Source of the DNA: Actinoplanes cyaneus
Lineage (GTDB): Bacteria; Actinomycetota; Actinomycetes; Mycobacteriales; Micromonosporaceae
Direction of reading: 5' to 3'
Length of the DNA: 64,000 bases
Assembly: GCF_016862095.1 (NCBI RefSeq)
Contig: NZ_BOMH01000059.1
Coordinates: 62,001-126,000 of the forward strand
In this document: positions 1 through 64,000 of the stretch, piece after piece
How positions within the stretch are numbered: the first letter of the stretch is position 1
Layout of the letters: the number at the start of each line of letters is the position of its first letter
Notes under the pieces: model-generated
The model's input: the letters and a program-made list of their open reading frames with translations, nothing else
Databases searched by the model: none
Told to the model about the DNA's origin: nothing
Program-made: the position numbers and the translations under genes

Positions 1-596
1 CGGACCTGATCGCCGACCAGCCGACGTTCCTGATCGCCGGGCCGTCCCGCTCGGGGCGCAGCACCGCGCTCGCCGTGATGGCCGAGTCGCTGCTGCGCGG
101 CGGGACGGAGCTGGTCGTCGGCGCCCCGCTGCGCTCACCGTTGCGGGAGCTGGCCGGTCGCCCCGGCGTACGGGGAATCGTGACCGACGACAACCCGTCC
201 GCCGACACGCTCGCCGCGCTGGTGGATCCCGGCGCCGGACCGGTGGCCCTGCTGATCGACGACGCCGAGGGCTGGCGCGACTGCGCCGCCCGCGACTGGC
301 TGCGCCAGCTGATCCGGCAGGCGTCCGGGACGAACCGGGCCGTGATCATCGCCGGGGAGGTGTCCGCGGTGGCCGCCGGCTTCTCCGGGTGGCAGGTCGA
401 GGTGAAGAAGAACCGGCGTGGCGCGCTGCTCTCCCCGCCGGCGATGAGCGCCGGCGACCTGATCGGCGTCCGGTTGTCGCGGGCGAACCTCACCGAACGG
501 GTCGTGCCCGGCGTGGCCCGGGTGCACCTGGGGGACGGCACGCTGCGCACCGTCCAGATCCCTCTGCTGGAACCGACAGCGAAAGCGGTGATGTGA
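1..596 (+). CDS. eccC: Type VII secretion ATPase EccC, C-terminal part (5' truncated by window edge)
   Basis: The reading frame is open from the window start (first full codon at base 3) to TGA 594-596, about 198 codons. It begins with a Walker A-like segment (GPSRSGRST), preceded by FLIA, and about 65 residues later has a Walker B-like hydrophobic strand ending LLIDDAEGW. This is the pattern of the last FtsK/SpoIIIE ATPase domain of EccC, the motor of ESX/type VII secretion, which in the family binds the C-terminal tail of WXG100 substrates. The next gene overlaps its stop (ATG at 596) and is WXG100-like, and a mycosin-like gene lies 4 kb downstream, so the context agrees. The N-terminal membrane and first ATPase domains lie outside the window. 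Confidence 0.8.
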   Translation, partial: DLIADQPTFLIAGPSRSGRSTALAVMAESLLRGGTELVVGAPLRSPLRELAGRPGVRGIVTDDNPSADTLAALVDPGAGPVALLIDDAEGWRDCAARDWLRQLIRQASGTNRAVIIAGEVSAVAAGFSGWQVEVKKNRRGALLSPPAMSAGDLIGVRLSRANLTERVVPGVARVHLGDGTLRTVQIPLLEPTAKAVM

Positions 597-874
597 TGGC
601 CGACCTCGTGGTCAAGGACCTGGACGGGCTGGTCAGCGACCTGAACGAGCTGATCAGCCAGTTCGAGGACGCGCTCGACCTGCAGAACGACGAGAAGGGG
701 CAGTGGGGCCAGAACAACGCGAACCTGTCCATGGGTGACTTCGCGGACAACTGGACCGTGCACCGCAACAAGATGGTCGACGCGATGAAGAAGTTCCGCG
801 ACAAGGTCAAGGAGCTCGACGAGGCCTGGACCGAGGCGGAGAAGCAGTTGACCGACAGCATGGAGCAGAAGTGA
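596..874 (+). CDS. WXG100-like small helical protein (putative type VII substrate)
   Basis: A 92-residue, almost wholly helical acidic/basic protein starts at ATG 596 overlapping the eccC stop. It contains a Trp-Gly pair in a central turn (QWGQNN) and a second Trp in GDFADNW, between two amphipathic helices. That is the size and layout of WXG100 (EsxA/EsxB) helical hairpins. The C-terminal end (DEAWTEAEKQL) lacks an obvious YxxxD export signal, so export could depend on a partner. The next gene starts at GTG 871, inside the end of this gene, so the two are translationally coupled and may form a secreted pair. The family call rests on size, WxG and context. Confidence 0.65.
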   Translation: MADLVVKDLDGLVSDLNELISQFEDALDLQNDEKGQWGQNNANLSMGDFADNWTVHRNKMVDAMKKFRDKVKELDEAWTEAEKQLTDSMEQK

Positions 875-2007
875 GCGACGGCCGGATCAAGACGCTCAAG
901 CGCGCTGACCCCGCCGAGATCGACACGGTGCAGAAGCGCTACCAGCACATCTCGGAGACCATCGACGACGCGGTGGCGAAGCTGCAGAAGATCATCGACA
1001 CCGGCAGCGACACGCTGGTGGGGCAGTGGGTGGAACCGCTCCGGAAGGACGCGACCTCCATCCACGACAGCCTGAGCAAGGCCGCCGTGCGCTACCACGA
1101 CGTCGCCACCGAGATCGACCGGTACGAACCGGAGCTGCAGCACGCGATCGACGAGGTGACGGCCGCCGAGAACGAGCAGGACGACGGCACGGCGGCGGTG
1201 AAAAGCGCGGCCGCGATGCCCGATCCGCAGAAGGGACCGGACGGCACCGTCGCGCCGGAGGAACAGCAGAAGGCCGCCGACAAGACGCGCGCCCAGGAGG
1301 AGGCCCAGAGCCGGGTCACCGCGGCCAAGAACCGCCTGGAGGCAGCGCTCGACGCCCTCGACGTCGCCGGCAAGCGCTTCGGCGACGCGGTGAACTGCAA
1401 GAACTACGACGACGGGCTGACCGACTCGCTCAAAGACAAGATCATGGCCGTACTGAAGAAGATCAGTGACATCTTCGCCGTCATCGCCCTGGTCCTGACC
1501 GCGCTCGCGTTCCTGATACCCGGCCTGAACGGGATCGCGATGGCCGCGTTCGTCGTCGGCGCCGTCCTGCTGATCTCCGACACCGCACTGCTGATCGGTG
1601 GCGAGGGCAGCGCGCTCAGTGTCGCGCTCGACGCGGTCGGCCTCGGCATCGGCGGCCTGGCGGCGCGGCTCACCAAGGGCACCAAGGCGCTCGACGACTA
1701 CAAGAAGCTGCTCTCCAAGAAGGTGCCGCCGGTCGGGATCAAACCGCCGCCCAAGGGAGGCCGGCCGATCGGCGTCGGCGATCCCTCCGGATCGTCGTGG
1801 TCGTCCGGGCTGCGGCCGCGCCCCGGGCGGCCCGGCGAAACCGTTCCCACCGGCGCCCCGTCCGGTATTCGCCAACCACCCGTGCCGAAGATCTTCGGGG
1901 CGGGCGCCGGAGCGGTCGACATCCTGAACGGCATGTTCAGCACCGGCGTCGGCCTGATCCTCGGCACCATCCAGGTGCAGCAGAACCCCGTGGTCACCAA
2001 CCGATGA
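871..2007 (+). CDS. Coiled-coil protein with hydrophobic core, putative type VII secreted protein
   Basis: 378 residues, GTG start overlapping the preceding stop by 4 bases. Residues 1 to about 185 are predicted helical and coiled-coil-like, rich in Lys, Glu, Asp and Ala, as in WXG/LXG N-terminal export domains. Residues about 195-255 hold two long hydrophobic segments separated by a short Gly-rich turn. The rest is Pro/Gly-rich and low complexity, ending in a weak hydrophobic stretch. No nuclease, deaminase or other toxin signature was found at the C-terminus, so calling it a polymorphic toxin would be unsupported. Position between a WXG100-like gene and two unknown genes in one overlapping operon suggests it is a substrate or membrane-active effector of this system. 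Function is inferred from architecture only. Confidence 0.55.
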   Translation: MSDGRIKTLKRADPAEIDTVQKRYQHISETIDDAVAKLQKIIDTGSDTLVGQWVEPLRKDATSIHDSLSKAAVRYHDVATEIDRYEPELQHAIDEVTAAENEQDDGTAAVKSAAAMPDPQKGPDGTVAPEEQQKAADKTRAQEEAQSRVTAAKNRLEAALDALDVAGKRFGDAVNCKNYDDGLTDSLKDKIMAVLKKISDIFAVIALVLTALAFLIPGLNGIAMAAFVVGAVLLISDTALLIGGEGSALSVALDAVGLGIGGLAARLTKGTKALDDYKKLLSKKVPPVGIKPPPKGGRPIGVGDPSGSSWSSGLRPRPGRPGETVPTGAPSGIRQPPVPKIFGAGAGAVDILNGMFSTGVGLILGTIQVQQNPVVTNR

Positions 2008-2603
2008 CCGGGCAGATCCCGTCCGTGTCCTGGTTCTGGGACTGGGTGCCGGCCGCCGACAGCGACGCCACCGGGTGGCCCGAGTCCGTGGCCGCCCTGG
2101 TCGACGGCTGGACCGGCGCCACCGTGGGCGCGGCGATGGCCGGTGACCTGCTGGCGCACGCCGCCGGCCTGGCCCCGAACCGCCGCCTGATGTGGGGCGC
2201 GGGCTTCCTCGGTGAATGGGTCCGCTGGCTGCCCCTGGTCGCGATCGTCGAATTCCGGCAGCCGATGCCCGGCGACTCCGCGTACCTGATGGGCGCCGTC
2301 GGCGCGGAGGGCTTCGAGGACGACGTCCGCGAACCGGACGTCGAATACCTGAGCACGGCGCACGGTGACGCGATCCGGGTGCTGGCCCTGACCCGGTCCG
2401 GGGACGGCAGCGTCCACGGCCGGGTCGACGCCGCCCTGCGCCTGGAACGGCCTGCCGGTGACCTCGACGTCCTGCTGACCACCCGCGCCGACGACCTCGG
2501 CCGGCTCGCGGTGATCGGCGACGGGATGGACGCGCTGCTGACCATGATCGCCGACCAGTCGCCGGAGCTGCGCCTGATCACCGCCGGGACGGACGTACCG
2601 TGA
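2004..2603 (+). CDS. Unknown type VII-locus protein (199 aa)
   Basis: ATG at 2004 overlaps the stop of the upstream gene (ATGA), and its own stop is overlapped by the next gene. The 199-residue product has no signal peptide or long membrane segment. It begins with an aromatic-rich stretch (VSWFWDWVP) and has alternating beta-like segments through the middle and C-terminus. I do not recognise a family. Because it is locked into the overlapping operon between the putative substrate and the next unknown gene, a cytosolic accessory role (for example chaperone or regulatory subunit) is plausible but is inference from position. Confidence 0.6.
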   Translation: MTGQIPSVSWFWDWVPAADSDATGWPESVAALVDGWTGATVGAAMAGDLLAHAAGLAPNRRLMWGAGFLGEWVRWLPLVAIVEFRQPMPGDSAYLMGAVGAEGFEDDVREPDVEYLSTAHGDAIRVLALTRSGDGSVHGRVDAALRLERPAGDLDVLLTTRADDLGRLAVIGDGMDALLTMIADQSPELRLITAGTDVP

Positions 2604-3232
2604 TCGATGTCGATTTGATCCTGCCCAGTGGCTGGGTGTACCTGCCCACCACGCCCGGCCTGGCCCGGCTGCGGAAGCGGACCATCGACGGGATCGTGCG
2701 CCAGGCGCTGCCCGACACGTTGCCGCGCGACAAGGCCGGCCCGTGGCGGCGGATGCTGCACGCCGAGCTCACCCAGGCCACCGACGAGGCCGAACGGCAG
2801 GGCGCCCGGGCCGTGGTCATGCCGACCACCGAGATGCACGGCATGCGCCTGCCCGGCACGCTGGTGCTGTCGATCATCGAGGACGACGGCGACATCCCGG
2901 ACCCGCGGCAGGTGCTCGACGGGCTCCTCGCCGACGCCGGCGCCGACGGGTCGGCCCTGGACATCGGCGGCTGCCCGGCAGTCCGGATCAGCCGGCTCGT
3001 CGACGCCGACAAGATCAAGCGCACTTCTCCCGCCGTACGCGTGAGCTACTACATCGCAGCGCCCGGCGCACCCGGCGTGTGGGGCCTGCTGACGTTCACC
3101 GTCCTCACCGACGGTGACGCCGACGCCGAACCGGTGCAGGCGATCGTCCTGCTCTTCGACATGGTCGTCAGCACCCTGCGCTGGTCCGACCGGGTCGACG
3201 TCCCGACCGAGGACGAGTTGCTCGCCCGATGA
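2600..3232 (+). CDS. Unknown type VII-locus protein (210 aa)
   Basis: GTG start at 2600 overlaps the previous stop by 4 bases. The 210-residue protein is soluble with no signal peptide. It starts with a strand-rich block (GWVYLPTTPG), a helical segment, then several predicted strands. The shape is similar to that of the upstream neighbour (both end in a long beta-rich half), which raises the possibility that the two are distant paralogues or partners. I do not recognise the family. It is probably a cytosolic component specific to this actinomycete type VII locus; the evidence is the unbroken operon. Confidence 0.6.
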   Translation: MIDVDLILPSGWVYLPTTPGLARLRKRTIDGIVRQALPDTLPRDKAGPWRRMLHAELTQATDEAERQGARAVVMPTTEMHGMRLPGTLVLSIIEDDGDIPDPRQVLDGLLADAGADGSALDIGGCPAVRISRLVDADKIKRTSPAVRVSYYIAAPGAPGVWGLLTFTVLTDGDADAEPVQAIVLLFDMVVSTLRWSDRVDVPTEDELLAR

Positions 3233-3243
3233 AAGGAAACCCC

Positions 3244-4878
3244 GTGTCCCGTACGCCGAGGCTGAGCCGCCCGGTGACGCTGGGCGCCCTGCTGGCGCTC
3301 GCCGCCGTGCTCGCCGGCGGAGGATTCGTGGCCCGGCAGGCAGCCGGCGCCGCGCAACCCCGGGCCGGCGCGCGGCTCTCCGCACCGGACGTGCGGATCG
3401 TCGTGAACGCGGCGTCGTCCTGCCCCGCGCTGACCCCCGCCCGGCTCGCCGGGCAGGTCATGGCCGCGTCGTACTTCGGTGACCAGCCGGTCCCGGAGAT
3501 GCGCACCGGCGGCCGTACCGGGGTGGCGGCGCTGACCGCCGACCAGTGGCAGCGCAACCAGCCCAGCCCGGAAGCCTCTCCCACCGACCGTGAGGCCGCG
3601 ATCACCGCGCTCGCCCACCTGATGTGCCGGCAGATCGGCCAGGCCCGCGCGGTCCGCTCCGGCGACGACCCGTGGCACCTGGCGCTCGCCGCCTATCAGG
3701 TCGGCATGGACCAGGTCGCCGCCGCGGGCCGCATCCCGGACGCCGCCGGCGACTACGTGCGGACCGTCGAGGGCTACGCCGCCTGGTATGCGGCACAACC
3801 CGCGCTGGCCACCGGCGGCGCGGCACCGTCCACCCCCGCGACGGGCGAGATCGTCGCCGTCCCGGACCAGGACGTGGCCGCGGTCGTCGCCGCGGGCAGC
3901 ATCTGCCCGGAGATGCCGCCGGCCCGGATCGCGGCGCAGATCATGGCGACGTCCGGATTCGACGCCGACCGGCTCGGCCCGGCCGGCGAGCAGGGCGTCG
4001 CCGGGTTCCTGCCCCAGGTGTGGACGGCGACCGTGAGCGGCGCCGCGCAGAAGTCGCCGTGGGACCCGGCCGTGGCCATCCCGGCGCTCGGCGCCACCAT
4101 GTGCAAGCTGGTGAAACAGGGTGGCGGGAAGTACGACGCCGCGCTCGCCGCGTTCACGTACGGCACCGGCGCCACGACCGCCACGCTGCTCGCCGCCGTG
4201 ACCCGGGCGCAGAGCGAGTACACGGCGGACACCCGCCTTGCCGGCAAGACCACCGGTCCGGTCGAGACGCTGCGGCCGGTCACCCCCACCTCGGCGGCAC
4301 CGGCCCGGACGGCGCCGGCTCAAGCAGCGCCGGCCCAGGCGGTCGACGACGACCAGCCGCCCCTCAAGGGCGCGGACGGTGGCTCGGGCGGCCCTTACGG
4401 CCCGTACTTCCTGCAGAACCTCACCACCCGCGACTGCATCGACCGGTCCCGGCACGACGCCATGGTCGACGGCGGCAGCGTGAACCAGTCCGCCTGCTCC
4501 GCGGCTGCCGGCTCCACCGAGCAGTGGACGTTCGAGCCGCGCGGGACCGACAAGAGGACCGACGACGAGCTCTACTGGATCCGGAACGTCTCGGACAAGC
4601 TCTGCGTCGACCCGCCCGGCGCCGGGACCTACCCGTCGAGCAGCGTGCTGAGCGAGACCGGCTGCGCCGAGGACGACAACCAGCTGTTCCGGCTGGAGAA
4701 GCGGCTCGTCGACGACGGCCGGCAGTACTACTGGCTGCACAACACGGCCACCGACATGTGCATCGACGTTCCCGGCGCGGGAAACGGCGGTGCCGGCGTA
4801 CGGCTGGCGCTCGTCCCGTGCATGGCCGGCGACGACCACGAATGGGCCCTCACCAAGAACCCGGAGTCCTCCCGATGA
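3244..4878 (+). CDS. Secreted tandem lytic-transglycosylase-like (catalytic Glu missing) protein with ricin-type lectin domain
   Basis: GTG 3244 is preceded by AAAGGA at good spacing; an in-frame ATG at 3229 overlapping the upstream stop is the alternative. A signal peptide or N-terminal anchor covers the first about 35 residues. Two repeated modules follow, starting SCPALTPARLAGQV and ICPEMPPARIAAQI, each followed by a GxxGVA.. segment and a Trp, then LAAY-like sequence. This order matches actinobacterial SLT/GH23 domains. The family has Glu in the E-S-G-F/W motif; here the aligned residues are Ala (codon 3466-3468) and Thr (codon 3949-3951). A Pro/Ala linker leads to a C-terminal ricin B-type domain of about 150 residues with QW/LF/EW repeats and paired Cys. 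Probably a wall-binding, non-catalytic component of the type VII locus. The loss of Glu is seen by eye alignment only. Confidence 0.65.
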   Translation: MSRTPRLSRPVTLGALLALAAVLAGGGFVARQAAGAAQPRAGARLSAPDVRIVVNAASSCPALTPARLAGQVMAASYFGDQPVPEMRTGGRTGVAALTADQWQRNQPSPEASPTDREAAITALAHLMCRQIGQARAVRSGDDPWHLALAAYQVGMDQVAAAGRIPDAAGDYVRTVEGYAAWYAAQPALATGGAAPSTPATGEIVAVPDQDVAAVVAAGSICPEMPPARIAAQIMATSGFDADRLGPAGEQGVAGFLPQVWTATVSGAAQKSPWDPAVAIPALGATMCKLVKQGGGKYDAALAAFTYGTGATTATLLAAVTRAQSEYTADTRLAGKTTGPVETLRPVTPTSAAPARTAPAQAAPAQAVDDDQPPLKGADGGSGGPYGPYFLQNLTTRDCIDRSRHDAMVDGGSVNQSACSAAAGSTEQWTFEPRGTDKRTDDELYWIRNVSDKLCVDPPGAGTYPSSSVLSETGCAEDDNQLFRLEKRLVDDGRQYYWLHNTATDMCIDVPGAGNGGAGVRLALVPCMAGDDHEWALTKNPESSR

Positions 4879-6200
4879 CGAACCGGACGACGGTCCGCAC
4901 GGCAACGGTCGCCGTCCTGGTGGCAGCGGTGACCGGCGTGAGCGCGGTGCCCGCCGCGGCCGCGACCAGCACCGAGGTGTCCTACACGGTCACCGGCGCC
5001 TACCAGGACAAACCCGAGAACCTCCGCGAGATCGCGGAACGCTTCCTCGGCGACGGCAACCGGGCCGGCGAGATCCTGCGCCTCAACGCCGGCCGCATCC
5101 AGTGGGACGACGAGCGGCTCACCGACGCGAGCCGGCTGCACGAGGGCTGGATCCTGCGCCTGCCGTGGGACGCCGCCGGCGCCGAACTGCGGTACGGCAA
5201 GATCCCGGAGGAGACCGCCGACTCGACCTGTGCCAAGCAGGCGGGCGCTGCCGCCCCGGCGGACCGGACACAACTCCGGCCGCCGCTGAGCGAGGCCTGG
5301 TCCCGGGCGGACGGCACGGGCATCACGGTCGCGATCCTCGGCTCCGGGGTGGACGGCGCGGCTCACGGGCTGGCCGGCCGGGTCACCCCGGGCGCCGACA
5401 TGGCCGCGGGCACCGGCCGTGGCGACCTGAGCTGCGAGGGCACGGCCACCACCCTGGCCGGGATCGTCGCCGGCGACCGCGAGCACTCCGGCATCGCGCC
5501 GCAGGCCCGGATCCTGCCGCTCAAGACCGGCGGCGACAACATCGTTTCCGGTACGGCGGTGAGAGCCATCGGCGTCGCCGCCGAGTCGGGCGCCCAGGTG
5601 CTGCTCATCGGTGGTCAGGTGGACGCCGACGACACGGCGGTGGTGACCGCGATCCGCGACGCGATCGCCCACGACGTGGTCGTCGTCGTGCCCGCGACCG
5701 TGCCGCTGGAACCGGTGGACGGCCTGCTCCTCGCCGGCGCGGACACCGGCACGCCGCCCGAGGTGGCGGCGCCCGGCGCGGCCGACCCCGCCGGAGACGG
5801 CGCGGGCATCGGAACCGACTACGCCGCGGCGTTCGTGGCGGGCACCGTCGCACTGGTCCGCTCCGCCCACCCCGGACTGCACGCCGCCGACGCCGCCCGG
5901 CAGGTGCGGGCCACGGCCGTCGACGGTGTCGTCAACCCGGCTGCGGCGGTGACCTCCGGGACACCCGCGAATGCGACCTGGACGACGCCGTCCAGCGGGC
6001 TCAGAACGCTGAGCACGGTGCTGATCTGGGCCGGAGCCGTACTGGCCGCGCTGGTCGTGCTGGCGTTCCTGCTGCCCGGCCCGGCGGGGGCGCTCAGCCG
6101 CCGCCTGGCACACCGGCGTGCGCTGGCGGCCCGGGCCAGGATGACCGGCGACAGCAACGACCCGTTCTGGCAGCCGCCGGACCCGGCCCGGATGGACTGA
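4875..6200 (+). CDS. LysM-mycosin (S8 subtilase fold) with all catalytic residues apparently lost
   Basis: 441 residues, ATG 4875 overlapping the upstream stop. Order: signal peptide (1-30), LysM-like domain (about 36-98, ending GWILRLPWD), subtilase domain (about 135-355), C-terminal TM helix (about 380-402) and short cytosolic tail. The fold matches mycosins (MycP), the membrane-anchored proteases of ESX systems. However, the Asp of the D-T-G motif is Gly156 (ILGSGVD), the His of the G-H-G-T motif is Thr190 (CEGTAT), the Ser of G-T-S is Asp315 (GTDYAA), and the oxyanion Asn region reads VVPAT. So it should be proteolytically inactive. MycP is known to stabilise the ESX membrane complex independently of proteolysis; this copy may keep only that role, with wall binding by LysM. 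A second, active mycosin could exist outside the window. Confidence 0.8.
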   Translation: MTNRTTVRTATVAVLVAAVTGVSAVPAAAATSTEVSYTVTGAYQDKPENLREIAERFLGDGNRAGEILRLNAGRIQWDDERLTDASRLHEGWILRLPWDAAGAELRYGKIPEETADSTCAKQAGAAAPADRTQLRPPLSEAWSRADGTGITVAILGSGVDGAAHGLAGRVTPGADMAAGTGRGDLSCEGTATTLAGIVAGDREHSGIAPQARILPLKTGGDNIVSGTAVRAIGVAAESGAQVLLIGGQVDADDTAVVTAIRDAIAHDVVVVVPATVPLEPVDGLLLAGADTGTPPEVAAPGAADPAGDGAGIGTDYAAAFVAGTVALVRSAHPGLHAADAARQVRATAVDGVVNPAAAVTSGTPANATWTTPSSGLRTLSTVLIWAGAVLAALVVLAFLLPGPAGALSRRLAHRRALAARARMTGDSNDPFWQPPDPARMD

Positions 6201-6645
6201 CCCCGGCCTTCCACGCGGTGGAACCAACGGCACGCGCTCTCAGTCTGTCGTTCAACCTCCGCTCCTCACCCGACGTTACGGCGGCGCGAGGGTTCTGGCT
6301 GGTCGTCACCGTGGTTGCCGCGGCGGCCACACGACCACGGTGAACGCCAGCCGGAAGCGCGCTGGTTCCGACCGTGGTGATCCGCCGCGATGACCACCGT
6401 GGAAACCAGCCGTGAGCCGCAGACTGGTCGTCACCCTGGTGTTGCTCCGTCGGTAGCCACGGTGAGCCAGCCGGCAGGCGTGAGCCGCGCCCTGGCCGGC
6501 GCCGGAGCGGAGCTGGCGGAGGCTTGGCGGGCCACCACGGGTATCACGGCGACCGCGGCTTGGCATGGTGCAACCCCGCGGCTGACGGACCGGGGCTATC
6601 AGGGGTCGATCGGGCGCTCAGCGGAACAACTTACTGATGCCCGTC
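6201..6645. repeat. Gene-free gap with three successive imperfect hairpins (6297-6476)
   Basis: No convincing gene. Three inverted repeats follow each other: 6297-6352 (arms GGCTGG and TCACCGTGGT pair exactly with ACCACGGTGA and CCAGCC around a 3-base internal loop), about 6361-6412 (arms beginning GCTGGTT and ending AACCAGC, about 18 of 22 matched) and about 6424-6476 (CTGGTCGTCACC versus GGTGAGCCAG, weaker). The repeated arm theme is GGCTGGT..TCACCGTGG. The cluster lies just after the type VII operon and may act as a terminator, or may be a small repeat family. Confidence 0.6.
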
Positions 6646-6957
6646 TCACGTAAGGCCATAAAGCCGATTCAGGTCGAGGAGATGATGCCCGGCCACTGAA
6701 CCGCCCGGCACGTCGAGGACCAGCACGAGGAACACGTTGGGTGTCTCGCATTCCACGAGCACGTGCTGGAGCGCCGTCCCGGGCATGTTCCAGGCGTGGG
6801 GCACCCGTCCCTCCGAGAAGTCATGCCCGCCGAAGTGTTCCGGAGGAATGGCCTCGAAGTACTCCCAGAAGTCGAACGGCGGCGCCATGTCCAGATCGAC
6901 AGGCTCCGGCTCCGGGACGTGGGTGGCCTTGAACTCCTCGTCACTGAGCCTGCGCAT
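6646..6957 (-). CDS. Small hypothetical protein (103 aa)
   Basis: A compact acidic protein of 103 residues that begins MRRLSDEEFKA and has an aromatic-rich centre (DFWEYFEAIPPEHF) followed by a strand-rich C-terminal half. No signal peptide or membrane segment. I do not recognise the family. It stands alone between the hairpin cluster and the ABC1 kinase. Codon use (strong third-position GC) supports it as real rather than the overlapping plus-strand frames. Confidence 0.6.
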   Translation of the reverse strand: MRRLSDEEFKATHVPEPEPVDLDMAPPFDFWEYFEAIPPEHFGGHDFSEGRVPHAWNMPGTALQHVLVECETPNVFLVLVLDVPGGSVAGHHLLDLNRLYGLT

Positions 6958-7093
6958 CCCATCAGGATGTCAGGGCTACCGTTCGCGATCGCCTGCGCGC
7001 CGTGACCAGCCCGGCACCGGAGCGGGGTCGGCGGGGATCATGGCGGGTGACCGCGGCTGGGCAAGCCGCACCCCCTCGGTTGATGGCTTATGC

Positions 7094-9025
7094 CTAGTCG
7101 CGGCGCAGGACGATGACCAGGACGCGCAGGATCAGGACGACCGAGATGATCAGCAGGCCGTAACCGAGGATCGGGAACAGGCCGATGGTCGTCGTCACCC
7201 GCGGCCCGTCGCCACTGCCCAGCAGCATGGCCGCCATCACCCCGGCGGCCGCGCCGATGACCGTGAGCAGCGCCTGGTGGACCAGGCCGGTGACCAGGCG
7301 CCGGTCCTGGTCGTCGGAGAACAGGCGGACGTTGAGGCGCAGCCGCCCGTTCTCGGCCGCGTCGCCGAGGCGGTCCAGGCGGCGGGGCAGCCCGCGCATC
7401 ATCGGGAGCAGCGCGAGCAGTTCCTGCTCCAGCACGCGCGGCGCGAACGTCTCGGTGAGCCGCCGATGGCCGGAGTCGCGGGCGGCGGCCAGCAGGTCGA
7501 AGCCGGGGCGCAGCAGGCCGAGCGTGCCCTCGAGGGTGGCGAAGGCCCGGAAGACGGCGGCGACCGGGGCGGGCAGCCCCAGCCCGTACGAGGTGAAGGT
7601 CCGCAGCAGTGCGGAGACGGCGGCCACCCCGGCGCTGCTGCCCGGCGCGGCGTATCGGACCAGCAGCATGCCCAGCGCCCGCTGCAGGTCCCGCTCGTCG
7701 ACCTCGCCGCTGCGGTCGGACAGGTCGAGCAGCGCGTCACAGGCGCCGACCGCGTCACCCTGGCCGACCGCGGCGAGCAGGCGCCCGACCGCGGACCGGG
7801 TCACCGCGTCGAGGCGCCCGACCGAGCCGAGGTCGAGCATGCCGAGCGAGCCGTCCGTCGCGACCAGCAGGTTTCCCGGGTGCAGGTCGGCGTGGAAGAT
7901 GCCGTGCACCAGGACCTGGTCGAGCAGGCTGTCGAGCAGTCCGGCCGCGATCTCCTGGCGCCGCGCGTCACCGAGGCCGTCCAGGACCGGTGACGCCGCA
8001 CCGAGCGGGGTGCCGGCCAACCGCCGCATCACCAGGACCCGGTCGGTGCTGAGTTCCGCGTACGCGTAGGGGACCTCGACCCCGCGCCGCGGCGAGCTCG
8101 CCAGGGCCGCCGCCATCGTCTGCAGGTTGTCGCGTTCCACGGTGAAGTCGAGTTCCTCGCGCAGCGCGTCGGCGAAGCCGAGGGCGAGCGCACGCACCCC
8201 GAACGAGCGCCCCCACGACGTGCGCGCCTCCAGGACGTCCGCAAGCCGCAGCAGGATGTCCAGGTCCCGCTCGACGACCGTCGCGATGCCGGGCCGGCGC
8301 ACCTTGACCACGACAGGCGTGCCGTCGGTCAGGCGTGCGGCGTGGACCTGGGCCACCGACGCTGCCGCGAGGGGCTCGCGGTCGACCTCGGCGAAGGCCG
8401 ACGTGTCGAGGGTGAGCTCGGACCAGGGCACCGGCGCGGCCCGGTCCTGCAAGGCGGTCAGCTCCTCGACGAATTCGGCCGGCAGCAGGTCACGGCGGGT
8501 CGACAGCAGCTGCCCGACCTTGACGAACGTGACCCCGCCCTCGTCGAGCGCGTCCCGCAGGGACCGGGCCAGCCGCCGCCGGGCCGCCGCGGACGTCGGC
8601 CCCCGGCCCTGACCGCGCAGGAAACGGCCGAGGCCGTGGCGCAGCGCAATCCGGACGATCGCCGAGTACCGCCGGGCCCGGTCGACGCGCCGCCGCGTGC
8701 CGCGCCACGCCTCCACCGGCCCGGGCAGCGTCCCGGCCGGGAGCAGCACCTCCAGGACGACCACGACCACCATCGCGATCAGCGCGGAGACGCTGGCCGC
8801 GGCGAGGATCAGCAGCATGCCCTCGGCGGCGCTCACGCTCGCCGGGTCGGGCGGCGCCAGCGCGGCCAGCACCGGCGAGGTGACCACGGTCGCCAGGATC
8901 GCGGCGAGCAGCGTGCGCCCCGGGCCGACCCGCACCCCGAGCAGGCGCCGGATCACCGCGGCGAACGCCAGCACCGTGACGACCAGGAACGGGATGAACA
9001 GCAACACCGACAGTGCCTTGGTCAC
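7094..9025 (-). CDS. ABC1/UbiB (AarF) family atypical kinase, membrane-bound
   Basis: 643 residues. Three N-terminal hydrophobic segments (about 1-100) and two at the C-terminus (about 590-640) flank an ABC1 kinase-like domain. Diagnostic motifs are visible: [14 protein letters not shown] (the KxGQ region), an Ala-rich nucleotide loop [20 protein letters not shown] with the ATP-binding Lys, HADLHPGN for the catalytic loop and LDLGSVG for the metal-binding Asp loop. Family members are ATPases/kinases linked to quinone or lipid metabolism; the actinobacterial role is unsettled. The extra N-terminal membrane block is longer than in E. coli UbiB. It stands as a single gene, with the MerR gene 30 bases upstream on the same strand. 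Confidence 0.85.
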
Positions 9026-9055
9026 GCAAGGACCATATCGGCCAGGACAAATGCG

Positions 9056-9424
9056 TTACGAGGGCCGGATGGTGGACGCCAGTTGATCGCGCAGCGCGCT
9101 CAATCGGGCGATCTCCGCATCCATGGCGGCGATCCGGTCGGTGACCACGTCCGGTGGCCGGGTGCAGGCGCCGGCACCGCCGTACGGCGGAAGCTGGTCC
9201 TGTCTGAGGACGTCGAGACGGTCGGCGCAGGCCCGGACGTCGGCGATCGTCAGGCCCAAACTGAGCAGTTGACGGATCAACCGCACGCGCTCCACCTCGC
9301 GGGGACCGTAGACGCGCTGGCCCGTGGCGGTGCGCCGGGGCGGTGGGAGCAGGCCGTTCTCCTCATAGAAGCGCAGTGCCCGTGGCGTGGCGCCGGCCGC
9401 TGCCGCCGCATCCCCGATCCGCAT
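9056..9424 (-). CDS. MerR-family transcriptional regulator
   Basis: 122 residues. The N-terminus MRIGDAAAAAGATPRALRFY.EENGLL.P is a MerR winged helix-turn-helix; a long helix follows and ends at residue 122. A single Cys-containing loop (GGAGACTRPP) and another Cys (RACADRL) lie in the dimerisation helix region, but there is no clear metal-binding tail. It follows the oxidoreductase gene after 9 bases on the same strand, so both are probably one transcript and the regulator likely controls this pair. The signal sensed is unknown; related MerR-oxidoreductase pairs respond to oxidants or electrophiles. Confidence 0.85.
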   Translation of the reverse strand: MRIGDAAAAAGATPRALRFYEENGLLPPPRRTATGQRVYGPREVERVRLIRQLLSLGLTIADVRACADRLDVLRQDQLPPYGGAGACTRPPDVVTDRIAAMDAEIARLSALRDQLASTIRPS

Positions 9425-9433
9425 GCGCGCCCC

Positions 9434-10387
9434 CTATGCGAGCCTGACGACCACCGTGCCCAGGTGGCGTCCCCGCCACACGTCCCGCAACGCCTGCGGC
9501 GCCTGCTCGATGCCGTCGACGAGGACATGCGGGAACTCGATTCTGCCAGCGCGCAGCCAGGCCGCGTAGCGCGCGTCCCATTCGGCGCTGATCTCCGGGT
9601 TCCCGCCGACGTGGCCGGTCATCGTGATCTGTTTCAGGATCAGCTGGTACGTGTCGATCTCGACCGGGCCGGTGGTGCCGGTGCCGTGCGCGCCGAGCTG
9701 GCCGGCGAGCGAGCCGATCAGCGCCACCCGGGCCCGTCGGTTCGCGGCGCCGAGCGCGGCCCGCAGGTCGTCGCCGCCTACGGTGTCGAAGATGACGTCG
9801 ACGCCGTCCGGGGCGGCCTTCGCCAGCTGGTCGCCGATCGGGCGGGTGACGACCGCGTCGTAGCCGAGCGCGAGCATCCGGTCGGCCTTGCCCGCGGAGC
9901 CGGTGCTGCCGACCACCCGCCCGGCGCCGAGGAGCCGGGCGATCTGGCCGGCCATCGTGCCGACCGAGCCGGCGCCGCCGGTGACGAGCACGGTGTCACC
10001 CGGGGCGATCGTCACCGCGCGGGTCAGCGCGCCGTAGGCGGCGGCGCCGTTCGCGAAGTGGGCGACCGGGTCGGGCAACGTCTCGTCGACCGGATCGGTC
10101 TCGGCCAGCGGGACGGTCGCGTACTCCCGCCAGCCGCGCAGGTGCCGGACCAGTCTCCCGGTGCCCGGGCCGTCCACGATCTCGCCGATCGCCGGGCCGG
10201 ACGGGACGTCGCCGGTCCGCAGCGCCGGCATCGGCGCGCCCGGCACGCCACCGGCGAGCAGGGTTCGCAGCGCCGCGACCACGGTGAAGTACCGGTTGCG
10301 GACGAGCACCTCGCCCGGCCCGGGCACCGGCATCGGCGTCTCGGCGACGATCAGTTCGGTCGGGGATGCCACCCGGATCTCGCGCAT
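9434..10387 (-). CDS. MDR-superfamily NADPH:quinone/enone oxidoreductase
   Basis: 317 residues from ATG 10387, which has a GGAGG site just upstream on the minus strand; the open frame extends further up to 10576 but without a ribosome site. The N-terminal GroES-like part (ends before residue about 115) lacks zinc ligands. The Rossmann part has VTGGAGSVGTMAGQIARLLGA, the AxGxxG-type NADPH motif, and VIFDTVGG. This is the leukotriene B4 dehydrogenase/curcumin reductase-like group that reduces alpha,beta-unsaturated carbonyls. It is co-transcribed with the MerR regulator 9 bases downstream, so induction by electrophilic stress is plausible (inference). Confidence 0.85.
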   Translation of the reverse strand: MREIRVASPTELIVAETPMPVPGPGEVLVRNRYFTVVAALRTLLAGGVPGAPMPALRTGDVPSGPAIGEIVDGPGTGRLVRHLRGWREYATVPLAETDPVDETLPDPVAHFANGAAAYGALTRAVTIAPGDTVLVTGGAGSVGTMAGQIARLLGAGRVVGSTGSAGKADRMLALGYDAVVTRPIGDQLAKAAPDGVDVIFDTVGGDDLRAALGAANRRARVALIGSLAGQLGAHGTGTTGPVEIDTYQLILKQITMTGHVGGNPEISAEWDARYAAWLRAGRIEFPHVLVDGIEQAPQALRDVWRGRHLGTVVVRLA

Positions 10388-10538
10388 GAAAGGTTCCTCC
10401 GGCGTTCGCTGTCTGCGGGGCGCCGACGCTAACCCCTGCCCCGCACGTGAGAGGCAAGCCCGCCGGCTGGACGCCGCGCAGGATGACGAGGTGCGCGACG
10501 CTCCAGCCCGGTCGCCGATGGGTTGTACAACTGTCGGC

Positions 10539-11009
10539 GTGGCCGGAACCTTGCGCGTGCTGTTGTTCAGATCCACCGAGCAGGAGATCCCCGGAGCGGT
10601 GCCCCTGGCAGCGGGGAGTGGCCTGGCCCTGCTCCCGTTGACCGGCGAACTCGGAGATGACGAACGGGTGGCGGGCTTCTACGACCTGACCACCGGGATC
10701 GCGGAACGGGCGCGCGAGTTGTCCCGGCGCGGGACGGTGGCCTACCTGCACTCGGAGTTCTTCGGCGGTGGCGGTTTCCACGCGGCGATCGCCTGGCGGG
10801 ACGGCGAGGTCGCGTGGGGCCCGCGGTTCACCGCGAACATGCCGGGCGAGGGCGACAAGCACTACGTGGTCGTGGACCACCGCGACGGCATGGCCGCGAA
10901 CGCGCTGCTGCGATGGCTGGGCGTGCGCCGCGGCGACGCGATCGACGAGTATGCCGCGGCGGGCCTGAATCGTCATCGCCACAGCGAACAGTGGGCCGAG
11001 GGGGAGTGA
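10539..11009 (+). CDS. Hypothetical protein (about 156 aa)
   Basis: The C-terminal 150 residues look like a real soluble protein (LRVLLFRSTEQEIPG... ending HRHSEQWAEGE), with a Gly-rich FFGGGGFHAAIAW segment and VVVDHRDGMAANALLRWLG. Start is uncertain: GTG 10539 is chosen; ATG 10518 is an alternative and no strong ribosome site precedes either. It is divergent from the oxidoreductase and convergent with the phosphoesterase gene. No family recognised. A Trp/Gly-rich strand pattern suggests an alpha/beta fold. Confidence 0.55.
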   Translation: MAGTLRVLLFRSTEQEIPGAVPLAAGSGLALLPLTGELGDDERVAGFYDLTTGIAERARELSRRGTVAYLHSEFFGGGGFHAAIAWRDGEVAWGPRFTANMPGEGDKHYVVVDHRDGMAANALLRWLGVRRGDAIDEYAAAGLNRHRHSEQWAEGE

Positions 11010-11010
11010 G

Positions 11011-11056
11011 GGCCGGGGGCGGCCGCGCCGTGCGCCGGCGGGCCGCCCCGGTGGCC
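11011..11056. terminator. Bidirectional hairpin terminator between convergent genes
   Basis: GGGGCGGCC at 11016-11024 pairs with GGCCGCCCC at 11041-11049, and an outer GGCC (11011-11014) can pair with GGCC at 11053-11056. It lies exactly in the 50-base gap between two convergent genes. No T-run, which is normal for high-GC actinomycetes. Confidence 0.6.
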
Positions 11057-11059
11057 GGC

Positions 11060-12847
11060 CTAGCGGAAGTGGCCGGCCGGGAGGAACTGCTCGGGGCGCA
11101 GCGCGCGCGCAGTGATCCGGGTGTCACCGATCCAGCCGTAGAAACTCTGGTCGTACCGCAGGTCGAACGACGTGCCGCCGAGCGTGAACGGCCGGCCGGT
11201 CGTGGCGACTCCGTGTGACGGCTGGGTGGGATTCCGGGCGATCTTCGAGCCGTTGACCCACACGACGCTGCGCTTGCCGTCGTTGACGACCGCCACGTGG
11301 TGCCAGACCCCGACCGGAAGCGCGTGGCTCCACGACGTCGGGTTGTGGTCACCGTCGGCGGTGTAGAGCACGTACTGGAGGAACCTTTCCGGCGACAGGT
11401 TCAGGCTGCATGTCGGCTCCAGGTCGGACCAGCCGCTGTGCTTGCCGGCGTCGCCGCTGCGCCCCTCCCAGCTGAAGATGCCCATCCAGTCGTGCTTGCC
11501 CTCGAACGGCTCGGGCAGCTTGATGAACGTCTCGAACGTGTAGCCGTCGAGGAAGGTCATGCTGTTCAGCGGGGCGTTCGCGGCGGTCTGCAGCAGCGCG
11601 CCGCGGCCGGAACCGCCGTCGAAGCGGACACTGGAGTGAGCAGGCGCGCCGGCATGGTGCTCGGTGGAGACGGTGAGGCGATCGTTCGCGGTCAGACGCC
11701 GTACCGTCAGGTCGTTGCCCCTGCCGGAAAGGTCCTTCACCTTCTCGACGTCGCCCTCGAAGCGCCAGTAGGCGGCCGTGTGCCGGTCGACGACCTGGGC
11801 GGCCGGGCGCGGCGCGGGCAGCACCGGCGGCGCGAAGCCGGCGAAGCGCGACGTGAAGTCGATGGCCAGGCTGAACCGGTCGACGTCGCTGGTCAGCTCG
11901 ATCGTCTCGGCCTCCAGCGGGGTCCGCTTCCCGGCGTCGCGGTTGAGGAACCACGGCGCGAACGTCTCCACGTCGATGCGCCCGCGCACCAGGTCGAAGT
12001 GGTAGAGCCGGATCATCCCGGCGCCGCCGTAGTACCGGTCCTGGTAGTTGGTGATGTGGACGTGCACGTCGTGACCGGCGGCGTTCTTCAGCACGGTCCG
12101 CCCGGGCGGCCAGTAGTGACCGTTGAGGGTCAGGAAGATCTGGTCGTTGTCCTTGATCAGCTTGTCCCACATCCGCTGACCGTTTCCGGACAGGTACGCC
12201 TGACCGGCGTCATCGGCGTACGCCAGGTCGTGGGTCGTCACGATCGCCGGCAGCGTCGGGTTCTGCTTCAGGACCGTCCGGGCCCACGCGATTCCCGCGT
12301 CCGAAATGCGCCAGTCGAGCGCCAGGATCAGCCACTCCCGGCCGGCCGCCGCGATCCGGTGGGCGCTGTTGTAGCCGTCCGCCGACGATCCGAGGAAGGT
12401 CGCCGAGCGCCGGAAACGATCAGGACCGAAGACTTTGCGGTACGGCGTGTCGCCGCGCTGGTCGTCGGTGCCGGAGCTGACGTCGTGATTGCCGGCGAGC
12501 ACGCTGTACGGAAGACGCCCGTCGATGGCCTTGAACGTCGTCCCGGCCAGGCTGATCTCCTGCTCGGTGCCGTGCTCGGTGACGTCGCCCAGGTGGGTGA
12601 GGAAGGCGACGTTGTCCTCGGCGCGCTGCTCCAGCAGGTACTTGAAGGTTGCCCGCAGCGGCGCCGGGTCGGCGCTGTCCGCGTCGAACAGGTACTGCGT
12701 GTCGGGCAGGACGGCGAGCGCGAACCGCGGGTCGTGCGTGTCGAACTTCGCTGACGAGGCCGTGGCCGGCTCGGCGCCCAGGACGGTCGCGGCGAGCGGG
12801 ACAGCGGGGGCGGCTACCGCCGCGCGGAGGAGATTCCTTCGTTCCAC
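11060..12847 (-). CDS. Secreted calcineurin-like metallophosphoesterase with C-terminal LamG (concanavalin-like) domain
   Basis: 595 residues. The N-terminus MERRNLLRAAVAAP is Tat-like (RRNLL), with a cleavage region near ATA/S. The phosphoesterase domain (about 40-310) has VLPDTQY, HLGDVTEHG, LAGNHD, TTHD and LNGHYW, which correspond to the metal-binding motifs of the superfamily. Residues about 370-590 form a LamG/laminin-type jellyroll (YWRFEGD, FETFIKLPE, WHHVAVVND, YGWIGDTRI), a common carbohydrate-binding add-on. Probably an extracellular phosphatase or phosphodiesterase bound to a polymer. It sits upstream of a run of secreted hydrolases on the same strand, 69 bases from the esterase gene. 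Confidence 0.85.
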   Translation of the reverse strand: MERRNLLRAAVAAPAVPLAATVLGAEPATASSAKFDTHDPRFALAVLPDTQYLFDADSADPAPLRATFKYLLEQRAEDNVAFLTHLGDVTEHGTEQEISLAGTTFKAIDGRLPYSVLAGNHDVSSGTDDQRGDTPYRKVFGPDRFRRSATFLGSSADGYNSAHRIAAAGREWLILALDWRISDAGIAWARTVLKQNPTLPAIVTTHDLAYADDAGQAYLSGNGQRMWDKLIKDNDQIFLTLNGHYWPPGRTVLKNAAGHDVHVHITNYQDRYYGGAGMIRLYHFDLVRGRIDVETFAPWFLNRDAGKRTPLEAETIELTSDVDRFSLAIDFTSRFAGFAPPVLPAPRPAAQVVDRHTAAYWRFEGDVEKVKDLSGRGNDLTVRRLTANDRLTVSTEHHAGAPAHSSVRFDGGSGRGALLQTAANAPLNSMTFLDGYTFETFIKLPEPFEGKHDWMGIFSWEGRSGDAGKHSGWSDLEPTCSLNLSPERFLQYVLYTADGDHNPTSWSHALPVGVWHHVAVVNDGKRSVVWVNGSKIARNPTQPSHGVATTGRPFTLGGTSFDLRYDQSFYGWIGDTRITARALRPEQFLPAGHFR

Positions 12848-12916
12848 GAGGAATGAATCTTTCTTGCGTACGGCAACGGCGGGCGGCCGTGAAGGGAAGC
12901 GGCCGCCCGCCGTGGG

Positions 12917-14110
12917 TTAACACTGGCCGTCGGCGACCACGTAATGGTTCGGTCCGGTCTGCCGCAGGGTGTGGGTGGTGAACGTGTTCCACAGCCCCAT
13001 CGCCTGGTCGGAGCCGTTGGCGTAGGTGTTGCCGCCCGACTGGTGGGCGCGTCCGGCGGTGGTGTGCGCGTAGTTGCTGGCCGTGAAGCAGGGCTGCGCG
13101 GTGGGTGAGACCGACGGCGTGGGGCTGGTGCTCGGCGGCGTCGTCCCGCCTCCACCGGTCAGACCCCAGGACCGCGCGATGTAGTACGACGAGCAGATCG
13201 AGTTGAGGTAGTACGTGCCGGTCGTCCCGCACTGGTTCTCCGCGCTGCCGGGCGCGACCGGTGTCCCGTGGGCGATGCCCTGGACCTTGTAGAGCGTCAC
13301 CGCGCTGCCGTAGTGCTCCACGGTCGTCGAGCCGGGCAGCGCCTCCGTCGAGGTCGGGGTCTGCGCGACGCCGTGCACGTTCGTCCACTGGTCACGCAGC
13401 TCGGTGGCGTTCGCCGGGACGACGGTGGTGTCCGCGGTGCCGTACCAGATGCCGACCTTCGGCCACGGCCCGGCGTAACCGGGATTCGCGTTGCGGACCA
13501 GGGTTCCCCACTGCGCGGGGGTCTTGCTCTGCGCCTGGTACTGGCAGACGGTGCCGCAGTTGTAGGGCAGCCCGGCGACGACGGCGCCACCGGCGAAGAC
13601 ATCGGGATAGGCGGAAAGCATCACCGCCGTCATCGCGCCACCGGCGGAAAGTCCCGTCACGTAGACGCGGGCGGGATCCGATCCGTACGCGGAGACGGCT
13701 TTGTCCACCATCTGCTTGATCGACAGCGCCTCACCCTGGCCGCGGGCGATGTCCCCGGCCGTGAACCAGTTGAAGCAGGAGAGGGCGTTGTTGCCGCTGG
13801 TCTGCTCGGGGAAGACAACTGCCGCCCTATAGAGGTCGGCGTACTTGGGCCAGCCGGAGTGCGAGTAGTAGTCGGAGGCGCTCTGCGTGCAGCCGTGCAG
13901 CGCCACGACCAGCGGACGGCCGGCGGGCAGGCCGTCCGGGACGTAGGCGTACATCTTCAGCGCGCCGGGGTTGCTGCCGAAGGAGCCGACCGGGGTGAGC
14001 GTGGCGGCGGCGTTCGCGGGGGTGAACGTGGTGACGGCGAGGGCGGCGGCGAGCAACGCGACAAGGAGTATCGCGGCTGAGCGGGCCGGCCAGAGTCGGC
14101 GGGGAGTCAT
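12917..14110 (-). CDS. Secreted PHB-depolymerase/feruloyl-esterase-type hydrolase
   Basis: 397 residues with a signal peptide (about 1-35). The alpha/beta-hydrolase core shows the oxyanion segment VALHGCTQSA, the lipase box GLSAGG with the nucleophile Ser, and a late His in GIAHGTPV. This is the type-1 short-chain PHA depolymerase family (Esterase_PHB), which also holds acetylxylan and feruloyl esterases. A Thr/Pro linker precedes a C-terminal domain of about 55 residues with two Cys (CFTASNY ... VADGQC) that is typical of secreted members. The neighbouring GH43 gene on the same strand favours a plant polysaccharide ester substrate, but polyhydroxybutyrate cannot be excluded. Confidence 0.85.
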   Translation of the reverse strand: MTPRRLWPARSAAILLVALLAAALAVTTFTPANAAATLTPVGSFGSNPGALKMYAYVPDGLPAGRPLVVALHGCTQSASDYYSHSGWPKYADLYRAAVVFPEQTSGNNALSCFNWFTAGDIARGQGEALSIKQMVDKAVSAYGSDPARVYVTGLSAGGAMTAVMLSAYPDVFAGGAVVAGLPYNCGTVCQYQAQSKTPAQWGTLVRNANPGYAGPWPKVGIWYGTADTTVVPANATELRDQWTNVHGVAQTPTSTEALPGSTTVEHYGSAVTLYKVQGIAHGTPVAPGSAENQCGTTGTYYLNSICSSYYIARSWGLTGGGGTTPPSTSPTPSVSPTAQPCFTASNYAHTTAGRAHQSGGNTYANGSDQAMGLWNTFTTHTLRQTGPNHYVVADGQC

Positions 14111-14158
14111 GTCGCGGACGTTACGGAACGATGAACTCCCAGCCCATGTGCCCGGACT

Positions 14159-15613
14159 CTACAACGGTCCATCGCTGGATGTGGATCCGTGGTACGTGAA
14201 CGCGGTGACGCCCAGCTCGCCGCTGTCCGCCCGGACGCCGATCATGCGACCGGTGAAGCCGCCCGCGACCTCGGTCGACAGGTAACGGCCGTCCATGCGG
14301 CCCAGCTCCACCCCGCCGACGACGACGGCGACGAGCTGGTCCGGGCCGGTGAAGGTGCTTTCCGTCGTCGCGCGCAACTCGACGTGCACGCTGCCGGGAT
14401 CGGCCACATCGGCCCGGCCCAGAGTGCTGACCAGGTCGCCGATCTGCGCGACGGCCCGTACCCCCGAGCCGTTGACCTCGATCGTCAGCCGGTGCCGCGG
14501 GTCGATGCGGATCTCGAGACCGCCGGTGCCGTGCCGGGCGTCGATGGTCGCGGTGACGCGCACGTCGTGGTGCTGATGGCGCCGGCCGGTGAAGGCGGGA
14601 CCGGCCAGGCACCACCCCTGCGCGGTACGGCGGAGCACCTCCCCGGCGAAGCGGCTCGCGCCCGCCCAGGACGGCGGCAGCGTGTCCCCGAGCTCGTCGA
14701 TCGTCACCGCCGCGGCGCCGGTCGGTTCGATCGGGGTGGTCAGTTCCGGCCATCCACCGGCCCACGCGACGTTGCTCGCGAACGTCTCCCGGCCGAGCAC
14801 GTGCCACTCGGGCGTCGCGCCGCGCGGCCGTGTCCCGTGGTAGACGATCGCCCAGCTGCCGTCCGGGCGCCGGACGAGGTCGGCGTGGCCGGTGCTCTGC
14901 GCGGCGCGGTCCGTCCCGCGTGCCGTGAGCAGCGGATTGTCCGGGCACGGTGTGAACGGCCCGCTCGGCGACGGGCCGCGCGCGATCGTCACGGCGTGGC
15001 CGCGCTCGGTGCCGCCCTCCGCGATCAGCAGGTACCAGAAGTCGCCGATCCGGTACAGGTGCGGAGCTTCGGGCCACTTCCCGCCGGTTCCGCTCCAGAG
15101 TTCGGTCTGACCGGAAAGGATCGCACCGGTCGACGGATCGATCACCTGCTGCACGATGCGGGACGTTCCGCCCTCGACCCACCCGGAGAAGGTGAGATAG
15201 CAGGTCCCGTCCGCATCCCAGGCCAGATCGGGGTCGATTCCCTTCACCTCCGGCAGCCGTACGGGGTCGGCCCATTCCCCGGCCGGATCATCGGTCCAGG
15301 TCAGAATCTGCCCCTGCCGGTCCGACCAGTTCGTGGTGATCATCCAGAAGCGCCCGTCGTGGTGCCGCAGGGTCGGCGCGTAGATCCCGCCCGACGGGGC
15401 CGAGCCCTTGACGTCGAGCTGGGACGGCCGGGCGAGCACGTTCCCGGCCTGCTCCCAAGTGATCAGGTCGTCCGAGCGGAACAGCGGGACGCCGGGCGCG
15501 TATTCGAAACTCGAGCACACCATCCAGTACGTGTCGCCGACACGGCACACGCTCGGATCGGGATGGAAGCCGGGCAGAATCGGTCGCGTCGCGGGGACGA
15601 ACTCGGAGTTCAT
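14159..15613 (-). CDS. Glycoside hydrolase family 43 (beta-xylosidase/arabinofuranosidase type)
   Basis: 484 residues from ATG 15613, which has AAGGTGG upstream; the longer open frame to 15790 has no support. The N-terminus PILPGFHPDPSVCRVGDTYWM carries the catalytic-base Asp of the five-bladed propeller; EAPHLYR fits the general-acid Glu region. The C-terminal about 190 residues resemble the beta-sandwich found in two-domain GH43 xylosidases. No signal peptide is visible, so it probably acts on oligosaccharides in the cytosol, unlike its secreted neighbour. No sugar transporter or regulator is adjacent. Confidence 0.85.
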   Translation of the reverse strand: MNSEFVPATRPILPGFHPDPSVCRVGDTYWMVCSSFEYAPGVPLFRSDDLITWEQAGNVLARPSQLDVKGSAPSGGIYAPTLRHHDGRFWMITTNWSDRQGQILTWTDDPAGEWADPVRLPEVKGIDPDLAWDADGTCYLTFSGWVEGGTSRIVQQVIDPSTGAILSGQTELWSGTGGKWPEAPHLYRIGDFWYLLIAEGGTERGHAVTIARGPSPSGPFTPCPDNPLLTARGTDRAAQSTGHADLVRRPDGSWAIVYHGTRPRGATPEWHVLGRETFASNVAWAGGWPELTTPIEPTGAAAVTIDELGDTLPPSWAGASRFAGEVLRRTAQGWCLAGPAFTGRRHQHHDVRVTATIDARHGTGGLEIRIDPRHRLTIEVNGSGVRAVAQIGDLVSTLGRADVADPGSVHVELRATTESTFTGPDQLVAVVVGGVELGRMDGRYLSTEVAGGFTGRMIGVRADSGELGVTAFTYHGSTSSDGPL

Positions 15614-15937
15614 CGATCCACCTTCGCAGGAAATCACCGTGGCGGCGCGCCGTTCCGACGGCCGTCCGGCCCGAACGCGACCCCGTTGGACCCGCGTAGC
15701 GACCCAAAGCCGGTCACCCTTCGCACCGCACCTCCCGCAGCGGCGCGAAGTCGTTCCTTCCGACCACGGCAGCTTCCGAGGCCTGTCCATGGCAGCTTCC
15801 GAGGCGGCGCGAAGCCGGTCGGTCCGCGTAGAGGAGATCCTGCGGCGCGGTTGCTGAGGCCCGCCGGCAGCACATTTCTTGCGGCGGCGTGGGTCGACCG
15901 GGCGGCGCAGAAAACCTCCGCCGTGGCGAGACGTGAA
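15614..15937. other. Gene-free gap with short direct repeats
   Basis: No gene is supported. GGCAGCTTCCGAGGC occurs at 15768-15782 and 15791-15805 (23-base period), and CGGCGCGAAG occurs at 15741-15750 and 15805-15814. The GH43 ribosome site lies at the left edge. No convincing promoter. Confidence 0.5.
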
Positions 15938-17704
15938 TCAACCCTCGTGAAGGACCTCGTTCAGGCCTCCGGAGGACCGCCAGTGGCGCAGCAGGTCGTG
16001 GAAGACGACCGGGCCTGGGCCGAACGAGTTGTTGACCGGCCGCGGCTTGCCCTCGCCGTTGTAGTAGCCCGGCGTGCACTCGGCCAGGAACTTGTAGTTG
16101 TCCGGCGCGGTCTCCCGGATCGTGGCGATCCACCGGTCCTCGGCCTCGGTGCTCGGCTCCACCCACTTCACGTCGCGTCGCGCGGCCTCGCCGATCACGG
16201 CCGCGATGTGGGTGGCCTGCTCCTGCAGGACGTGGACGAAGTTCACCGCCGCGGCGTTCTGCAACGAACCCAGGTGGAACAGGTTCGGGAAGCCGTGGCT
16301 GTAGAAGCCGTGCAGCGTGCGGGGCCCGTTGCGCCAGTGCCCGAGCAGCGGGAGCCCACCACGGCCGTACACGGGAAGGGTCCCCGAGATGACGCCGGAG
16401 ATGCCGACCTCGAAGCCGGTCGCGAAGATGACGCAGTCGACCTCGTATTCGTCGTCACCGACGACGAGCGACGTCTCCGTCATCGCGGTGATCCCGCCGT
16501 GGCCGGCGGTGTCGACGAGCGTGACGTTCGGCCGGTTGAACGTCTGCAGGTAGAAATCGCTGAACGTGGGCCGCTTGCACATGTACCGGTACCAGGGCTT
16601 GAGCGCCTCGGCGGTGGCCGGGTCCGTGACGATCTCGTCGACCCGGGCGCGGATCTCGTCCATCTTGCGGAAGTCGGCGAGCTCGTCGAGGTACTCGCGT
16701 TCCTCGGCGGAGATGGACGTGTCGACGGTGCCGGTCAGCATCTGCCGCTGCAGACGGGCGGTGCTGGTCCACCCGTCGTCGATCAGGTCCTGCTCGACGT
16801 GACCGCCGGTCACCACGGCAAGAAAGTTCTCCATCCGCTCGCGCTGCCAGCCCGGCTCCAGCGACGCCGCCCACTCCGGGTCGGTCGGCCGGTTGCCGCG
16901 CACGTCCACCGACGACGGGGTGCGCTGGAAGACGTAGAGGTGCCCGGCCTCGGGCGCGATCGACGGGATCACCTGCACGCCGGTGGCGCCGGTGCCGATC
17001 ACGGCGACGCGCTTGCCGGACAGGTCGTAACCGTGATCCCACCGGCTGGTGTGGAACGTGTGGCCGCGGAACGTCTCGATGCCCGGGATACCGGGGAGTT
17101 TCGGCTGGGTGAGGGTGCCGGAGCCGACGACGACGTACCGGGCGCGGAAACTGTCGCCGCGGTCGGTCTGCACGTGCCACTCGGCCGCGTCCTCGTCCCA
17201 GCGCAGCTCGGTGACGCGCGTCTGGAACATGGTGTCGGCGTACAGGTCGAATTGCTTCGCGATGGCGACGCAGTGCTGGCGGATCTCTTCGCCGGGCGCG
17301 TACCGCCACTTCGGGACGTACCCGACCTCCTCGAGGAGCGGCATGTAGACCGTTGCCTCGATGTCGCAGTGGATGCCGGGGTACCGGTTCCAGTACCACG
17401 TGCCGCCGACGTCGCCCGCCTCGTCGATCATCCGGATGCTCTCGACCCCGGCCTGCCGCAGCCGCGCGCCGGTCAGCAGCCCGCCGAACCCGGCGCCGAC
17501 CACCACCACCTCGACGCGGTCGTGCACCGGCTCGCGCTCGATCCACGCGGTGTAGGGGTCCTTGGCGTAGTAGCCGAACTCGCCGGCGGCGCGCCGGTAC
17601 TGGGCGGTGCCCTCCGGGCGGATGCGACGGTCACGCTCCGCTCGGTACCGGGCGCGCAGGGCCTCGAGTTCGTCGGGCCGGTAGCGGTGGGGCGTGGGCG
17701 GCAT
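15938..17704 (-). CDS. Baeyer-Villiger flavin monooxygenase
   Basis: 588 residues from ATG 17704 with AAAGG upstream. First Rossmann motif VVVVGAGFGGLLTG (FAD), BVMO fingerprint FRGHTFHTSRW, and second Rossmann GTGATG (NADPH), followed by IFATGFEVG. These mark a type I Baeyer-Villiger monooxygenase of the cyclohexanone/phenylacetone/steroid group, which inserts oxygen next to a ketone using NADPH and O2. A roughly 60-residue N-terminal extension before the FAD motif, as in larger subgroup members, is present. No esterase or dehydrogenase lies beside it, so the substrate is unknown. It is divergent from prfC. Confidence 0.9.
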   Translation of the reverse strand: MPPTPHRYRPDELEALRARYRAERDRRIRPEGTAQYRRAAGEFGYYAKDPYTAWIEREPVHDRVEVVVVGAGFGGLLTGARLRQAGVESIRMIDEAGDVGGTWYWNRYPGIHCDIEATVYMPLLEEVGYVPKWRYAPGEEIRQHCVAIAKQFDLYADTMFQTRVTELRWDEDAAEWHVQTDRGDSFRARYVVVGSGTLTQPKLPGIPGIETFRGHTFHTSRWDHGYDLSGKRVAVIGTGATGVQVIPSIAPEAGHLYVFQRTPSSVDVRGNRPTDPEWAASLEPGWQRERMENFLAVVTGGHVEQDLIDDGWTSTARLQRQMLTGTVDTSISAEEREYLDELADFRKMDEIRARVDEIVTDPATAEALKPWYRYMCKRPTFSDFYLQTFNRPNVTLVDTAGHGGITAMTETSLVVGDDEYEVDCVIFATGFEVGISGVISGTLPVYGRGGLPLLGHWRNGPRTLHGFYSHGFPNLFHLGSLQNAAAVNFVHVLQEQATHIAAVIGEAARRDVKWVEPSTEAEDRWIATIRETAPDNYKFLAECTPGYYNGEGKPRPVNNSFGPGPVVFHDLLRHWRSSGGLNEVLHEG

Positions 17705-17945
17705 GGTGGGGCCTTTCGCAAGGTTCGTCCGGTACGGAGAGCCAACCCAAGAGCAACTTTTAAAGCAACTGATTGAACTAAACTGTGGTCCAGGCCACTG
17801 TGGAGCCTCACCCTCGGTCACGGGCCGACCGCGCACCAGGTGGCCGCCGCGTCGGGTGAGAGCCATCACCACCCCTTACCGCCGGTGATCACGGTCGACG
17901 GGATACGGTTTCAGGTCGAGGATGTGGCAGTTGGGGGAGCGGATC
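17705..17945. promoter_or_regulatory. Divergent control region between the monooxygenase and prfC
   Basis: The AT-rich patch at about 17750-17785 is unusual here. On the minus strand AGTTGCT occurs twice with a 12-base period around a TTTAAAA core, a likely promoter or activator site for the monooxygenase. GTGG and CCAC flank the short TCCAGG nearby. No clear -35/-10 for prfC, whose GGGGAG ribosome site precedes GTG 17946. Confidence 0.35.
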
Positions 17946-19532
17946 GTGAGTCAGAACGTGCCGGCGTCGGCGGAAAATGTCGCCGTGGAAGCGGGCCGGA
18001 GGCGGACTTTCGCGGTGATTTCGCACCCGGACGCCGGTAAGTCGACGATGACCGAGGCCCTGGCGCTGCACGCGCGGGTGATCGGGCAGGCCGGCGCGGT
18101 CCACGGCAAGGGCGACCGCAAGGGTGTGGTCTCCGACTGGATGGCGATGGAGCAGGAGCGCGGCATCTCGGTCACCTCGGCCGCGCTGCAGTTCTCGTAC
18201 CACGACACCGTGATCAACCTGCTGGACACGCCCGGTCACGCGGACTTCTCCGAGGACACGTACCGGGTGCTGACCGCGGTCGACAGCGCGGTGATGCTGC
18301 TCGACGCCGCGAAGGGCCTGGAGCCGCAGACGCTCAAACTGTTCGAGGTGTGCCGGCAGCGCAACATCCCGGTCATGACGTTCATCAACAAGTGGGACCG
18401 GCCGGGCCTCGACGCGCTCGCGCTGATGGACGAGATCGAGCAGCGGATCGGGCTCAAGCCCACCCCGCTGACCTGGCCGGTCGGCATCGCCGGGCACTTC
18501 CGCGGTGTCATCGACAGGCGCACCGGCCAGTTCATCCGGATGGAACGCTCGCCCGGCGGCGCCGACCTCGCCATCGAGGAGGAGATGAGCGCCGAGGAGG
18601 CCGCCGAGCGGTTCGGCGCGGACTGGACAACCGCGAACGAGGAGCTCGAGCTGCTGGAGATGACCGGCGCCGACTTCGACGACAAGGAGTTTCTTGCCGC
18701 GAAGAGCACACCGGTGCTTTTCGGCGCGGCGGTGGCGAACCTCGGCGTGCGTCAGCTCCTGAACATTCTTGTCGAGCTGGCGCCCCCGGCCTCGGCCCGG
18801 CCGACCGTTGCCGGCGACGACCACCCGGTCGACGGCGCCTTCTCCGGGTTCGTGTTCAAGATCCAGGCGAACATGAACCGCACCCACCGTGACCAGCTCG
18901 CCTTTGTCCGGATCAACTCCGGCAAGTTCGAGCGCGGCATGATCGTGACGCACGCCGGCACCGGCAAGCCGTTCGCCACCAAGTACGCGCAGCAGATCTT
19001 CGGCCAGGGCCGCGAGACGATCGACGAGGCGTACCCGGGCGACGTGATCGGCCTGGTCAACGCCACGACCCTCGGCATCGGCGACACCCTTTACGTCGGC
19101 GCGCCGGTGCAGTACCCGCCGCTGCCGTCGTTCCCGCCGGAGCACTTCGCGGCGGTGACCGCCACCGACACCTCGACGTACAAGCGGTTCCGCCGCGGCA
19201 TCGAGCAGCTCGACGGCGAGGGCGTGGTCCAGGTCCTGCGCTCGGAGCAGCGCGGCGACGGCGTGCCGGTGTTCGCCGCGGTGGGCCCGATGCAGTTCGA
19301 GGTCGCCACCCATCGCCTCGAGGCCGAGTTCGGCGTCAAGGTCAACCTCAACCATTTGCCGTACGAGGTGGCGGCGCGCACCGACGAGGCCGGCCGCGAG
19401 ATCCTGCGGACCGAGTCGAACGTCGAGGTGATGACGCGGGTGCGCGACGGGGCGCTGCTGGCGGTGTTCCCGCACCGCTGGCGGATGCGCACGATCGCCG
19501 GCCGCCACCCCGACCTGCGCCTCGACGACTGA
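17946..19532 (+). CDS. prfC: Peptide chain release factor 3 (RF3)
   Basis: 528 residues from GTG 17946, preceded by GGGGAG; upstream ATG 17922 would add 8 residues and has no ribosome site. G-domain motifs are intact: SHPDAGKST (G1), RGISVTSA (G2), DTPGHADF (G3), NKWD (G4). Domains II and III follow (VFKIQANMNRTHRDQLAFVR; MQFEVATHRLEAEFG). RF3 is a GTPase that speeds release of RF1/RF2 from the ribosome. The last codons (GRHPDLRLDD) are part of a tandem DNA repeat that continues past the stop. Confidence 0.95.
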   Translation: MSQNVPASAENVAVEAGRRRTFAVISHPDAGKSTMTEALALHARVIGQAGAVHGKGDRKGVVSDWMAMEQERGISVTSAALQFSYHDTVINLLDTPGHADFSEDTYRVLTAVDSAVMLLDAAKGLEPQTLKLFEVCRQRNIPVMTFINKWDRPGLDALALMDEIEQRIGLKPTPLTWPVGIAGHFRGVIDRRTGQFIRMERSPGGADLAIEEEMSAEEAAERFGADWTTANEELELLEMTGADFDDKEFLAAKSTPVLFGAAVANLGVRQLLNILVELAPPASARPTVAGDDHPVDGAFSGFVFKIQANMNRTHRDQLAFVRINSGKFERGMIVTHAGTGKPFATKYAQQIFGQGRETIDEAYPGDVIGLVNATTLGIGDTLYVGAPVQYPPLPSFPPEHFAAVTATDTSTYKRFRRGIEQLDGEGVVQVLRSEQRGDGVPVFAAVGPMQFEVATHRLEAEFGVKVNLNHLPYEVAARTDEAGREILRTESNVEVMTRVRDGALLAVFPHRWRMRTIAGRHPDLRLDD

Positions 19533-19660
19533 CCGGCCGCCCGCCACCCTGACCTGACGCCTCGACCACTGACCGGTCGCCGGCCACTCCGGCCTGCGTG
19601 TCGACGACTGGCAGGTAGGCCGCCACTCTGACCTGCGTGTCGACGACTGACCGGCCGCCC
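19501..19660 (+). repeat. Tandem repeat, about 39-40 bp x 4, starting inside the prfC 3' end
   Basis: Unit 1 is the last coding bases of prfC plus its stop (CCGCCACCCCGACCTG through GACGACTGACCGG). Three diverged copies follow head to tail after the stop, each keeping the CCACxCxGxCCTG and TCGAC.ACTG blocks. The frame is not kept (unit length varies by a base), so the copies are non-coding. Confidence 0.75.
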
Positions 19661-19944
19661 GTCGGGGCGCGGCCGGCACCGATCTCGGTGACTCGGTGAG
19701 CGCCGCAGTGCCCACCGCCGCAGTGCCCACCCTGTCGCCCGGATTCGGATTCCGCCGCATCCGGTGCGGCGCGCCCCTGTTGCGTCGTAGAAGAAAACCT
19801 TCGTCCTGAATTGCGGTGCTGGGCAACCCCGGCGTGACGCAGAAAAGTTCCTCCGTCCGCATAGACGCACCCCACATTTTTCCTATCGGCTAGGTAGGTT
19901 ATTGTGGCTCCACCGAGTTAATCGATCATTGTTCGGAGTCACAG
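19661..19944 (+). promoter_or_regulatory. Leader/promoter region of the metQNI operon
   Basis: GCAGTGCCCACC is directly repeated near 19697-19724. Further down a stem can form between TGCGTC (about 19782) and GACGCA (about 19841), enclosing a small GGGCAACCCC hairpin. Just upstream of the gene is CCTA-TCGG-CTAGG followed by an AT-rich stretch, and CGGAG is the ribosome site for ATG 19945. Resemblance to SAM riboswitches is not convincing. Confidence 0.35.
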
Positions 19945-20889
19945 ATGTCAGACCAGTCCGACCAGCCGGTTCTGCCCACCCGTAAGCGGAGCCGCTGGCC
20001 CTGGCTCGCCGCCGCGGCCGCCGTCGTGGTGGCGGCCGGCGTGGTCGTCGCCGTCGTCGCCGGCCAGGATGACGACGCCGACGGCGCCACGAAGGCGCAG
20101 ACCGTGCGGATCGGCGTCGCCGACGCGTCCGCGCCGTACTGGAAGACCTACACCGATCTGGCGAAGCAGAAGCTGAACGTGACCGTCGAGCTGGTCAACT
20201 TCAGCGACTACAGCCAGCCCAACCCGGCGCTGAAGCAGAAGCAGCTGGAGCTCAACCAGTTCCAGCACATCCAGTACCTGGCGAACTACAACGTCACCGC
20301 CAAGGACGACCTGCAGCCGATCGGGTCCACCGCCGTCTACCCGCTGCCGCTCTACTCGCTGAAGTACAAGCAGGCCACGGACTTCCCGGCGGACGCCAAG
20401 ATCGCCATCCCCAACGACGCCATCAACCAGGCGCGCGGGCTGCTCGTCCTGCAGGCGGCCGGCCTGGTCACGCTGAAGGACGGCGGCAGCGCGTTCTCCA
20501 GCACCGCCGACGTGCAGACCAAGAAGGTCGAGGTGGTCACCCTCGACGCGTCGCAGACCGCGGGCGCGCTGCAGAGCGGCTCGGTGGTCGGCGCCATCGT
20601 CAACAACAACTACGCCACCAGCGCGAAGCTGCCCCGTGACGCGGCGATCTTCCAGGACGACCCGGCCGGCGAGAGTGCCGCACCCTACGTGAACATCTTC
20701 ACCGCCCGCGCCGCGGACAAGGACAACCCGACGTACCTGAAGCTCGCCGATCTCTACCACGACCCGTCCGTGGAGAAGGGAGTGCAGGAGGAGAACGGCG
20801 GCACCGCGGTGCTGCGGACGGTTTCCGCCGCCGACCTGCAGGCGCTGCTCAAGAAGGTTCAGGACCAGGCTGTCGCGGCGGGTAAGTAG
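19945..20889 (+). CDS. metQ: Methionine-type ABC transporter substrate-binding protein (NlpA/MetQ family)
   Basis: 314 residues, ribosome site CGGAG before ATG 19945. The NlpA/MetQ fold runs from about residue 52 (VRIGVADASAPYWKTY) to the end, with typical blocks such as LNQFQHIQYL and IAIPNDAINQARGL. Most MetQ proteins are lipoproteins; here the N-terminus is a basic stretch (RKRSRW) followed by one hydrophobic helix (residues about 22-43) with no Cys, so it seems to be anchored by a transmembrane helix. Four bases separate it from the ATPase gene. Ligand is methionine or a related compound; the far-off metXY operon fits but does not prove this. Confidence 0.85.
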   Translation: MSDQSDQPVLPTRKRSRWPWLAAAAAVVVAAGVVVAVVAGQDDDADGATKAQTVRIGVADASAPYWKTYTDLAKQKLNVTVELVNFSDYSQPNPALKQKQLELNQFQHIQYLANYNVTAKDDLQPIGSTAVYPLPLYSLKYKQATDFPADAKIAIPNDAINQARGLLVLQAAGLVTLKDGGSAFSSTADVQTKKVEVVTLDASQTAGALQSGSVVGAIVNNNYATSAKLPRDAAIFQDDPAGESAAPYVNIFTARAADKDNPTYLKLADLYHDPSVEKGVQEENGGTAVLRTVSAADLQALLKKVQDQAVAAGK

Positions 20890-20893
20890 ATCC

Positions 20894-21913
20894 GTGACGC
20901 ACGTACGTCTGAAGAATGTCTCCAAGACGTTCACCCGGGGCCGTGACGGGTCCCGGGTGGTCGCCCTGGACGACGTCAGCCTGGAAGTCGCCAAGGGCGA
21001 GGTGTTCGGCGTCATCGGTCACTCCGGCGCCGGCAAGAGCACCCTCATCCGGCTGATCAACGGCCTGGAGACGCCCACCACTGGCGAGGTGTGGGTCGGC
21101 GACCACGAGATCACCGCGCTGGCCGAGAAGGATCAGCGCGCGGTACGCCGTGACATCGGCATGATCTTCCAGCAGTTCAACCTGTTCCGGTCGCGCACGA
21201 TCGCCGGCAACGTGGCGTACCCGCTGAAGGTCGCCGGCGTCGACCGGGCCGAACGCGACCGGCGGGTGGCCCGGCTGCTCGACTTCGTCGGCCTGCTCGA
21301 CCGCGCCCACGACCACCCCGAGCAGCTCTCCGGCGGCCAGAAGCAGCGCGTCGGCATCGCCCGGGCCCTCGCTACGGAGCCGTCGCTGCTGCTCGCCGAC
21401 GAGGCGACCAGCGCGCTCGACCCGAAGACCACGGCCGAGGTGCTGGCGCTGCTGGGGCGGGTCAACAAGGAGCTCGGCGTCACCATCCTGCTGATCACGC
21501 ACGAGCTCGACGTGATCCGGACCGTGGCCGACCGGGTCGCGGTCATGGACAGTGGGCGGATCGCCGAGGCGGGCCCGGTCTACGACGTCTTCGCCAACCC
21601 GGCGAGCGACGTCGCGGCCGATTTCGTTCGCGACGCGCTGCGCGACCGCCCGTCGCCGGAAGTTCTCGCCCGGCTGCGCCGGACCCATCCCGGGCGTCTG
21701 GTCACGGTCGCGGTCCGCGCACGGACCGGATTGGCGAAAACCTTCTTCGCGCACGGCGTCACCGCCGACCTGGTCTTCGGCGGCATCAGTGAGCTGCAGG
21801 AACGTGCCGTGGGCAGCCTCACCTTCGAGCTGACCGGCCCGGCCGACGGCATCGACGCGGCGCTCGCCGAGCTGCGCGCCGGTGGCATCGACGTGACCGA
21901 GGAGAACGACTGA
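20894..21913 (+). CDS. metN: Methionine ABC transporter ATP-binding protein
   Basis: 339 residues from GTG 20894. Walker A GHSGAGKST, Q-loop IFQQFNLF, signature LSGGQ, Walker B LLLADEATSALD and H-loop LLITHELD are all present. The last about 80 residues form a NIL regulatory domain, which in MetN binds methionine and inhibits transport. Encoded between the binding protein (4-base gap) and the permease (1-base gap). Confidence 0.93.
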   Translation: MTHVRLKNVSKTFTRGRDGSRVVALDDVSLEVAKGEVFGVIGHSGAGKSTLIRLINGLETPTTGEVWVGDHEITALAEKDQRAVRRDIGMIFQQFNLFRSRTIAGNVAYPLKVAGVDRAERDRRVARLLDFVGLLDRAHDHPEQLSGGQKQRVGIARALATEPSLLLADEATSALDPKTTAEVLALLGRVNKELGVTILLITHELDVIRTVADRVAVMDSGRIAEAGPVYDVFANPASDVAADFVRDALRDRPSPEVLARLRRTHPGRLVTVAVRARTGLAKTFFAHGVTADLVFGGISELQERAVGSLTFELTGPADGIDAALAELRAGGIDVTEEND

Positions 21914-21914
21914 C

Positions 21915-22574
21915 GTGGACGAGTTCCTCAGCAACCTGCCGATCTTCCGCGAGGCGATCGGGACCACGTTCTACATCGTCGGCATCTCGGTCGTCCTCGG
22001 CGGACTGCTCGGCCTGCTCCTGGGCCTGGTGCTCTACGCCACCCGGCCGGGCAACCTGCTCTCCAACCGGCCGGTGTTCATCGTCGTGAACATCCTGGTC
22101 AACATCGTCCGGCCGATCCCGTTCGTCATCTTCCTCCTGGCGCTGCAACCGGTCATGCTGGCCACGATCGGGACGACCATCGGCGCGGACGCGGTCACGT
22201 TCGGCTTGACTCTCGGGGCGGCGTTCGCGGTCAGCCGGATCATCGAACAGACCCTGATCGCTGTCGATCCGGGGGTCATCGAGGCGGCCCGGGCGGCCGG
22301 CGCGCGCCCGTTGAGCATCCTGTTCACCGTGGTACTGCCGGAGGCGCTCGGCCCGGTCATCCTCGGCTACACGTTCATCTTCGTGGCCGTGGTGGACATG
22401 TCCGCGCAGGCCGGCCTGGTCGGCGGCGGTGGGCTCGGCGACTTCGCGGTCACCTATGGTTCCCAGCGCTACAACTGGACGGTCGTCTACATCACGGTCG
22501 CCACGATCATCGTGATCGTCCAGGCCGGGCAGTTCCTCGGTAACTTCCTCGCTCGCCGCGCCCTCCGGCGGTAG
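21915..22574 (+). CDS. metI: Methionine ABC transporter permease
   Basis: 219 residues from GTG 21915, one base after the metN stop. Five hydrophobic segments and the cytosolic EAA loop (VIEAARAAGARPLSILFTVVLPEALG) identify the MetI-type permease that couples to MetN. Last gene of the metQNI operon; no obvious terminator follows. Confidence 0.93.
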   Translation: MDEFLSNLPIFREAIGTTFYIVGISVVLGGLLGLLLGLVLYATRPGNLLSNRPVFIVVNILVNIVRPIPFVIFLLALQPVMLATIGTTIGADAVTFGLTLGAAFAVSRIIEQTLIAVDPGVIEAARAAGARPLSILFTVVLPEALGPVILGYTFIFVAVVDMSAQAGLVGGGGLGDFAVTYGSQRYNWTVVYITVATIIVIVQAGQFLGNFLARRALRR

Positions 22575-22621
22575 TTCCCACCATCCTCGGCGCTCCCCGG
22601 AATCAGCACACGTTGATATGC

Positions 22622-23050
22622 ATGAAAGTGCCGATTCCGGGGTACGCCGCGCGCGTGAACGGTGAGAGCGGGAACGGACGCACGGGCCGCGCGGCGCGGT
22701 GGCTGCTGGGCAAGGTGTGGGCGGTGTGCGTGGTGGCCGCCGCCTTCGCCGCAAGCGATCGCTTCGGATGGCCGCCGGTGGCGCGCACGGCGGCCGGGAT
22801 CCTCGGCGCCCTGGCGGTGGCCGCGGCCGTCGCCTGGCTGCCCCGGTGGAGCACGGAGCGCCCGACCGGCGTGCCCGGCCTCGACACCGTGCTGCGGGCT
22901 GTCGTCTGGTCGGCCCTGGTCCTGGGAGTCGTCGTTCTCCTGGCCGTGACTCCGGCCCTCGGGGCGGCGGCGGGGGCTCTGCTCCTCACCGCGGTCTGGC
23001 GAACGTTGCCGCGTTCCCGCCGTCAGGCGCCGGATGCCGTGGTGAGGTAG
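22622..23050 (+). CDS. Small membrane protein (about 142 aa), unknown
   Basis: ATG 22622 is chosen; TTG 22613 and GTG 22628 are in-frame alternatives. Four hydrophobic segments are visible (about residues 27-40, 50-70, 85-110, 110-125) with a basic C-terminal tail RRQAPDAVVR. No family recognised. It lies 47 bases after metI and could be co-transcribed. Confidence 0.55.
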   Translation: MKVPIPGYAARVNGESGNGRTGRAARWLLGKVWAVCVVAAAFAASDRFGWPPVARTAAGILGALAVAAAVAWLPRWSTERPTGVPGLDTVLRAVVWSALVLGVVVLLAVTPALGAAAGALLLTAVWRTLPRSRRQAPDAVVR

Positions 23051-23138
23051 GTTCTTTTCGGCGCACGCTGCGGTGATGCGGCGGTGGCGGGCCGGGATGA
23101 CATACTGGGGCCCTCGCCGACCGCGCACCCGGAGTGAC

Positions 23139-24152
23139 ATGCCCGCCGATGATCCGGCCGTCCGGCTGCCGACCCTGAGCCAGGTCGCGGCGCTGGCCGG
23201 TGTCAGCCTGAAAACCGCCTCCCGGGCGCTCAACAGTGAGCCCAACGTCGCCGAGGAGACCGGCCAGCGGGTCCGAGCCGCCGCCGAGCAGCTCGGTTAC
23301 CGCCTCAACGGCCTGGCCCGCGAGCTCCGGCGCGGCGGCACGTCCGCCATGGTCGGCTTGATCAGCGGCGACCTGGCGAATCCTTTCTACTCCGCGGTCG
23401 CGAGCGGTGCCGAGCGGGAGCTGCGCCGGCACGGGCTGCTGCTGGTGACCGCCAACAACGACGAGAACGTCAGCCAGGAGCGGAACCTGGTCGACGTCTT
23501 CCTGGAACGCCGGGTCCGCGCGCTCCTGATCGTGCCCAGCGGCGGCGGTCAGGAATACCTGGCCCGCGACGACATCGGCGGTGTGCCGGTGGTGTTCCTG
23601 GACCGTCCGCCGCAGGGCCTCGCCGCGGACAGTGTCCTGATCGACAACGAGGGCGGCGCCCGCGCGGCCGCCGAGCACCTGCTCGCCGGTGGTCACCGCC
23701 GGATCGCGCTGGTCGCCGACCTGGCCCGGACGGCGTCGCAGCGCGCTCGCATCGACGGCTTCGCCGCCGCGATGCGCCGGGCCGGCAACCCGGACTGGGA
23801 CCGATACCTGCGCACCGACATCCACGACGCGGCCACCGCGGAGCGCACGATAAGCGCACTGCTCGACCTGGACGAGCCACCGACGGCAATTTTCACCACC
23901 AACAACCGGCTCACCACCGGAGCTCTGCGGATCCTCGCCCGCCGATCCCGGCCGCCGGCGCTGGTCGGTTTCGACGACTTCGAGCTGGCCGACGTGGTCG
24001 GCACCACGGTGGTCGCCCACGACATGGTCGCCCTCGGCCGCGAGGCGGCGCGGTTGGCGTTCGCCCGGATCAGCGGTCACTCCGGCCCGCCCGAGACCGT
24101 GGTGATCCCTGCCTCGCTGATCCCTCGTGGTTCCGGCGAGATCGCCCCCTGA
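23139..24152 (+). CDS. LacI-family transcriptional repressor
   Basis: 337 residues from ATG 23139, with GGAG seven bases upstream; longer in-frame starts are unsupported. Residues 12-60 are the LacI HTH and hinge (TLSQVAALAGVSLKTASRALN). The effector domain carries VGLISGDLANPFYSAVASG, VPVVFLDRPP, GHRRIALV and VGFDDFELADV, typical of sugar-responsive members. No sugar utilisation gene is adjacent, so its regulon is probably elsewhere or it regulates the neighbouring membrane proteins. Confidence 0.9.
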   Translation: MPADDPAVRLPTLSQVAALAGVSLKTASRALNSEPNVAEETGQRVRAAAEQLGYRLNGLARELRRGGTSAMVGLISGDLANPFYSAVASGAERELRRHGLLLVTANNDENVSQERNLVDVFLERRVRALLIVPSGGGQEYLARDDIGGVPVVFLDRPPQGLAADSVLIDNEGGARAAAEHLLAGGHRRIALVADLARTASQRARIDGFAAAMRRAGNPDWDRYLRTDIHDAATAERTISALLDLDEPPTAIFTTNNRLTTGALRILARRSRPPALVGFDDFELADVVGTTVVAHDMVALGREAARLAFARISGHSGPPETVVIPASLIPRGSGEIAP

Positions 24153-24270
24153 CAGACGGATTCCCGCAGCCCCGGACGCCGATCCTGACCGGATCGGACT
24201 GGTGTGAAGATTGCGTGCAGAACGGCGGACGCGACGCCCCGCGGTACATCGCAGGCCATAGGTTTCCCCC

Positions 24271-24762
24271 ATGGACCACGCTCGCGCCCCGAAAGCCGCT
24301 GTCGCCGCCGCGGTGATCATCCTTGTCGACGCGGTTGTCGCCCTGCTCACGGCCATTGCCGCAGTTCTGCCGACGTTCGCCTTCTTCATGGACGGGCAAC
24401 CCGGGTCCTTCCGGTTCCGGATCGCCGTCGCCACCCTCGCCGTCATGGCGCTTCTGGCCCTGGTGTGCCCGGCCGCCGCCGTCCTGGTCGGCGCGGTCCG
24501 CACGAGACGCGCCTACCTCACAGGCGCCGCGGTGACGACCGTCGTGGCACTCGCCGCTGCCGCGCAGGCGCCGCTGCAACGCGGATGGGACAGTCCGGTG
24601 CCGCTGATCGTGACGGTAATTGTCTTCACCGCCAACATCCTCGGATTGTTCCTGGTGATCGGCTGCCTGCGACCGGACACCGTCCCCCCGCCGGCGTGGC
24701 GAGAGGACAATCAAGATCTCGTTTCCCGTACGGCCGGAGAACCTCCGCCCAGCCTCAGGTGA
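24271..24762 (+). CDS. Four-TM membrane protein, unknown (163 aa)
   Basis: Four transmembrane helices (about residues 10-32, 50-72, 84-100, 112-132) and a hydrophilic C-terminal tail. No conserved motif recognised. Stands alone between the LacI gene and a hydrolase; its 3' end touches a 16-base tandem repeat. Confidence 0.6.
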   Translation: MDHARAPKAAVAAAVIILVDAVVALLTAIAAVLPTFAFFMDGQPGSFRFRIAVATLAVMALLALVCPAAAVLVGAVRTRRAYLTGAAVTTVVALAAAAQAPLQRGWDSPVPLIVTVIVFTANILGLFLVIGCLRPDTVPPPAWREDNQDLVSRTAGEPPPSLR

Positions 24763-24766
24763 CCGG

Positions 24767-24838
24767 TCCGTCACGCCGCCGGTCTGTCACGCCGCCGGTC
24801 CGTCACGCCGCCCGTCCGCGAGGCCGCCCGTCCTCCCG
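24767..24838. repeat. 16-bp tandem repeat, about 4.4 copies
   Basis: CCGGTCCGTCACGCCG is repeated head to tail: copies 1 and 3 identical, copy 2 with one change, copy 4 with three or four changes, then a partial copy. Intergenic, just after the stop of the membrane protein gene. Confidence 0.8.
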
Positions 24839-24897
24839 ATCCATGCCCGCCGTTCCGTGTATCGCGCTGAATAGATGAACGGCGATATGGTGACGCG

Positions 24898-26685
24898 ATG
24901 CGACTTGCCGCATCGATTGCTGTGATTGCCGTCCTACTCACGCCGTCGGCCGCCGCGTCCGCGCAGCCGGCGGCCACACCACCGGGAACCCAGCCGACCT
25001 ACGACTACACGCAGGCCATCCGCGAGCAGGTCTGGGTGCAGACCGGCGTGGACAGCGACTTCGACGGGCAGCCCGACCGGGTCGCCGTGCGGATCATCCG
25101 CCCGGCGGCGAGCAAGAAAGTTCCTGTCATCTTCCAGGCGAGTCCGTATTACGCCGGGCTCAACGACGTACCCAATCATGACGACATCGACCGGAGCGGC
25201 GCCGCCGGCCTCGCGAAAGGCTCCGCCGCCGACCGGGCGGAAAGCATCACCTTCGCCGGCTACCTGGACAACTACTTCGTGCCGCGTGGATACGCGGTGG
25301 TTTTCGCCGACAGTCTCGGCGCCGGCGGTTCGACCGGTTGCCCGACCTCCGGCGGCCGCAACGAGACGCTCGGGATGAAGGCCGTCGTCGACTGGCTGAA
25401 CGGGCGCGCGAAGGCCTTCGACGCCGGCGGCAACCGCGTACGCGCGGACTGGTCGACCGGGCGCACCGGGATGATCGGCGTCTCCTACAACGGCACGCTG
25501 CCGAACGCCGTGGCGTCGACCGGCGTCGAGGGCCTGGAGACGATCGTCCCCATCGCCGGCATCTCCAGCTGGTACGACTACTACCGCGCCAACGGCGGGG
25601 TGGTGGCGCCGGGCGGCTTCCAGGGCGAGGATCTGGACGTACTGGCGAGAGCCGTGCTCACCAGGGCGAATCCGGAAGTCTGCGCGGGCGTGATGGACGC
25701 CATCGAACGCGCGCAGGATCGCGAGACCGGCGACTACAGCGCGTTCTGGGCCGAGCGCGACTACACCCGTGACGTGAACAAGGTGCGCGCCAGCGTGTTC
25801 CTGGTGCACGGCCTGCACGACGAGAACGTCCGTACCCTTCAAGCAGGTCAGTGGTGGGACGGGCTGGCCGCGCGGCACGTCCCGCGCAAGATCTGGTTGC
25901 ACCAGGCCGCGCACACCGACCCGTTCAACATCCGCCGGGACGTGTGGCTGTCGACGCTGAACAAGTGGTTCGACTACTGGTTGTACCGGATCGACACCGG
26001 CATCATGCGCGAGCCGATGGCCGACGTCGAAGTGGCGCCGAACCAGTGGCGCACGGCGTCCACCTGGCCGGTCCCGTCGACCCGCCCGGTGTCGCTACGC
26101 CTCGGCCCGGGCACCCGGGAGACCTTCGTCGACAATCCGGCGCGGACCGCCGAGGAGCTGACCGCGACTCCGGAGACGACTGACCCGAACCGCCTCGTCT
26201 ATCAGTTCCGGCCGCTCACCAGAGAGACCCGCATCTCCGGTACGCCGGAGATCACCGTCCGCGCGGATGTCAACGGTGCTTCGCCGTACCTGACGGCGCT
26301 CCTGGTCGACTACGGTCCGGCCGAGCGCTTCGCGGGCGTGCGGACGCTCACCGAGCAGGACTGCGTCGGTCCCGGCATCGAGGGCGACCCGGGATGCTTC
26401 AACCGGCGTGAGTACATGACCGCCACGACCCCGTACGAGATCGTCACCCGTGGCTGGCTCGACGTCCGTAACCGCACGTCACCTTCGCGGACGACCCCGG
26501 TGGTACCCGGCCGTCCGTACACGTTCACGTGGACCTTGCAGAGCACCGACCACGTCTTCGCACCCGGCCACCGGATCGGCGTGGTGATTGTTTCCACCGA
26601 ACGCGACCACACCCTCCGCTACCCGGCCGGCACCGTCGTCGGCATCCAACCGGCTCTCTCCACCCTGAAGGTCCGCCTGGGCTGA
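24898..26685 (+). CDS. Secreted X-Pro dipeptidyl-peptidase/CocE-NonD family hydrolase
   Basis: 595 residues. Signal peptide about 1-22. The alpha/beta-hydrolase segment has GMIGVSYNG with the nucleophile Ser (G-x-S-Y-x-G is the S15 motif), preceded by FADSLGAGGSTGC, and VFLVHGLHDENV with the acid Asp; QAAHTDP fits the His. The C-terminal third is the jellyroll of the X-Pro dipeptidyl-peptidase C-terminal family. These enzymes either cleave Xaa-Pro from peptide N-termini or hydrolyse esters (cocaine esterase group); sequence alone does not separate the two. Confidence 0.88.
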   Translation: MRLAASIAVIAVLLTPSAAASAQPAATPPGTQPTYDYTQAIREQVWVQTGVDSDFDGQPDRVAVRIIRPAASKKVPVIFQASPYYAGLNDVPNHDDIDRSGAAGLAKGSAADRAESITFAGYLDNYFVPRGYAVVFADSLGAGGSTGCPTSGGRNETLGMKAVVDWLNGRAKAFDAGGNRVRADWSTGRTGMIGVSYNGTLPNAVASTGVEGLETIVPIAGISSWYDYYRANGGVVAPGGFQGEDLDVLARAVLTRANPEVCAGVMDAIERAQDRETGDYSAFWAERDYTRDVNKVRASVFLVHGLHDENVRTLQAGQWWDGLAARHVPRKIWLHQAAHTDPFNIRRDVWLSTLNKWFDYWLYRIDTGIMREPMADVEVAPNQWRTASTWPVPSTRPVSLRLGPGTRETFVDNPARTAEELTATPETTDPNRLVYQFRPLTRETRISGTPEITVRADVNGASPYLTALLVDYGPAERFAGVRTLTEQDCVGPGIEGDPGCFNRREYMTATTPYEIVTRGWLDVRNRTSPSRTTPVVPGRPYTFTWTLQSTDHVFAPGHRIGVVIVSTERDHTLRYPAGTVVGIQPALSTLKVRLG

Positions 26686-26961
26686 CCGATTCGCCGTGGG
26701 CAGGTCGCTCGCTTGCGATCGCACGATCCGCAAGCAGCGGCCTGCCCGTCCCTGCCCAGCGGTCCGCCGGGCAGGGGGCAGGCGCCGGCCCCGCTGAGCC
26801 GGGGCGAGCACCGGGGAAGAAATCACCGGGACGGGCGTAACTGAGGCAAGGGTCAGCGGGCGCGGACGGCGGACATACGCGCGCCCGGAATCGCCGCGGC
26901 GTGACTCCGCGCCCGCAACCACGGCGTCGATTACGCGCGCCCGGAATCACGTCCGCGGGTA
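26686..26961. repeat. Gene-free gap with 3 copies of ACGCGCGCCCGG
   Basis: No gene supported. ACGCGCGCCCGGAATC occurs near 26877 and 26935, and ACGCGCGCCCGG a third time at 26961, where it forms the left arm of the terminator below. GTCACTCCGCGCC-type spacer sequence separates them. Confidence 0.6.
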
Positions 26962-26999
26962 CGCGCGCCCGGCACCATGCCGACGGTGCCGGGCGCGCG
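26962..26999. terminator. Perfect 15-bp hairpin between convergent genes
   Basis: CGCGCGCCCGGCACC at 26962-26976 pairs base for base with GGTGCCGGGCGCGCG at 26985-26999 around an 8-base loop. It lies between the convergent hydrolase and endonuclease genes and can serve both strands. Confidence 0.8.
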
Positions 27000-27052
27000 G
27001 GAACTCCATGGCCGTACCGGAGGAAAGGTTCTGACCGGAACCAGGAATCCCG

Positions 27053-28222
27053 TCAGAAGATGGACGAGACCCACTCCGGGTGGTCGATGAACGGGTTGCG
27101 GTTGTGCTGGTAGGTCGCGTAGATGACCTGGTTCCGGTTCTTCTCGAAGGCGTCCGGCGGGTCCTGGGCGCTCCACTGCTTGAGGACCGAGAGCTTCCCG
27201 ATGTACGGGTTGGCGCCGTTGCTGACCGAGTTGTTGACCTCGAGGTCCGGCCAGGAGTCGCCGCCCTCGTAGCGCACCGCCATGTAGAAGATCATGCGGG
27301 CGACGTCGCCCTTGACCGCGTTGCGCGGCTCCCACGAGTCGGCGTCGGTGTAGTTGCCCGGAGCACCGGTGGCCGCGCTGCCGCCGGTGTCGAAGTCCTT
27401 GTTGTTGCGCAGCGCGTTGACCGCCACGTCCTCGGGCCGCAGGTGGTGCAGGTCGGTGCCGGGGCCGGTGGCGGTGCCGAAGTCGCCGTGGGACTTGGCC
27501 CAGACGTGCTCGCGGTTCCAGTCGCCGGAGTCGCCGCCGTTGAGGGTCTTGGCGCGGCTGACGCCGGAGTAGATCAGGATCACGTTGGCGGAGTTCGCCG
27601 GATCCTGGTCGGTGACCTTCAACGCGTTCCAGACGGCGTCGTAGGAAATCTTCGTCACCCCGGTGGAGATGATCGTGTGCAGGGCGGCCTTGAGCGCGGC
27701 TCCGGACTTGCCGGAGGCGGCTGCGTAGTAGGCGTCGGTGCCGCTGGAGGCGGTCGGCGTGACGGTGGCGGTCGCGGTCGGGCTGGTGGTCGGCGAGGCG
27801 CCGAGCGCCATCGCGGTCGGCGACTTGAGGCCGGCGTGCGAGAAGTAGGCGGTCAGCGTTCCGGTGACGGTCACCTGCTTGCCGATCAGCGACGGGTTGC
27901 TGAGCAGGCCGAACGATGCCCGGTACGAGGCCGTGATCTGGACGTACAGCATCTTGGTGGTGCTGGTTTCCGACTTGCTGTCGGCGATCGCCAGGGCGGT
28001 GTCGCCGGTGAAGTCGCTGAACCGGACGGTGCTGGTCGCCGTCGGCTCGCCGACGACGTAGCCGGCGACGGTGCCGGACGACCCGGTCTGGCTGCTGATC
28101 GCCTGGGCGACGGTGAGCGTGGTGGCGGCCGCGGCGGGGGCCGAGGCGAGCGTGAACAGGAGCGCGAGGAGGCCGAGGAGGGCGGGGAAGGAGAACGCGA
28201 ACACGCGTTTCGGTACGGGCAC
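27053..28222 (-). CDS. Secreted endonuclease I (EndA/NucM) family nuclease with N-terminal OB-like domain
   Basis: 389 residues. Signal peptide about 1-33. Residues about 35-140 form an OB-fold-like domain (VAGYVVGEPTATSTVRF..VTVTGTLTAYFSHAGLKSP) commonly fused to bacterial nucleases. After a Ser/Thr linker comes the endonuclease I domain with NREHVWAKSHGDFG and TDLHHLRP, the metal-binding and catalytic His/Asn block of this beta-beta-alpha-metal nuclease family, and NRNPFIDHPEWV at the end. Likely an extracellular DNase/RNase for nucleic acid scavenging. Confidence 0.88.
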   Translation of the reverse strand: MPVPKRVFAFSFPALLGLLALLFTLASAPAAAATTLTVAQAISSQTGSSGTVAGYVVGEPTATSTVRFSDFTGDTALAIADSKSETSTTKMLYVQITASYRASFGLLSNPSLIGKQVTVTGTLTAYFSHAGLKSPTAMALGASPTTSPTATATVTPTASSGTDAYYAAASGKSGAALKAALHTIISTGVTKISYDAVWNALKVTDQDPANSANVILIYSGVSRAKTLNGGDSGDWNREHVWAKSHGDFGTATGPGTDLHHLRPEDVAVNALRNNKDFDTGGSAATGAPGNYTDADSWEPRNAVKGDVARMIFYMAVRYEGGDSWPDLEVNNSVSNGANPYIGKLSVLKQWSAQDPPDAFEKNRNQVIYATYQHNRNPFIDHPEWVSSIF

Positions 28223-28417
28223 GGGGCTGCTCCGTTCGCCAAGGTTGTATAGACAGCTATATAAGTCTCAGTGATCTGATCACCCCGGCATCCATACCGA
28301 ACAGGTCATACGGAAACGTTCGTTCGTCGTTCACCTCCCCGTGCCGCCCTCCTGCCTGCCGGGCGTGACCGGCCGGTGGATAACCTCGGGTGGCGAGCGC
28401 GAAGGGGACGGATCGGC

Positions 28418-30172
28418 GTGGGCATCGAGGAAGACCTGGCACTGCTGCGCGCGTTCGAGCCGGTCGCCAAGTTCACCGAAGGCGAATGGTTCTACCCGGT
28501 CTCCGTGCAGCGGTACGTCGACCGGGCGAGCCTGTGGCGGGTCGAGCCCGGCAGCAGCCCCGCCCAGGTGGTGCCGCCGGGCGGCTTGACCGTGGAGACG
28601 CTGGCCAAGGTCGGTGGCGCCGAGCAGGGCCTGAACTACTCGCTCTCCGGCATCGGCGGCACGGAGAAGCACCTCGCGCACATCCCACTGCGGGAGCGCC
28701 CGCCACACCTGGCCCGCGCCAGCCGCCTCGCCTCGGTCGGCCTGACCGCGCGCCTGGTCGACGCGATGAACCGGTTCTCACTGCTGTTCCGCGGCAGCGT
28801 GCCCGGTGGCAGCGCGGCCCGCTCCTTCCTGCTCCAGCGGGACCACCTGCGCCCCGAGCAGCCCACCTACTACGGGCGGGTGCTGCGCGACGACCCGTGG
28901 ATCGTCTGCCAGTACTGGATGTTCTATTCCTTCAACAACTGGCGCTCGGCGTTCGGCGGCGTCAACGAGCACGAGGCGGACTGGGAACAGGTCACTGTCT
29001 ATCTCGACGGCACCGGTGTGACCGGGCCGGACGGCCTGCCGCCCGCGCGGTGGGTGGTCTTCTCCGCCCACGACGAGACCGGCGACGATCTCCGCCGGCG
29101 GTGGGACGATCCCGACCTGACCGTCCACGGCGGTCGCCATCCGGTGGTTTTCGTCGGCGCCGGCTCACACTCCGGCGCTTACCTTCCGGGCGACTATCTG
29201 ATCACGGTACGGCCGCCGAAGCTTCGCGGACTGGTCGGCGCGCTCCGGGGCTCGGCCCGACTGGTGGCCCCGTGGTCGGCGGAGGACCGGCAGACCCTCG
29301 GCATCCCGTACGTCGACTATGCCCGCGGCGACGGCCGCATGATCGGTCCCGGACAGGGCGAGAACTGGAACCCGGTCCTGATCGGCGACGACACCCCGTG
29401 GGTGCGCGACTTCCGGGGGCTCTGGGGCCGGGACACCCGGGACCGGCTCGGCGGCGAACGTGGACCGGCCGGCCCCCGCTACAGCCGCAACGGCACCGTC
29501 CGGCAGGCCTGGGCCGACCCGGTCGGCTGGGCCGGGCTGGCCAAGGTTGTTCCCAACCCGCAGGCGGAGCGGCAGCTCATCGAGATCCGCACCCGGCAGA
29601 ACAGCGACCGGCTGGCCGCCCTCGACCGGGAGATCGGCACTCTGCGCCACGACCTCGCGGTCGCCGCGGCCGGCCTGCCCGTCGCCGGGCCCGAGGTCCG
29701 CGGTCTGCTCGCCGAGGAGCAGCGCCTGCGCGGCCTGCGGATGGAACGCACCCGCCTCGCCGATGAACAACAACGGGCAGCCACGGCGGAGCCGCTCGCC
29801 CACGACCCGCACGCGCACCTGCTGCACCGGCGGCTCCCGATGCAACCGCAGGCCGGGCTGCTCGGCCGGGCCCGGTCGTGGTGGGCGGTACTGAGCACCC
29901 CGCTGATCCTGCTGGCGCTCGGTGCGGTGGTGAACCCGCGCGGTGTCGCCGGGTCAGAGACCGCCCTGGTCATGCTGCTGGTGCTGCTCACCGTCGAGGG
30001 TGCGGTGCGCGGGAAGTTCCTGGCGGTGCTGCTGCGGCTGCTGTTGTGCTGCGTGGCGATCGGGATTTTGGTGGTGCTCTGGCTCGACGGCCGCTACGTG
30101 GTGACTTCCATCTTCTTCCTGGCCGCGATCCTGGTGCTGCTCGTCAACATCAGAGAGGCCTGGCGCCGTTAG
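28418..30172 (+). CDS. Vps62-like domain protein with C-terminal membrane helices
   Basis: About 584 residues from GTG 28418 (AAGGGGA upstream); ATG 28376 is an alternative. Residues about 140-330 contain YWMFYSFNNWRSAFGGVNEHEADWEQVTVYL and VFVGAGSHSGAYLPGDY, which resemble the Vps62 family (HEGDWE motif) known from fungi and bacteria, of unknown biochemical role. A charged coiled-coil-like stretch (about 385-450) follows, then about four transmembrane helices in the last 110 residues. A large cytosolic domain on a membrane anchor is therefore likely. No operon partner is obvious. Confidence 0.65.
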   Translation: MGIEEDLALLRAFEPVAKFTEGEWFYPVSVQRYVDRASLWRVEPGSSPAQVVPPGGLTVETLAKVGGAEQGLNYSLSGIGGTEKHLAHIPLRERPPHLARASRLASVGLTARLVDAMNRFSLLFRGSVPGGSAARSFLLQRDHLRPEQPTYYGRVLRDDPWIVCQYWMFYSFNNWRSAFGGVNEHEADWEQVTVYLDGTGVTGPDGLPPARWVVFSAHDETGDDLRRRWDDPDLTVHGGRHPVVFVGAGSHSGAYLPGDYLITVRPPKLRGLVGALRGSARLVAPWSAEDRQTLGIPYVDYARGDGRMIGPGQGENWNPVLIGDDTPWVRDFRGLWGRDTRDRLGGERGPAGPRYSRNGTVRQAWADPVGWAGLAKVVPNPQAERQLIEIRTRQNSDRLAALDREIGTLRHDLAVAAAGLPVAGPEVRGLLAEEQRLRGLRMERTRLADEQQRAATAEPLAHDPHAHLLHRRLPMQPQAGLLGRARSWWAVLSTPLILLALGAVVNPRGVAGSETALVMLLVLLTVEGAVRGKFLAVLLRLLLCCVAIGILVVLWLDGRYVVTSIFFLAAILVLLVNIREAWRR

Positions 30173-30221
30173 GCGGTGTTTCGTAGTGACGGCGATCTCG
30201 CGGGGGAGACCCGGCCGGGGG

Positions 30222-30707
30222 TCAGCACCGTCCCAGATCGAGCTTCGTCAGCGGCTCCAGCGGTCGGCCCAGCAGCGAGGTCAGCTCCAGCAGGGCCCGC
30301 AGATGTTGGGCGTCGACGGCGTCACCGATCGCCGGCTCCGGTGCGGAGGATGCCGACGCCGGGCACGGCTGCTCTTCCGCGCTGCGCCGCTCGGCGATGC
30401 GGTTGATCCACCCGACGACATCCGTGCCGGAACCGATGTGGCAGCCCGCGAGCCACCACACCTCGACGTATGTGGCCGCGAAGACCGCCGCCGCGCATTG
30501 CGGGTCCTGGAGCTCTTCGTCGATCGTGGCGCGCACCGCAGCGCGGGTGTGATCGAAGAGCGTCACGAAGGCGTCCCGGTCTCCGCGCGAGATCGGGTCC
30601 ATCAGCGACCTGAGATGGTCGTCGACGCATGCCGCCCGGCATTCGGCACAGTCGGTAAGGGCCGGCGGTGACTGCTGCACGACTGGTCCACGGGGAGAGG
30701 GGGGCAT
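30222..30707 (-). CDS. Sigma-70 region-2-only protein (truncated ECF sigma-like)
   Basis: 161 residues. Residues about 40-112 (AFVTLFDHTRAAVRATIDEEL..AATYVEVWWLAG..GWINRIAERRSAEE) align well with region 2 of ECF sigma factors (core binding and -10 recognition), especially SigK-type EVWRTA..GWLLTIAHRRAVD. The remaining about 45 residues show no region 4 helix-turn-helix, so it should not recognise -35 elements. An N-terminal Cys cluster C-x2-C-x3-C (DCAECRAACV) and a C-terminal Cys could bind metal or sense redox. It could be a degenerate sigma factor or a regulator that competes for core. The family call is by eye. Confidence 0.55.
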   Translation of the reverse strand: MPPSPRGPVVQQSPPALTDCAECRAACVDDHLRSLMDPISRGDRDAFVTLFDHTRAAVRATIDEELQDPQCAAAVFAATYVEVWWLAGCHIGSGTDVVGWINRIAERRSAEEQPCPASASSAPEPAIGDAVDAQHLRALLELTSLLGRPLEPLTKLDLGRC

Positions 30708-31085
30708 CAGGGCTCCAAGATTGATCGACAGAGCGGGGTCGCCGAGGTGTGGAGCGACAGACGGTCATTGGACACGTGACTGGTCCTTGCAGGGTAGACC
30801 ACTCGACCGAAGAGGAAAGCCGTCCGGGCGAGTGACAGATTCAGCGGACGCGGACGCCGGACCAGGTGATGTGCACGATGAGCACGCCCGTCGGATCCGG
30901 CACGTCGCGTCGTGCGGATGCAGAAGGCAGTGGGTCCGGGCGACCGGGCCGCCGGTAAGGTCGGACTGTCAGTCCCTACTTTCCCGGATCCTTGCGGAGC
31001 CTTCGGCGTGGAGGTGCAGCCGTGTTACTTGGTGAGCAGCGGTTTTCCGGCAACAGGTCGCGGTGTCGGCGAGGCATGACGCCGG
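30708..31085. other. Divergent intergenic region upstream of the GAF-ANTAR cluster
   Basis: No gene supported. The region separates the sigma-like gene (minus) from the first ANTAR gene (plus). GGTCA and TGACT flank TTGGACACG at about 30763-30781, a weak dyad. No consensus promoter recognised. Confidence 0.3.
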
Positions 31086-31802
31086 GTGACCGCCATGGAT
31101 GATCGCCTTGCGATGATCCGCGACTCGATCCAGGCCGTGCCGTCCTCGCCGGGCACCGGGCTGCTGCACCGGGTGGTCGCCGCTGCCACCGGCGCGCTGG
31201 CCGCGTCGGGCGCCGGGGTCAGCGTGATGACCGAGTCGGGGGAGCGGGGGGTGTACGCCGCGTCGGATCCGCTGACCGAGCGTATGGAGGAGATGCAGTT
31301 CGTTCTCGGTGAGGGGCCTTGCTGGGACGCGTTCACCCTGCGGCGGCCGGTGCTGGTGCCCGATCTCGACGGCGAATCGCCCGACCGCTGGCCGATGTAC
31401 CGTCCGGCCGCCTGGGACAGCGGCATCCGGGCGGTTTTCTCGTTCCCGCTGCAGATGGGCGCCATGCGCTTGGGCGTGCTCGACGTGTTCCGCCGGCGGA
31501 CCGGTTCGCTGGCCGGTGAGGAATTGGCCACCGCGCTCGCTTTCGCCGAGGTGACCATGACGGCGTTGCTGGACCAGCACGAGGAAGCCGGGACGGGCGC
31601 CGCCGACGGCCTCCTCGACGCGGGGGAGCACCGCGCCGAGGTGTTCCAGGCACAAGGCATGGTCATGGTGCAGCTGGGGGTGCCGATCGCTGAGGCGATG
31701 GTCAGGATGAGGGCGTACGCGTTTGCGCACGGCCGCCGCCTCGACGAGGTGGCCCGCGACGTGGTCGCCCGCCGGCTCGACTTCGGGCGCGATCGTTCAT
31801 GA
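31086..31802 (+). CDS. GAF-ANTAR regulator 1
   Basis: 238 residues from GTG 31086 (ATG 31095 alternative). GAF domain about 20-165 (VLGEGPCWDAFTLRRPVLVPDL..RWP.., FSFPLQMGAMRLGVLDVF) and ANTAR domain about 175-235 (AEVFQAQGMVMVQLGVPIAEAMVRMRAYAFAHGRRLDEVARDVV). ANTAR domains bind RNA and prevent transcription termination; GAF domains sense small ligands or partners. It is more diverged than the two genes after it. Confidence 0.9.
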   Translation: MTAMDDRLAMIRDSIQAVPSSPGTGLLHRVVAAATGALAASGAGVSVMTESGERGVYAASDPLTERMEEMQFVLGEGPCWDAFTLRRPVLVPDLDGESPDRWPMYRPAAWDSGIRAVFSFPLQMGAMRLGVLDVFRRRTGSLAGEELATALAFAEVTMTALLDQHEEAGTGAADGLLDAGEHRAEVFQAQGMVMVQLGVPIAEAMVRMRAYAFAHGRRLDEVARDVVARRLDFGRDRS

Positions 31803-31839
31803 CCATGCACGTGACCGCCGGGCAGGCCGGGAGGCAGGC

Positions 31840-32607
31840 ATGATTACCGCATCGGTGCAGCAGCTGGCGAAGATCTTCGTCGAGATCGCCGACACGCTGG
31901 TCGACGAGTTCGACGTGCTCGACTACATGCACATGATCACTGAACGGGTCGCCGGGCTCACCGGGGCGCCGGCGGTCGGCATGCTGCTGGCCGATCAGAG
32001 CGGCCGGTTGGAGTTCGTCGCCGGCACGGACGAGAACGTCACTCTGGTGGAGCTCTTCGTGGTGCAGAACGGGGAGGGCCCCTGCCTGGACGCGTTCCGG
32101 ACGGGCGAACCTGTCGTGAACGCCGACCTCGGCGTCGCCGCTGCCCGCTGGCCGCGATTCGCACAGCTCGCCGCCGAGGCCGGCTATCGGTCGGTGCACG
32201 CTTTCCCGATGCGGCTGCGCCGGCAGGTGATCGGAGCGCTGAACGTTTTCGGCGCCAACCCCGGCAGCGACTTCGGCGACGACGACACCGCGCTCCTGCA
32301 GGCCCTGGCCGATGCGGCCACGATCGGTCTGCTGCAGGAGCGCGCCGTCGCCCGCGGCGACCTGCTCTCCGAACAGCTCCAGAGCGCTTTGAACAGCCGG
32401 GTCATCATCGAGCAGGCCAAAGGGGCGGTGGCGCAGGCGCACGGGATCGGTGTCGACGACGCGTTCAAGGCCATTCGCGACTACGCCCGCCGGAACAACC
32501 GCAAGCTGACCGAGGTCGCCAACGGCATCATCACCGACCCGCGCCTGCGGCAGCGGGTCCTCGCGTCGCGGTCGCCGCACCAGGAAGCCGCCCATGATCG
32601 ACCGTGA
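31840..32607 (+). CDS. GAF-ANTAR regulator 2
   Basis: 255 residues from ATG 31840. GAF domain about 10-165 (VQNGEGPCLDAFRTGEPVVN..RWPRFA..AFPMRLRRQVIGALNVFG) followed by ANTAR (NSRVIIEQAKGAVAQAHGIGVDDAFKAIRDYARRNNRKLTEVANGII). It shares long near-identical blocks with the next gene, so the two arose by tandem duplication. Predicted cytosolic antiterminator. Confidence 0.92.
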   Translation: MITASVQQLAKIFVEIADTLVDEFDVLDYMHMITERVAGLTGAPAVGMLLADQSGRLEFVAGTDENVTLVELFVVQNGEGPCLDAFRTGEPVVNADLGVAAARWPRFAQLAAEAGYRSVHAFPMRLRRQVIGALNVFGANPGSDFGDDDTALLQALADAATIGLLQERAVARGDLLSEQLQSALNSRVIIEQAKGAVAQAHGIGVDDAFKAIRDYARRNNRKLTEVANGIITDPRLRQRVLASRSPHQEAAHDRP

Positions 32608-32637
32608 CCACGCGGGGAATGCCGGAGACCGCCAGCC

Positions 32638-33369
32638 ATGACCACCGTTTCTGCCGAGCGCCTCGCGTCGATCTTCCGCGAGGTCGCCGGCACCCTCGTC
32701 GACGACTTCGACCTGGTGGACTTCCTGCACACGCTCACCGACCGGGCCACGAACCTGGTCGGGGCCGCCGCCACCGGGCTGCTCATGGCGGACCCGCGGG
32801 GCCTGCTGCGGTACATGGCCGCCTCCGACGAGAACGCGAAGCTGCTGGAGTTGTTACAGCTGCAGAACGACGAGGGCCCCGGCCTGGACGCGTTCACCAC
32901 CGGGCGGCCCGTCGTCAATGTCGACCTCGGGACCGCCGCCGGACGCTGGCCCCGCTTCGCGCCACGGGCCGCCTCGGCCGGCTATCGGTCTGCGCATGCC
33001 TTCCCACTCCAGGTGCGCCGGCAGGTGATCGGCGTGATGAACGTCTTCGGCGCCACCGGAAGCGGCGATTTCGCCGCGGCGGACGTGTCGGTCATGCAGG
33101 CCCTCACCGACGTCGCCGCCATCGGCCTGCTGCAGGCACGCACCATCCGCCAGAGCGAGGTCCTGACCGAACAGCTGCAGAGCGCGCTCCACAGCCGGAT
33201 CGTCATCGAACAATCCAAAGGTGCTGTCGCCCAGGCCTGCGGCGTCACGGTCGGCGAGGCGTTCACCGCGATCCGCCGCTACGCCCGGGAGCAGAACCGC
33301 AAACTGACCGACGTCGCCTACGCCATCACGACCGAACCCGGCCTGGCCGCAAGAATCATCACCCGGTGA
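32638..33369 (+). CDS. GAF-ANTAR regulator 3
   Basis: 243 residues from ATG 32638, 30 bases after the previous stop. Paralogue of regulator 2: same N-terminal RLASIFREVAGTLVDDFDLVDFLH start, LQNDEGPGLDAFTTGRPVVN..RWPRFA GAF core and IVIEQSKGAVAQACGVTVGEAFTAIRRYAREQNRKLTDVA ANTAR. The Cys of GEGPC in the other two is Gly here (DEGPG), so ligand or redox response may differ. Confidence 0.92.
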   Translation: MTTVSAERLASIFREVAGTLVDDFDLVDFLHTLTDRATNLVGAAATGLLMADPRGLLRYMAASDENAKLLELLQLQNDEGPGLDAFTTGRPVVNVDLGTAAGRWPRFAPRAASAGYRSAHAFPLQVRRQVIGVMNVFGATGSGDFAAADVSVMQALTDVAAIGLLQARTIRQSEVLTEQLQSALHSRIVIEQSKGAVAQACGVTVGEAFTAIRRYAREQNRKLTDVAYAITTEPGLAARIITR

Positions 33370-33414
33370 CCGCCGGCCGAGCGGCCGGTCCCGTTCCCGG
33401 ATAGGTTCGACGGC

Positions 33415-33639
33415 ATGGCCAGCACAGTGCTCCGCGTCCGCCTCATCGGCGGCGACCGGATGGACATCACCTACGAGCGGCCGGACGTCTCCGGCGAGGA
33501 CGAATTGATCGAGCATGTGATCGCGACGTTGTCGGAGGACGCCGGAGCGCTGCACGGCAAGCACGGCGACCGGCTCGTCGTGCTGTACGGCCGGGGCGTC
33601 GCCGCGATCGAGGTCGCGCCCCGCGGCGCCGTGCTGTAA
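33415..33639 (+). CDS. Small hypothetical protein (74 aa)
   Basis: 74 residues, strand-helix-strand pattern (VLRVRLIGGDRMDITYERPD; ELIEHVIATLSEDAG; RLVVLYGRGVAAIEVAP). No family recognised. It follows regulator 3 by 45 bases and may belong to the same transcript. Codon bias supports it. Confidence 0.55.
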   Translation: MASTVLRVRLIGGDRMDITYERPDVSGEDELIEHVIATLSEDAGALHGKHGDRLVVLYGRGVAAIEVAPRGAVL

Positions 33640-33685
33640 CGCGATCCGCCACTCGTCGACGGGCCTATGCCGAGGCGTGGAGCCA

Positions 33686-33705
33686 TGCAGCCGTACGGGG
33701 CTGCA
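33686..33705. terminator. Hairpin between convergent genes
   Basis: TGCAGCC (33686-33692) pairs with GGCTGCA (33699-33705) around a 6-base loop, in the gap between the small plus-strand gene and the DUF1232 gene on the minus strand. Confidence 0.45.
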
Positions 33706-33711
33706 CTGTGG

Positions 33712-34104
33712 TCATCCGAGGCCGGTGAGACGGGTCAGCGCGGCGAAACCGTCGTCGGTGCCGGGCCAGTGCCGGCGGACGGCGTCGAGGCCGGCACGCC
33801 GGACCGTGGACCGCAGGACGACGGTGACGATGATGGCGTCGTCGGCGTAACCGAGGACCGGGATGAAGTCCGGGATCAGGTCGAACGGGATCGCGAGATA
33901 GGCGAGGAGCAGCCCGAGCCGGATCCGCACGCCGCGTGGCAGGGTGCCGTCCGCGGCCAGTCGGCGCAGGAGCCGGATCAGGTCGGGCAGCAGGCGCAGC
34001 GCTTCCCGCAGCCGCACCTTGTCCGGTTTGACCAGCAGCAACGCGAGGACCAGAGCCGCCCACGCCGCCAGCAGCGCCACGCCGATGCTGACGACCCATC
34101 TCAT
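33712..34104 (-). CDS. YkvA/DUF1232 family membrane protein
   Basis: 130 residues from ATG 34104 (ATG 34113 adds 3). One N-terminal membrane helix, then the DUF1232 core RIRLGLLLAYLAIPFDLIPDFIPVLGYADDAIIV, which is diagnostic of the YkvA family. Biochemical function of the family is unknown. Single gene. Confidence 0.85.
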   Translation of the reverse strand: MRWVVSIGVALLAAWAALVLALLLVKPDKVRLREALRLLPDLIRLLRRLAADGTLPRGVRIRLGLLLAYLAIPFDLIPDFIPVLGYADDAIIVTVVLRSTVRRAGLDAVRRHWPGTDDGFAALTRLTGLG

Positions 34105-34202
34105 GCTGACCATTCTTGCCCAGCGGGCCCGATTCCTCAGCGGTGCGGCACGCTCGGATGACGGCGGCGTTTTCTCCGGCGCAGCCGGGGCATACCGGCC
34201 CC

Positions 34203-35474
34203 ATGCCTCTACTGGATGACAGCTTGGGCCTGGCCGCGCAGGGCTACTCCTGGTTCCCCGGAAGGTGGCGGCGCTCCGCGAACCCGGATGTGCTGCACAC
34301 CCGGCTGATGGGCAAACGCGCGGTGGGACTGCGCGGCCCGGCGGCGGTGAATTTCTTCTACGACGAGGACCACGTGCGGCGGCACGGGGCGATCCCGGAA
34401 CCGGTGCAGGGGACGCTGTTCGGGCACGGGGCGATCCACACGCTCGACGGCATCGATCACCGTAACCGCAAGATGATGTTCGTGTCGGTGCTCAAGGACG
34501 CCCGTCAGGTCGGGCAGCTCGCCGAGCGGGTCGGCCGGGCGTGGGACGACGCGGTCCCGGAGTGGGCCGGGCAGCCGTCGATCGTGCTCTTCGACGAATC
34601 CGCGCGGGTCATCACGAAAGCCGTCTGCGAGTGGGCCGGAGTCCCGGTCACCGACGTGGCCGGGACCGCGGCGGACCTCACCGCGCTGGTCGACGGGTTC
34701 GCGACGGCCGGGCGGCGGCACTGGCGGGCGCGGAAGGCGCGCGGGCGTCTCGAGCGGTGGCTGACCGGCCTGATCGAGCAGGCCCGCCGGAGCCCGGACG
34801 ACTCGGTGCTGAGCCAGGTGGCCTCGCTGACCGAGACCGACGGGCGGCGCCTGGAGCCGAAGCGCGCCGCGGTGGAACTTCTCAACATCATCCGGCCGAC
34901 CGTTGCCGTGTCGTGGTTCGTGACGTTCGCCGGGCATGCCCTGCACCGGTGGCCCGAGGTGCGCGACCGGCTGCGCGACGGGGACCTGGCGTACGCGGTC
35001 GCGTTCGCCCACGAGCTGCGGCGCTTCTATCCGTTCGCGCCGTTCGTGGGCGGTGTCGCGGTGCAGGAGAGTTTCTTCCAGGACGAGCGGATCCCGAAGG
35101 GCGCGATGGTGCTGCTCGACATCTACGGGCAGAACCACGACGAGCGGCTGTGGCCGGAACCGTATCGCTTCGACCCGGACCGGTTCCTCGGCCGTGAACC
35201 GGGGCGGGACGAGCTGATCGCGCAGGGTGGCGGCGACCCGCGGGCCGGGCACCGGTGCCCGGGCGAGGACGTCACCCTCGCGATCCTGGCCACGCTCGCG
35301 GTGCGCCTGGCGCGCCTGGACTTCACCGTACCGGAGCAGGATCTGACGATCTCCCTGCGGCGCATCCCGGCGCTGCCGCGCAGCCGGATGATGCTGGCGG
35401 TCTCCGGCGCTCAGGAGGTGAGCGGCCGTGCGACAGCGGAGGTCGCGGCGGCCGACGGCGAGCCGATCGGATGA
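34203..35474 (+). CDS. Cytochrome P450, CYP152 (fatty acid peroxygenase) type
   Basis: 423 residues from ATG 34203. The haem-binding loop is QGGGDPRAGHRCPGED with Cys ligand, and the I-helix has LLNIIRPTVAVSWFVTFAGHAL: the Arg-Pro pair replaces the usual acid-alcohol pair. Both are hallmarks of CYP152 (P450-BSbeta/SPalpha/OleT), where Arg holds the substrate carboxylate and H2O2 replaces redox partners. ELRRFYPFAPFVGG is the ExxR region. Reaction expected: alpha/beta hydroxylation or decarboxylation of fatty acids. There is no ferredoxin gene beside it, as expected. The last about 23 residues (from SGAQEVSG) are an extra tail encoded by the first copy of an 83-bp tandem duplication. Confidence 0.88.
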   Translation: MPLLDDSLGLAAQGYSWFPGRWRRSANPDVLHTRLMGKRAVGLRGPAAVNFFYDEDHVRRHGAIPEPVQGTLFGHGAIHTLDGIDHRNRKMMFVSVLKDARQVGQLAERVGRAWDDAVPEWAGQPSIVLFDESARVITKAVCEWAGVPVTDVAGTAADLTALVDGFATAGRRHWRARKARGRLERWLTGLIEQARRSPDDSVLSQVASLTETDGRRLEPKRAAVELLNIIRPTVAVSWFVTFAGHALHRWPEVRDRLRDGDLAYAVAFAHELRRFYPFAPFVGGVAVQESFFQDERIPKGAMVLLDIYGQNHDERLWPEPYRFDPDRFLGREPGRDELIAQGGGDPRAGHRCPGEDVTLAILATLAVRLARLDFTVPEQDLTISLRRIPALPRSRMMLAVSGAQEVSGRATAEVAAADGEPIG

Positions 35475-35559
35475 CGCTGGCGGTCTCCGGCACTCAGGAG
35501 GTGAGCGGCCGTGCGACAGCGGAGGTCGCGGCGGCCGACGGCGAGCCGATCGGATGACG
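35385..35559 (+). repeat. 83-bp tandem duplication of the P450 3' end (2.1 copies)
   Basis: Copy 1 is 35385-35467 (coding, up to near the stop), copy 2 is 35468-35550, and 9 further bases start a third. Copies differ at only two positions (T to C and G to A). Each carries CAGGAGGTGAGC, a strong Shine-Dalgarno-like string. Copy 2 can encode a 28-residue ORF (ATG 35471) identical in most of its sequence to the P450 tail. Confidence 0.9.
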
Positions 35560-35619
35560 TGACGGCGGGCGGGCCGCGATCGTAACGACGGCAGCGGCCC
35601 GCGCCGCGGCGTGCCCGCC

Positions 35620-35666
35620 GCCAATTGATTACATGCTTACACCGTTGCATCCTCTATGGTAGACGC
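35620..35666 (+). promoter_or_regulatory. Promoter/operator region of the globin gene
   Basis: An AT-rich patch in otherwise GC-rich DNA. ATGC at 35633-35636 and GCAT at 35647-35650 form a dyad with a 10-base spacer. TATGGT at about 35655-35660 ends six bases before the ATG, so transcription could begin at the start codon. A link to NsrR-like control is speculative. Confidence 0.35.
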
Positions 35667-36134
35667 ATGACGGATGTACCCACCCTGTACCAATGGGCCG
35701 GCGGCGCCGAGGCATTCGAGCGGCTGACCGAGCGGTTCTACCAGAAAGTTCTCGCCGACGACGTCGTCGGCCCGCTGTTCGCGCACATGGACGCGGACCA
35801 TCCGCGCTACGTGGCGATGTGGCTCGCCGAGGTCTTCGGCGGCCCGGCCCGCTACAGCACCGAGCGTGGCGGCTACGCCCACATGCTGAGCCACCACCTG
35901 GGACGCGCGATCACCGAACCGCAGCGCCGCCGCTGGATCGATCTGCTGGCCGACGCCGCGGACGAGGTCGGACTGCCGGACGACCCGGAGTTCCGGGCCG
36001 CGTTCATGGGCTACCTCGAGTGGGGCACGCGCCTGGCCCGAGCGAACTCGCAGCCCGGAGCCACCCCGCCCGCCGAGGCACCGGTGCCGCACTGGGGCTG
36101 GGGAGTGGCGCCGCCGTACACCCCCGGCTCCTGA
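35667..36134 (+). CDS. Group II truncated haemoglobin (GlbO-like)
   Basis: 155 residues from ATG 35667. Key residues: B10 Tyr in RFYQKV, proximal His in MLSHHLGRAI, and G8 Trp in RRRWIDLL, the set of group II 2/2 globins. Roles known for the group are O2/NO handling and peroxide chemistry. No ribosome site precedes the ATG (GTAGACGC), so translation may be leaderless. An AT-rich upstream region with the dyad ATGC-N10-GCAT could be a regulatory site. Confidence 0.9.
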   Translation: MTDVPTLYQWAGGAEAFERLTERFYQKVLADDVVGPLFAHMDADHPRYVAMWLAEVFGGPARYSTERGGYAHMLSHHLGRAITEPQRRRWIDLLADAADEVGLPDDPEFRAAFMGYLEWGTRLARANSQPGATPPAEAPVPHWGWGVAPPYTPGS

Positions 36135-36290
36135 CAGCCCTGAACCGTCAACCTCGCGGCATTCCGCCGAAACCCGCGGGTCGCCTTCCCATGGTGGTGT
36201 TGCCCCTACCCGGATCGGCGGGTCTGCACCATCGCAGCGGTGCCTCCCTCCTCCGTAGCGTCGGTGACATCGGATCGAGGGAGGACCTGG

Positions 36291-37034
36291 ATGTTGCACC
36301 ACCTGATGCCACTGATCAGCTCGCCGTGGCTCTACGTGGTCGTCTTCCTGGCCGTCGCGATCGACGGATTCTTCCCGGTGATGCCGTCCGAGACCCTCGT
36401 GATCGGCCTGTTCGCCTTCTCCGCGACCGGCGCACCGAACGTCGTCGCGCTGCTCGCCACGATCGCCGCCGGGGGCATCGCAGGCGATCAGATCTCCTAC
36501 CGGATCGGGCGCCGGGCGGGCCGCCTGACCGGCCGCCGGGTCGCCGAGGCACGCGAGAAGGGCGAGAAGGCGCTTCAGCGGTACGGCGGGACGGCCATCC
36601 TGGTGGGGCGATTCATCCCGTACGGGCGGACCGCGACGACTGTCACCGCGGGTTCGATGACGTTCCCGGCGGGCAGGTTCCGGCTGTTCAGTGCGATCGC
36701 CGCCGTTGCATGGGCGGTCTACGCACTAGGTCTCGGCCGGGTCGGTGGCGCCACCTTCACCCGGCACCCGTTGCTCGGCGCCGCGTTCGGCGTGGCGCTC
36801 GGCATGATCATCGCCGCGGTCTGCGCCCTGATCGAGAAGCGCCGCTCCCGGACCGTCCCCGACCAGCGCTCCCGGACCGTTCCTGATCGGCGCCGTAGGG
36901 AGACCCCCACCGTTCCTGACCAGCGTGCCGGCCGACACGTCAGGGACCCCCGCCGCCACCCTCCGCCTGCGCCGTGTACCCAGGCCGCGCGCCGTATCGC
37001 CGCCGCCACCGACGTCAACGACCTGCCTGGCTGA
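36291..37034 (+). CDS. DedA-family membrane protein
   Basis: 247 residues from ATG 36291 with GAGGACC upstream. DedA signatures: FFPVMPSETLVIGLFAFSATG, GDQISYRIGRRAG and the VGRFIPYGRTATTVTAG block (F/Y-RF.P..R...P.AG). Members are membrane transporters or flippases, some for undecaprenyl phosphate or phosphatidylethanolamine. The C-terminal 60 residues are a basic, repetitive tail (RSRTVPDQ repeated about three times, from a 24-bp DNA repeat at about 36841-36925) not usual in the family. Confidence 0.88.
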   Translation: MLHHLMPLISSPWLYVVVFLAVAIDGFFPVMPSETLVIGLFAFSATGAPNVVALLATIAAGGIAGDQISYRIGRRAGRLTGRRVAEAREKGEKALQRYGGTAILVGRFIPYGRTATTVTAGSMTFPAGRFRLFSAIAAVAWAVYALGLGRVGGATFTRHPLLGAAFGVALGMIIAAVCALIEKRRSRTVPDQRSRTVPDRRRRETPTVPDQRAGRHVRDPRRHPPPAPCTQAARRIAAATDVNDLPG

Positions 37035-37113
37035 CCGTGCTCGATCCCGGGGCGGCCGGCCGAGATGTGGATCATCCAGGGAACCAAACGGCGGGACGGA
37101 CCGACTGACGGGC

Positions 37114-39063
37114 GTGCGAGTAGTGCGGACAGCGCCCATAGCAGCAGCCATCGCCGTCCTCATCGGGGCGTTGAAGTTCGGCGGAGCGGTCGACGACAGT
37201 GTCCTGCCCGGAATCCCCAGCCCGGGCGCGACCACCGCATGGGGCCTTCCCGCCGTCACCCTGCTGGCGAACCTGCTGGGCGTGCTCACCGTCGGGCTCA
37301 CCGTCACCGCCGCGTTCCTGCTGCCGGGGGACGGGGCCAGCGTCGCGGCCCGGGGGTGGTGGCTCCTGCGGCGCACGACCTGGCTGGCGCTGGCCTGGGC
37401 TCTCACCTCGGCGACCCTGATCGTCTTCACCGTCTCCGACGTCCTGGCCGTCCCGATCGGGCAGCTCAGCCGGCCGGCCGTGGTCAGTTTCGCGTCCGAC
37501 ATCTCGCAGGGGCAGGCGCTGCTGCTGCAGACCGGGCTGGCGCTCACCGTCGCCGTGCTGAGCCGGGCCGGTACGTCGCGCGGCCTGGCCGCGGTGGCCG
37601 CCGTCATCGCGATGGTCGCCGTCCTGCCGCCCGCGTTCACCGGGCACGCGGCCGGCGCCGGTGATCACCAGCTCGCCGTCACCAGCCTGGCCGTCCATGT
37701 TCTCGCCGCCGCGCTGTGGGTCGGCGGGCTGGCCGGTCTGCTGCTGGTCCGGCGGCACCGGCGGTTCGCGGACACGGCGGGACGCTACAGCCGGCTCGCG
37801 CTGGGCTGTTTCATGGCCACGGCGATCAGCGGCGTTGCCAGTGCCGTCGTCCGCCTCGGGGACTGGGGTGCTCTGGGGAACTCACGTTACGGCGTACTGG
37901 TGCTCCTGAAGGTTCTTGCCCTGGTGGTCGTCGGCGTGATCGGAGCCGTTCACCGTCGCCGGGCGTTGTGGGCGGAAAGCTTCGTGCGGCTGGCCATGGG
38001 CGAGCTCGTGGTGCTCGGCGCCGCGATCGGTCTGGCCGTCGGGCTGTCGCGCACCGCGGCCCCGGCCGGCGAGGAAGACGCCCCGGACCCCCTCGTCGAG
38101 CTGCTCGGTTTCAGCCCGCCGCCGGCCCCCACCGCCGTACGGATGGTCGGTGATTTTCTTCCGGACTTCTTCTTCGTCGCCGCGGTGGTCGCCGGCATCG
38201 GCGTCTACCTGGCGGGGGTCCGACGGATGCGGCGCGCCGGTCACGACTGGCCGCCGAGCCGCACGGTGTCGTGGATCGCCGGCCTTCTCGTCCTCGGCGC
38301 ATTCACCCTGCTGGGCGTCGCCAAGTACGCGTACGTGCTGTTCAGCGTGCACATGGTCCAGCACATGGTGCTGTCGATGGTGGTGCCGATCCTGCTCGTC
38401 GGCGGTGCCCCGGTCACCCTCGCCCTGCGGACCCTGCACCGGCCCGCGGACCCGCAGGTGCGCGGCGCCCGCGAGTGGCTGCTGCTGATCCTGCACAGCC
38501 GCGTGGTCCGGCTGCTTGCTCACCCGCTCGTGGCGCTCGGCATCTACGTGGTCAGCCTGTACGGCCTCTACCTGGGGGACCTGCTGGCCACGCTCATGCG
38601 GTACCACCTGGGACACCTGGCGATGCTGGTGCACTTCGTGCTCGCCGGGTACCTGCTGTTCTGGGTGCTGATCGGCGTGGATCCGGGCCGGCGGCGGGTC
38701 CACCCGGCGATGCTGACCGTCGTGCATTTCCTGGCGATGGCGGCGCACGCGTTCTTCGGGTTCGTGCTGCTGCAGTCGACGACGGTGATCGCCGCGGGCT
38801 GGTACACGTCGGTGCACCCGGTCTGGGCGTCGTCGCTGCTGGCCGATCAGCGGCTCGGCGCCGGGCTGGCGTGGGCGTTCGGCGAGCTCCCGGCCGTGGT
38901 GATCATGCTGCTGCTGGTGCGCCGGTGGATCCGGTCCGACGAGCGGGAACAGGCTCGGCTGGACCGTGCCGCGGACCGGGCCGAGGCGTCCGGCGACGAG
39001 GACGACCTCGCCAGGTACAACGCGTTTCTGGCCGAGGCGTCCGCCCGTACCGGAAAATCCTGA
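37114..39063 (+). CDS. CopD-CtaG fusion: copper resistance D domain plus cytochrome c oxidase assembly (caa3_CtaG) domain
   Basis: About 649 residues from GTG 37114 (GTG 37123 also possible). The N-terminal half has about 8-9 membrane helices and the CopD block HVLAAALWVGGLAGLLLV..RYSRLALGCF. The second half is the caa3_CtaG domain with YVLFSVHMVQHMVLSMVVPILLVGGAP, HLGHLAMLVHFVLAGYLLFW and HFLAMAAHAFFGFVL, where conserved His/Met likely bind copper. Expected role: moving copper across the membrane toward cytochrome oxidase or extracellular copper enzymes. PCuAC, DyP and CopC genes follow on the same strand. Confidence 0.88.
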   Translation: MRVVRTAPIAAAIAVLIGALKFGGAVDDSVLPGIPSPGATTAWGLPAVTLLANLLGVLTVGLTVTAAFLLPGDGASVAARGWWLLRRTTWLALAWALTSATLIVFTVSDVLAVPIGQLSRPAVVSFASDISQGQALLLQTGLALTVAVLSRAGTSRGLAAVAAVIAMVAVLPPAFTGHAAGAGDHQLAVTSLAVHVLAAALWVGGLAGLLLVRRHRRFADTAGRYSRLALGCFMATAISGVASAVVRLGDWGALGNSRYGVLVLLKVLALVVVGVIGAVHRRRALWAESFVRLAMGELVVLGAAIGLAVGLSRTAAPAGEEDAPDPLVELLGFSPPPAPTAVRMVGDFLPDFFFVAAVVAGIGVYLAGVRRMRRAGHDWPPSRTVSWIAGLLVLGAFTLLGVAKYAYVLFSVHMVQHMVLSMVVPILLVGGAPVTLALRTLHRPADPQVRGAREWLLLILHSRVVRLLAHPLVALGIYVVSLYGLYLGDLLATLMRYHLGHLAMLVHFVLAGYLLFWVLIGVDPGRRRVHPAMLTVVHFLAMAAHAFFGFVLLQSTTVIAAGWYTSVHPVWASSLLADQRLGAGLAWAFGELPAVVIMLLLVRRWIRSDEREQARLDRAADRAEASGDEDDLARYNAFLAEASARTGKS

Positions 39064-39115
39064 AAATCCTGGTTTGAGCGGGAACCGAACGCGCGCGGAT
39101 CGCGACCTGTAGAGC

Positions 39116-39643
39116 ATGCGAAAGTTCCTCATCGTGGCGGCAGCGCTCGCCCTAGGCCTGACCGGTTGCGGCACCAACGAGGCGGCCCCGGCGGCTCCCG
39201 GGGCCCCGGCCCCCAAAGCCCCGGCGACGACCCTGACGATCAAGGACCCCTGGGTGAAGGCCGCCGACGCCGGCACCATGACCGCCGCGTTCGGCGTGCT
39301 GGTCAACGACACCGGCGCCGCCGTCACGGTCACCGCGGCCGAGTCTCCGGCGTCGCCGATGGAGCTCCACGAGATGACCATGAAGGACGGCAAGATGGTC
39401 ATGCAGCCGAAGGAGGGCGGCTTCGTGATCCCGGCGAAGGGCACCCATGAGCTGTCACCCGGCGGCGACCACCTGATGCTGATGAAGCCGGCGCAGGACA
39501 TCAAGGCCGGTGACCAGGTCACCTTCGCACTGAAACTGTCCGACGGCACGACGGTGGATTTCACCGCCATCGCCAAGCCGTTCGTCGGAGCGGGGGAAAG
39601 CTACGCCCCGGACATGATGATGCCGTCCGCGGGGCAGTCGTGA
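39116..39643 (+). CDS. PCuAC-family copper chaperone lipoprotein
   Basis: 175 residues. Signal peptide with lipobox LTGCG (lipidated Cys18). The PCuAC domain has ELHEMTMKDGKMVM and HELSPGGDHLMLM, matching the H(M)x10Mx21HxM copper(I) site. In Streptomyces similar proteins (ECuC) deliver copper to Sco, oxidase or the radical oxidase pathway. The stop is overlapped by the DyP gene. Confidence 0.92.
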   Translation: MRKFLIVAAALALGLTGCGTNEAAPAAPGAPAPKAPATTLTIKDPWVKAADAGTMTAAFGVLVNDTGAAVTVTAAESPASPMELHEMTMKDGKMVMQPKEGGFVIPAKGTHELSPGGDHLMLMKPAQDIKAGDQVTFALKLSDGTTVDFTAIAKPFVGAGESYAPDMMMPSAGQS

Positions 39644-40809
39644 CCATTCTCAGCAGGCGGCGCCTCCTCACCGGAGGCGCCGTCGCGGGGCTCGGCGCGG
39701 TCGCCGGTGCCGGGGCGGTCGCCGCCGGAGCCGAGCCGGCGACGCTTCCCGGTGCCGGCACCGCCGACGTCGGCACGGCGACTGTCGCGTTCCACGGCCC
39801 GCGCCAGGCCGGCGTCGCCGAGGACCCGCCCGCGCACGCCGCTTTCGCCGCGTTCACCCTGGCGCCGGGCACCGACCGGGCCGCCCTGGCCCGGATGCTG
39901 CGCCTGCTCACCGACGACGCCGCCCGGCTCACCCAGGGGGTCCCGGCGCTCGGCGACACCGACGCGCCGCTGGCCGCGCTGCCCGCCCGGCTGACGGTGA
40001 CGGCCGGGTTCGGGCCCGGGCTCTACGCGGCGGCGGGCCTGCCCAGCCCGGTCGCCGACCTGCCCGCGTTCACCATCGACCGGCTGGAGAAGCGCTGGTC
40101 CGGCGGTGACCTGCTGCTCCAGATCTGCGCCGACGACCCGCTGACGGTCGCGCACACCCAGCGGATGCTGATCAAGGACGCGCGGCCCTTCGCCGCGGTC
40201 CGCTGGGTCCAGCAGGGGTTCCGCCGCAGCCCGGGCGTCCAGGCGAGCGACCACACCCAGCGCAACGTGCTGGGCCAGCTCGACGGCACCGCCAACCCGC
40301 GCGGCTCCCTGATCGACACCGCGGTGTGGAACCCGGACGGCTCGACCACCCTGGTCGTCCGCCGGATCCGTGCCGAGATCGAGAAGTGGGACATCCTCTC
40401 GGTGACCGACAAGGAGAACGCGGTCGGCCGCCGGATGATGTCCGGCGCCCCGCTGAGCGGCGCCGCCGAGCACGACGAACCGGACTTCACCACGCTGGAC
40501 GCCTCCGGGCTGCCGGCGATGCCGGACTTCGCGCACGTCACCCGGGCGCACGTCACCGATCCCGCGCTGAAGATCCTGCGGCGGCCGTACAACTACGACG
40601 CCGCACCGGACGCGGCCGGAAACCCCGACGCGGGCCTGATCTTCGCGTCCTACCAGCGGGACATCGCCCGGCAGTACGTCCCCATCCAGCAACGCCTAGC
40701 CGACAAGGACCTGCTGAACGAATGGATCACCCCGATCGGCTCCGCCGTCTTCGCCGTCCCGCCCGGCTGCGCCCCCGGCGGCTGGATCGGCGAGCAGTTG
40801 CTGTCCTGA
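39640..40809 (+). CDS. Tat-exported DyP-type haem peroxidase
   Basis: 389 residues from GTG 39640, overlapping the PCuAC stop. Tat signal SRRRLLTGGAVAG. DyP motif GQLDGTANP contains the catalytic Asp (GxxDG); RIRAEIEKWD and the later FAHVTRAHV fit the proximal haem His region; SYQRDI..QYVPIQQRL is near the C-terminus. A DyP next to copper chaperones resembles Streptomyces DtpA, which is linked to maturation of the copper radical oxidase GlxA. Related EfeB proteins also handle haem. Its stop overlaps the start region of copC. Confidence 0.92.
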   Translation: MTILSRRRLLTGGAVAGLGAVAGAGAVAAGAEPATLPGAGTADVGTATVAFHGPRQAGVAEDPPAHAAFAAFTLAPGTDRAALARMLRLLTDDAARLTQGVPALGDTDAPLAALPARLTVTAGFGPGLYAAAGLPSPVADLPAFTIDRLEKRWSGGDLLLQICADDPLTVAHTQRMLIKDARPFAAVRWVQQGFRRSPGVQASDHTQRNVLGQLDGTANPRGSLIDTAVWNPDGSTTLVVRRIRAEIEKWDILSVTDKENAVGRRMMSGAPLSGAAEHDEPDFTTLDASGLPAMPDFAHVTRAHVTDPALKILRRPYNYDAAPDAAGNPDAGLIFASYQRDIARQYVPIQQRLADKDLLNEWITPIGSAVFAVPPGCAPGGWIGEQLLS

Positions 40810-41357
40810 CCGGCCTGCTGCTGGCCGTCCTCGTCCCGGCCTCGCCGGCCCGGGCACACACCCAGCTGCTCGGCGCCGACCCGGCCAAGGACGCGGTGCT
40901 GACCAGCGCACCGGCCACGGTGACGCTGCGCTTCAGCGAGCGGCTCAACCCGGACTTCACCACGATCGTCGTCAGCGACACCGCGCGACAACCGGTCCCG
41001 GCCGCGCGACCGGCCGTCGACGGGGGAGCGGGCACGATCACTCTCGGCCGGGCGCTGGGCAACGGCGGCTACACGGTCGCCTACCGGGTCGTGTCGACGG
41101 ACGGGCACACGGTGCAGGGGTCGTACACGTTCACCGTCGCCGACCCGGCGCTGCCCGCCGCCGTGCCGCCCGCCTCGGCCGGGCCCGCCGCGGTACCGCC
41201 CGCCTCGGCCGGGCCCGCTGCGGTGCCCGCCGCTGACGGCACCGGCCCGGGCGGCCTGATCCTGAAGATTCTTTTCGCCGCCGGCTTGCTGGTGGTCATC
41301 GCCGCCGTCGTCCGGTACGCCCGGCGAGCCAAGCTCCCGAAGGAGAGCCCTCGGTGA
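40806..41357 (+). CDS. CopC-domain copper-binding protein with C-terminal TM; no standard start codon
   Basis: About 183 residues. The frame shows a hydrophobic signal segment (LLLAVLVPASPARA) cut before HTQLLGADP, which would give the N-terminal His of the CopC copper site; STDGHTVQGSYTF supplies the Asp/His pair. A Pro/Ala repeat (AVPPASAGPA twice) and a TM helix follow. There is no ATG, GTG or TTG in frame near the start: CTG 40806 overlaps the DyP stop (CTGA) just as ATGA/GTGA overlaps do elsewhere. The positive n-region residues lie further upstream (RRLDRRAVAV), inside the DyP gene. So either CTG is used, or initiation is upstream on a non-standard codon, or there is a sequence error. 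Confidence 0.7.
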   Translation: MTGLLLAVLVPASPARAHTQLLGADPAKDAVLTSAPATVTLRFSERLNPDFTTIVVSDTARQPVPAARPAVDGGAGTITLGRALGNGGYTVAYRVVSTDGHTVQGSYTFTVADPALPAAVPPASAGPAAVPPASAGPAAVPAADGTGPGGLILKILFAAGLLVVIAAVVRYARRAKLPKESPR

Positions 41358-41367
41358 GACCGGCCGG

Positions 41368-41487
41368 TCAGCGCGGGCCGGCGGCCTTGACGCGACGGAC
41401 GACCGGCGACGTGTCGGCGTGCGAGATGCCGTCGAGGGAGCCGACGCCCGCCGCCAGGTAGTCGTAGAGCTGTTCGGGGCCGACAAC
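41368..41487 (-). pseudogene. Lrp/AsnC regulator, C-terminal fragment
   Basis: Minus-strand reading ends at TGA 41368-41370 and encodes GPEQLYDYLAAGVGSLDGIS-HADTSPVVRRVKAAGPR, the typical C-terminus of Lrp/AsnC regulators (RAM domain end). No N-terminal HTH remains. Similarity stops near 41487, where the plus-strand MFS fragment begins. Confidence 0.7.
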
Positions 41488-41860
41488 GCGCTGTACCTGC
41501 TCGTCGACGCGGACTCCGGGTGGCGGGCGCTGGTGCCCGGGCTGTGCGTGGTGGGCGTCGGGGTGGGGCTGAGCACCCCCGTGCTGGCGTCCGCGGTCCT
41601 CGGCGTGGTGCCGGCCGCACGGATCGGGATGGCGAACGGGGCAGCCAACACGTTCCGGCAGCTCGGCTACGCGCTGGCGCTGCCGGTCCTGGCCGTCCTG
41701 CTCACCGGCCGGGTGCGGGACGTGTCGGCTGCGGGCGGGGCGGCGGCCGACGCGTACGCGCAGGGCCTCGATCGGATCTTCCTGGTCAGCGCGGTGCTCG
41801 CCGTCGTCGCCGGAGCAGCCGTCCTGACCTGGCTGCGCGTCACGCCTCCACGGCGTGGAC
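41488..41860 (+). pseudogene. MFS (DHA2-type) exporter, C-terminal fragment
   Basis: The plus frame encodes LYLLVDADSGWRALVPGL, VGVGLSTPVLASAVLGVVP, ARIGMANGAANTFRQLGYAL and a final TM helix, which match helices 11-14 of EmrB/QacA-type drug exporters. All earlier helices are missing. The frame runs on past 41840 into the antisense of the GGDEF-EAL gene, so its 3' end may also be altered. Confidence 0.75.
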
Positions 41861-44095
41861 CCGTGGCCGGAAGTCCGGTGCCGCTTCCGGCCGACCGAAG
41901 TGGTAGCCCTGCAGCAGCCGATAGCCGAGCGCGTACAACGCCTCCACCTGCTCCCGCGTCTCCACTCCCTCGGCCACCGCGGTCAGCCCCAGACCGTCAC
42001 TGACCTGGATCAGCGCGCGGGCGATGACGGCGTGGCGCCCGGCTTCGGTGACCCGGTCGACGAAGGACTTGTCCACCTTCAGCACGTCGACCGGCACCGT
42101 GTGCAGCAGCCCCAGCGAGGAGTGCCCGGTCCCGAAGTCGTCCAGCGCGATCCGCACGCCGAGCGCCCGCAACGCGTGCAGCGCGGTCACGGCCTGGCCG
42201 CCGCCGAACACCGCCGTCTCGGTGACCTCGACGGTCAGGCAGCGCGCCGGCAGCCCGGTGCTGATCAGGATGTCCGCGACCGTCGCCGGGAACTGCGGCC
42301 GGGCCAGCTGGCGCGCCGACACGTTCACGCTGACCCGGTCCGGCGCGTCCGGGCCGAGCGCGGCCCGCCACGCGACGAGCTGCTCGCACGCGGTCCGCAG
42401 GATCCACGCGCCCAGGTCCACGATCAGCCCGTTACGCTCGGCGACCGGCACGAACTGTGCCGGGCTGATCAGGCCGCGCTGCGGGTGCTGCCAGCGGACC
42501 AGCGCCTCGACGGCGGTGACCCGGCCCTCCGGCATGGCGACGATCGGCTGGTAGACGACCCGGAAGTCACCGGCGAGCAGCGCGGCCCGCATCTCCGCGC
42601 CGAGCCGGGCGTGCTCGCCGGCCCGCTCGTCGAGCGCCGGCGACCAGTGCCGGTACGGTTCGCCGGTCTCCTTCGCGGCGTGCATCGCCGCCTCCGCGCG
42701 CCGCAGCGCCTCGACCGGCCCGCCCGCCTCCGCCAACCCGATGCTCGCACCGACCAGCAGCTCGTGCCCGCCCGCCTCGACCGGCGCTGCCAGCGCCGTG
42801 ACCAGCCGTTCCGTGATGTGGCCGGCGGACTCCGCGTCGGGCAGCAGCAGCGCGAACTCGTCCCCGCCGAGCCGCGCCACCGGCGTGCCCGGCGCCGCCG
42901 CCACGATCCGCGCGGCCAGCTCAGTGAGAACCTGGTCGCCGACCGGCCGGCCCAGCTCGTCGTTGACGTTCTTGAAACCGTCGAGACCCAGGAACAGGAC
43001 CCGCAGTTCGCCGGTACGGGCCCGGTGCGCCAGCGACTCCTCGAAATGCCGCCGGTTCGGCAGCCCGGTCAGGTCGTCGTGCATCGCGATTTCGCGCAGC
43101 TCCGCCGCCTTCACCCGCACCTGCCGGGTCAGCCCGGTCATCCGGATGGCGGCCAGCAGGAACAGCGCGCCGGAGGCCACCCCGATCACGATCCGGTCGA
43201 GCATGCCGTCCCCGGCGCCCGGGATGAACAGCATCGCCGGGGGAAGCAGCGTGCACGCGGTCAGGAAGATCCGCTGCGCCCGGCTGAGATCATCGGAGGC
43301 CGACCCGGCGCGCGGCTTCTCCACGGCCATCGACGGGTGCAGCGCCGCGGCGGCCCACAACACGTACGAGAGCAGCCAGCCGGCGTTGAACTGCCAGCCG
43401 TCGGTGTCGCCGTGCAGGCTGACCACCGAATACCCGCAGTCGGCGAAGAGCAGCAGCGCCGTCGCCAGCCCGAGCAGCCAGGTGCTCGGCGAGCCGCCGC
43501 GCATGGTGCCGAGCCGGACGAGCATGGTCAGCAGCAACGCGTCCGCGGCCGGGTAGGCGGTGCTGATGAACCAGGTGAACGCGGAGGTGGCGGACTCGGC
43601 GGCGATCGGGTGCAGCACCAGGATCCAGAAGACCAGCCCGAGACCGATCCCGGACATCACCGCCGGAGTCACCGCGGAACCGTCGCGCCGGGCGCGCAGC
43701 AGCAGCCACAGCCCGGCCGCCAGCATCGGATAGGCGGCCAGGTAGAACGCGTCGGCGACGGACGGGTAGGGCTCCTGGTCCAGGCCGTAGCGGTAGTACT
43801 CCCAGATCAGGTCGCCGACGACCGAGGTCGCCTGGCCGGCGCTGAACCAGTACCACGCCGCCGCCTGCCGCGGCCGGTGCAACCGGACACCGACCAGGAT
43901 GCTCAGCGCGGAGATCAGGCCGATCCCGTTGTAGACCAGGTTGAACGCGAGACCGTCGGCGTCCAGGAAATAGCAGCCCGCGATGACGGCCACACCGGCC
44001 GCCACCCACCAGAACCACACGCTCTCTCGCCGCACGGGCACTGAATCGTCCGACAACGCTGGTAGCTGAGCGTTACGCCGCCCACTGCGACGCAA
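41840..44095 (-). CDS. Membrane-bound GGDEF-EAL cyclic-di-GMP signalling protein
   Basis: 751 residues. About eight to nine N-terminal membrane helices (about 25-320) form a sensor. GGDEF domain about 335-490 with RLGGDEF intact (active-site signature of diguanylate cyclases). EAL domain about 505-745 with EALVRW, NVSARQL, DDFGTGHSSL, KVDKSFV and AEGVET, all expected for phosphodiesterase activity. It may make and degrade c-di-GMP, which controls development in actinomycetes. Its 3' end overlaps the MFS remnant. Confidence 0.92.
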   Translation of the reverse strand: MRRSGRRNAQLPALSDDSVPVRRESVWFWWVAAGVAVIAGCYFLDADGLAFNLVYNGIGLISALSILVGVRLHRPRQAAAWYWFSAGQATSVVGDLIWEYYRYGLDQEPYPSVADAFYLAAYPMLAAGLWLLLRARRDGSAVTPAVMSGIGLGLVFWILVLHPIAAESATSAFTWFISTAYPAADALLLTMLVRLGTMRGGSPSTWLLGLATALLLFADCGYSVVSLHGDTDGWQFNAGWLLSYVLWAAAALHPSMAVEKPRAGSASDDLSRAQRIFLTACTLLPPAMLFIPGAGDGMLDRIVIGVASGALFLLAAIRMTGLTRQVRVKAAELREIAMHDDLTGLPNRRHFEESLAHRARTGELRVLFLGLDGFKNVNDELGRPVGDQVLTELAARIVAAAPGTPVARLGGDEFALLLPDAESAGHITERLVTALAAPVEAGGHELLVGASIGLAEAGGPVEALRRAEAAMHAAKETGEPYRHWSPALDERAGEHARLGAEMRAALLAGDFRVVYQPIVAMPEGRVTAVEALVRWQHPQRGLISPAQFVPVAERNGLIVDLGAWILRTACEQLVAWRAALGPDAPDRVSVNVSARQLARPQFPATVADILISTGLPARCLTVEVTETAVFGGGQAVTALHALRALGVRIALDDFGTGHSSLGLLHTVPVDVLKVDKSFVDRVTEAGRHAVIARALIQVSDGLGLTAVAEGVETREQVEALYALGYRLLQGYHFGRPEAAPDFRPRVHAVEA

Positions 44096-44164
44096 GCCTC
44101 AGCGCTGCCCGGCCCGGCGGAGACCCTCGAAGACCAGGAAATCCAAGATCCGGATGTCCCCTCT

Positions 44165-44434
44165 CCGCTGTGGTCCGGACCGTCGCTCCCGCGGGGACCC
44201 TTCCGGGCCGAGCAGGGCGCTGGCGCGCCCAGAACGCTCAGCCCGCAAGGGCGACGTCCGCGGGTGGTCCCGCTCAAAACACCAACCCCGTCCACGACTT
44301 CCGTCTGCCGGGAGGTCCTGCCCGCCGGAGTCCGCGATATCGGCGATGGGTCACCGCAGCGACGCGCTCACCCTCCCGGCTGGTGCTCATGGTCGTTATT
44401 CGTGCCTCATAACGACCATGAGCACCAGCCGGGA
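44165..44434. repeat. Dispersed repeat element, copy A, with 26-bp perfect hairpin
   Basis: A 60-base block (44185-44244, starting GCTCCCGCGGGGACCC) is identical to 57583-57642. Flanking similarity starts at CCGCTGTGGTCC (44165). After a diverged centre the element ends in a perfect inverted repeat, 44374-44399 with 44409-44434 (arm TCCCGGCTGGTGCTCATGGT..), 9-base loop. Located after the metX-metY operon. Confidence 0.85.
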
Positions 44435-44562
44435 ACCGCGCGTCGCGCCAGGGCCCGGACCCGCGGACAGGCCTCGCGGCGTTCGATCCAGGGCCACTGC
44501 CCGGCCCGGGGACGGGCGGCGGCGCAGGGTTTACTGCCGGGTCCGCGGACAGGGCTTGAGGG
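44435..44562. other. Gap with short direct repeats
   Basis: CCGCGGACAGG occurs at about 44461 and 44541, and TTACTGC at 44531 and 44563 (the latter includes the stop of the CoA-binding gene). Suggests a local duplication of the gene end. No gene. Confidence 0.4.
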
Positions 44563-45045
44563 TTACTGCAGGCCGGTGCGGACCGAGGTGATGCGGTGGG
44601 TGTTGAAGCCGAGCCAGTGCATGCGGCCCGCGTACCGGGCGTGCTCGATCTTCAGGCAGCGGTCGGCCACCACGGTCAGCCCGGCGTCGGCCGCGATCCG
44701 GTTGCCCTCCTCGTTGATCACCCCGAACTGGCACCAGAGCGCGCCCGCGCCGATCGCCACGGCCTCCTGCGCGATGCCCGGCAGCGCGCTCGGGGCCCGG
44801 AAGACGTTCACGATGTCGACGTGACCGGGGATCTCGGCCAGGCTCGCGTAACTGCGCTCGCCGAGGATCTCCGACTCGCGCGGGTTGACCGGGATCACCT
44901 GGTAGCCGTGGCGCTTCAGGTAGTAGCCGACGAAGTAGCTGGCCCGTAGCTCGTTGCCGGAGAGCCCGACGATGGCGACGGTTTTCGTCGTGTGCAGCAG
45001 CCGCTGGATCGCGGTCACGTCCTGATACCGAGCCAGATCAGTCAT
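44563..45045 (-). CDS. CoA-binding (YccU-type) domain protein
   Basis: 160 residues from ATG 45045, overlapping the metY stop. Rossmann-like start TVAIVGLSGNELRASYFVGYYLKRHGYQVIPVNP is the CoA_binding domain of small YccU-like proteins; CLKIEHAR is conserved at the end. Third gene of the metX-metY operon; similar linkage occurs in other actinobacteria. Exact role unknown, perhaps CoA sensing. Confidence 0.88.
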   Translation of the reverse strand: MTDLARYQDVTAIQRLLHTTKTVAIVGLSGNELRASYFVGYYLKRHGYQVIPVNPRESEILGERSYASLAEIPGHVDIVNVFRAPSALPGIAQEAVAIGAGALWCQFGVINEEGNRIAADAGLTVVADRCLKIEHARYAGRMHWLGFNTHRITSVRTGLQ

Positions 45046-46400
45046 CGCTGCCCCTCTGAAAGCTGCCCCTCTGAAAGCTGCTCCTCTGAAGGCTGCCCCT
45101 CCGAGAGCCGGCCCTCCGAGAGCCCGTTCAGGGCCTGGTCGAGGTCCCAGATCAGGTCGTCGACGGATTCGAGCCCCACCGACAGCCGGATCGTGCCCGG
45201 CCCGACCCCGGCCGCGCGCAGCTCGTCGTCGCTGAGCTGCCGGTGCGTGGTGCTGGCGGGGTGGATGATCAGGCTTTTCGCGTCGCCGACGTTGGCCAGG
45301 TGCGACCAGAGCGTGACGCCGCGGATGAGATCCTGGCCGCCGTCGCGCCCGCCCGCGCAGTCGAAGGAGAAGACCGCTCCCGGTCCGAGCGGAAGATACT
45401 TTCCGACGAGTTGCCGATAGCGGCTTCCGGGCAGCCCCGCGTACGTGATGTTCGACGCCCGCGGGTGCCGGTCGAGGAACTCCGCGACCCGCCGCGCGTT
45501 GGTGACGTGCCGTTCCATCCGCAGCGACAGCGTCTCCAGCCCCTGCAGGAACAGAAACGCGTTGAACGGCGACAACGCCCCGCCGAGGTCGCGCAGGGTC
45601 TCGGCGCGCAGCTTCATCAGGTAGCCGTACGTCCCGAAGGTCTCGTGGAACTTCAGCCCGTGATAGGCGGGCGACGGCTCCGCGATCACCGGGAAACGCC
45701 CGTTCGACCAGTCGAACGTGCCCGCCTCGACGACCACGCCGCCGATGCTGGTGCCGTGCCCGCCGAGGAACTTCGTGGCGGAGTGGATCACGATGTCGGC
45801 GCCCCACTCGATCGGCCGGCACAGGTACGGCGTGGCGAACGTGTTGTCCACGATCAGCGGCAGCTCGTGCTCGTGCGCGATCGCCGCCACCGTCGCGATG
45901 TCCAGGACGTTGCCGCCGGGGTTGCCGATCGTCTCGGCGAAGAAGGCCTTCGTCGTGGGCCGGACCGCCTTGCGCCAGGCCTCCGGGTCGTCCGGGTCGA
46001 CCCAGGTCAGGTCCACGTTCAGTTTGCCGAACAGGTGTTTGAGCTGGTTGACGGTGCCGCCGTAGAGCGCCTGCGAGGACACCACGTGGTCGCCGGGCTG
46101 CAGGAGGGTGAAGAGCGCCGCCGCCTGGGCCGCGATCCCGCTGGCGAACGCTACCGCCCCGGCGCCGCCCTCGAGGCTCGCGACCCGCTCCTCGAACACC
46201 GCCACGGTCGGGTTCATGATCCGGGAGTACGTGTTGCCGTACTCCTGCAGGTTGAAGTAGGCCGCCGCGGACTCCGGGTCCTCGAAGACGTAACTCGTGG
46301 TCTGGAAGATCGGCACCGCTCGGGCGCCGGTGTTCGGGTCGGGGCGTTGCCCGGCGTGCAACTGGCGGGTCTCGAACCCGAACTCGTGGTCGTCGCTCAT
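45042..46400 (-). CDS. metY: O-acetylhomoserine sulfhydrylase
   Basis: 452 residues from ATG 46400, overlapping the metX stop. PLP enzyme of the Cys/Met metabolism family: SRIMNPTVAVFEERVA, SQALYGGT, NTFATPYLCRP and IHSATKFLGGHGT with the Schiff-base Lys. Converts O-acetylhomoserine plus sulfide to homocysteine. The C-terminus has five LSEG(Q/R/P/E) repeats beyond the usual end. Operon order metX-metY-CoA-binding. Confidence 0.93.
   Translation of the reverse strand: MSDDHEFGFETRQLHAGQRPDPNTGARAVPIFQTTSYVFEDPESAAAYFNLQEYGNTYSRIMNPTVAVFEERVASLEGGAGAVAFASGIAAQAAALFTLLQPGDHVVSSQALYGGTVNQLKHLFGKLNVDLTWVDPDDPEAWRKAVRPTTKAFFAETIGNPGGNVLDIATVAAIAHEHELPLIVDNTFATPYLCRPIEWGADIVIHSATKFLGGHGTSIGGVVVEAGTFDWSNGRFPVIAEPSPAYHGLKFHETFGTYGYLMKLRAETLRDLGGALSPFNAFLFLQGLETLSLRMERHVTNARRVAEFLDRHPRASNITYAGLPGSRYRQLVGKYLPLGPGAVFSFDCAGGRDGGQDLIRGVTLWSHLANVGDAKSLIIHPASTTHRQLSDDELRAAGVGPGTIRLSVGLESVDDLIWDLDQALNGLSEGRLSEGQPSEEQLSEGQLSEGQR
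45047..45121 (-). repeat. 15-bp tandem repeat x 5 at the metY 3' end
   Basis: GCTGCCCCTCTGAAA (plus strand) is repeated five times with few changes. It encodes the in-frame tail LSEGQ/R on the minus strand. Each unit contains AGAGGGG on the coding strand; the last one is the ribosome site for the CoA-binding gene. Confidence 0.88.
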
Positions 46401-47551
46401 GCTCGGCCTTCGGTGAGGAAATCGCGGACGATGGGGGTCTGCCGCGCTTCTTCCAGCAGGAAGCAGTCGTGGCCGTAGGGCGCGTCGATCAGGTGGAACT
46501 CGGCCTCCTTGCCGCTCTTGCGCAGCGCGTCGAAGATCTCCTCCGAGGCCGACGGCGGGTAGAGCCAGTCGGAGCTGAACGCGATCAGCAGCGTGCGCGC
46601 CATGATCGTCTCGGCGGCGGCCGGGAGGTCGAGCTGGAAGTAGGTCAGGGCCCGCGACAGATGCAGGTACGTGTTGGCGTCGAACCGCCGCACGAACGAG
46701 GACGCCTGATGCCGTAGGTAACTTTCCACCTCGAACTCCGGCTCGTGCAAGGTGTAGCGGAGGTCGCCGCCGCTCTGCAGCCGTCGGCCGAACTTCTCCG
46801 CCAGCGACGGCGCCGACAGGTAGGTGATGTGCCCGACCATCCGGGCCACCCCCATCCCGGCGTCCGGCGCGCGTCCCGTCCCGTAGTAGTCGCCGCCCTG
46901 CCACGCCGGATCCCGCATGATCGACTCGCGGGCGATCGCGTTCCAGGCGACACCCTGCGGCTGCAGCGCATGCGTCGAGGCGATGACGACGATGTTGTTC
47001 ACCTGATCGGGGTAGCTCGTCGCCCACTCCAGGGCCTGCATCCCGCCGAGCGAGCCGCCGGCCACCGCCGCCAGCCGGTCGATCCGCAGCTCGGCCAGGA
47101 ACGCCCGTTCGCACCGCACCATGTCGGCCACCGTGATCACCGGGAACGCCGAGCCGTAGGGGCGGCCGGTGTCCGGGTCGGTCGAGGACGGCCCGGTGGT
47201 GCCGCGGCAGCCGCCGAGCAGGTTCGTCGAGACGACGAAGAAGCGGTCGGTGTCGAACGCCTTGCCGGGCCCGATCATGCCGTCCCACCAGCCGATCCCT
47301 TTCGGGCTCGCGGCGGCCGCGAAGCCGTCCCGGGTGCCTTCCGGCGGCGGGTCCGGCGAGAGCCCGGCCGCGTGCGCGTCGCCGCTGAGGGCGTGGCAGA
47401 CCAGGATCACGTTGTCCCGGGCGGGGGAGAGGGTCCCGTACGTCTCGTAGGCGACCCGGACCCGGCGCAGCGAACGGCCGCAGTCCAGGGGCAGTGATCC
47501 CGGTAGATCCAGGTGCTGGGTTGCGACGGTGCCGACGGATCCGGGGCTCAT
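46397..47551 (-). CDS. metX: Homoserine O-acetyltransferase
   Basis: 384 residues from ATG 47551. Alpha/beta-hydrolase fold with VCHALSGDAHAAG, nucleophile Ser in AGGSLGGMQALEW, SSDWLYPP (acid region) and YGHDCFL with the catalytic His. Makes O-acetylhomoserine for MetY. No Shine-Dalgarno sequence; promoter geometry places the transcript start about 3 bases before ATG. Confidence 0.94.
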   Translation of the reverse strand: MSPGSVGTVATQHLDLPGSLPLDCGRSLRRVRVAYETYGTLSPARDNVILVCHALSGDAHAAGLSPDPPPEGTRDGFAAAASPKGIGWWDGMIGPGKAFDTDRFFVVSTNLLGGCRGTTGPSSTDPDTGRPYGSAFPVITVADMVRCERAFLAELRIDRLAAVAGGSLGGMQALEWATSYPDQVNNIVVIASTHALQPQGVAWNAIARESIMRDPAWQGGDYYGTGRAPDAGMGVARMVGHITYLSAPSLAEKFGRRLQSGGDLRYTLHEPEFEVESYLRHQASSFVRRFDANTYLHLSRALTYFQLDLPAAAETIMARTLLIAFSSDWLYPPSASEEIFDALRKSGKEAEFHLIDAPYGHDCFLLEEARQTPIVRDFLTEGRA

Positions 47552-47618
47552 AACTATCCGAAGTTATGCCAGGCCTTGATCATTGTCTAGTAGCTTGATG
47601 GGTCTTGTAGAACAGGCG
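47549..47618. promoter_or_regulatory. Overlapping divergent promoters of metX and the OsmC gene; dyad over the metX start
   Basis: metX (minus): TAGACA at 47589-47584, 17-base spacer, TAACTT at 47566-47561. OsmC (plus): TTGTCT at 47583-47588, 17-base spacer, TGTAGA at 47606-47611. The two -35 boxes are the same bases. CATAACT (47549-47555) and AGTTATG (47562-47568) form a 7-bp dyad covering the metX start codon and -10, a likely repressor site. Confidence 0.55.
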
Positions 47619-47642
47619 GTGGACAGGGAAGGATCCCAGGCC

Positions 47643-48191
47643 ATGACCACTATTGATAACGGCGTCAACGTCCAGGCGCTGCTCGACGCGCGGGAAGTCC
47701 TCAAGGGTGCCCCGGAGGCCGCGCAGTTCACCTGGCGCGCGAACAGCAAGTGGACCAAGGGCGTGCACAGCACCACCACGATCGAGAAGTTCTTCGGTCT
47801 CGGCCAGGAGCAGACCCACAAGAACGAGACCGAGTTCGCCTCGGATCACCCGGCCGTGTTCGCCGCCGAGGACAACGGCATCACCCCGATCGAGTACCTG
47901 CTGGTCGGCCTGGCCGGCTGCCTCACCGCCGGCGTCGCGTCGGTCGCGCAGAACCGCGGCATCCAGCTGCGCTCGGTCGAGGCGACTGTCGAGGGCAACC
48001 ACGACATCCGGGGCATCCTGGGCGCCGACAGCGACGTCCGCAACGGCTACAACGACATCAAGGTGACCTTCCACATCGACGCCGACGCGTCGAAGGAGGA
48101 GATCGAGGCCCTCGTCGCGCAGTCCCAGAAGCGCTCGGCGGTCTTCGACGCGCTCACCAACCCGACCGACGTGACCGTCGAGGTCGCCTGA
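47643..48191 (+). CDS. OsmC-family protein (single-Cys type)
   Basis: 182 residues from ATG 47643 with GGGAAGGA upstream. OsmC fold with PIEYLLVGLAGCLTAGVASVAQNRG containing the conserved Cys; at the second Cys position the sequence is QKRSAVFDALTNP (Ser), as in a large subgroup lacking the classic peroxidatic pair. Possible roles include thiol or organic peroxide handling. One base before the flavin monooxygenase gene; divergent from metX, which suggests sulfur-linked control. Confidence 0.88.
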   Translation: MTTIDNGVNVQALLDAREVLKGAPEAAQFTWRANSKWTKGVHSTTTIEKFFGLGQEQTHKNETEFASDHPAVFAAEDNGITPIEYLLVGLAGCLTAGVASVAQNRGIQLRSVEATVEGNHDIRGILGADSDVRNGYNDIKVTFHIDADASKEEIEALVAQSQKRSAVFDALTNPTDVTVEVA

Positions 48192-48192
48192 G

Positions 48193-49440
48193 TTGTCCGC
48201 CGAACGCGTCACCACTGTCGTCGTCGGCGCCGGTCACGCCGGCCTCGCGGCGAGCCGGTTCCTCACCGGACGGTCGATCGACCACGTCGTCCTGGAGCGC
48301 GGCGAGGTGGCCAACTCGTGGCGGCGCGAACGCTGGGACTCGCTGCGGCTGCTGACGCCGAACTGGCTGAACCGGCTGCCGGGCCTGCCCTACACCGGCC
48401 CGGACCCGGACGGTTACCTGACGAGCGGCGAGGTTGTCAGCCTCGTCGAGCACTTCGCCGCCGTCAACCGGGCACCGGTCAGAACCGGAACAGAGCTGAC
48501 CTCCCTTTCCCGTACGGACGACGGCTACCACCTCGTGACCGGCGCCGGAGAGATCCACGCCCGGTCGGTCGTGCTCGCGAGCGGGGCGTGCAACGTGCCG
48601 GTCACCCCGGCGTTCGCCGCGGCCGTCCCGTCGCCGGTGCGGCAGCTGACCCCATTCACCTACCGCAACCCCGGCCAGGTCCCGGCAGGCGGGGTGCTCG
48701 TCGTCGGCGCCTCGGCGACCGGTGTGCAGATCGCCGCCGAGCTGCAACGATCCGGGCGGCAGGTGATCCTGTCGACCGGCGAGCACGTGCGGCTGCCCCG
48801 GCTGCACCGCGACCGCGACGTGCTGTGGTGGATGGACGCGTCCGGGGTGTGGGACCAGCGCTACGACGAGGTCGACGACCTCACCCGGGCGCGCCGGCTC
48901 CCGTCCCCGCAGCTCGTGGGCGGCCCAAAACGCGAGACGCTCGACCTCAACGCGCTCACCGAGCTCGGGGTCGAGCTGGTGGGGCGGTGGGCCGCCGTAC
49001 GCCAAGAATCGGCTCTTTTCTCGGGTGGCCTGCGCAACGTGTGCGCCCTCGCCGACCTGAAGATGAACCGGCTGCTGACCGGTTTCAACCAGTGGGCCGG
49101 GATCACCTCACCGGCGGAGGAGATCGCGCCGACCCGGGTCCCCGCGCGCACCCGGCTGAAGCTGGACCTCAGCAGCGGCGAGATCGGCACGATCATCTGG
49201 GCGACCGGTTTCCGGCCGGACTACCGCTGGCTCGGCGTGCCGGTGCTCGACGAGAAGGGCCGGCTGCGCCACGAGGGCGGCGTCGTCGCCGACAGTCCCG
49301 GGCTCTACGCGCTCGGCCTGCCACTGCTGCGCCGCCGCCGCTCCACGTTCCTCAACGGCATCGAGGACGACGCCCGCTTCGTCGTCGACCATCTCGCCGG
49401 CCGGTTACCAGGCGGATCAGAACCGGCCGGGCGTCAGTAA
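48193..49440 (+). CDS. FAD/NAD(P)-binding flavin monooxygenase (CzcO/FMO-like)
   Basis: 415 residues, TTG start at 48193 one base after the OsmC stop. FAD motif VVVGAGHAGLAASRFL, second dinucleotide motif VVGASATGVQIAAEL and ATGFRPDYRWLGVP identify the FMO-like/CzcO oxidoreductase group. Substrate unknown; pairing with OsmC and proximity to metX hint at sulfur compounds (inference). Its 3' end overlaps the convergent patatin gene by 7 bases. Confidence 0.88.
   Translation: MSAERVTTVVVGAGHAGLAASRFLTGRSIDHVVLERGEVANSWRRERWDSLRLLTPNWLNRLPGLPYTGPDPDGYLTSGEVVSLVEHFAAVNRAPVRTGTELTSLSRTDDGYHLVTGAGEIHARSVVLASGACNVPVTPAFAAAVPSPVRQLTPFTYRNPGQVPAGGVLVVGASATGVQIAAELQRSGRQVILSTGEHVRLPRLHRDRDVLWWMDASGVWDQRYDEVDDLTRARRLPSPQLVGGPKRETLDLNALTELGVELVGRWAAVRQESALFSGGLRNVCALADLKMNRLLTGFNQWAGITSPAEEIAPTRVPARTRLKLDLSSGEIGTIIWATGFRPDYRWLGVPVLDEKGRLRHEGGVVADSPGLYALGLPLLRRRRSTFLNGIEDDARFVVDHLAGRLPGGSEPAGRQ
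49397..49430. terminator. Hairpin inside the 3' end of the monooxygenase gene (convergent pair)
   Basis: CCGGCCGGTT (49397-49406) pairs exactly with AACCGGCCGG (49421-49430), loop 14 bases. Because the two convergent genes overlap, the hairpin lies in the coding region, just before both stops. Confidence 0.55.
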
Positions 49441-50351
49441 CCCGCGTCGTCCAGCGCCTTCTCGGTCAGGCCCCGGCCGAGCTCGATCATCTCGGCCGCG
49501 CGGTGGAAATCGAGCACGCGGCAGGCGTTGACCGGGATCGCGACCTGGACGTCCGGCGGCAGCCCGGCCATCCGGTACCGGGAGATAAGATCCTGCATCG
49601 CGTCCAGTGACAGCGACAGCACGTCGGCGATCCGCAGGTCGGCGGGGAGCGCCTCGGGAATGTTCGGGATCTCGGCCGGATCGGCCGCCGGGTCGCGCCC
49701 GCTGAGCCGGAACACCTGCCGCAGCCGGACCCGCCAATCCTCGAACCACTGCGGCTCCGCCGTGGCCCGCACCGGCGCGGCGGACTCCTGCAGCGGGCGC
49801 GGCGCCTGCAGGGACACCGCGATCGTCAGGTCCGCCCCGGACGCCGCGGTGGGCTCGATCGGCACCGGGTTCAGCATGCCGCCGTCGGCCAGGAGCCGCC
49901 CGTTGATCACCACCGGGGTGATCACTCCCGGGATCGCGATCGACGCGCGCACCGCCGCCCGCAGCGGCCCCTTCTGGAACCAGACCTCCCGGCGGGCCGC
50001 GATGTCGGTGGCGACCGCCGTGTACGGGATCGGCAGCTCCTCGATGTCGACCTCGGTGAGGAAGCTGCCCAGGCGCCCGATCAGCCGATCCGCGGCCATC
50101 GCGCCGGGCGAGGACCACTTCGGGTCGACGAGCCGGAGCACGTCACGCTGCTTGAGCGTGGACGCCCAGTCGGCGAACTGCTTCAACTGCCCGGCCGCGA
50201 AGACCCCGCCGACGAGCGCGCCCATCGACGACCCGGCGATGGCCGCGATCTCGAAGCCGCGCTCCTCGAGCACCTGGACGGCGCCGATGTGCGCGAAGCC
50301 GCGCGCCCCGCCGGAGCCCAGCGCCAGCGCCACCCGCCGCGACCGCATCAT
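49434..50351 (-). CDS. Patatin-like phospholipase (RssA/NTE type)
   Basis: 305 residues. Oxyanion GSGGARG, nucleophile GSSMG (GxSxG) and catalytic Asp in DGG of LLADGGMLNP. Cytosolic serine acyl hydrolase of the bacterial patatin family. A strand-rich C-terminal about 110 residues follows. Start ATG 50351; the region upstream holds an IS-like remnant. Confidence 0.92.
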   Translation of the reverse strand: MMRSRRVALALGSGGARGFAHIGAVQVLEERGFEIAAIAGSSMGALVGGVFAAGQLKQFADWASTLKQRDVLRLVDPKWSSPGAMAADRLIGRLGSFLTEVDIEELPIPYTAVATDIAARREVWFQKGPLRAAVRASIAIPGVITPVVINGRLLADGGMLNPVPIEPTAASGADLTIAVSLQAPRPLQESAAPVRATAEPQWFEDWRVRLRQVFRLSGRDPAADPAEIPNIPEALPADLRIADVLSLSLDAMQDLISRYRMAGLPPDVQVAIPVNACRVLDFHRAAEMIELGRGLTEKALDDAGY

Positions 50352-50379
50352 GCGGGCATGCTACCGAAATGCGGGCCAG

Positions 50380-50543
50380 TGCTCCGGCCTTCAGGCCGGG
50401 GGTGAAGGCCCGCGCTGGGAGGGCTGCCACGGTCCGAGCAGTGTCCCGGCGGCGCGCAGAGAAGCGGTAACCCACCCGGACGTTGCGTGTTCCCCGCGCA
50501 GCGTGGAGGGAATCCTCGTCCTTTAGGGCGAGGAGGATGTCAA
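50380..50543 (+). mobile_element. IS200/IS605-type right end (omega-RNA-like) remnant
   Basis: Two features recall the 3' end of IS1341/IS605 elements: the hairpin CCGGCCT..AGGCCGG at 50384-50399, and at 50509-50543 the block AGGGAATCCTCGTCC followed by TTTA, GGGCGAGG and AGGATGTCAA, where 50513-50521 pairs with 50526-50534. In TnpB systems this end is the omega-RNA scaffold 3' terminus, with the guide directly after GTCAA. No tnpB is left, so it is a relic. Recognition is from memory of the motif, not a search. Confidence 0.55.
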
Positions 50544-50576
50544 CGAACCCGGTGGCCTCCATGATCAACATCCGGC

Positions 50577-50770
50577 CGGACCGGCGATCGCGTGGGCGCC
50601 GGCCCGCTCGTCGGCGGCGAAGGCTGGGGGAGACGCCGAGCAGCGCCACGACCCGGGCCGAGCACTCGGGCGGCCGGCGCGAGCAGCACCGACGAGTCGA
50701 CGCCACCGGAGAACGCCACGCCGAGCCGATCGATTCCGGTCAGCAGGTCGCGCAGGCGTTCAGCAGTCAT
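50577..50770 (-). pseudogene. larE remnant (ATP-dependent sulfur transferase for the LarA cofactor), frameshifted and truncated
   Basis: ATG 50770 overlaps the larA stop (ATGA). The frame encodes MTAERLRDLLTGIDRLGVAF then SGGVDSSVLLA (PP-loop), as in LarE. After ARVLGPGR the match continues in a second frame (VVALLGVSPSL) and then a third (AADERAGAHAIAG) and stops, so at least two frameshifts and loss of the last about 80 percent. The IS-type remnant begins 34 bases further on. Confidence 0.75.
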
Positions 50771-52014
50771 CGGATTCCCTCCGCGGAGACTCCGACCTCT
50801 TGCCGCAACCGGAACAGGACCTCGCCGGCGTTCGGCACCACGAACGCGTCCGGGTCGGCGAGATCGACCGCCGCCGGGTCCAGGTGGTCGAGGTTCGCGC
50901 GGCGCACGACATCCTCCGGGATGCTGGTGGCCAGGGTGACCGTCACCCGCAGCCGCTCCCCGTTCACAGTGTCGAACGTGCCGGCGCCGCGCAGGTGGGT
51001 GGAGTGCGCGAGCACCCCCCAATGGTGGTGCGAGAACCGATCCCACTGCTTCAGGAAGTAGTCCCGGCAGTGGTAGCCGATCTCCTCGATCTCCGGGTGC
51101 ATCGCGGCGATCCTGGTGATGTGCGGGGCGTAGAGAATCACCCGGCCGCCGTCGGCGACCACCGGCTCGACCTTGTAGAAACCCTTCGCGCCGGTCCACA
51201 TGTCGTCGTACTTCTCCGGAATCACCGAGATCACCTTCGGTACGGGCGCGTCCAGGTACCGCACGTGCGTCTGCGCGGACACCTCGGCACACGCGGCCCA
51301 CGCCTGCTCCGGCGGCCCGAACGACGCCGCGTGCAGCGCGCCCGTCCCGGACTGGACCACCAGGCACAGCGCCAGCCGTCGCGACGGGATCATCGCGGCG
51401 GCCTGGTCGATCAGCGCCCGGACCGGTGTGATCCCGCGCGTCCCGATGATCTCGGCACTGGTGATCAGCGCCCCGAGCCAGTGCGAGAAGTCGATGATCT
51501 CCGCGCCGGCGACCCCCGGGACGAAGTACTTGTTACCGCCCGAGAAGCCGACCACCTCGTGCGGGAACACCGGGCCGACCACCAGGCAGACGTCGTGCTC
51601 CACCACCGCCCGATTCAGCACCACGTCGACGTCCTGGCTCATCCGGCCGTCGGAAAGCTCCTTCACCCGCGCCGCCGGGATCACGCCGACCGACACCAGC
51701 GAATCCTGATCGTGGTTGCGCACGGTGACACCCGGATACGGTCCGCCGAGATGGTGGCGCAACTGATCCTCGGTCATGGGCGCGTGCGTGCCGAGCGCGA
51801 TCAGCACGGTCACCGCGGCGGCCCGGCCGTGCAGGGCCTCGTGGAGAGCGCCCATCAGCATCGGCAGCGGGCAACTGCGGGTGGCGTCCGGCACGATCAC
51901 ACACACGCGCTTGCCGTCCAGATCCTGCGCGGCGGCCTGCTCCCGGACCCACGCCCGCACGTCCGCGTCGTCGAGCACCCGCCCAGGCCCACCGATTGTG
52001 CTAGTCACCTGCAT
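50767..52014 (-). CDS. larA: LarA-family nickel-pincer racemase homologue
   Basis: 415 residues from ATG 52014. Matches LarA order: VIVPDATRSCP, LIALGTHAPMTEDQLRHHLG (catalytic His), VGPVFPHEVVGFSGGNKYFVPGVAG (His and the Lys that carries the NPN nickel cofactor) and DFSHWLGAL (His). Family includes lactate racemase and other 2-hydroxy acid racemases/epimerases. The cofactor needs LarB, LarC and LarE; only a broken larE is present here, so the cofactor must come from elsewhere or the protein is inactive. Substrate unknown. Confidence 0.85.
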   Translation of the reverse strand: MQVTSTIGGPGRVLDDADVRAWVREQAAAQDLDGKRVCVIVPDATRSCPLPMLMGALHEALHGRAAAVTVLIALGTHAPMTEDQLRHHLGGPYPGVTVRNHDQDSLVSVGVIPAARVKELSDGRMSQDVDVVLNRAVVEHDVCLVVGPVFPHEVVGFSGGNKYFVPGVAGAEIIDFSHWLGALITSAEIIGTRGITPVRALIDQAAAMIPSRRLALCLVVQSGTGALHAASFGPPEQAWAACAEVSAQTHVRYLDAPVPKVISVIPEKYDDMWTGAKGFYKVEPVVADGGRVILYAPHITRIAAMHPEIEEIGYHCRDYFLKQWDRFSHHHWGVLAHSTHLRGAGTFDTVNGERLRVTVTLATSIPEDVVRRANLDHLDPAAVDLADPDAFVVPNAGEVLFRLRQEVGVSAEGIR

Positions 52015-52117
52015 ACTGTGGAGCGCCGCGCACGGCCGCGGCAAGCGTTTCCACCGCCTTTCCCGTACGTTCGTGGCAGGCGCCCCCGTCGCGCCGTGCC
52101 CGACTAGGGTGAGCGCC

Positions 52118-52537
52118 ATGAGCGTGAAGCTTTCCTCCGAGCTGCGTGACCTGATCCGGTCGGGTCCGCTCGCCCATCTGACGACGATCAACGAGGACGG
52201 CAGCCCCCAGGTCTCGGTGATCTGGATCGGTCTCGACGGTGACGACGTGGTCAGCGGCCACCTCGGCCGCTACCTGAAGGTGCGCAACATCGAGCGTGAC
52301 CCGCGGGTGGTTCTCTCCTTCGAGGCGCCCCGGCAACCAGGTGTCGTGATGGCCGAGCACGCGGTGCTGACCGCCACGGCCTCGATCGAACCGGACGACG
52401 ACACCTGGGACCTGCTCAACGACCTGCACAAGGTCTATGTGGATCCGGCCGGCGAGTTCCCGGCGCCGCGCAAGCCGGGCTTCGTCATCCGTTACTGCGT
52501 GGATCGCGTCGGCGGCGTCGGCCCCTGGGCCGGCTGA
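52118..52537 (+). CDS. PPOX-class (F420/FMN split-barrel) protein
   Basis: 139 residues from ATG 52118. PLAHLTTINEDGSPQVSVIWIGLDGDDVVSGHL and KVRNIERDPRVVLSFE fit the pyridoxamine-phosphate-oxidase-like split barrel family whose actinobacterial members often use F420. Reductase or cofactor-binding role likely. Single gene, divergent from larA. Confidence 0.85.
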   Translation: MSVKLSSELRDLIRSGPLAHLTTINEDGSPQVSVIWIGLDGDDVVSGHLGRYLKVRNIERDPRVVLSFEAPRQPGVVMAEHAVLTATASIEPDDDTWDLLNDLHKVYVDPAGEFPAPRKPGFVIRYCVDRVGGVGPWAG

Positions 52538-52687
52538 CGGCCAGGACGGCTGGGCGTTCTCGTACCGCCCTGAACGGGTCCCGCCGGGGCAGTGATCCGG
52601 AGCCCGGCCGGCGGCGGACGTCGACGGTGGTGAGCGTTGCCGGTGGTGGGCGTTGCCGGCGGTGGACGTCGGCGGCGGTGAGCCACG

Positions 52688-53530
52688 TCAGCCGGTGAGA
52701 CCGAAGAAGTCGGTGACCAGCTCGGCGGTGTCGACGTCCGAGCTGGTCCGGCCGACGATGAAGGCAGCCGGCGCGCGCCGCGGCCCGGGAATGGTGTGGC
52801 CGCCGCCGTGGACGGTGTAGAGGGCGACCGGCGGCCGGCCCGGCTCGCGATACTCGGTCCTTTCTACCGAGGTCCCACCGCCCGGTGTCACCGGCAGTCG
52901 CGTGCTGGCCGCCGCCGCGGTGATGCCGTTGCGAGCGGCGAAGTAGGCGGCGGTTTCCGGCACCGACAGCGACCGGCCGCCGAACTTGAACACCGTCCGC
53001 GTCAACCAGCCCGGCGCTCCACCGTGGTAGCTGACGATCGGGTCCTTCGTGCCGTGGATCAGCAGCACCGGCAGCGGCGCGGGCGGGGCGTCCGCGAAAA
53101 GGAAACTTTCTGCCACCGGCATGGTGGCGGCGACAACCGCCGCGCCGGCGAGCAGTCCGGGCGCCTCGTGGGCCAGGCGCATCACCATCTGACCGCCGTT
53201 GGAGTAACCGATGGCGAATACTTTCTCCGGGTCGACGCCGTGGCTCGCCGTCAGCTCGGCGATGACCGCGCGGACGAACCCGACGTCGTCGATGTTCTCG
53301 ACGCGCGCCGGGAAGCCACTCTCGCGGCGGGCGTCGTTCCAGTTCCCCCGGTACCCGTCGAGGTAGACGACGACCGCGGGCAACTTGTCGAAGAGCGCGC
53401 CGGTGACGTCGCGGTGCTTGCGACCGTTCTGCTTCGAGCCGTGGAAGACCAGAACCAGGTTCTTCGACGGGCCGCCGACCACGGTGTACGTCCGGGTCCG
53501 GCCGCCGACCTCGACGCTGTCACGCAACAT
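52688..53530 (-). CDS. LpqC/PHB-depolymerase-type esterase
   Basis: 280 residues from ATG 53530 with GGGAGT upstream (ATG 53557 is an alternative). LVLVFHGSKQNG (oxyanion), AIGYSNGGQM (nucleophile Ser), LLIHGTKDPIVSYHGG (acid) and VHGGGHTIPG (His) are the features of this esterase group. No signal peptide, so it is cytosolic. Divergent from a TetR regulator with a strong operator between them, so it is probably repressed by that protein. Confidence 0.88.
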   Translation of the reverse strand: MLRDSVEVGGRTRTYTVVGGPSKNLVLVFHGSKQNGRKHRDVTGALFDKLPAVVVYLDGYRGNWNDARRESGFPARVENIDDVGFVRAVIAELTASHGVDPEKVFAIGYSNGGQMVMRLAHEAPGLLAGAAVVAATMPVAESFLFADAPPAPLPVLLIHGTKDPIVSYHGGAPGWLTRTVFKFGGRSLSVPETAAYFAARNGITAAAASTRLPVTPGGGTSVERTEYREPGRPPVALYTVHGGGHTIPGPRRAPAAFIVGRTSSDVDTAELVTDFFGLTG

Positions 53531-53546
53531 GGGTACTCCCAGCAGT

Positions 53547-53567
53547 AAGCGGATCAACTATCCGCTT
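53547..53567. promoter_or_regulatory. Palindromic operator (likely TetR site)
   Basis: AAGCGGAT and ATCCGCTT form perfect 8-bp arms around a 5-base centre (CAACT). It is placed 17 bases before the esterase start and 45 before the TetR start, the standard position for autoregulated divergent control. Confidence 0.75.
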
Positions 53568-53611
53568 CAACGTAGCACAAGGGGATGGGCCATCCGGTTA
53601 TCCTGGTGACC

Positions 53612-54187
53612 ATGACCACCGCCCCGCTGCGTAAAGACGCCGCCCGCAACTGGCGCCGCATCGTCGAGATCGGCCGGCAGCATGTCGACGACGGCATGCC
53701 GATCCAGCTCAACGACGTCGCGCGGGCCGCGGCGGTCGGGGTCGCCACGGTCTACCGGCACTTCCCGACCCCGGAGGCGCTGCTCGAGACCGTCGCCACG
53801 CCCGGCCTGGAGGCCCTGGTCGCGCACGCCGAGCAGGCCCTTGCCGGGAACGACCCGTGGGCAGCACTGCGGGACTTCCTGCTCACCGTCGTCGACGCGC
53901 AGATCACCGACCCGGCGCTGCCCCCGGTCTTCGCCGCGCCGGTCAACGCGCTGCCGCACACCGCCGAGCTGAAGCAGCGGCTGGTCGAGCTGTCCGGGCG
54001 GCTGCTCGACCGGGCGCACGGCGCCGGAGTCGCGGACCCGGAGGTGACCAAGGCCGACATGCTGCCCCTGATGTGCGGCGTGATCTTCGCGGCGACCGTC
54101 CACCAGGACGCGGCGGCCGCCCGCGCGTCAACCGCCCGCCGTTACCTCACCGTCCTGCTGGAAGGTCTGCGGAAAACGCCCGACTGA
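53612..54187 (+). CDS. TetR-family repressor
   Basis: 191 residues from ATG 53612. HTH residues about 12-58 (WRRIVEIGRQHVDDGMPIQLNDVARAAAVGVATVYRHFP). The ligand domain is typical of the TetR_C SbtR-like group. Divergent from the esterase. Confidence 0.9.
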   Translation: MTTAPLRKDAARNWRRIVEIGRQHVDDGMPIQLNDVARAAAVGVATVYRHFPTPEALLETVATPGLEALVAHAEQALAGNDPWAALRDFLLTVVDAQITDPALPPVFAAPVNALPHTAELKQRLVELSGRLLDRAHGAGVADPEVTKADMLPLMCGVIFAATVHQDAAAARASTARRYLTVLLEGLRKTPD

Positions 54188-54361
54188 CGCCCTCGCCCCG
54201 GATCCCGTCGCTCGACCAGTTCGGCGAGGTTTGGTGCCGGCCCTGTGGTGGACGGCCGTACCGTTCAGGACTGCTTCGTCAACTCCGGCCTTCTTGGCAG
54301 CCGGGCAGCACTGGTGGCGGCGAACTCTTCAGCGTGGTCTGCCGACGCCGATAGTGATCGA

Positions 54362-54661
54362 GTGCCGCGATGGAAGGAAGCCCGGTGGAACCGGGCTCTA
54401 CTGATCGCTGGATGGCTCGTTGTGACGTTGGCGTGTGTAACCACGTCAGCCCCACTCCAGAACGCCCCTCCGATGTCGGCCTACGAGACCGACGGCTCAC
54501 TCCTCAGCGCCTGCCGCGATCTCGAAGCCCGAAGAGGCTGGGGCATGAACTGCGATGCCCTGGCCGACGTCACGCCGAAGAGCTGCGCCGAACTGATGGA
54601 GCGGCTACGGGAAGCGCGATGGGGCGGAGAATCCAACGGCTTCCTGCTCGACTGCAAGTGA
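54362..54661 (+). CDS. Small exported protein, possibly lipoprotein (99 aa)
   Basis: GTG 54362 is chosen (frame is open from 54245). WNRALLIAGWLVVTLACVTTS looks like a signal peptide with a loose lipobox (TLAC). The mature part has four Cys (SACRDL, GMNCDAL, KSCAEL, LLDCK), which could form two disulfides. No family recognised; weak ribosome site, so modest confidence. Confidence 0.5.
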   Translation: MPRWKEARWNRALLIAGWLVVTLACVTTSAPLQNAPPMSAYETDGSLLSACRDLEARRGWGMNCDALADVTPKSCAELMERLREARWGGESNGFLLDCK

Positions 54662-54711
54662 AATGCGTCGAGGGTGGTCGAGTAACGAGGTCCGCGTCGC
54701 CGTGCCGGTGG

Positions 54712-54912
54712 TTACTCCGTCAGGGAGAGAGCTCGGCTCGGGCAGATGTCGACGGCGACCTGGGCCCGCTTCACGGCGTCGTCGTCCGCCGGGGTGTCCC
54801 GGAGGACGACGACCGTACCGTCATCGTCGCTCTGATCGAACGCGTCGGGGTCGGTCAGGACGCACTGGCCCGCTCCGACGCAGCGATCGAGGTCCGCCAC
54901 GATCCTGGTCAT
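54712..54912 (-). CDS. 3Fe-4S ferredoxin
   Basis: 66 residues from ATG 54912 overlapping the P450 stop (ATGA). Cys pattern CVGAGQC..........CP (three ligands) marks the small 3Fe-4S ferredoxins that donate electrons to actinobacterial P450s. Translationally coupled to the P450. Confidence 0.93.
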   Translation of the reverse strand: MTRIVADLDRCVGAGQCVLTDPDAFDQSDDDGTVVVLRDTPADDDAVKRAQVAVDICPSRALSLTE

Positions 54913-56114
54913 GCCGGATCGTCCCAGGTCACCGGAACCTCGTGGATCCCGTAGATGAAGGCGTCGTCCTTGTACCGCAGGCTGTCGGCGGGCGTGGTCA
55001 GCCGCAGCGTCGGAATCCGGCGGACGAGGGTGTCGAAGACGATCTGCAGTTCCATGCGGGCCAGGTTCTGGCCGAGGCACTGGTGGATGCCGAAGCCGAA
55101 GGCGATGTGGTGCCGCGCACCCCGGTCGAGCTTGATCTCCTCCGCCTCGTCGAAGGCCGATGGGTCGTGGTTGGCCGCGTTGCTCAGCGCCAGGACGGGA
55201 TCGCCGGCCCGGATGGTCACGCCGCCGATCTCCACGTCCTCGACGGCGACGCGGGAGTTCGCGAACTCCGCGATCGTGTAGACCCGCAGCAACTCCTCGA
55301 TCGCGGGGAGCGTCCGCTCCGGGTCCTTGCGCAGCGCCGCCAGTTCGTCCGGGCGCTCCAGCAGCGTCACCACGCCCAGCGAGATCATGTTGGCGGTGGT
55401 CTCGTGCCCGGCGATCAGCAGCAGGAAGGCCAGCGACAGGACGTCCTCGGGGTCGTTGCCCTGAGTGAGCTGACGTCCCAGCAGGTCGTCGGTGGGGTCG
55501 GCGGCCTTCTCGGCGATCAGGTCCTTGAGGTAGTCGCGCAGCTCCTTGGCTGCCTGCTGCCGGCCCTCGTTGGTGACGGCGCGGCTCAGCAGGGCCGAAC
55601 TGCGGGCCTGGAAGAAGTCGTGGTCCCGGTACGGCACGCCGAGCTGCTCGCAGATGACCAAGGACGGCACCGGCAGCGAGAGCGCCTGCACGAGGTCGGC
55701 GGGGCGCGGCCCGGCCAGCATCGCGTCGATGTGCTCGTCGACGATCTGCTGGATGCGCGGGCGCAGACCGGCCATGCGGCGCACGGTGAACTCGCCGACC
55801 ACCGCCTTGCGGGCGGGACCGTGCTCCGGCGGGTCCAGCTGGATGATCGACGGGCGCATCAGGCCGAAGTTGGGCTGCTCGCGGGTGAACCGCGGAAAGT
55901 TCGGATTCTGGCGGTCGGAGCTGAACCGCGGATCCGTGAGCATGGCGCGGATGTGCTCGAGCCGGCTCAGCGCCCAGGCGACCTGGCCACTGGGCAGGGT
56001 CACCTGGGTGATCCCGGAGTCGGTGTCCCGGATGCGGGTGTGCTCGTCCGGAGGTGCGTACGGGCAGCGGCGGGTGGTCTGCAGAGCGGGAGCGGTCACC
56101 GGGCGAACCTCCAT
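54909..56114 (-). CDS. Cytochrome P450 (CYP105-like class)
   Basis: 401 residues. I-helix AGHETT, ExxR in EELLR, haem loop FGFGIHQCLGQ with Cys ligand. Length and motifs fit class I bacterial P450s of the CYP105 type, often involved in xenobiotic or secondary metabolite oxidation. Coupled to the ferredoxin downstream and followed upstream by a TetR gene on the same strand (115-base gap), which probably controls it. Confidence 0.92.
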   Translation of the reverse strand: MEVRPVTAPALQTTRRCPYAPPDEHTRIRDTDSGITQVTLPSGQVAWALSRLEHIRAMLTDPRFSSDRQNPNFPRFTREQPNFGLMRPSIIQLDPPEHGPARKAVVGEFTVRRMAGLRPRIQQIVDEHIDAMLAGPRPADLVQALSLPVPSLVICEQLGVPYRDHDFFQARSSALLSRAVTNEGRQQAAKELRDYLKDLIAEKAADPTDDLLGRQLTQGNDPEDVLSLAFLLLIAGHETTANMISLGVVTLLERPDELAALRKDPERTLPAIEELLRVYTIAEFANSRVAVEDVEIGGVTIRAGDPVLALSNAANHDPSAFDEAEEIKLDRGARHHIAFGFGIHQCLGQNLARMELQIVFDTLVRRIPTLRLTTPADSLRYKDDAFIYGIHEVPVTWDDPA

Positions 56115-56228
56115 CGGTCGCGATCGAATCGAAGCGGAATGAAAACCTCCGCTTCCTCGCCGAGAATAGCCCCGAAACCGGACATCGGTCCAGAGTCGAC
56201 AGCGAGGTCTCAGGAATCCAGGTGGTCG

Positions 56229-56867
56229 TCAGGAATCGAGGTGCAGGTCGGCCACGCTGACCGGCTCGCCGGGAAGCACGCTCTGCCCACCGGAGTGCAG
56301 ACCGTCCAGGATGAGGGTCAGACAGCGCCGCATCAGCAGGCCGGACATCTCCGCGGACCGGCTCGGTGGCGGTTTGAGCAGGAACGACACGACCGCGAAC
56401 ACGTCACCGGCGCCGACGTCGGACCGCATCGACCCCTCGGCCTGGGCCTGCTCGACCAGGCGCTCGATCACGCCGGTCACCGCGGCGCGAGCCTGCCGGA
56501 AGTCGGGCGCCTCGTTGAGGGCCTGCCGGGCATGCTCGTCCATCATGGTCACATGCGTGCTGAACCGCAGGTCGACGGCCCGGCGGACGATCTTCACGAG
56601 GGCATCCCACGCGGTGGGCTCCGCATCGATGGCGGCGTGGGCGTCGGCCAGGATCGCCGTGAGGCCCTCCAGGACCACGGCGCGCAGCAGCGACCCCCGG
56701 TCCGGGAACCGGCGGTAGAGCGTGCCGACGCCGACCCCGGCCCTGCGGGCGACCTCGTCCATCGGCGCGCCCGGACCGATCTCGGCGAACACGACCCGGG
56801 CCACGGCCACGATGTGGTCGCGGTTGCGCTGGGCGTCGGCTCGTAGTCGTGTTGTTTCGGCCTTCAT
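56229..56867 (-). CDS. TetR-family regulator of the P450-ferredoxin pair
   Basis: 212 residues from ATG 56867 with AGGAGG upstream. HTH about 12-60 (RDHIVAVARVVFAEIG..MDEVARRAGVGVGTLYRRFPD). Same strand as the P450-ferredoxin genes and directly upstream of them. Confidence 0.9.
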   Translation of the reverse strand: MKAETTRLRADAQRNRDHIVAVARVVFAEIGPGAPMDEVARRAGVGVGTLYRRFPDRGSLLRAVVLEGLTAILADAHAAIDAEPTAWDALVKIVRRAVDLRFSTHVTMMDEHARQALNEAPDFRQARAAVTGVIERLVEQAQAEGSMRSDVGAGDVFAVVSFLLKPPPSRSAEMSGLLMRRCLTLILDGLHSGGQSVLPGEPVSVADLHLDS

Positions 56868-56996
56868 CGAATCCTCCTGCGTTCCGGGCAGATTATCCGG
56901 GCGCGGTCCCGCCGGCCATCGGCTGCCGGTCCGATCTCCCGGCGTGCGCTCCACAACCCGCGAAGGGCTCGGCACCCGTCAACTAAGGTTTGATCC

Positions 56997-57518
56997 GTGG
57001 AGATCGCGGGGCTCGGTGTGGTGGTGCTCGACGACAAACTGGGCTGCTGGCTGAGCGAGGAGATCGCGATCCCGGTCCTCGACGACACGCCCTGCCTGGT
57101 CGCGATCCGGGGCTACGACGACGACCCGGCCCCGGAGGACTTCCACGCGGCGATCCGGAACTTCCTGACGCTCGACCGTTCCGTGCTGCTCGCCGCCGCG
57201 CCGCACATCTTCGCCTACTACCGGGACGTCACCGAGGACGCCGGCGACGACTGGCGGGTGGAGATCGACAGCCCCGCGGACGTGTTCGACCACCTCCGCT
57301 TCGTCGAGCTGGTCACGATCGAGCGCGACCAGCTCGACGACCGCCACGTCTACGTCTCGGTCGAGGGCGACTGCGACTGGAACGACGAGGACGGCCTGCA
57401 ACTCGTCTTCCGCGACGGCCTCGCGGTCACCAAGGCCGGCCCCTTCGACGGACATCTCACCAACGCCGGCGCCTACGCCGACGAGTCCCTGCGCGGCGTG
57501 GTCTACCCGGCACGCTGA
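56997..57518 (+). CDS. DUF6985-like protein (173 aa)
   Basis: GTG 56997. An acidic, strand-rich protein with repeated segments (VVVLDDKLGCWLSE, VYVSVEGDCDWNDEDGLQLVFRDG) resembling DUF6985, a family sometimes seen as immunity-like proteins of polymorphic toxin loci. No toxin gene is adjacent. Family call is by eye. Confidence 0.6.
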   Translation: MEIAGLGVVVLDDKLGCWLSEEIAIPVLDDTPCLVAIRGYDDDPAPEDFHAAIRNFLTLDRSVLLAAAPHIFAYYRDVTEDAGDDWRVEIDSPADVFDHLRFVELVTIERDQLDDRHVYVSVEGDCDWNDEDGLQLVFRDGLAVTKAGPFDGHLTNAGAYADESLRGVVYPAR

Positions 57519-57561
57519 CCCAGGACCTGAAGATCAACATCAAGATCTTCATGTCCTACGT

Positions 57562-57786
57562 CCGCTGTGGTCCAGGTCCGCTGCTCCCGCGGGGACCCTT
57601 CCGGGCCGAGCAGGGCGCTGGCGCGCCCAGAACGCTCAGCCCTCCAGGGCGATCTCCGTGGGTGGTCACCCTCAAACGGACCCACGCGAACTCCGCCTTG
57701 GGCCGGACTCGCAGGCGCGCCCCGCTCTTCCCGGCTGGTGCTCACGGTCGTTATAAGGGACGAACAACGACCGTGAGCACCAGCCG
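57562..57786. repeat. Dispersed repeat element, copy B, with 21-bp perfect hairpin
   Basis: 57583-57642 is identical to 44185-44244 in copy A, and similarity begins at CCGCTGTGG (57562). The distal hairpin is 57732-57752 with 57766-57786 (arm CGGCTGGTGCTCACGGTCGT..). The middle is diverged and shorter than in copy A. Sits between convergent genes, so it could also terminate transcription. Confidence 0.85.
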
Positions 57787-57905
57787 AGAGCGTGAGTCGC
57801 GCTGGGCGCCCGACCACAGCGGGCATCGCGGGCGGTCAGGACCAGGAGAGCCGGACGTCAGAGCTGGGCGTGCGGGTGGTCAGGGCTGAAGATGGGTGCG
57901 GGTGG

Positions 57906-58733
57906 TCAGGACCAGGCTGCGCGGACGGCGTCGGCGAGCTCGTCCGCCTGACGCAGGCCGGCCCGGACCGCGGCGGGACGACGGACCGGATCCATGAAGT
58001 TGCCACCGAACGCCTCCAGAGCCTCCTGATCCGGCTCGATCAGCAGCGTGTGCGCCGCGCCCGTCGCCGCCATCTCGTCGAGGATGCGGTCACGGCTCAG
58101 CGCGGCCATCGGGGCGACGACGACCAGGTGGGAGGCGCCCGCGGCCAAGTCGGCACCGGCGCCGATCCGCACGCCGCCGTCCATGAACCGCCGGTCGCCG
58201 ATCGTGACGGGCGGCATCAGCCCGGGGACCGCGCAGCTCGCCGCGACCGCCTGCAGCAGCGGAGCGCTGGACGCGGCGGTCAGCACCACGTCCTGACCGT
58301 CGGCGGTGTCCACGACGACGAGCCGCAGGTCACGGGCCGGCCACTCGCGGGTGGGCAGGAGCTCGCCGATCCGGGCGAGCCACTTCTGCTCGTCCACCGT
58401 CGTCGCGGCCAGAGCCATCGCCCCGACCCGGGCGCGCGCCTCCCGCGCCGGGATCGACGGGTCGAGCAGGGCGGCCATGGTGGCCATCCACTGGCCGGGG
58501 CGCGGCCCGGAACGGCCCGGAGGTGCCACGACCTCCTGCGCCTGGACCTTCACCGCCGCTTCCAGGTCGGCGCCGGAGGCGACGAGGGTGCCGACGACCG
58601 AGCCGGCCGACGTGCCGATGATCGTGTCGGCGTCGACGAGCGGGACGCCGGCCCGCTGCAGCCCGTGGAGGAGTCCGAGATGCCAGGCGATGCCGGTCAC
58701 GCCACCGCCGCCGAGAACGAGTGCCTTGGTCAC
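57906..58733 (-). CDS. Patatin-like phospholipase
   Basis: 275 residues. GGGGVTG oxyanion loop, GTSAG nucleophile motif and MDGGVR with the catalytic Asp. A second patatin in the window (other at 49434-50351), only distantly similar. Cytosolic acyl hydrolase. Confidence 0.92.
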   Translation of the reverse strand: MTKALVLGGGGVTGIAWHLGLLHGLQRAGVPLVDADTIIGTSAGSVVGTLVASGADLEAAVKVQAQEVVAPPGRSGPRPGQWMATMAALLDPSIPAREARARVGAMALAATTVDEQKWLARIGELLPTREWPARDLRLVVVDTADGQDVVLTAASSAPLLQAVAASCAVPGLMPPVTIGDRRFMDGGVRIGAGADLAAGASHLVVVAPMAALSRDRILDEMAATGAAHTLLIEPDQEALEAFGGNFMDPVRRPAAVRAGLRQADELADAVRAAWS

Positions 58734-58779
58734 GACCCCGAACGATAATTGGTTCGCGCGCGTAGCGATATAGTGCGCC

Positions 58780-59673
58780 GTGGGCAGCAGCAGGGAGTTC
58801 GACGCGTTCGGGCCGTGGGTTCTGCGGGTGCGGTCGGCGGACGAGGTGCCGCCGCTCTACCGGCCGACGGAGCTTGACCCGGCCGCGTTCCGCCTGGTCC
58901 TGAAGGTGCCGCGGCGCATCGAGCGGCGCGACGCGCATCCCGGCATGGATCTCTACGACTGTCTGATCGCGGTCGGGGACGAGCTCCTGACGATCATGAT
59001 GAGACGCGATTCCGGGTTCGAGACAGTCCGGCTTCCCTTCGACCGGATCGTCGCCATCGAGCAGAGCGTCCGCCTGCTCGACGGCCGGCTCACGATCCGG
59101 TCGGCGACGGGGGAGCAGGTGCTGATCCCGTACAACGGATCGTCTCAGCCTTTGATCGATGAATTGACCCGGCTGCTGCGGGACTCCTATCTGCTGTTCT
59201 CCGCCGTGCCCAAGCCGGGCGTCGTGCACCGCGACGTGTTCCTCGGCCCGGCCGACGCGGCGCTGGCAGGGGTGTGCCGCGACGTGCTGCGCGACGAGCC
59301 CGGCATGCGGGTGATGCACGCGTTCGCGCGGCGGGTCGTCACCCCGGACTCCGGCCCGTTCAGCCCGATCGTGCACCGGCTGCGCCCGATCACCATGCAC
59401 GCCGGGATCGTGCTCGCCGACGAGCGGGAGATCCAGCTGATCCACCGGCGGGAGTGGTTCACGCCGGCCGGAGACAACCACTCCCTCGCCCGCACGATCG
59501 TGCCGCGGGCGCGGATCACGGCGGGCGGCGCCGGCCCGCACCCGCGGTACCGGGACGTGTCCGTGGTGACGGTGGTGCTCGACGCCGTACGCCTCCATTG
59601 GCCCTTGCCTGATGGCCCGGAGCTGGAGGCCTTTCTCGTGGCTGTCGGCCTGACCCGGGCGGAGGCCCACTAG
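58780..59673 (+). CDS. Hypothetical protein with PH-like domains (297 aa)
   Basis: GTG 58780. The N-terminal half has strand-rich sequence (GDELLTIMMRRDSGFETVRLPFDRIVAIEQSV..GRLTIRSATGEQVLIPY) similar to bacterial PH-like (YokE/bPH) domains; the C-terminal half repeats a similar pattern (HAGIVLADEREIQLIHRREW). No signal peptide or TM. Its stop codon lies in a terminator hairpin. Confidence 0.6.
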   Translation: MGSSREFDAFGPWVLRVRSADEVPPLYRPTELDPAAFRLVLKVPRRIERRDAHPGMDLYDCLIAVGDELLTIMMRRDSGFETVRLPFDRIVAIEQSVRLLDGRLTIRSATGEQVLIPYNGSSQPLIDELTRLLRDSYLLFSAVPKPGVVHRDVFLGPADAALAGVCRDVLRDEPGMRVMHAFARRVVTPDSGPFSPIVHRLRPITMHAGIVLADEREIQLIHRREWFTPAGDNHSLARTIVPRARITAGGAGPHPRYRDVSVVTVVLDAVRLHWPLPDGPELEAFLVAVGLTRAEAH

Positions 59674-59686
59674 GGCCTCCGCCCGG
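59655..59686. terminator. 14-bp perfect hairpin containing the upstream stop codon
   Basis: CCGGGCGGAGGCCC (59655-59668) pairs exactly with GGGCCTCCGCCCGG (59673-59686), loop ACTA. The TAG stop of the plus-strand gene spans the loop and right arm (59671-59673). Serves both convergent genes. Confidence 0.8.
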
Positions 59687-59689
59687 GGA

Positions 59690-61660
59690 TCACCGGCGGC
59701 CGGGGACCGCGGAGAAGAACTTCTCGCCGGGCACGCCGACACCGGTCTCGGCGTCGTAGCCGGGCGTGCTGTGGATCGTGGTGGTCTGCACGTCCACCTG
59801 CCGCAGGATGTACGACAGTCCGCCGCTGGCGTCGATCCCGTTGACGAAGTTCGTGCGCGCCTCGTAAAGCGGCGTGCTCGGCGCCGTGACGTCGTGCAGC
59901 GCCGAAGTGCCCAGCTCACGGTAGTAGAGCGGGTTCACGAAGCCGAGCGGGTGCCGCGCCTTCTGGTTCGCGATGGCCTGCATGCCGGCGAGCAGCGGCG
60001 AGGCGAGGCTGGTGCCGCCGATCCGGTACTCGTCGTAGTGCACGCCGTCCGGGAACGTCTGGGTCTGGCCGACCCGGAAACCGGTGTTCGGGTCACCGGG
60101 CATCGAGATGTCCGGTGTGGTCCGCGCGGGCGTCGCCGAGAAGTACTTCGAGATCGACGACGGCACCTTCCCCCGCTGGTAGAACGGTTGCGGGAACAGG
60201 ATGCTGGTGCCGCCACCGCCACCGGAGGTGTACGCGGACGGGCCCCACGCGCCGTCGGTCAGTGTCTGGTAGGCGTTCTGCCAGCCGTGCTCCCAGACCC
60301 GGTTGCCCCGCTTGTCGATGCCGACGCTGGTGCCGCCGACCGCGGTCACGAACGGCAGGTCGGACGGGAAACTGACCGACTTCGACGGCAGGTCGGTGCC
60401 GCCCGAGGTCTGGTCGCCGGCGTCGCCGCTGGAGAAGTCGACGGTGATGCCGGTCAGCGCCGCCTTCAGCGAGAACAGCTGGTAGAACTTGACCGTCTCG
60501 GCGCCGAGCAGCTCCACGTCGTCGGTGCCCGAACCCCACGAGTTGGTGACGATGTCGGCCACGTGGTCGTCGATCGTCTGCGCCCACGCCTCGTCGAGAC
60601 CGGCGAGACAGTTCGGTGCGCCCACGTAGACGATCCGGGCGCCCGGGGCCATCGTGTGCACGGCCTCGATGTCCAGGGTCTCCTCGCCGTACCAGCCGCT
60701 CGCGTCACACAGCTCGGTGTCGGTGTACCCGTCGGCCGGCGGGGTGATCTGCGAGAACTGGCCCGGCTCGAGAGCCGGAAGACCATACTTGCGGCTGTAC
60801 GTCCGCACGTCCCGCGCGATCGTCGGGGACGCGTAGGCGTCGGTGACCGCGACCGTCACGCCGCGACCGTCGAGACCGCGCTTGAGCTGCTCCGTCACGC
60901 CGTACGCGCTCTGGTACTGCTTCGGGGTGTACCCGCAGACGACGTACGGCTTCTTCTTGCCGTCCGGCGCCGCCGGCAGCGTCGTCGCGACCTTCTCACC
61001 GTAGTACGACGAGCACGGCGTGCCCGCCCGGAACCCGTCGGACGGCGGCGGCAGCGTGTCGGCCGGCTTCTTCAGCAGCGAGCCCTGGTCGATGCCGACG
61101 ACCGCGTTGACCAGGCCGGTCACCACGGCCGGCGCGTCGGAGGGCAGGGACAGGTCGGTGCTGTTCGCCGTGACCGTCTTCCCCTCGTACGTGTACCGGC
61201 GCACCGTCGTGCCGAAGGTCTTGTCGATCTGCGCGACAGTGCCGGACGCCTCGACGTAGAGGCCGCCCGCGAGCGTGTCCCGCACCCGCAGGCCCTGCCC
61301 GGTGAGCCAGGAGGTCACCGACCTGACGTCGGCGGCCGAGGGGGCGTACGCCGCCGTGAACTGCGCGTTGTTCAGGTACTGCCCGTAGCTCGCGCTGTCC
61401 GGGTCGGACAGGGCCGCGAGCCGCGCCTCCGCGCCGGCCTGGTCACGCATGGTGAGCAGCAGGCCGAACTGGACGGTGCCGACGGGCGCCGGGGTGCCGG
61501 CGTCCTTGGCCTGGCCGATCCACCGTGGCTTGCTGCCGCCGAGGGTGTGCCGGCCGGGTCGCGACGCGCTGGCGGGCGTCGCGCCGAGGACCGAGACGAC
61601 TGCCGCGCCGAGGGCGACGACAGCAGTGACCCGGTACCTCAGCGTCGATGGGATCAACAT
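59690..61660 (-). CDS. Secreted S53 (sedolisin/kumamolisin) peptidase
   Basis: 656 residues with signal peptide (about 1-32). An N-terminal prodomain (about 50-200, with FTAAYAPSAADVRSVTSWL) is followed by the catalytic domain: GEETLDIEAVHTMAP (Glu and Asp), SSGDAGDQ (oxyanion Asp) and RIGGTSLASPLLAG (Ser). These match the Ser-Glu-Asp triad of S53, acid-active endopeptidases. Single gene. Confidence 0.93.
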   Translation of the reverse strand: MLIPSTLRYRVTAVVALGAAVVSVLGATPASASRPGRHTLGGSKPRWIGQAKDAGTPAPVGTVQFGLLLTMRDQAGAEARLAALSDPDSASYGQYLNNAQFTAAYAPSAADVRSVTSWLTGQGLRVRDTLAGGLYVEASGTVAQIDKTFGTTVRRYTYEGKTVTANSTDLSLPSDAPAVVTGLVNAVVGIDQGSLLKKPADTLPPPSDGFRAGTPCSSYYGEKVATTLPAAPDGKKKPYVVCGYTPKQYQSAYGVTEQLKRGLDGRGVTVAVTDAYASPTIARDVRTYSRKYGLPALEPGQFSQITPPADGYTDTELCDASGWYGEETLDIEAVHTMAPGARIVYVGAPNCLAGLDEAWAQTIDDHVADIVTNSWGSGTDDVELLGAETVKFYQLFSLKAALTGITVDFSSGDAGDQTSGGTDLPSKSVSFPSDLPFVTAVGGTSVGIDKRGNRVWEHGWQNAYQTLTDGAWGPSAYTSGGGGGTSILFPQPFYQRGKVPSSISKYFSATPARTTPDISMPGDPNTGFRVGQTQTFPDGVHYDEYRIGGTSLASPLLAGMQAIANQKARHPLGFVNPLYYRELGTSALHDVTAPSTPLYEARTNFVNGIDASGGLSYILRQVDVQTTTIHSTPGYDAETGVGVPGEKFFSAVPGRR

Positions 61661-62018
61661 CCGGTGTCTCCCTACTTAACTTCGTTATGAGAAGCCGTAG
61701 GGGACACGCAACTCCCGTTCATCGACGGAGTCAAGATTTACGTCTGTTAAAACCTCACTACGGGCGGCATCGTCACGGACAGTGACAGTCTCCTGAGGGT
61801 GCCGCGCGTTCTCTGCCGCGGTAGAGGTCCTTGCGTCGGCGCGAGCGTGCGGCCGGGGCTGACCGGACCTATCGGGAAAGGACGTCGACCAGCGGCAGCG
61901 AATTCGGTTGCGTCCCATACCTGGCGAACCCAACTCGGATGTCGCGTGCGAGTCATGGGCCTGCACTCTGGCGGTGAAAACCAATTGCGTGGTCTCTGTG
62001 GTGTGGTTAGGTCGGCGC
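61661..62018. promoter_or_regulatory. Divergent control region of the S53 peptidase and GNAT genes
   Basis: For the peptidase, AGGGAG is the ribosome site and TTGACT lies upstream on the minus strand without a clear -10. For the acetyltransferase, TTGCGT (61985-61990) and TAGGTC (62008-62013) have a 17-base spacer and end right at ATG 62019, suggesting a leaderless or very short leader mRNA. No gene in between. Confidence 0.4.
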
Positions 62019-62897
62019 ATGTCGATCTCGATGCAGCTTGCGACGCCGGATTCGTTGGGCGAGATCGTTGAGGCGGTAGCGGTCTGGCAGCACACCGGCG
62101 GGCCGGTGCAGCTTCATCCAGGCGACCTTGGGTGGCACTGGAGGTTCGGCGGGCGGGAGTTGGCCGAGGCCGTCCGGGTGTGGACCCGTAACGGGCAGAT
62201 CCTGGCCGTTGGCATGGTGGACGACGGGGTGATCCGCATGGGCATCGCACCGAGCGTCGACGAAGACGCCGCGTTCGCCGCCCGGCTGCTGGCCGATCTG
62301 TCGGATCCGGGGCAGGGGGTACTGCCCGACGGCGCCGGGGCCGTCGAGGCACGCTTCGGCGCTGCTCTTCGAGACCTGCTCCGCCGCAGCGGTTGGGTGC
62401 CCGACGAACCGTGGACCCCGTTGTCTCGCGAACTGATCGAGCCGGTGGAGGACTGCGCGCTCAGGGTCGAGGTCATCGGGGCGCACGACGTTCGGGATCG
62501 GATCGTTGATGATCGGGTCGCGGTGCAGCGGGCGGCGTTCGCCAACTCGGCGTTCACTGTGGAGCGCTGGCGCGCGATGGCCGCTGCCCCGCCCTACCGT
62601 CGGGCCCGGTGCCTGGTCGGTTACGACGGCGACGGCGTTGCGGTCGCCGCGGTGACGGTTTGGTCGGCCGGGGACGGGCGACCGGGTTTGCTCGAACCAC
62701 TGGGCGTTCATCGGGATCATCGTGGCCACGGATACGGCCGCGCCATCACGGTGGCCGCGGCCGCCGCGTTGCAGGAGATGGGGTCGTCCAGCGCGACAGT
62801 GTGCACCCCGAGCAGCAACGTCGGCGGCGTGGCGACGTACGTCTCGGCTGGCTTTCAGAAGATCCCGGACGTTACCGACTTCCGCCGCACGAGTTGA
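62019..62897 (+). CDS. GNAT-family N-acetyltransferase
   Basis: 292 residues from ATG 62019 (ATG 62031 alternative). The C-terminal GNAT domain has LEPLGVHRDHRGHGYGRAITVAAAAAL (acetyl-CoA loop R/HxxGxG/A) and STVCTPSSNVGGVATYVSAGF. The N-terminal about 150 residues look like a degenerate second GNAT domain, as in MshD-like tandem proteins. Substrate unknown. Confidence 0.85.
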   Translation: MSISMQLATPDSLGEIVEAVAVWQHTGGPVQLHPGDLGWHWRFGGRELAEAVRVWTRNGQILAVGMVDDGVIRMGIAPSVDEDAAFAARLLADLSDPGQGVLPDGAGAVEARFGAALRDLLRRSGWVPDEPWTPLSRELIEPVEDCALRVEVIGAHDVRDRIVDDRVAVQRAAFANSAFTVERWRAMAAAPPYRRARCLVGYDGDGVAVAAVTVWSAGDGRPGLLEPLGVHRDHRGHGYGRAITVAAAAALQEMGSSSATVCTPSSNVGGVATYVSAGFQKIPDVTDFRRTS

Positions 62898-63056
62898 CTG
62901 TGCCACCACAGCCGTGAAGGTAGCGGAAGCTCCCCATGATGAGTTTTCGCTTCTCGATGCGCGCGTCAGCACGACGCACCACTTTCGGCAAAGTCGTGTA
63001 CGCGAACCTGGCGCGGGCATGCCCTCTCATCGCCATGAACGCACATTCGATCATGG
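62898..63056. other. Short gap between GNAT gene and integrase remnant
   Basis: No gene supported. Short minus-strand frames exist but no recognisable domain. Confidence 0.4.
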
Positions 63057-63300
63057 CTATGTTCCGGAGGCCATGAAGGCGGCGAGAATGTAGTTGGGGT
63101 GCCGGACGAGGTTCTTGTGGGCGTGGTCGTACCGGATGGTCGTTCGTGGGTCGGCGTGGCGGGCGGCGATCTGGACGTCGCGGAGGCTGACGCCAGCGTC
63201 GAGCATGATGGTGACGAAGGCGTGCCTTTTCTTCGCAGAGGCCGTGTGCAGTGGCGTCGTGCTGGCAATCGAGCAGGCTCGCCGGAACCTCCGTGTTCGC
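63057..63300 (-). pseudogene. Tyrosine recombinase (integrase) C-terminal remnant
   Basis: Minus frame from about 63240 to TAG 63057 encodes KKRHAFVTIMLDAGVSLRDV then QIAARHADPRTTIRYDHA: the RH.F...ML..G and the H..P.TT..Y catalytic block of tyrosine integrases. Just upstream the match shifts frame (DATAHGL precedes it in another frame). The rest of the integrase is missing. Confidence 0.75.
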
Positions 63301-63395
63301 CACGAAGATTGGCCGCTGTGTTGCGTTCCCATCCTCTTCGAGTGATGCCGTCCACGGGCAACTGCTGCGCGAAGTCGGTTGATAGCTTGATCGAC

Positions 63396-64000
63396 ATGAC
63401 GCTGAGTCGTGCGCTGGACGCGTTTCGCCTTGAGGCCGCGAGTCTTTCTCGGGCGGTGGCAGGTTTGTCCGAGCAGGAATGGCGTCTGCCGACGAGGTGT
63501 GAGCCGTGGACGGTCCGGGAGTTGTTGGGGCATGTCCGGGTGGTGATTGCCTGGCTGCCGGGCATGCTGACCGCTGCGGAGCCGGCCAAGGCCGAGGTCT
63601 CCGCGGTCGACTACTACCGGCCGGATGACCGTTTCGATGCGCAGACCAATACGGCCCGGATCGGTTTGGCGCAGGACTATGCGGCCGGGGTCGGCGGCGG
63701 TGCCGCGCTTGTCGCGGATTTCACCGCGACATGGCAGCTGGTGGATCGGCAGTGCCGCGCTGAGCATGAGGACCGAGTGGTGCTTACTCGACATGGGGAC
63801 GCGATGTTGCTGTCGCAGTTCCTGCTCACTCGGGTAGTGGAGATCGCCGTCCACGGTCTCGACATCGCCGACGCGCTGGGGCACGAGCCCTGGCTGACTC
63901 GGCAGGCCGGCGACGTCGTGATGGAGTTGCAGCTCGGCCCGGATTGGAGGAACGCGATCCGCGCGCTGGGCTGGGACCGACTTGCTTTCCTGCGTAAGGC
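63396..64000 (+). CDS. Maleylpyruvate isomerase-like (MDMPI/DinB_2) mycothiol-dependent family protein, 3' truncated by window edge
   Basis: ATG 63396; open to the window end (201 full codons). WTVRELLGHVRVVIAWLPGM and VVEIAVHGLDIADALGHEPW are the conserved metal-binding His blocks of the MDMPI N-terminal four-helix domain. Members are mycothiol-dependent isomerases/transferases or unknown. C-terminal end is outside the window. Confidence 0.88.
   Translation, partial: MTLSRALDAFRLEAASLSRAVAGLSEQEWRLPTRCEPWTVRELLGHVRVVIAWLPGMLTAAEPAKAEVSAVDYYRPDDRFDAQTNTARIGLAQDYAAGVGGGAALVADFTATWQLVDRQCRAEHEDRVVLTRHGDAMLLSQFLLTRVVEIAVHGLDIADALGHEPWLTRQAGDVVMELQLGPDWRNAIRALGWDRLAFLRK

Follow-up and report, generated by a model that had tools for sequence, protein, structure and literature searches.

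A conserved mycosin-like pseudoprotease in a type VII-like operon of Actinoplanes cyaneus

The last gene of an eight-gene type VII-like operon in Actinoplanes cyaneus encodes a conserved subtilase pseudoprotease, here called MYC, in which the fold has been kept, the catalytic residues have been lost and the lost state has been retained. The window analysed, a stretch of 64,000 nucleotides, carries the gene at 4875..6200 with an open frame of 441 amino acids running from ATG to TGA; this and all other features described below are on the forward strand (+). From the N-terminus the protein consists of a likely signal peptide (residues 1-29, 4875..4961), seen as a hydrophobic N-terminus in the sequence, a LysM-like domain delineated by profile A7 (residues 34-101, 4974..5177), a subtilase fold without catalytic residues (residues 138-360, 5286..5954), assigned through PF00082, TIGR03921 and a profile match to the MycP1 structures, and a likely C-terminal transmembrane helix (residues 375-399, 5997..6071). 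The signal peptide and the transmembrane helix are called from hydrophobicity and from a helix at residues 375-399 of a poor, low-confidence predicted model (mean pLDDT 50.9).

The homology of MYC to the subtilases is significant and, as judged from the profile matches, nearest to the mycosins. PF00082 is matched at an E-value of 1e-5, as it is by all 12 rows of alignment A1 (window included). Of the NCBIfam models only the mycosin model TIGR03921 is matched when E-values as high as 0.1 are admitted, a range from which the CspC family model is absent; it scores 75.5 bits (E 4.1e-21), far from reaching its curated cut-off of 278.75. Searched as a profile against solved structures, MYC matches 1dbi at E 4e-22 and MycP1 (4kg7) at E 4.5e-20. 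All 50 listed Foldseek matches of the predicted model are subtilisin-type structures, with a confidence in the model that is too low for placing residues.

Loss of the catalytic site

The register of the catalytic positions was taken from a MAFFT alignment with the catalytically intact mycosin that this genome also encodes. Gly156 (codon 5340..5342) lies at the position of the catalytic aspartate, Thr190 (5442..5444) at that of the histidine and Asp315 (5817..5819) at that of the serine, while the oxyanion strand reads VVVVPAT and lacks the oxyanion asparagine. The same register is seen in both printed profile alignments to structures, which are independent of MAFFT, that to 4kg7 included. Replacement of the whole triad within otherwise preserved subtilase motifs, as proposed in the preliminary description together with an alignment to MycP1 as a check, is therefore borne out by both types of alignment.

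The aspartate, histidine, serine and oxyanion asparagine are likewise all gone in every one of the 13 MYC orthologues read (window included, all Micromonosporaceae), in keeping with long-standing conservation of the dead form. The frame is open in all 13 and the motifs persist, as do cysteines C119 and C187, at an overall identity of around 50%. The residues at the catalytic positions differ within the clade (T/S/A/P and D/E/A). An intact triad elsewhere in the protein had been named as a possible objection; because no histidine or serine column is invariant in the 12-row alignment, with S117 alone nearly so, there is no conserved triad elsewhere in MYC and a relocated one is ruled out. A sedolisin-like Ser-Glu-Asp site is also ruled out, the nucleophile position being without serine in 13/13 orthologues. 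A frameshift or sequencing error is disfavoured since the same losses recur in all 13. Purifying selection acts on MYC, with dN/dS values of 0.36-0.59 in five of five pairs (partly overlapping).

The LysM-like class and the other mycosins

Judged by the census alignment, the MYC orthologues fall within a larger LysM-like class of pseudo-mycosins and the loss of the nucleophile is class-wide. The serine is missing from all 99 members sampled, while the aspartate is kept in 82 and the histidine in 12, the commonest catalytic state being Asp/Thr/x (39/99). The LysM-like domain was detected by profile A7 in 99/99 of these members, a recovery that is partly by construction, as the profile was built from 22 of the class, and it is missing from all 41 rows with intact catalytic residues. 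Members were collected by similarity to the window protein, such that intact LysM-bearing mycosins could have escaped; 140 candidate ORFs were reduced by merging 10 near-identical copies and removing 9 rows shorter than 350 aa, and 9 further rows without an aligned subtilase core were removed ahead of the tree. The catalytic residues were intact in the controls, namely the mycosins of the type found on contig C70 of this genome (30/30 loci) and subtilases from outside the family (28/28). The N-terminal domain of MYC, previously described as LysM-like, stands as a conserved unit; its assignment to LysM is weak: with E-values as high as 1 admitted, Pfam LysM (PF01476) matches seven N-terminal segments out of the 22 searched, the best with E 0.0016, and the window copy gives no match in the same search.

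A second mycosin with an intact triad, suggested earlier as something to look for, is present in the same genome on contig C70, with D-H-N-S all in place. Matches to this type were found in 40/40 genomes of the genus, and its triad is intact in each of the 30 loci read. The genome also holds, at the C7-type EccB/C/D locus, a member of a second dead-mycosin clade, which is apparently independent of the LysM-like class. Across the genus this second clade adjoins EccB in 14/16 loci, from which it follows that dead mycosins are tolerated at EccB loci. On the tree, mycosin-like catalysis has apparently been lost at least twice.

The operon and the lectin-bearing neighbour

The type VII-like setting reported in the preliminary description is supported, the operon including WXG100 and EssC-like ATPase genes. 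The EssC/EccC-like ATPase (1460 aa), of which the end lies at 1..596, begins 3,787 bases before the first window position and comes after the WXG100 gene. It is followed by WXGb (593..874), a helical protein of 93 aa with a WGQ motif and no WXG100 Pfam match, P871 (871..2007), a helical protein of 378 aa with hydrophobic stretches and a weakly WXG100-like N-terminus, and two conserved proteins of no known family, P2004 (2004..2603, 199 aa) and P2600 (2600..3232, 210 aa). Next comes LEC (3229..4878), the stop of which overlaps the MYC start. P2600 and LEC form one ORF at four orthologous loci. A YukD-like part seems, from profile matches, to be fused to the N-terminus of the ATPase, with a match in 11/11 at E up to 1 (best E 7.9e-6) and a score for the member shown of 16.1 bits, below the cut-off of 27; FHA domains had been suspected at this N-terminus, but were unsupported, and the YukD-like match was found instead.

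An EssC/EccC-like ATPase lies near MYC, in the same gene order, in 9 of the 13 orthologous loci, and within about 10 kb upstream of MYC none was found in the remaining four. With P871 as the operon marker in a genus-wide search, no P871 was found in three of these four EssC-less genomes, the three that the search covered. Three other genomes carry the EssC operon without MYC and LEC in the 20 kb examined. With EccB of contig C7 and EccD of contigs C7 and C70 as tblastn queries, neither protein was found in the window, in the 20 kb upstream or at the 12 orthologous loci, and the EccB matches of this genome are confined to contigs C7 and C36. At the eight other loci with both proteins MYC is 45-61% identical to its window counterpart, whereas EssC is 75-86% identical. 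MYC thus evolves faster than EssC, which would fit a sensor or a loose part equally as well as a scaffold.

LEC carries a hydrophobic helix at its N-terminus, a pair of degenerate repeats of the SLT (lytic transglycosylase) type and a lectin domain of the ricin type. It adjoins MYC in 13/13 orthologous loci and is its steadiest neighbour. The SLT identity of the repeats is drawn from Pfam matches and from an ESGF/ESGL motif that is kept in relatives: PF01464 is matched by 4 of 11 LEC orthologues (best E 3.1e-5), the LEC of the window itself giving no match, and a wider homologue exceeds the PF01464 cut-off with an E of 3.7e-5. The predicted model of LEC (mean pLDDT 62.4) returns structures with the lectin fold, and among the structure matches listed none covers the SLT part; for repeat 2 the best match to solved structures, a tape-measure protein, is non-significant (E 0.024). 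In the alignment of the MYC clade both catalytic glutamate positions of LEC are lost, the residue being alanine in repeat 1 in all 13 proteins and threonine (12) or serine (1) in repeat 2. Among 57 LEC proteins the glutamate of repeat 1 is kept in 18.

When counted per gene, with equal flanks of 1.5 kb around 108 genes (25 of which had less than 1 kb on one side), LEC repeats were found beside 55 of 99 LysM-like genes and 0 of 9 D-R-A genes. For the other 44 LysM-like genes no LEC repeat was found within 1.5 kb, and none was seen in three such loci read over 8.8-20 kb. In a locus-based count, made on 97 pseudo-mycosin loci (some overlapping within a contig, a few up to 20 kb), LEC repeats occurred in 0/79 control loci, these extending about 1.5 kb to each side and including the C70 gene of this genome twice.

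Possible roles of MYC and LEC

Type VII secretion in mycobacteria depends on mycosins but not on their protease activity, and structures from these bacteria suggest a stabilising function. MycP1 and MycP5 without protease activity remain able to sustain secretion and the stability of the complex (PMC5082899). The explanation that we favour, at a probability of roughly 0.6, is that MYC acts as a non-proteolytic scaffold on the wall side, paired with LEC and used by the secretion machine yet separable from it. MYC would retain a mycosin-derived subtilase fold unable to cut via the subtilase mechanism, with the transmembrane helix probably anchoring it on the outer face of the membrane and the LysM-like domain probably holding it on the wall. 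MYC and LEC would build a scaffold outside the cytoplasm, where the subtilase fold may provide a surface for protein docking and the LysM-like and lectin domains may hold wall glycans. At nine of the 13 loci the pair could work for the EssC-like type VII system, either by docking that system at the wall or by stabilising it there, and at the remaining loci it could work for another envelope complex.

MYC might instead cap the EssC pore as an oligomer, with just the structural part of the mycosin function left to it, in the way that the MycP5 trimer caps the EccB5 dome and stabilises ESX-5 (PMC8131196). Like MycP1 and MycP5, the proteins described by TIGR03921, MYC has a subtilase fold with a likely signal peptide and C-terminal transmembrane helix and is encoded at a WXG100/EccC-type locus, and the tolerance of dead mycosins beside EccB adds to the case. 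On the other hand D, H, S and N have been lost naturally in MYC, its score is far below the TIGR03921 cut-off, and EccB, the published contact of MycP5 (PMC8131196), was not found at the MYC locus, nor was EccD. The pair of MYC and LEC occurs without EssC at 4 of 13 loci, and EssC occurs without MYC in three genomes. Such a cap is hence possible but doubtful. The role in ESX stability that was first proposed for MYC keeps the support of the mycosin homology and of the type VII-like locus, but is weakened by the missing EccB and EccD and by the loci without EssC.

Subtilase pseudoproteases that bind a ligand or peptide and control an active partner do exist, as exemplified by CspC and CspA of Clostridioides difficile, and the C70 mycosin, of a type matched in 40/40 genomes of the genus and intact wherever read, would be a candidate partner for MYC. 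To our knowledge CspC and CspA have neither a LysM-like domain nor a type VII locus. They share with MYC a subtilisin-like fold with replaced catalytic residues and have a non-proteolytic role; in CspC Gly, Thr and Asp occupy the Ser, His and Asp positions, a state close to the Asp/Thr/x that is commonest in the LysM-like class. They differ in that two catalytic residues are changed rather than all and in having a prodomain and jelly roll (PMC6636752), and also in being soluble. The intact mycosin sits at a different locus with no link to MYC found, and the variable catalytic positions within the MYC clade do not suggest one kept ligand pocket, making a sensor or regulator unlikely. That MYC is a relic heading for loss is highly improbable. 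Between P. toevensis and P. tereljensis its dN/dS of 0.37 does exceed that of EssC (0.15), LEC (0.22) and P2600 (0.23), but between the window and W. consettensis it is lower than that of LEC (0.45 against 0.53); the ratio stays below 1 in all five pairs, and the frames, motifs and cysteines are preserved as described above.

A broader interpretation, which we offer tentatively and at somewhat less than even odds, takes the LysM-like pseudo-mycosins of the Micromonosporaceae as a large class, undescribed in the literature searched, that apparently goes back to a single loss of the nucleophile in its ancestor. Its members and their lectin-bearing transglycosylase-like partners, dead in the MYC clade as well, would be two former enzymes joined in a module for docking at the wall, used by an EssC-type VII system without EccB and EccD, a second and independent catalytic loss having taken place at a complete EccB/C/D locus. 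Among the papers listed by searches of an open-access library, which lacks most subscription journals, we saw none reporting naturally dead mycosins or LysM mycosins.

Entire clades in which mycosin-like proteins have been retained with none of their catalytic residues provide a natural counterpart of the protease-dead tests made in mycobacteria. They offer non-pathogen systems in which non-proteolytic mycosin function can be studied alone, with LEC named as the partner through which to seek it. For MYC-type genes the automatic label 'serine protease' would be misleading.

The main text of Garrett et al. 2024 (PMC11217815), which describes T7SSa to T7SSj, contains neither 'Actinoplanes' nor 'LysM'. 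T7SSa (the ESX type) has EccB and EccD, whereas tblastn detected neither with the MYC operon, and no kinase domain, as in T7SSd where the TsdD kinase, TsdH and TsdI lie beside TsdC, was found in the operon proteins scanned. The MYC operon shares with T7SSa to T7SSj an EccC/EssC-type ATPase and a WXG100 protein, the only two features by which it is likened to them, and adds to these, besides the YukD-like part seemingly fused to its ATPase, a pseudo-mycosin and a pseudo-transglycosylase lectin.

Replacement of the catalytic residues

Re-reading the open reading frame of the pseudo-mycosin MYC (4875–6200, forward strand, 441 residues) confirmed the coordinates of the preliminary description and the residues it gave as replacing the catalytic Asp, His and Ser (Gly156, Thr190 and Asp315). 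A structure search with a profile of 12 MYC orthologues matched subtilisin-type structures and MycP1 (1dbi, E 4e-22; 4kg7, E 4.5e-20; 4hvl, E 6.2e-17), with the same residue register in both printed profile alignments, those to 1dbi and 4kg7. As none of the His or Ser columns is fully conserved across the 12 aligned rows, there is no conserved triad elsewhere in the protein, and the proposed loss of the whole triad stands.

Thirteen distinct orthologues, counting the window copy, were found from 300 genomes of the Micromonosporaceae and a named genome collection; those with names belong to Actinoplanes, Paractinoplanes, Winogradskya, Mangrovihabitans and Micromonospora. None of the 13 keeps the Asp (Gly in nine, Ala in four) or the oxyanion Asn, and the His position is taken by Thr, Ser, Ala or Pro; the Ser position is Glu in ten, Asp in one, Ala in one and deleted in one. 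The dN/dS of MYC, calculated by the Nei–Gojobori method with our own script for five partly overlapping pairs, was 0.37, 0.36, 0.42, 0.45 and 0.59. For one close pair MYC gave 0.37 compared with 0.15 for the EssC ATPase and 0.22 and 0.23 for LEC and P2600, both encoded upstream, and for the window and W. consettensis 0.45 compared with 0.53 for LEC and 0.37 for P2600. MYC is maintained, under a constraint looser than that on the ATPase and similar to that on LEC.

A LysM-like class of dead mycosins

The LysM-like N-terminal domain is found on many further mycosin-like proteins of the Micromonosporaceae. A census of 165 subtilase-domain rows found it on 99, with Ser kept in none of these, Asp in 82 and His in 12, and it is absent from all 41 rows with the Asp, His, oxyanion Asn and Ser intact (D-H-N-S). 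Since likeness to the window protein decided which members entered the census, a LysM mycosin with intact residues could have escaped it. The 25 dead rows without the domain are 16 of the type on contig C7 of the same genome (C7-type) and nine in which Asp is kept, His is Arg and Ser is Ala (D-R-A). In a FastTree phylogeny of this domain of the subtilases two state changes are required for Ser and four each for Asp and His, and the clade of the 13 orthologues is one side of a branch with local support of 99. By parsimony, Ser would have been lost first, the window clade later losing Asp too.

The C70-type control mycosins have D-H-N-S at all 30 loci read among the 47 matches listed; these include the copy on contig C70 of this genome, which is thus the second, intact mycosin that the preliminary description had suggested looking for. 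An outside-family subtilase control likewise has D-H-N-S in 28/28. In a phylum search of 296 genomes, with five candidates per genome scored, 36 genomes gave a match with an E value of 1e-45 or below. Two of these matches, both from Micromonosporaceae (this genome and G003), cover the LysM-like part, and the other 34 start downstream of it. The D-R-A genes, a second pseudo-mycosin type without the LysM-like domain (L031, L033, L035, L042, L059, L077, L087, L105 and L129), adjoin LysM-like members, and some loci therefore carry two or three dead mycosins. A contig from a Planctomycetia MAG (L075) matches the LysM-like segment only, at 40% over residues 37–100.

The lectin-domain partner and the operon

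LEC (3229–4878, forward strand), the stop codon of which overlaps the start of MYC, contains two repeats homologous to each other (hhalign probability 99.7) and a ricin-type lectin domain. The repeats are related to SLT transglycosylases, with PF01464 matching 4/11 members (best E 3.1e-5; window copy unmatched). They are present in 57 of 97 pseudo-mycosin loci versus none of 79 control loci. When each gene is scored separately with 1.5 kb on either side, they lie next to 13/13 genes of the window clade, 42/86 of the other LysM-like genes and 0/9 of the D-R-A genes. Because the LEC-free controls include 16 dead C7-type loci, LEC tracks the LysM-like domain, not catalytic loss as such. The catalytic Glu of repeat 1 (the E of ESGF/ESGL) is retained in 18 of the 57 LEC proteins, and some relatives may still have an enzymatically active LEC. 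In the window clade this position is Ala in 13/13 and its equivalent in repeat 2 is Thr in 12 and Ser in one, so that MYC and LEC are both without catalytic residues there.

Upstream of MYC lie, in order, a WXG100 gene, the gene for a 1460-residue EssC/EccC-like ATPase (ending at 596), WXGb, P871, P2004, P2600 and LEC, an order conserved across the nine loci that have both EssC and MYC, the window counted. In tblastn searches with EccB and EccD of the same genome, neither was found in the window, the preceding 20 kb or the 12 orthologous loci; own-genome EccB matches are confined to contigs C7 and C36. The eccB gene on C36 (L057) has no EccC-type or EccD match found nearby, and contig C22 carries an EccC-type ATPase locus (L056) with a partial EccD match but gave no TIGR03921 match. 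The ubiquitin-like YukD part is usually separate or carried on EccD, where it was also observed here; at the N-terminus of the EssC-like ATPase it matches 11/11 members with an E value of 1 or less (7.9e-6 at best; alignment A6, L009:16214 to window 596).

At four other orthologous loci (L053, L054, L055 and L068) P2600, LEC and MYC occur alone, with P2600 and LEC fused in one reading frame, and the P871 marker is absent from 3/3 of the genus-search genomes among them. Three genomes (G076, G161 and G202) have the EssC operon, with LEC and MYC absent from the 20 kb fetched; a divergent gene there encodes a LysM-like domain, then a hydrophobic helix and, at the C-terminus, a domain of an unclassified family (L216:16109–17422, L217:3263–4654 and L218:3214–4563). 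MYC and LEC therefore travel together and are separable from EssC.

Possible roles of catalytically dead mycosins

Mycobacterial MycP1 and MycP5 are reported to be required for complex stability, whether competent to cut or not (PMC5082899; PMC5156307), and MycP5 trimers cap the EccB5 dome (PMC8131196). A similar cap, and with it the role in ESX stability put forward in the preliminary description, is possible by analogy for MYC at the nine EssC loci, but it cannot be the whole function of MYC because the MYC–LEC module also occurs without EssC. Conservatively, MYC would be a binding protein without proteolytic activity, located at the outer face of the membrane and at the wall. MYC and LEC may form a docking scaffold, as suggested by their being encoded as a pair, by the LysM-like domain of one and the lectin domain of the other, and by the absence of catalytic residues from both. 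A bacterial subtilase pseudoprotease that has been studied is CspC of C. difficile (PMC6636752). The main text of a survey of T7SS types makes no mention of Actinoplanes (PMC11217815), and in a genome paper on Micromonospora several mycP genes are entered as S8/S53 peptidases, the listing carrying no comment on their catalytic residues (PMC4182475).

The mycosin on contig C7 (L012:8978–10237; further loci L166–L179, L184 and L185) has Ser, Thr, Asp and Ala at the D, H, N and S positions, in a locus with EccB, EccD and EccC. Twenty C7-type loci were read, the own copy counted: 16 are without all four residues and four, the most distant at 41–44% identity, are intact. In this separate dead clade Asp is replaced by Ser or Ala, His by Thr, Ile, Val, Ser or Leu, Asn by Asp or Glu and Ser by Ala or Gly. 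eccB lies within a flank of about 1.5 kb at 14/16 of the dead loci versus 0/4 of the intact, and for a mycosin with a purely structural role the dead C7-type proteins are the cleaner natural test case. Elsewhere in the window, a 656-residue protein (59690–61660, reverse strand) has a pro-kumamolisin activation domain together with a match to a peptidase of the subtilase family.
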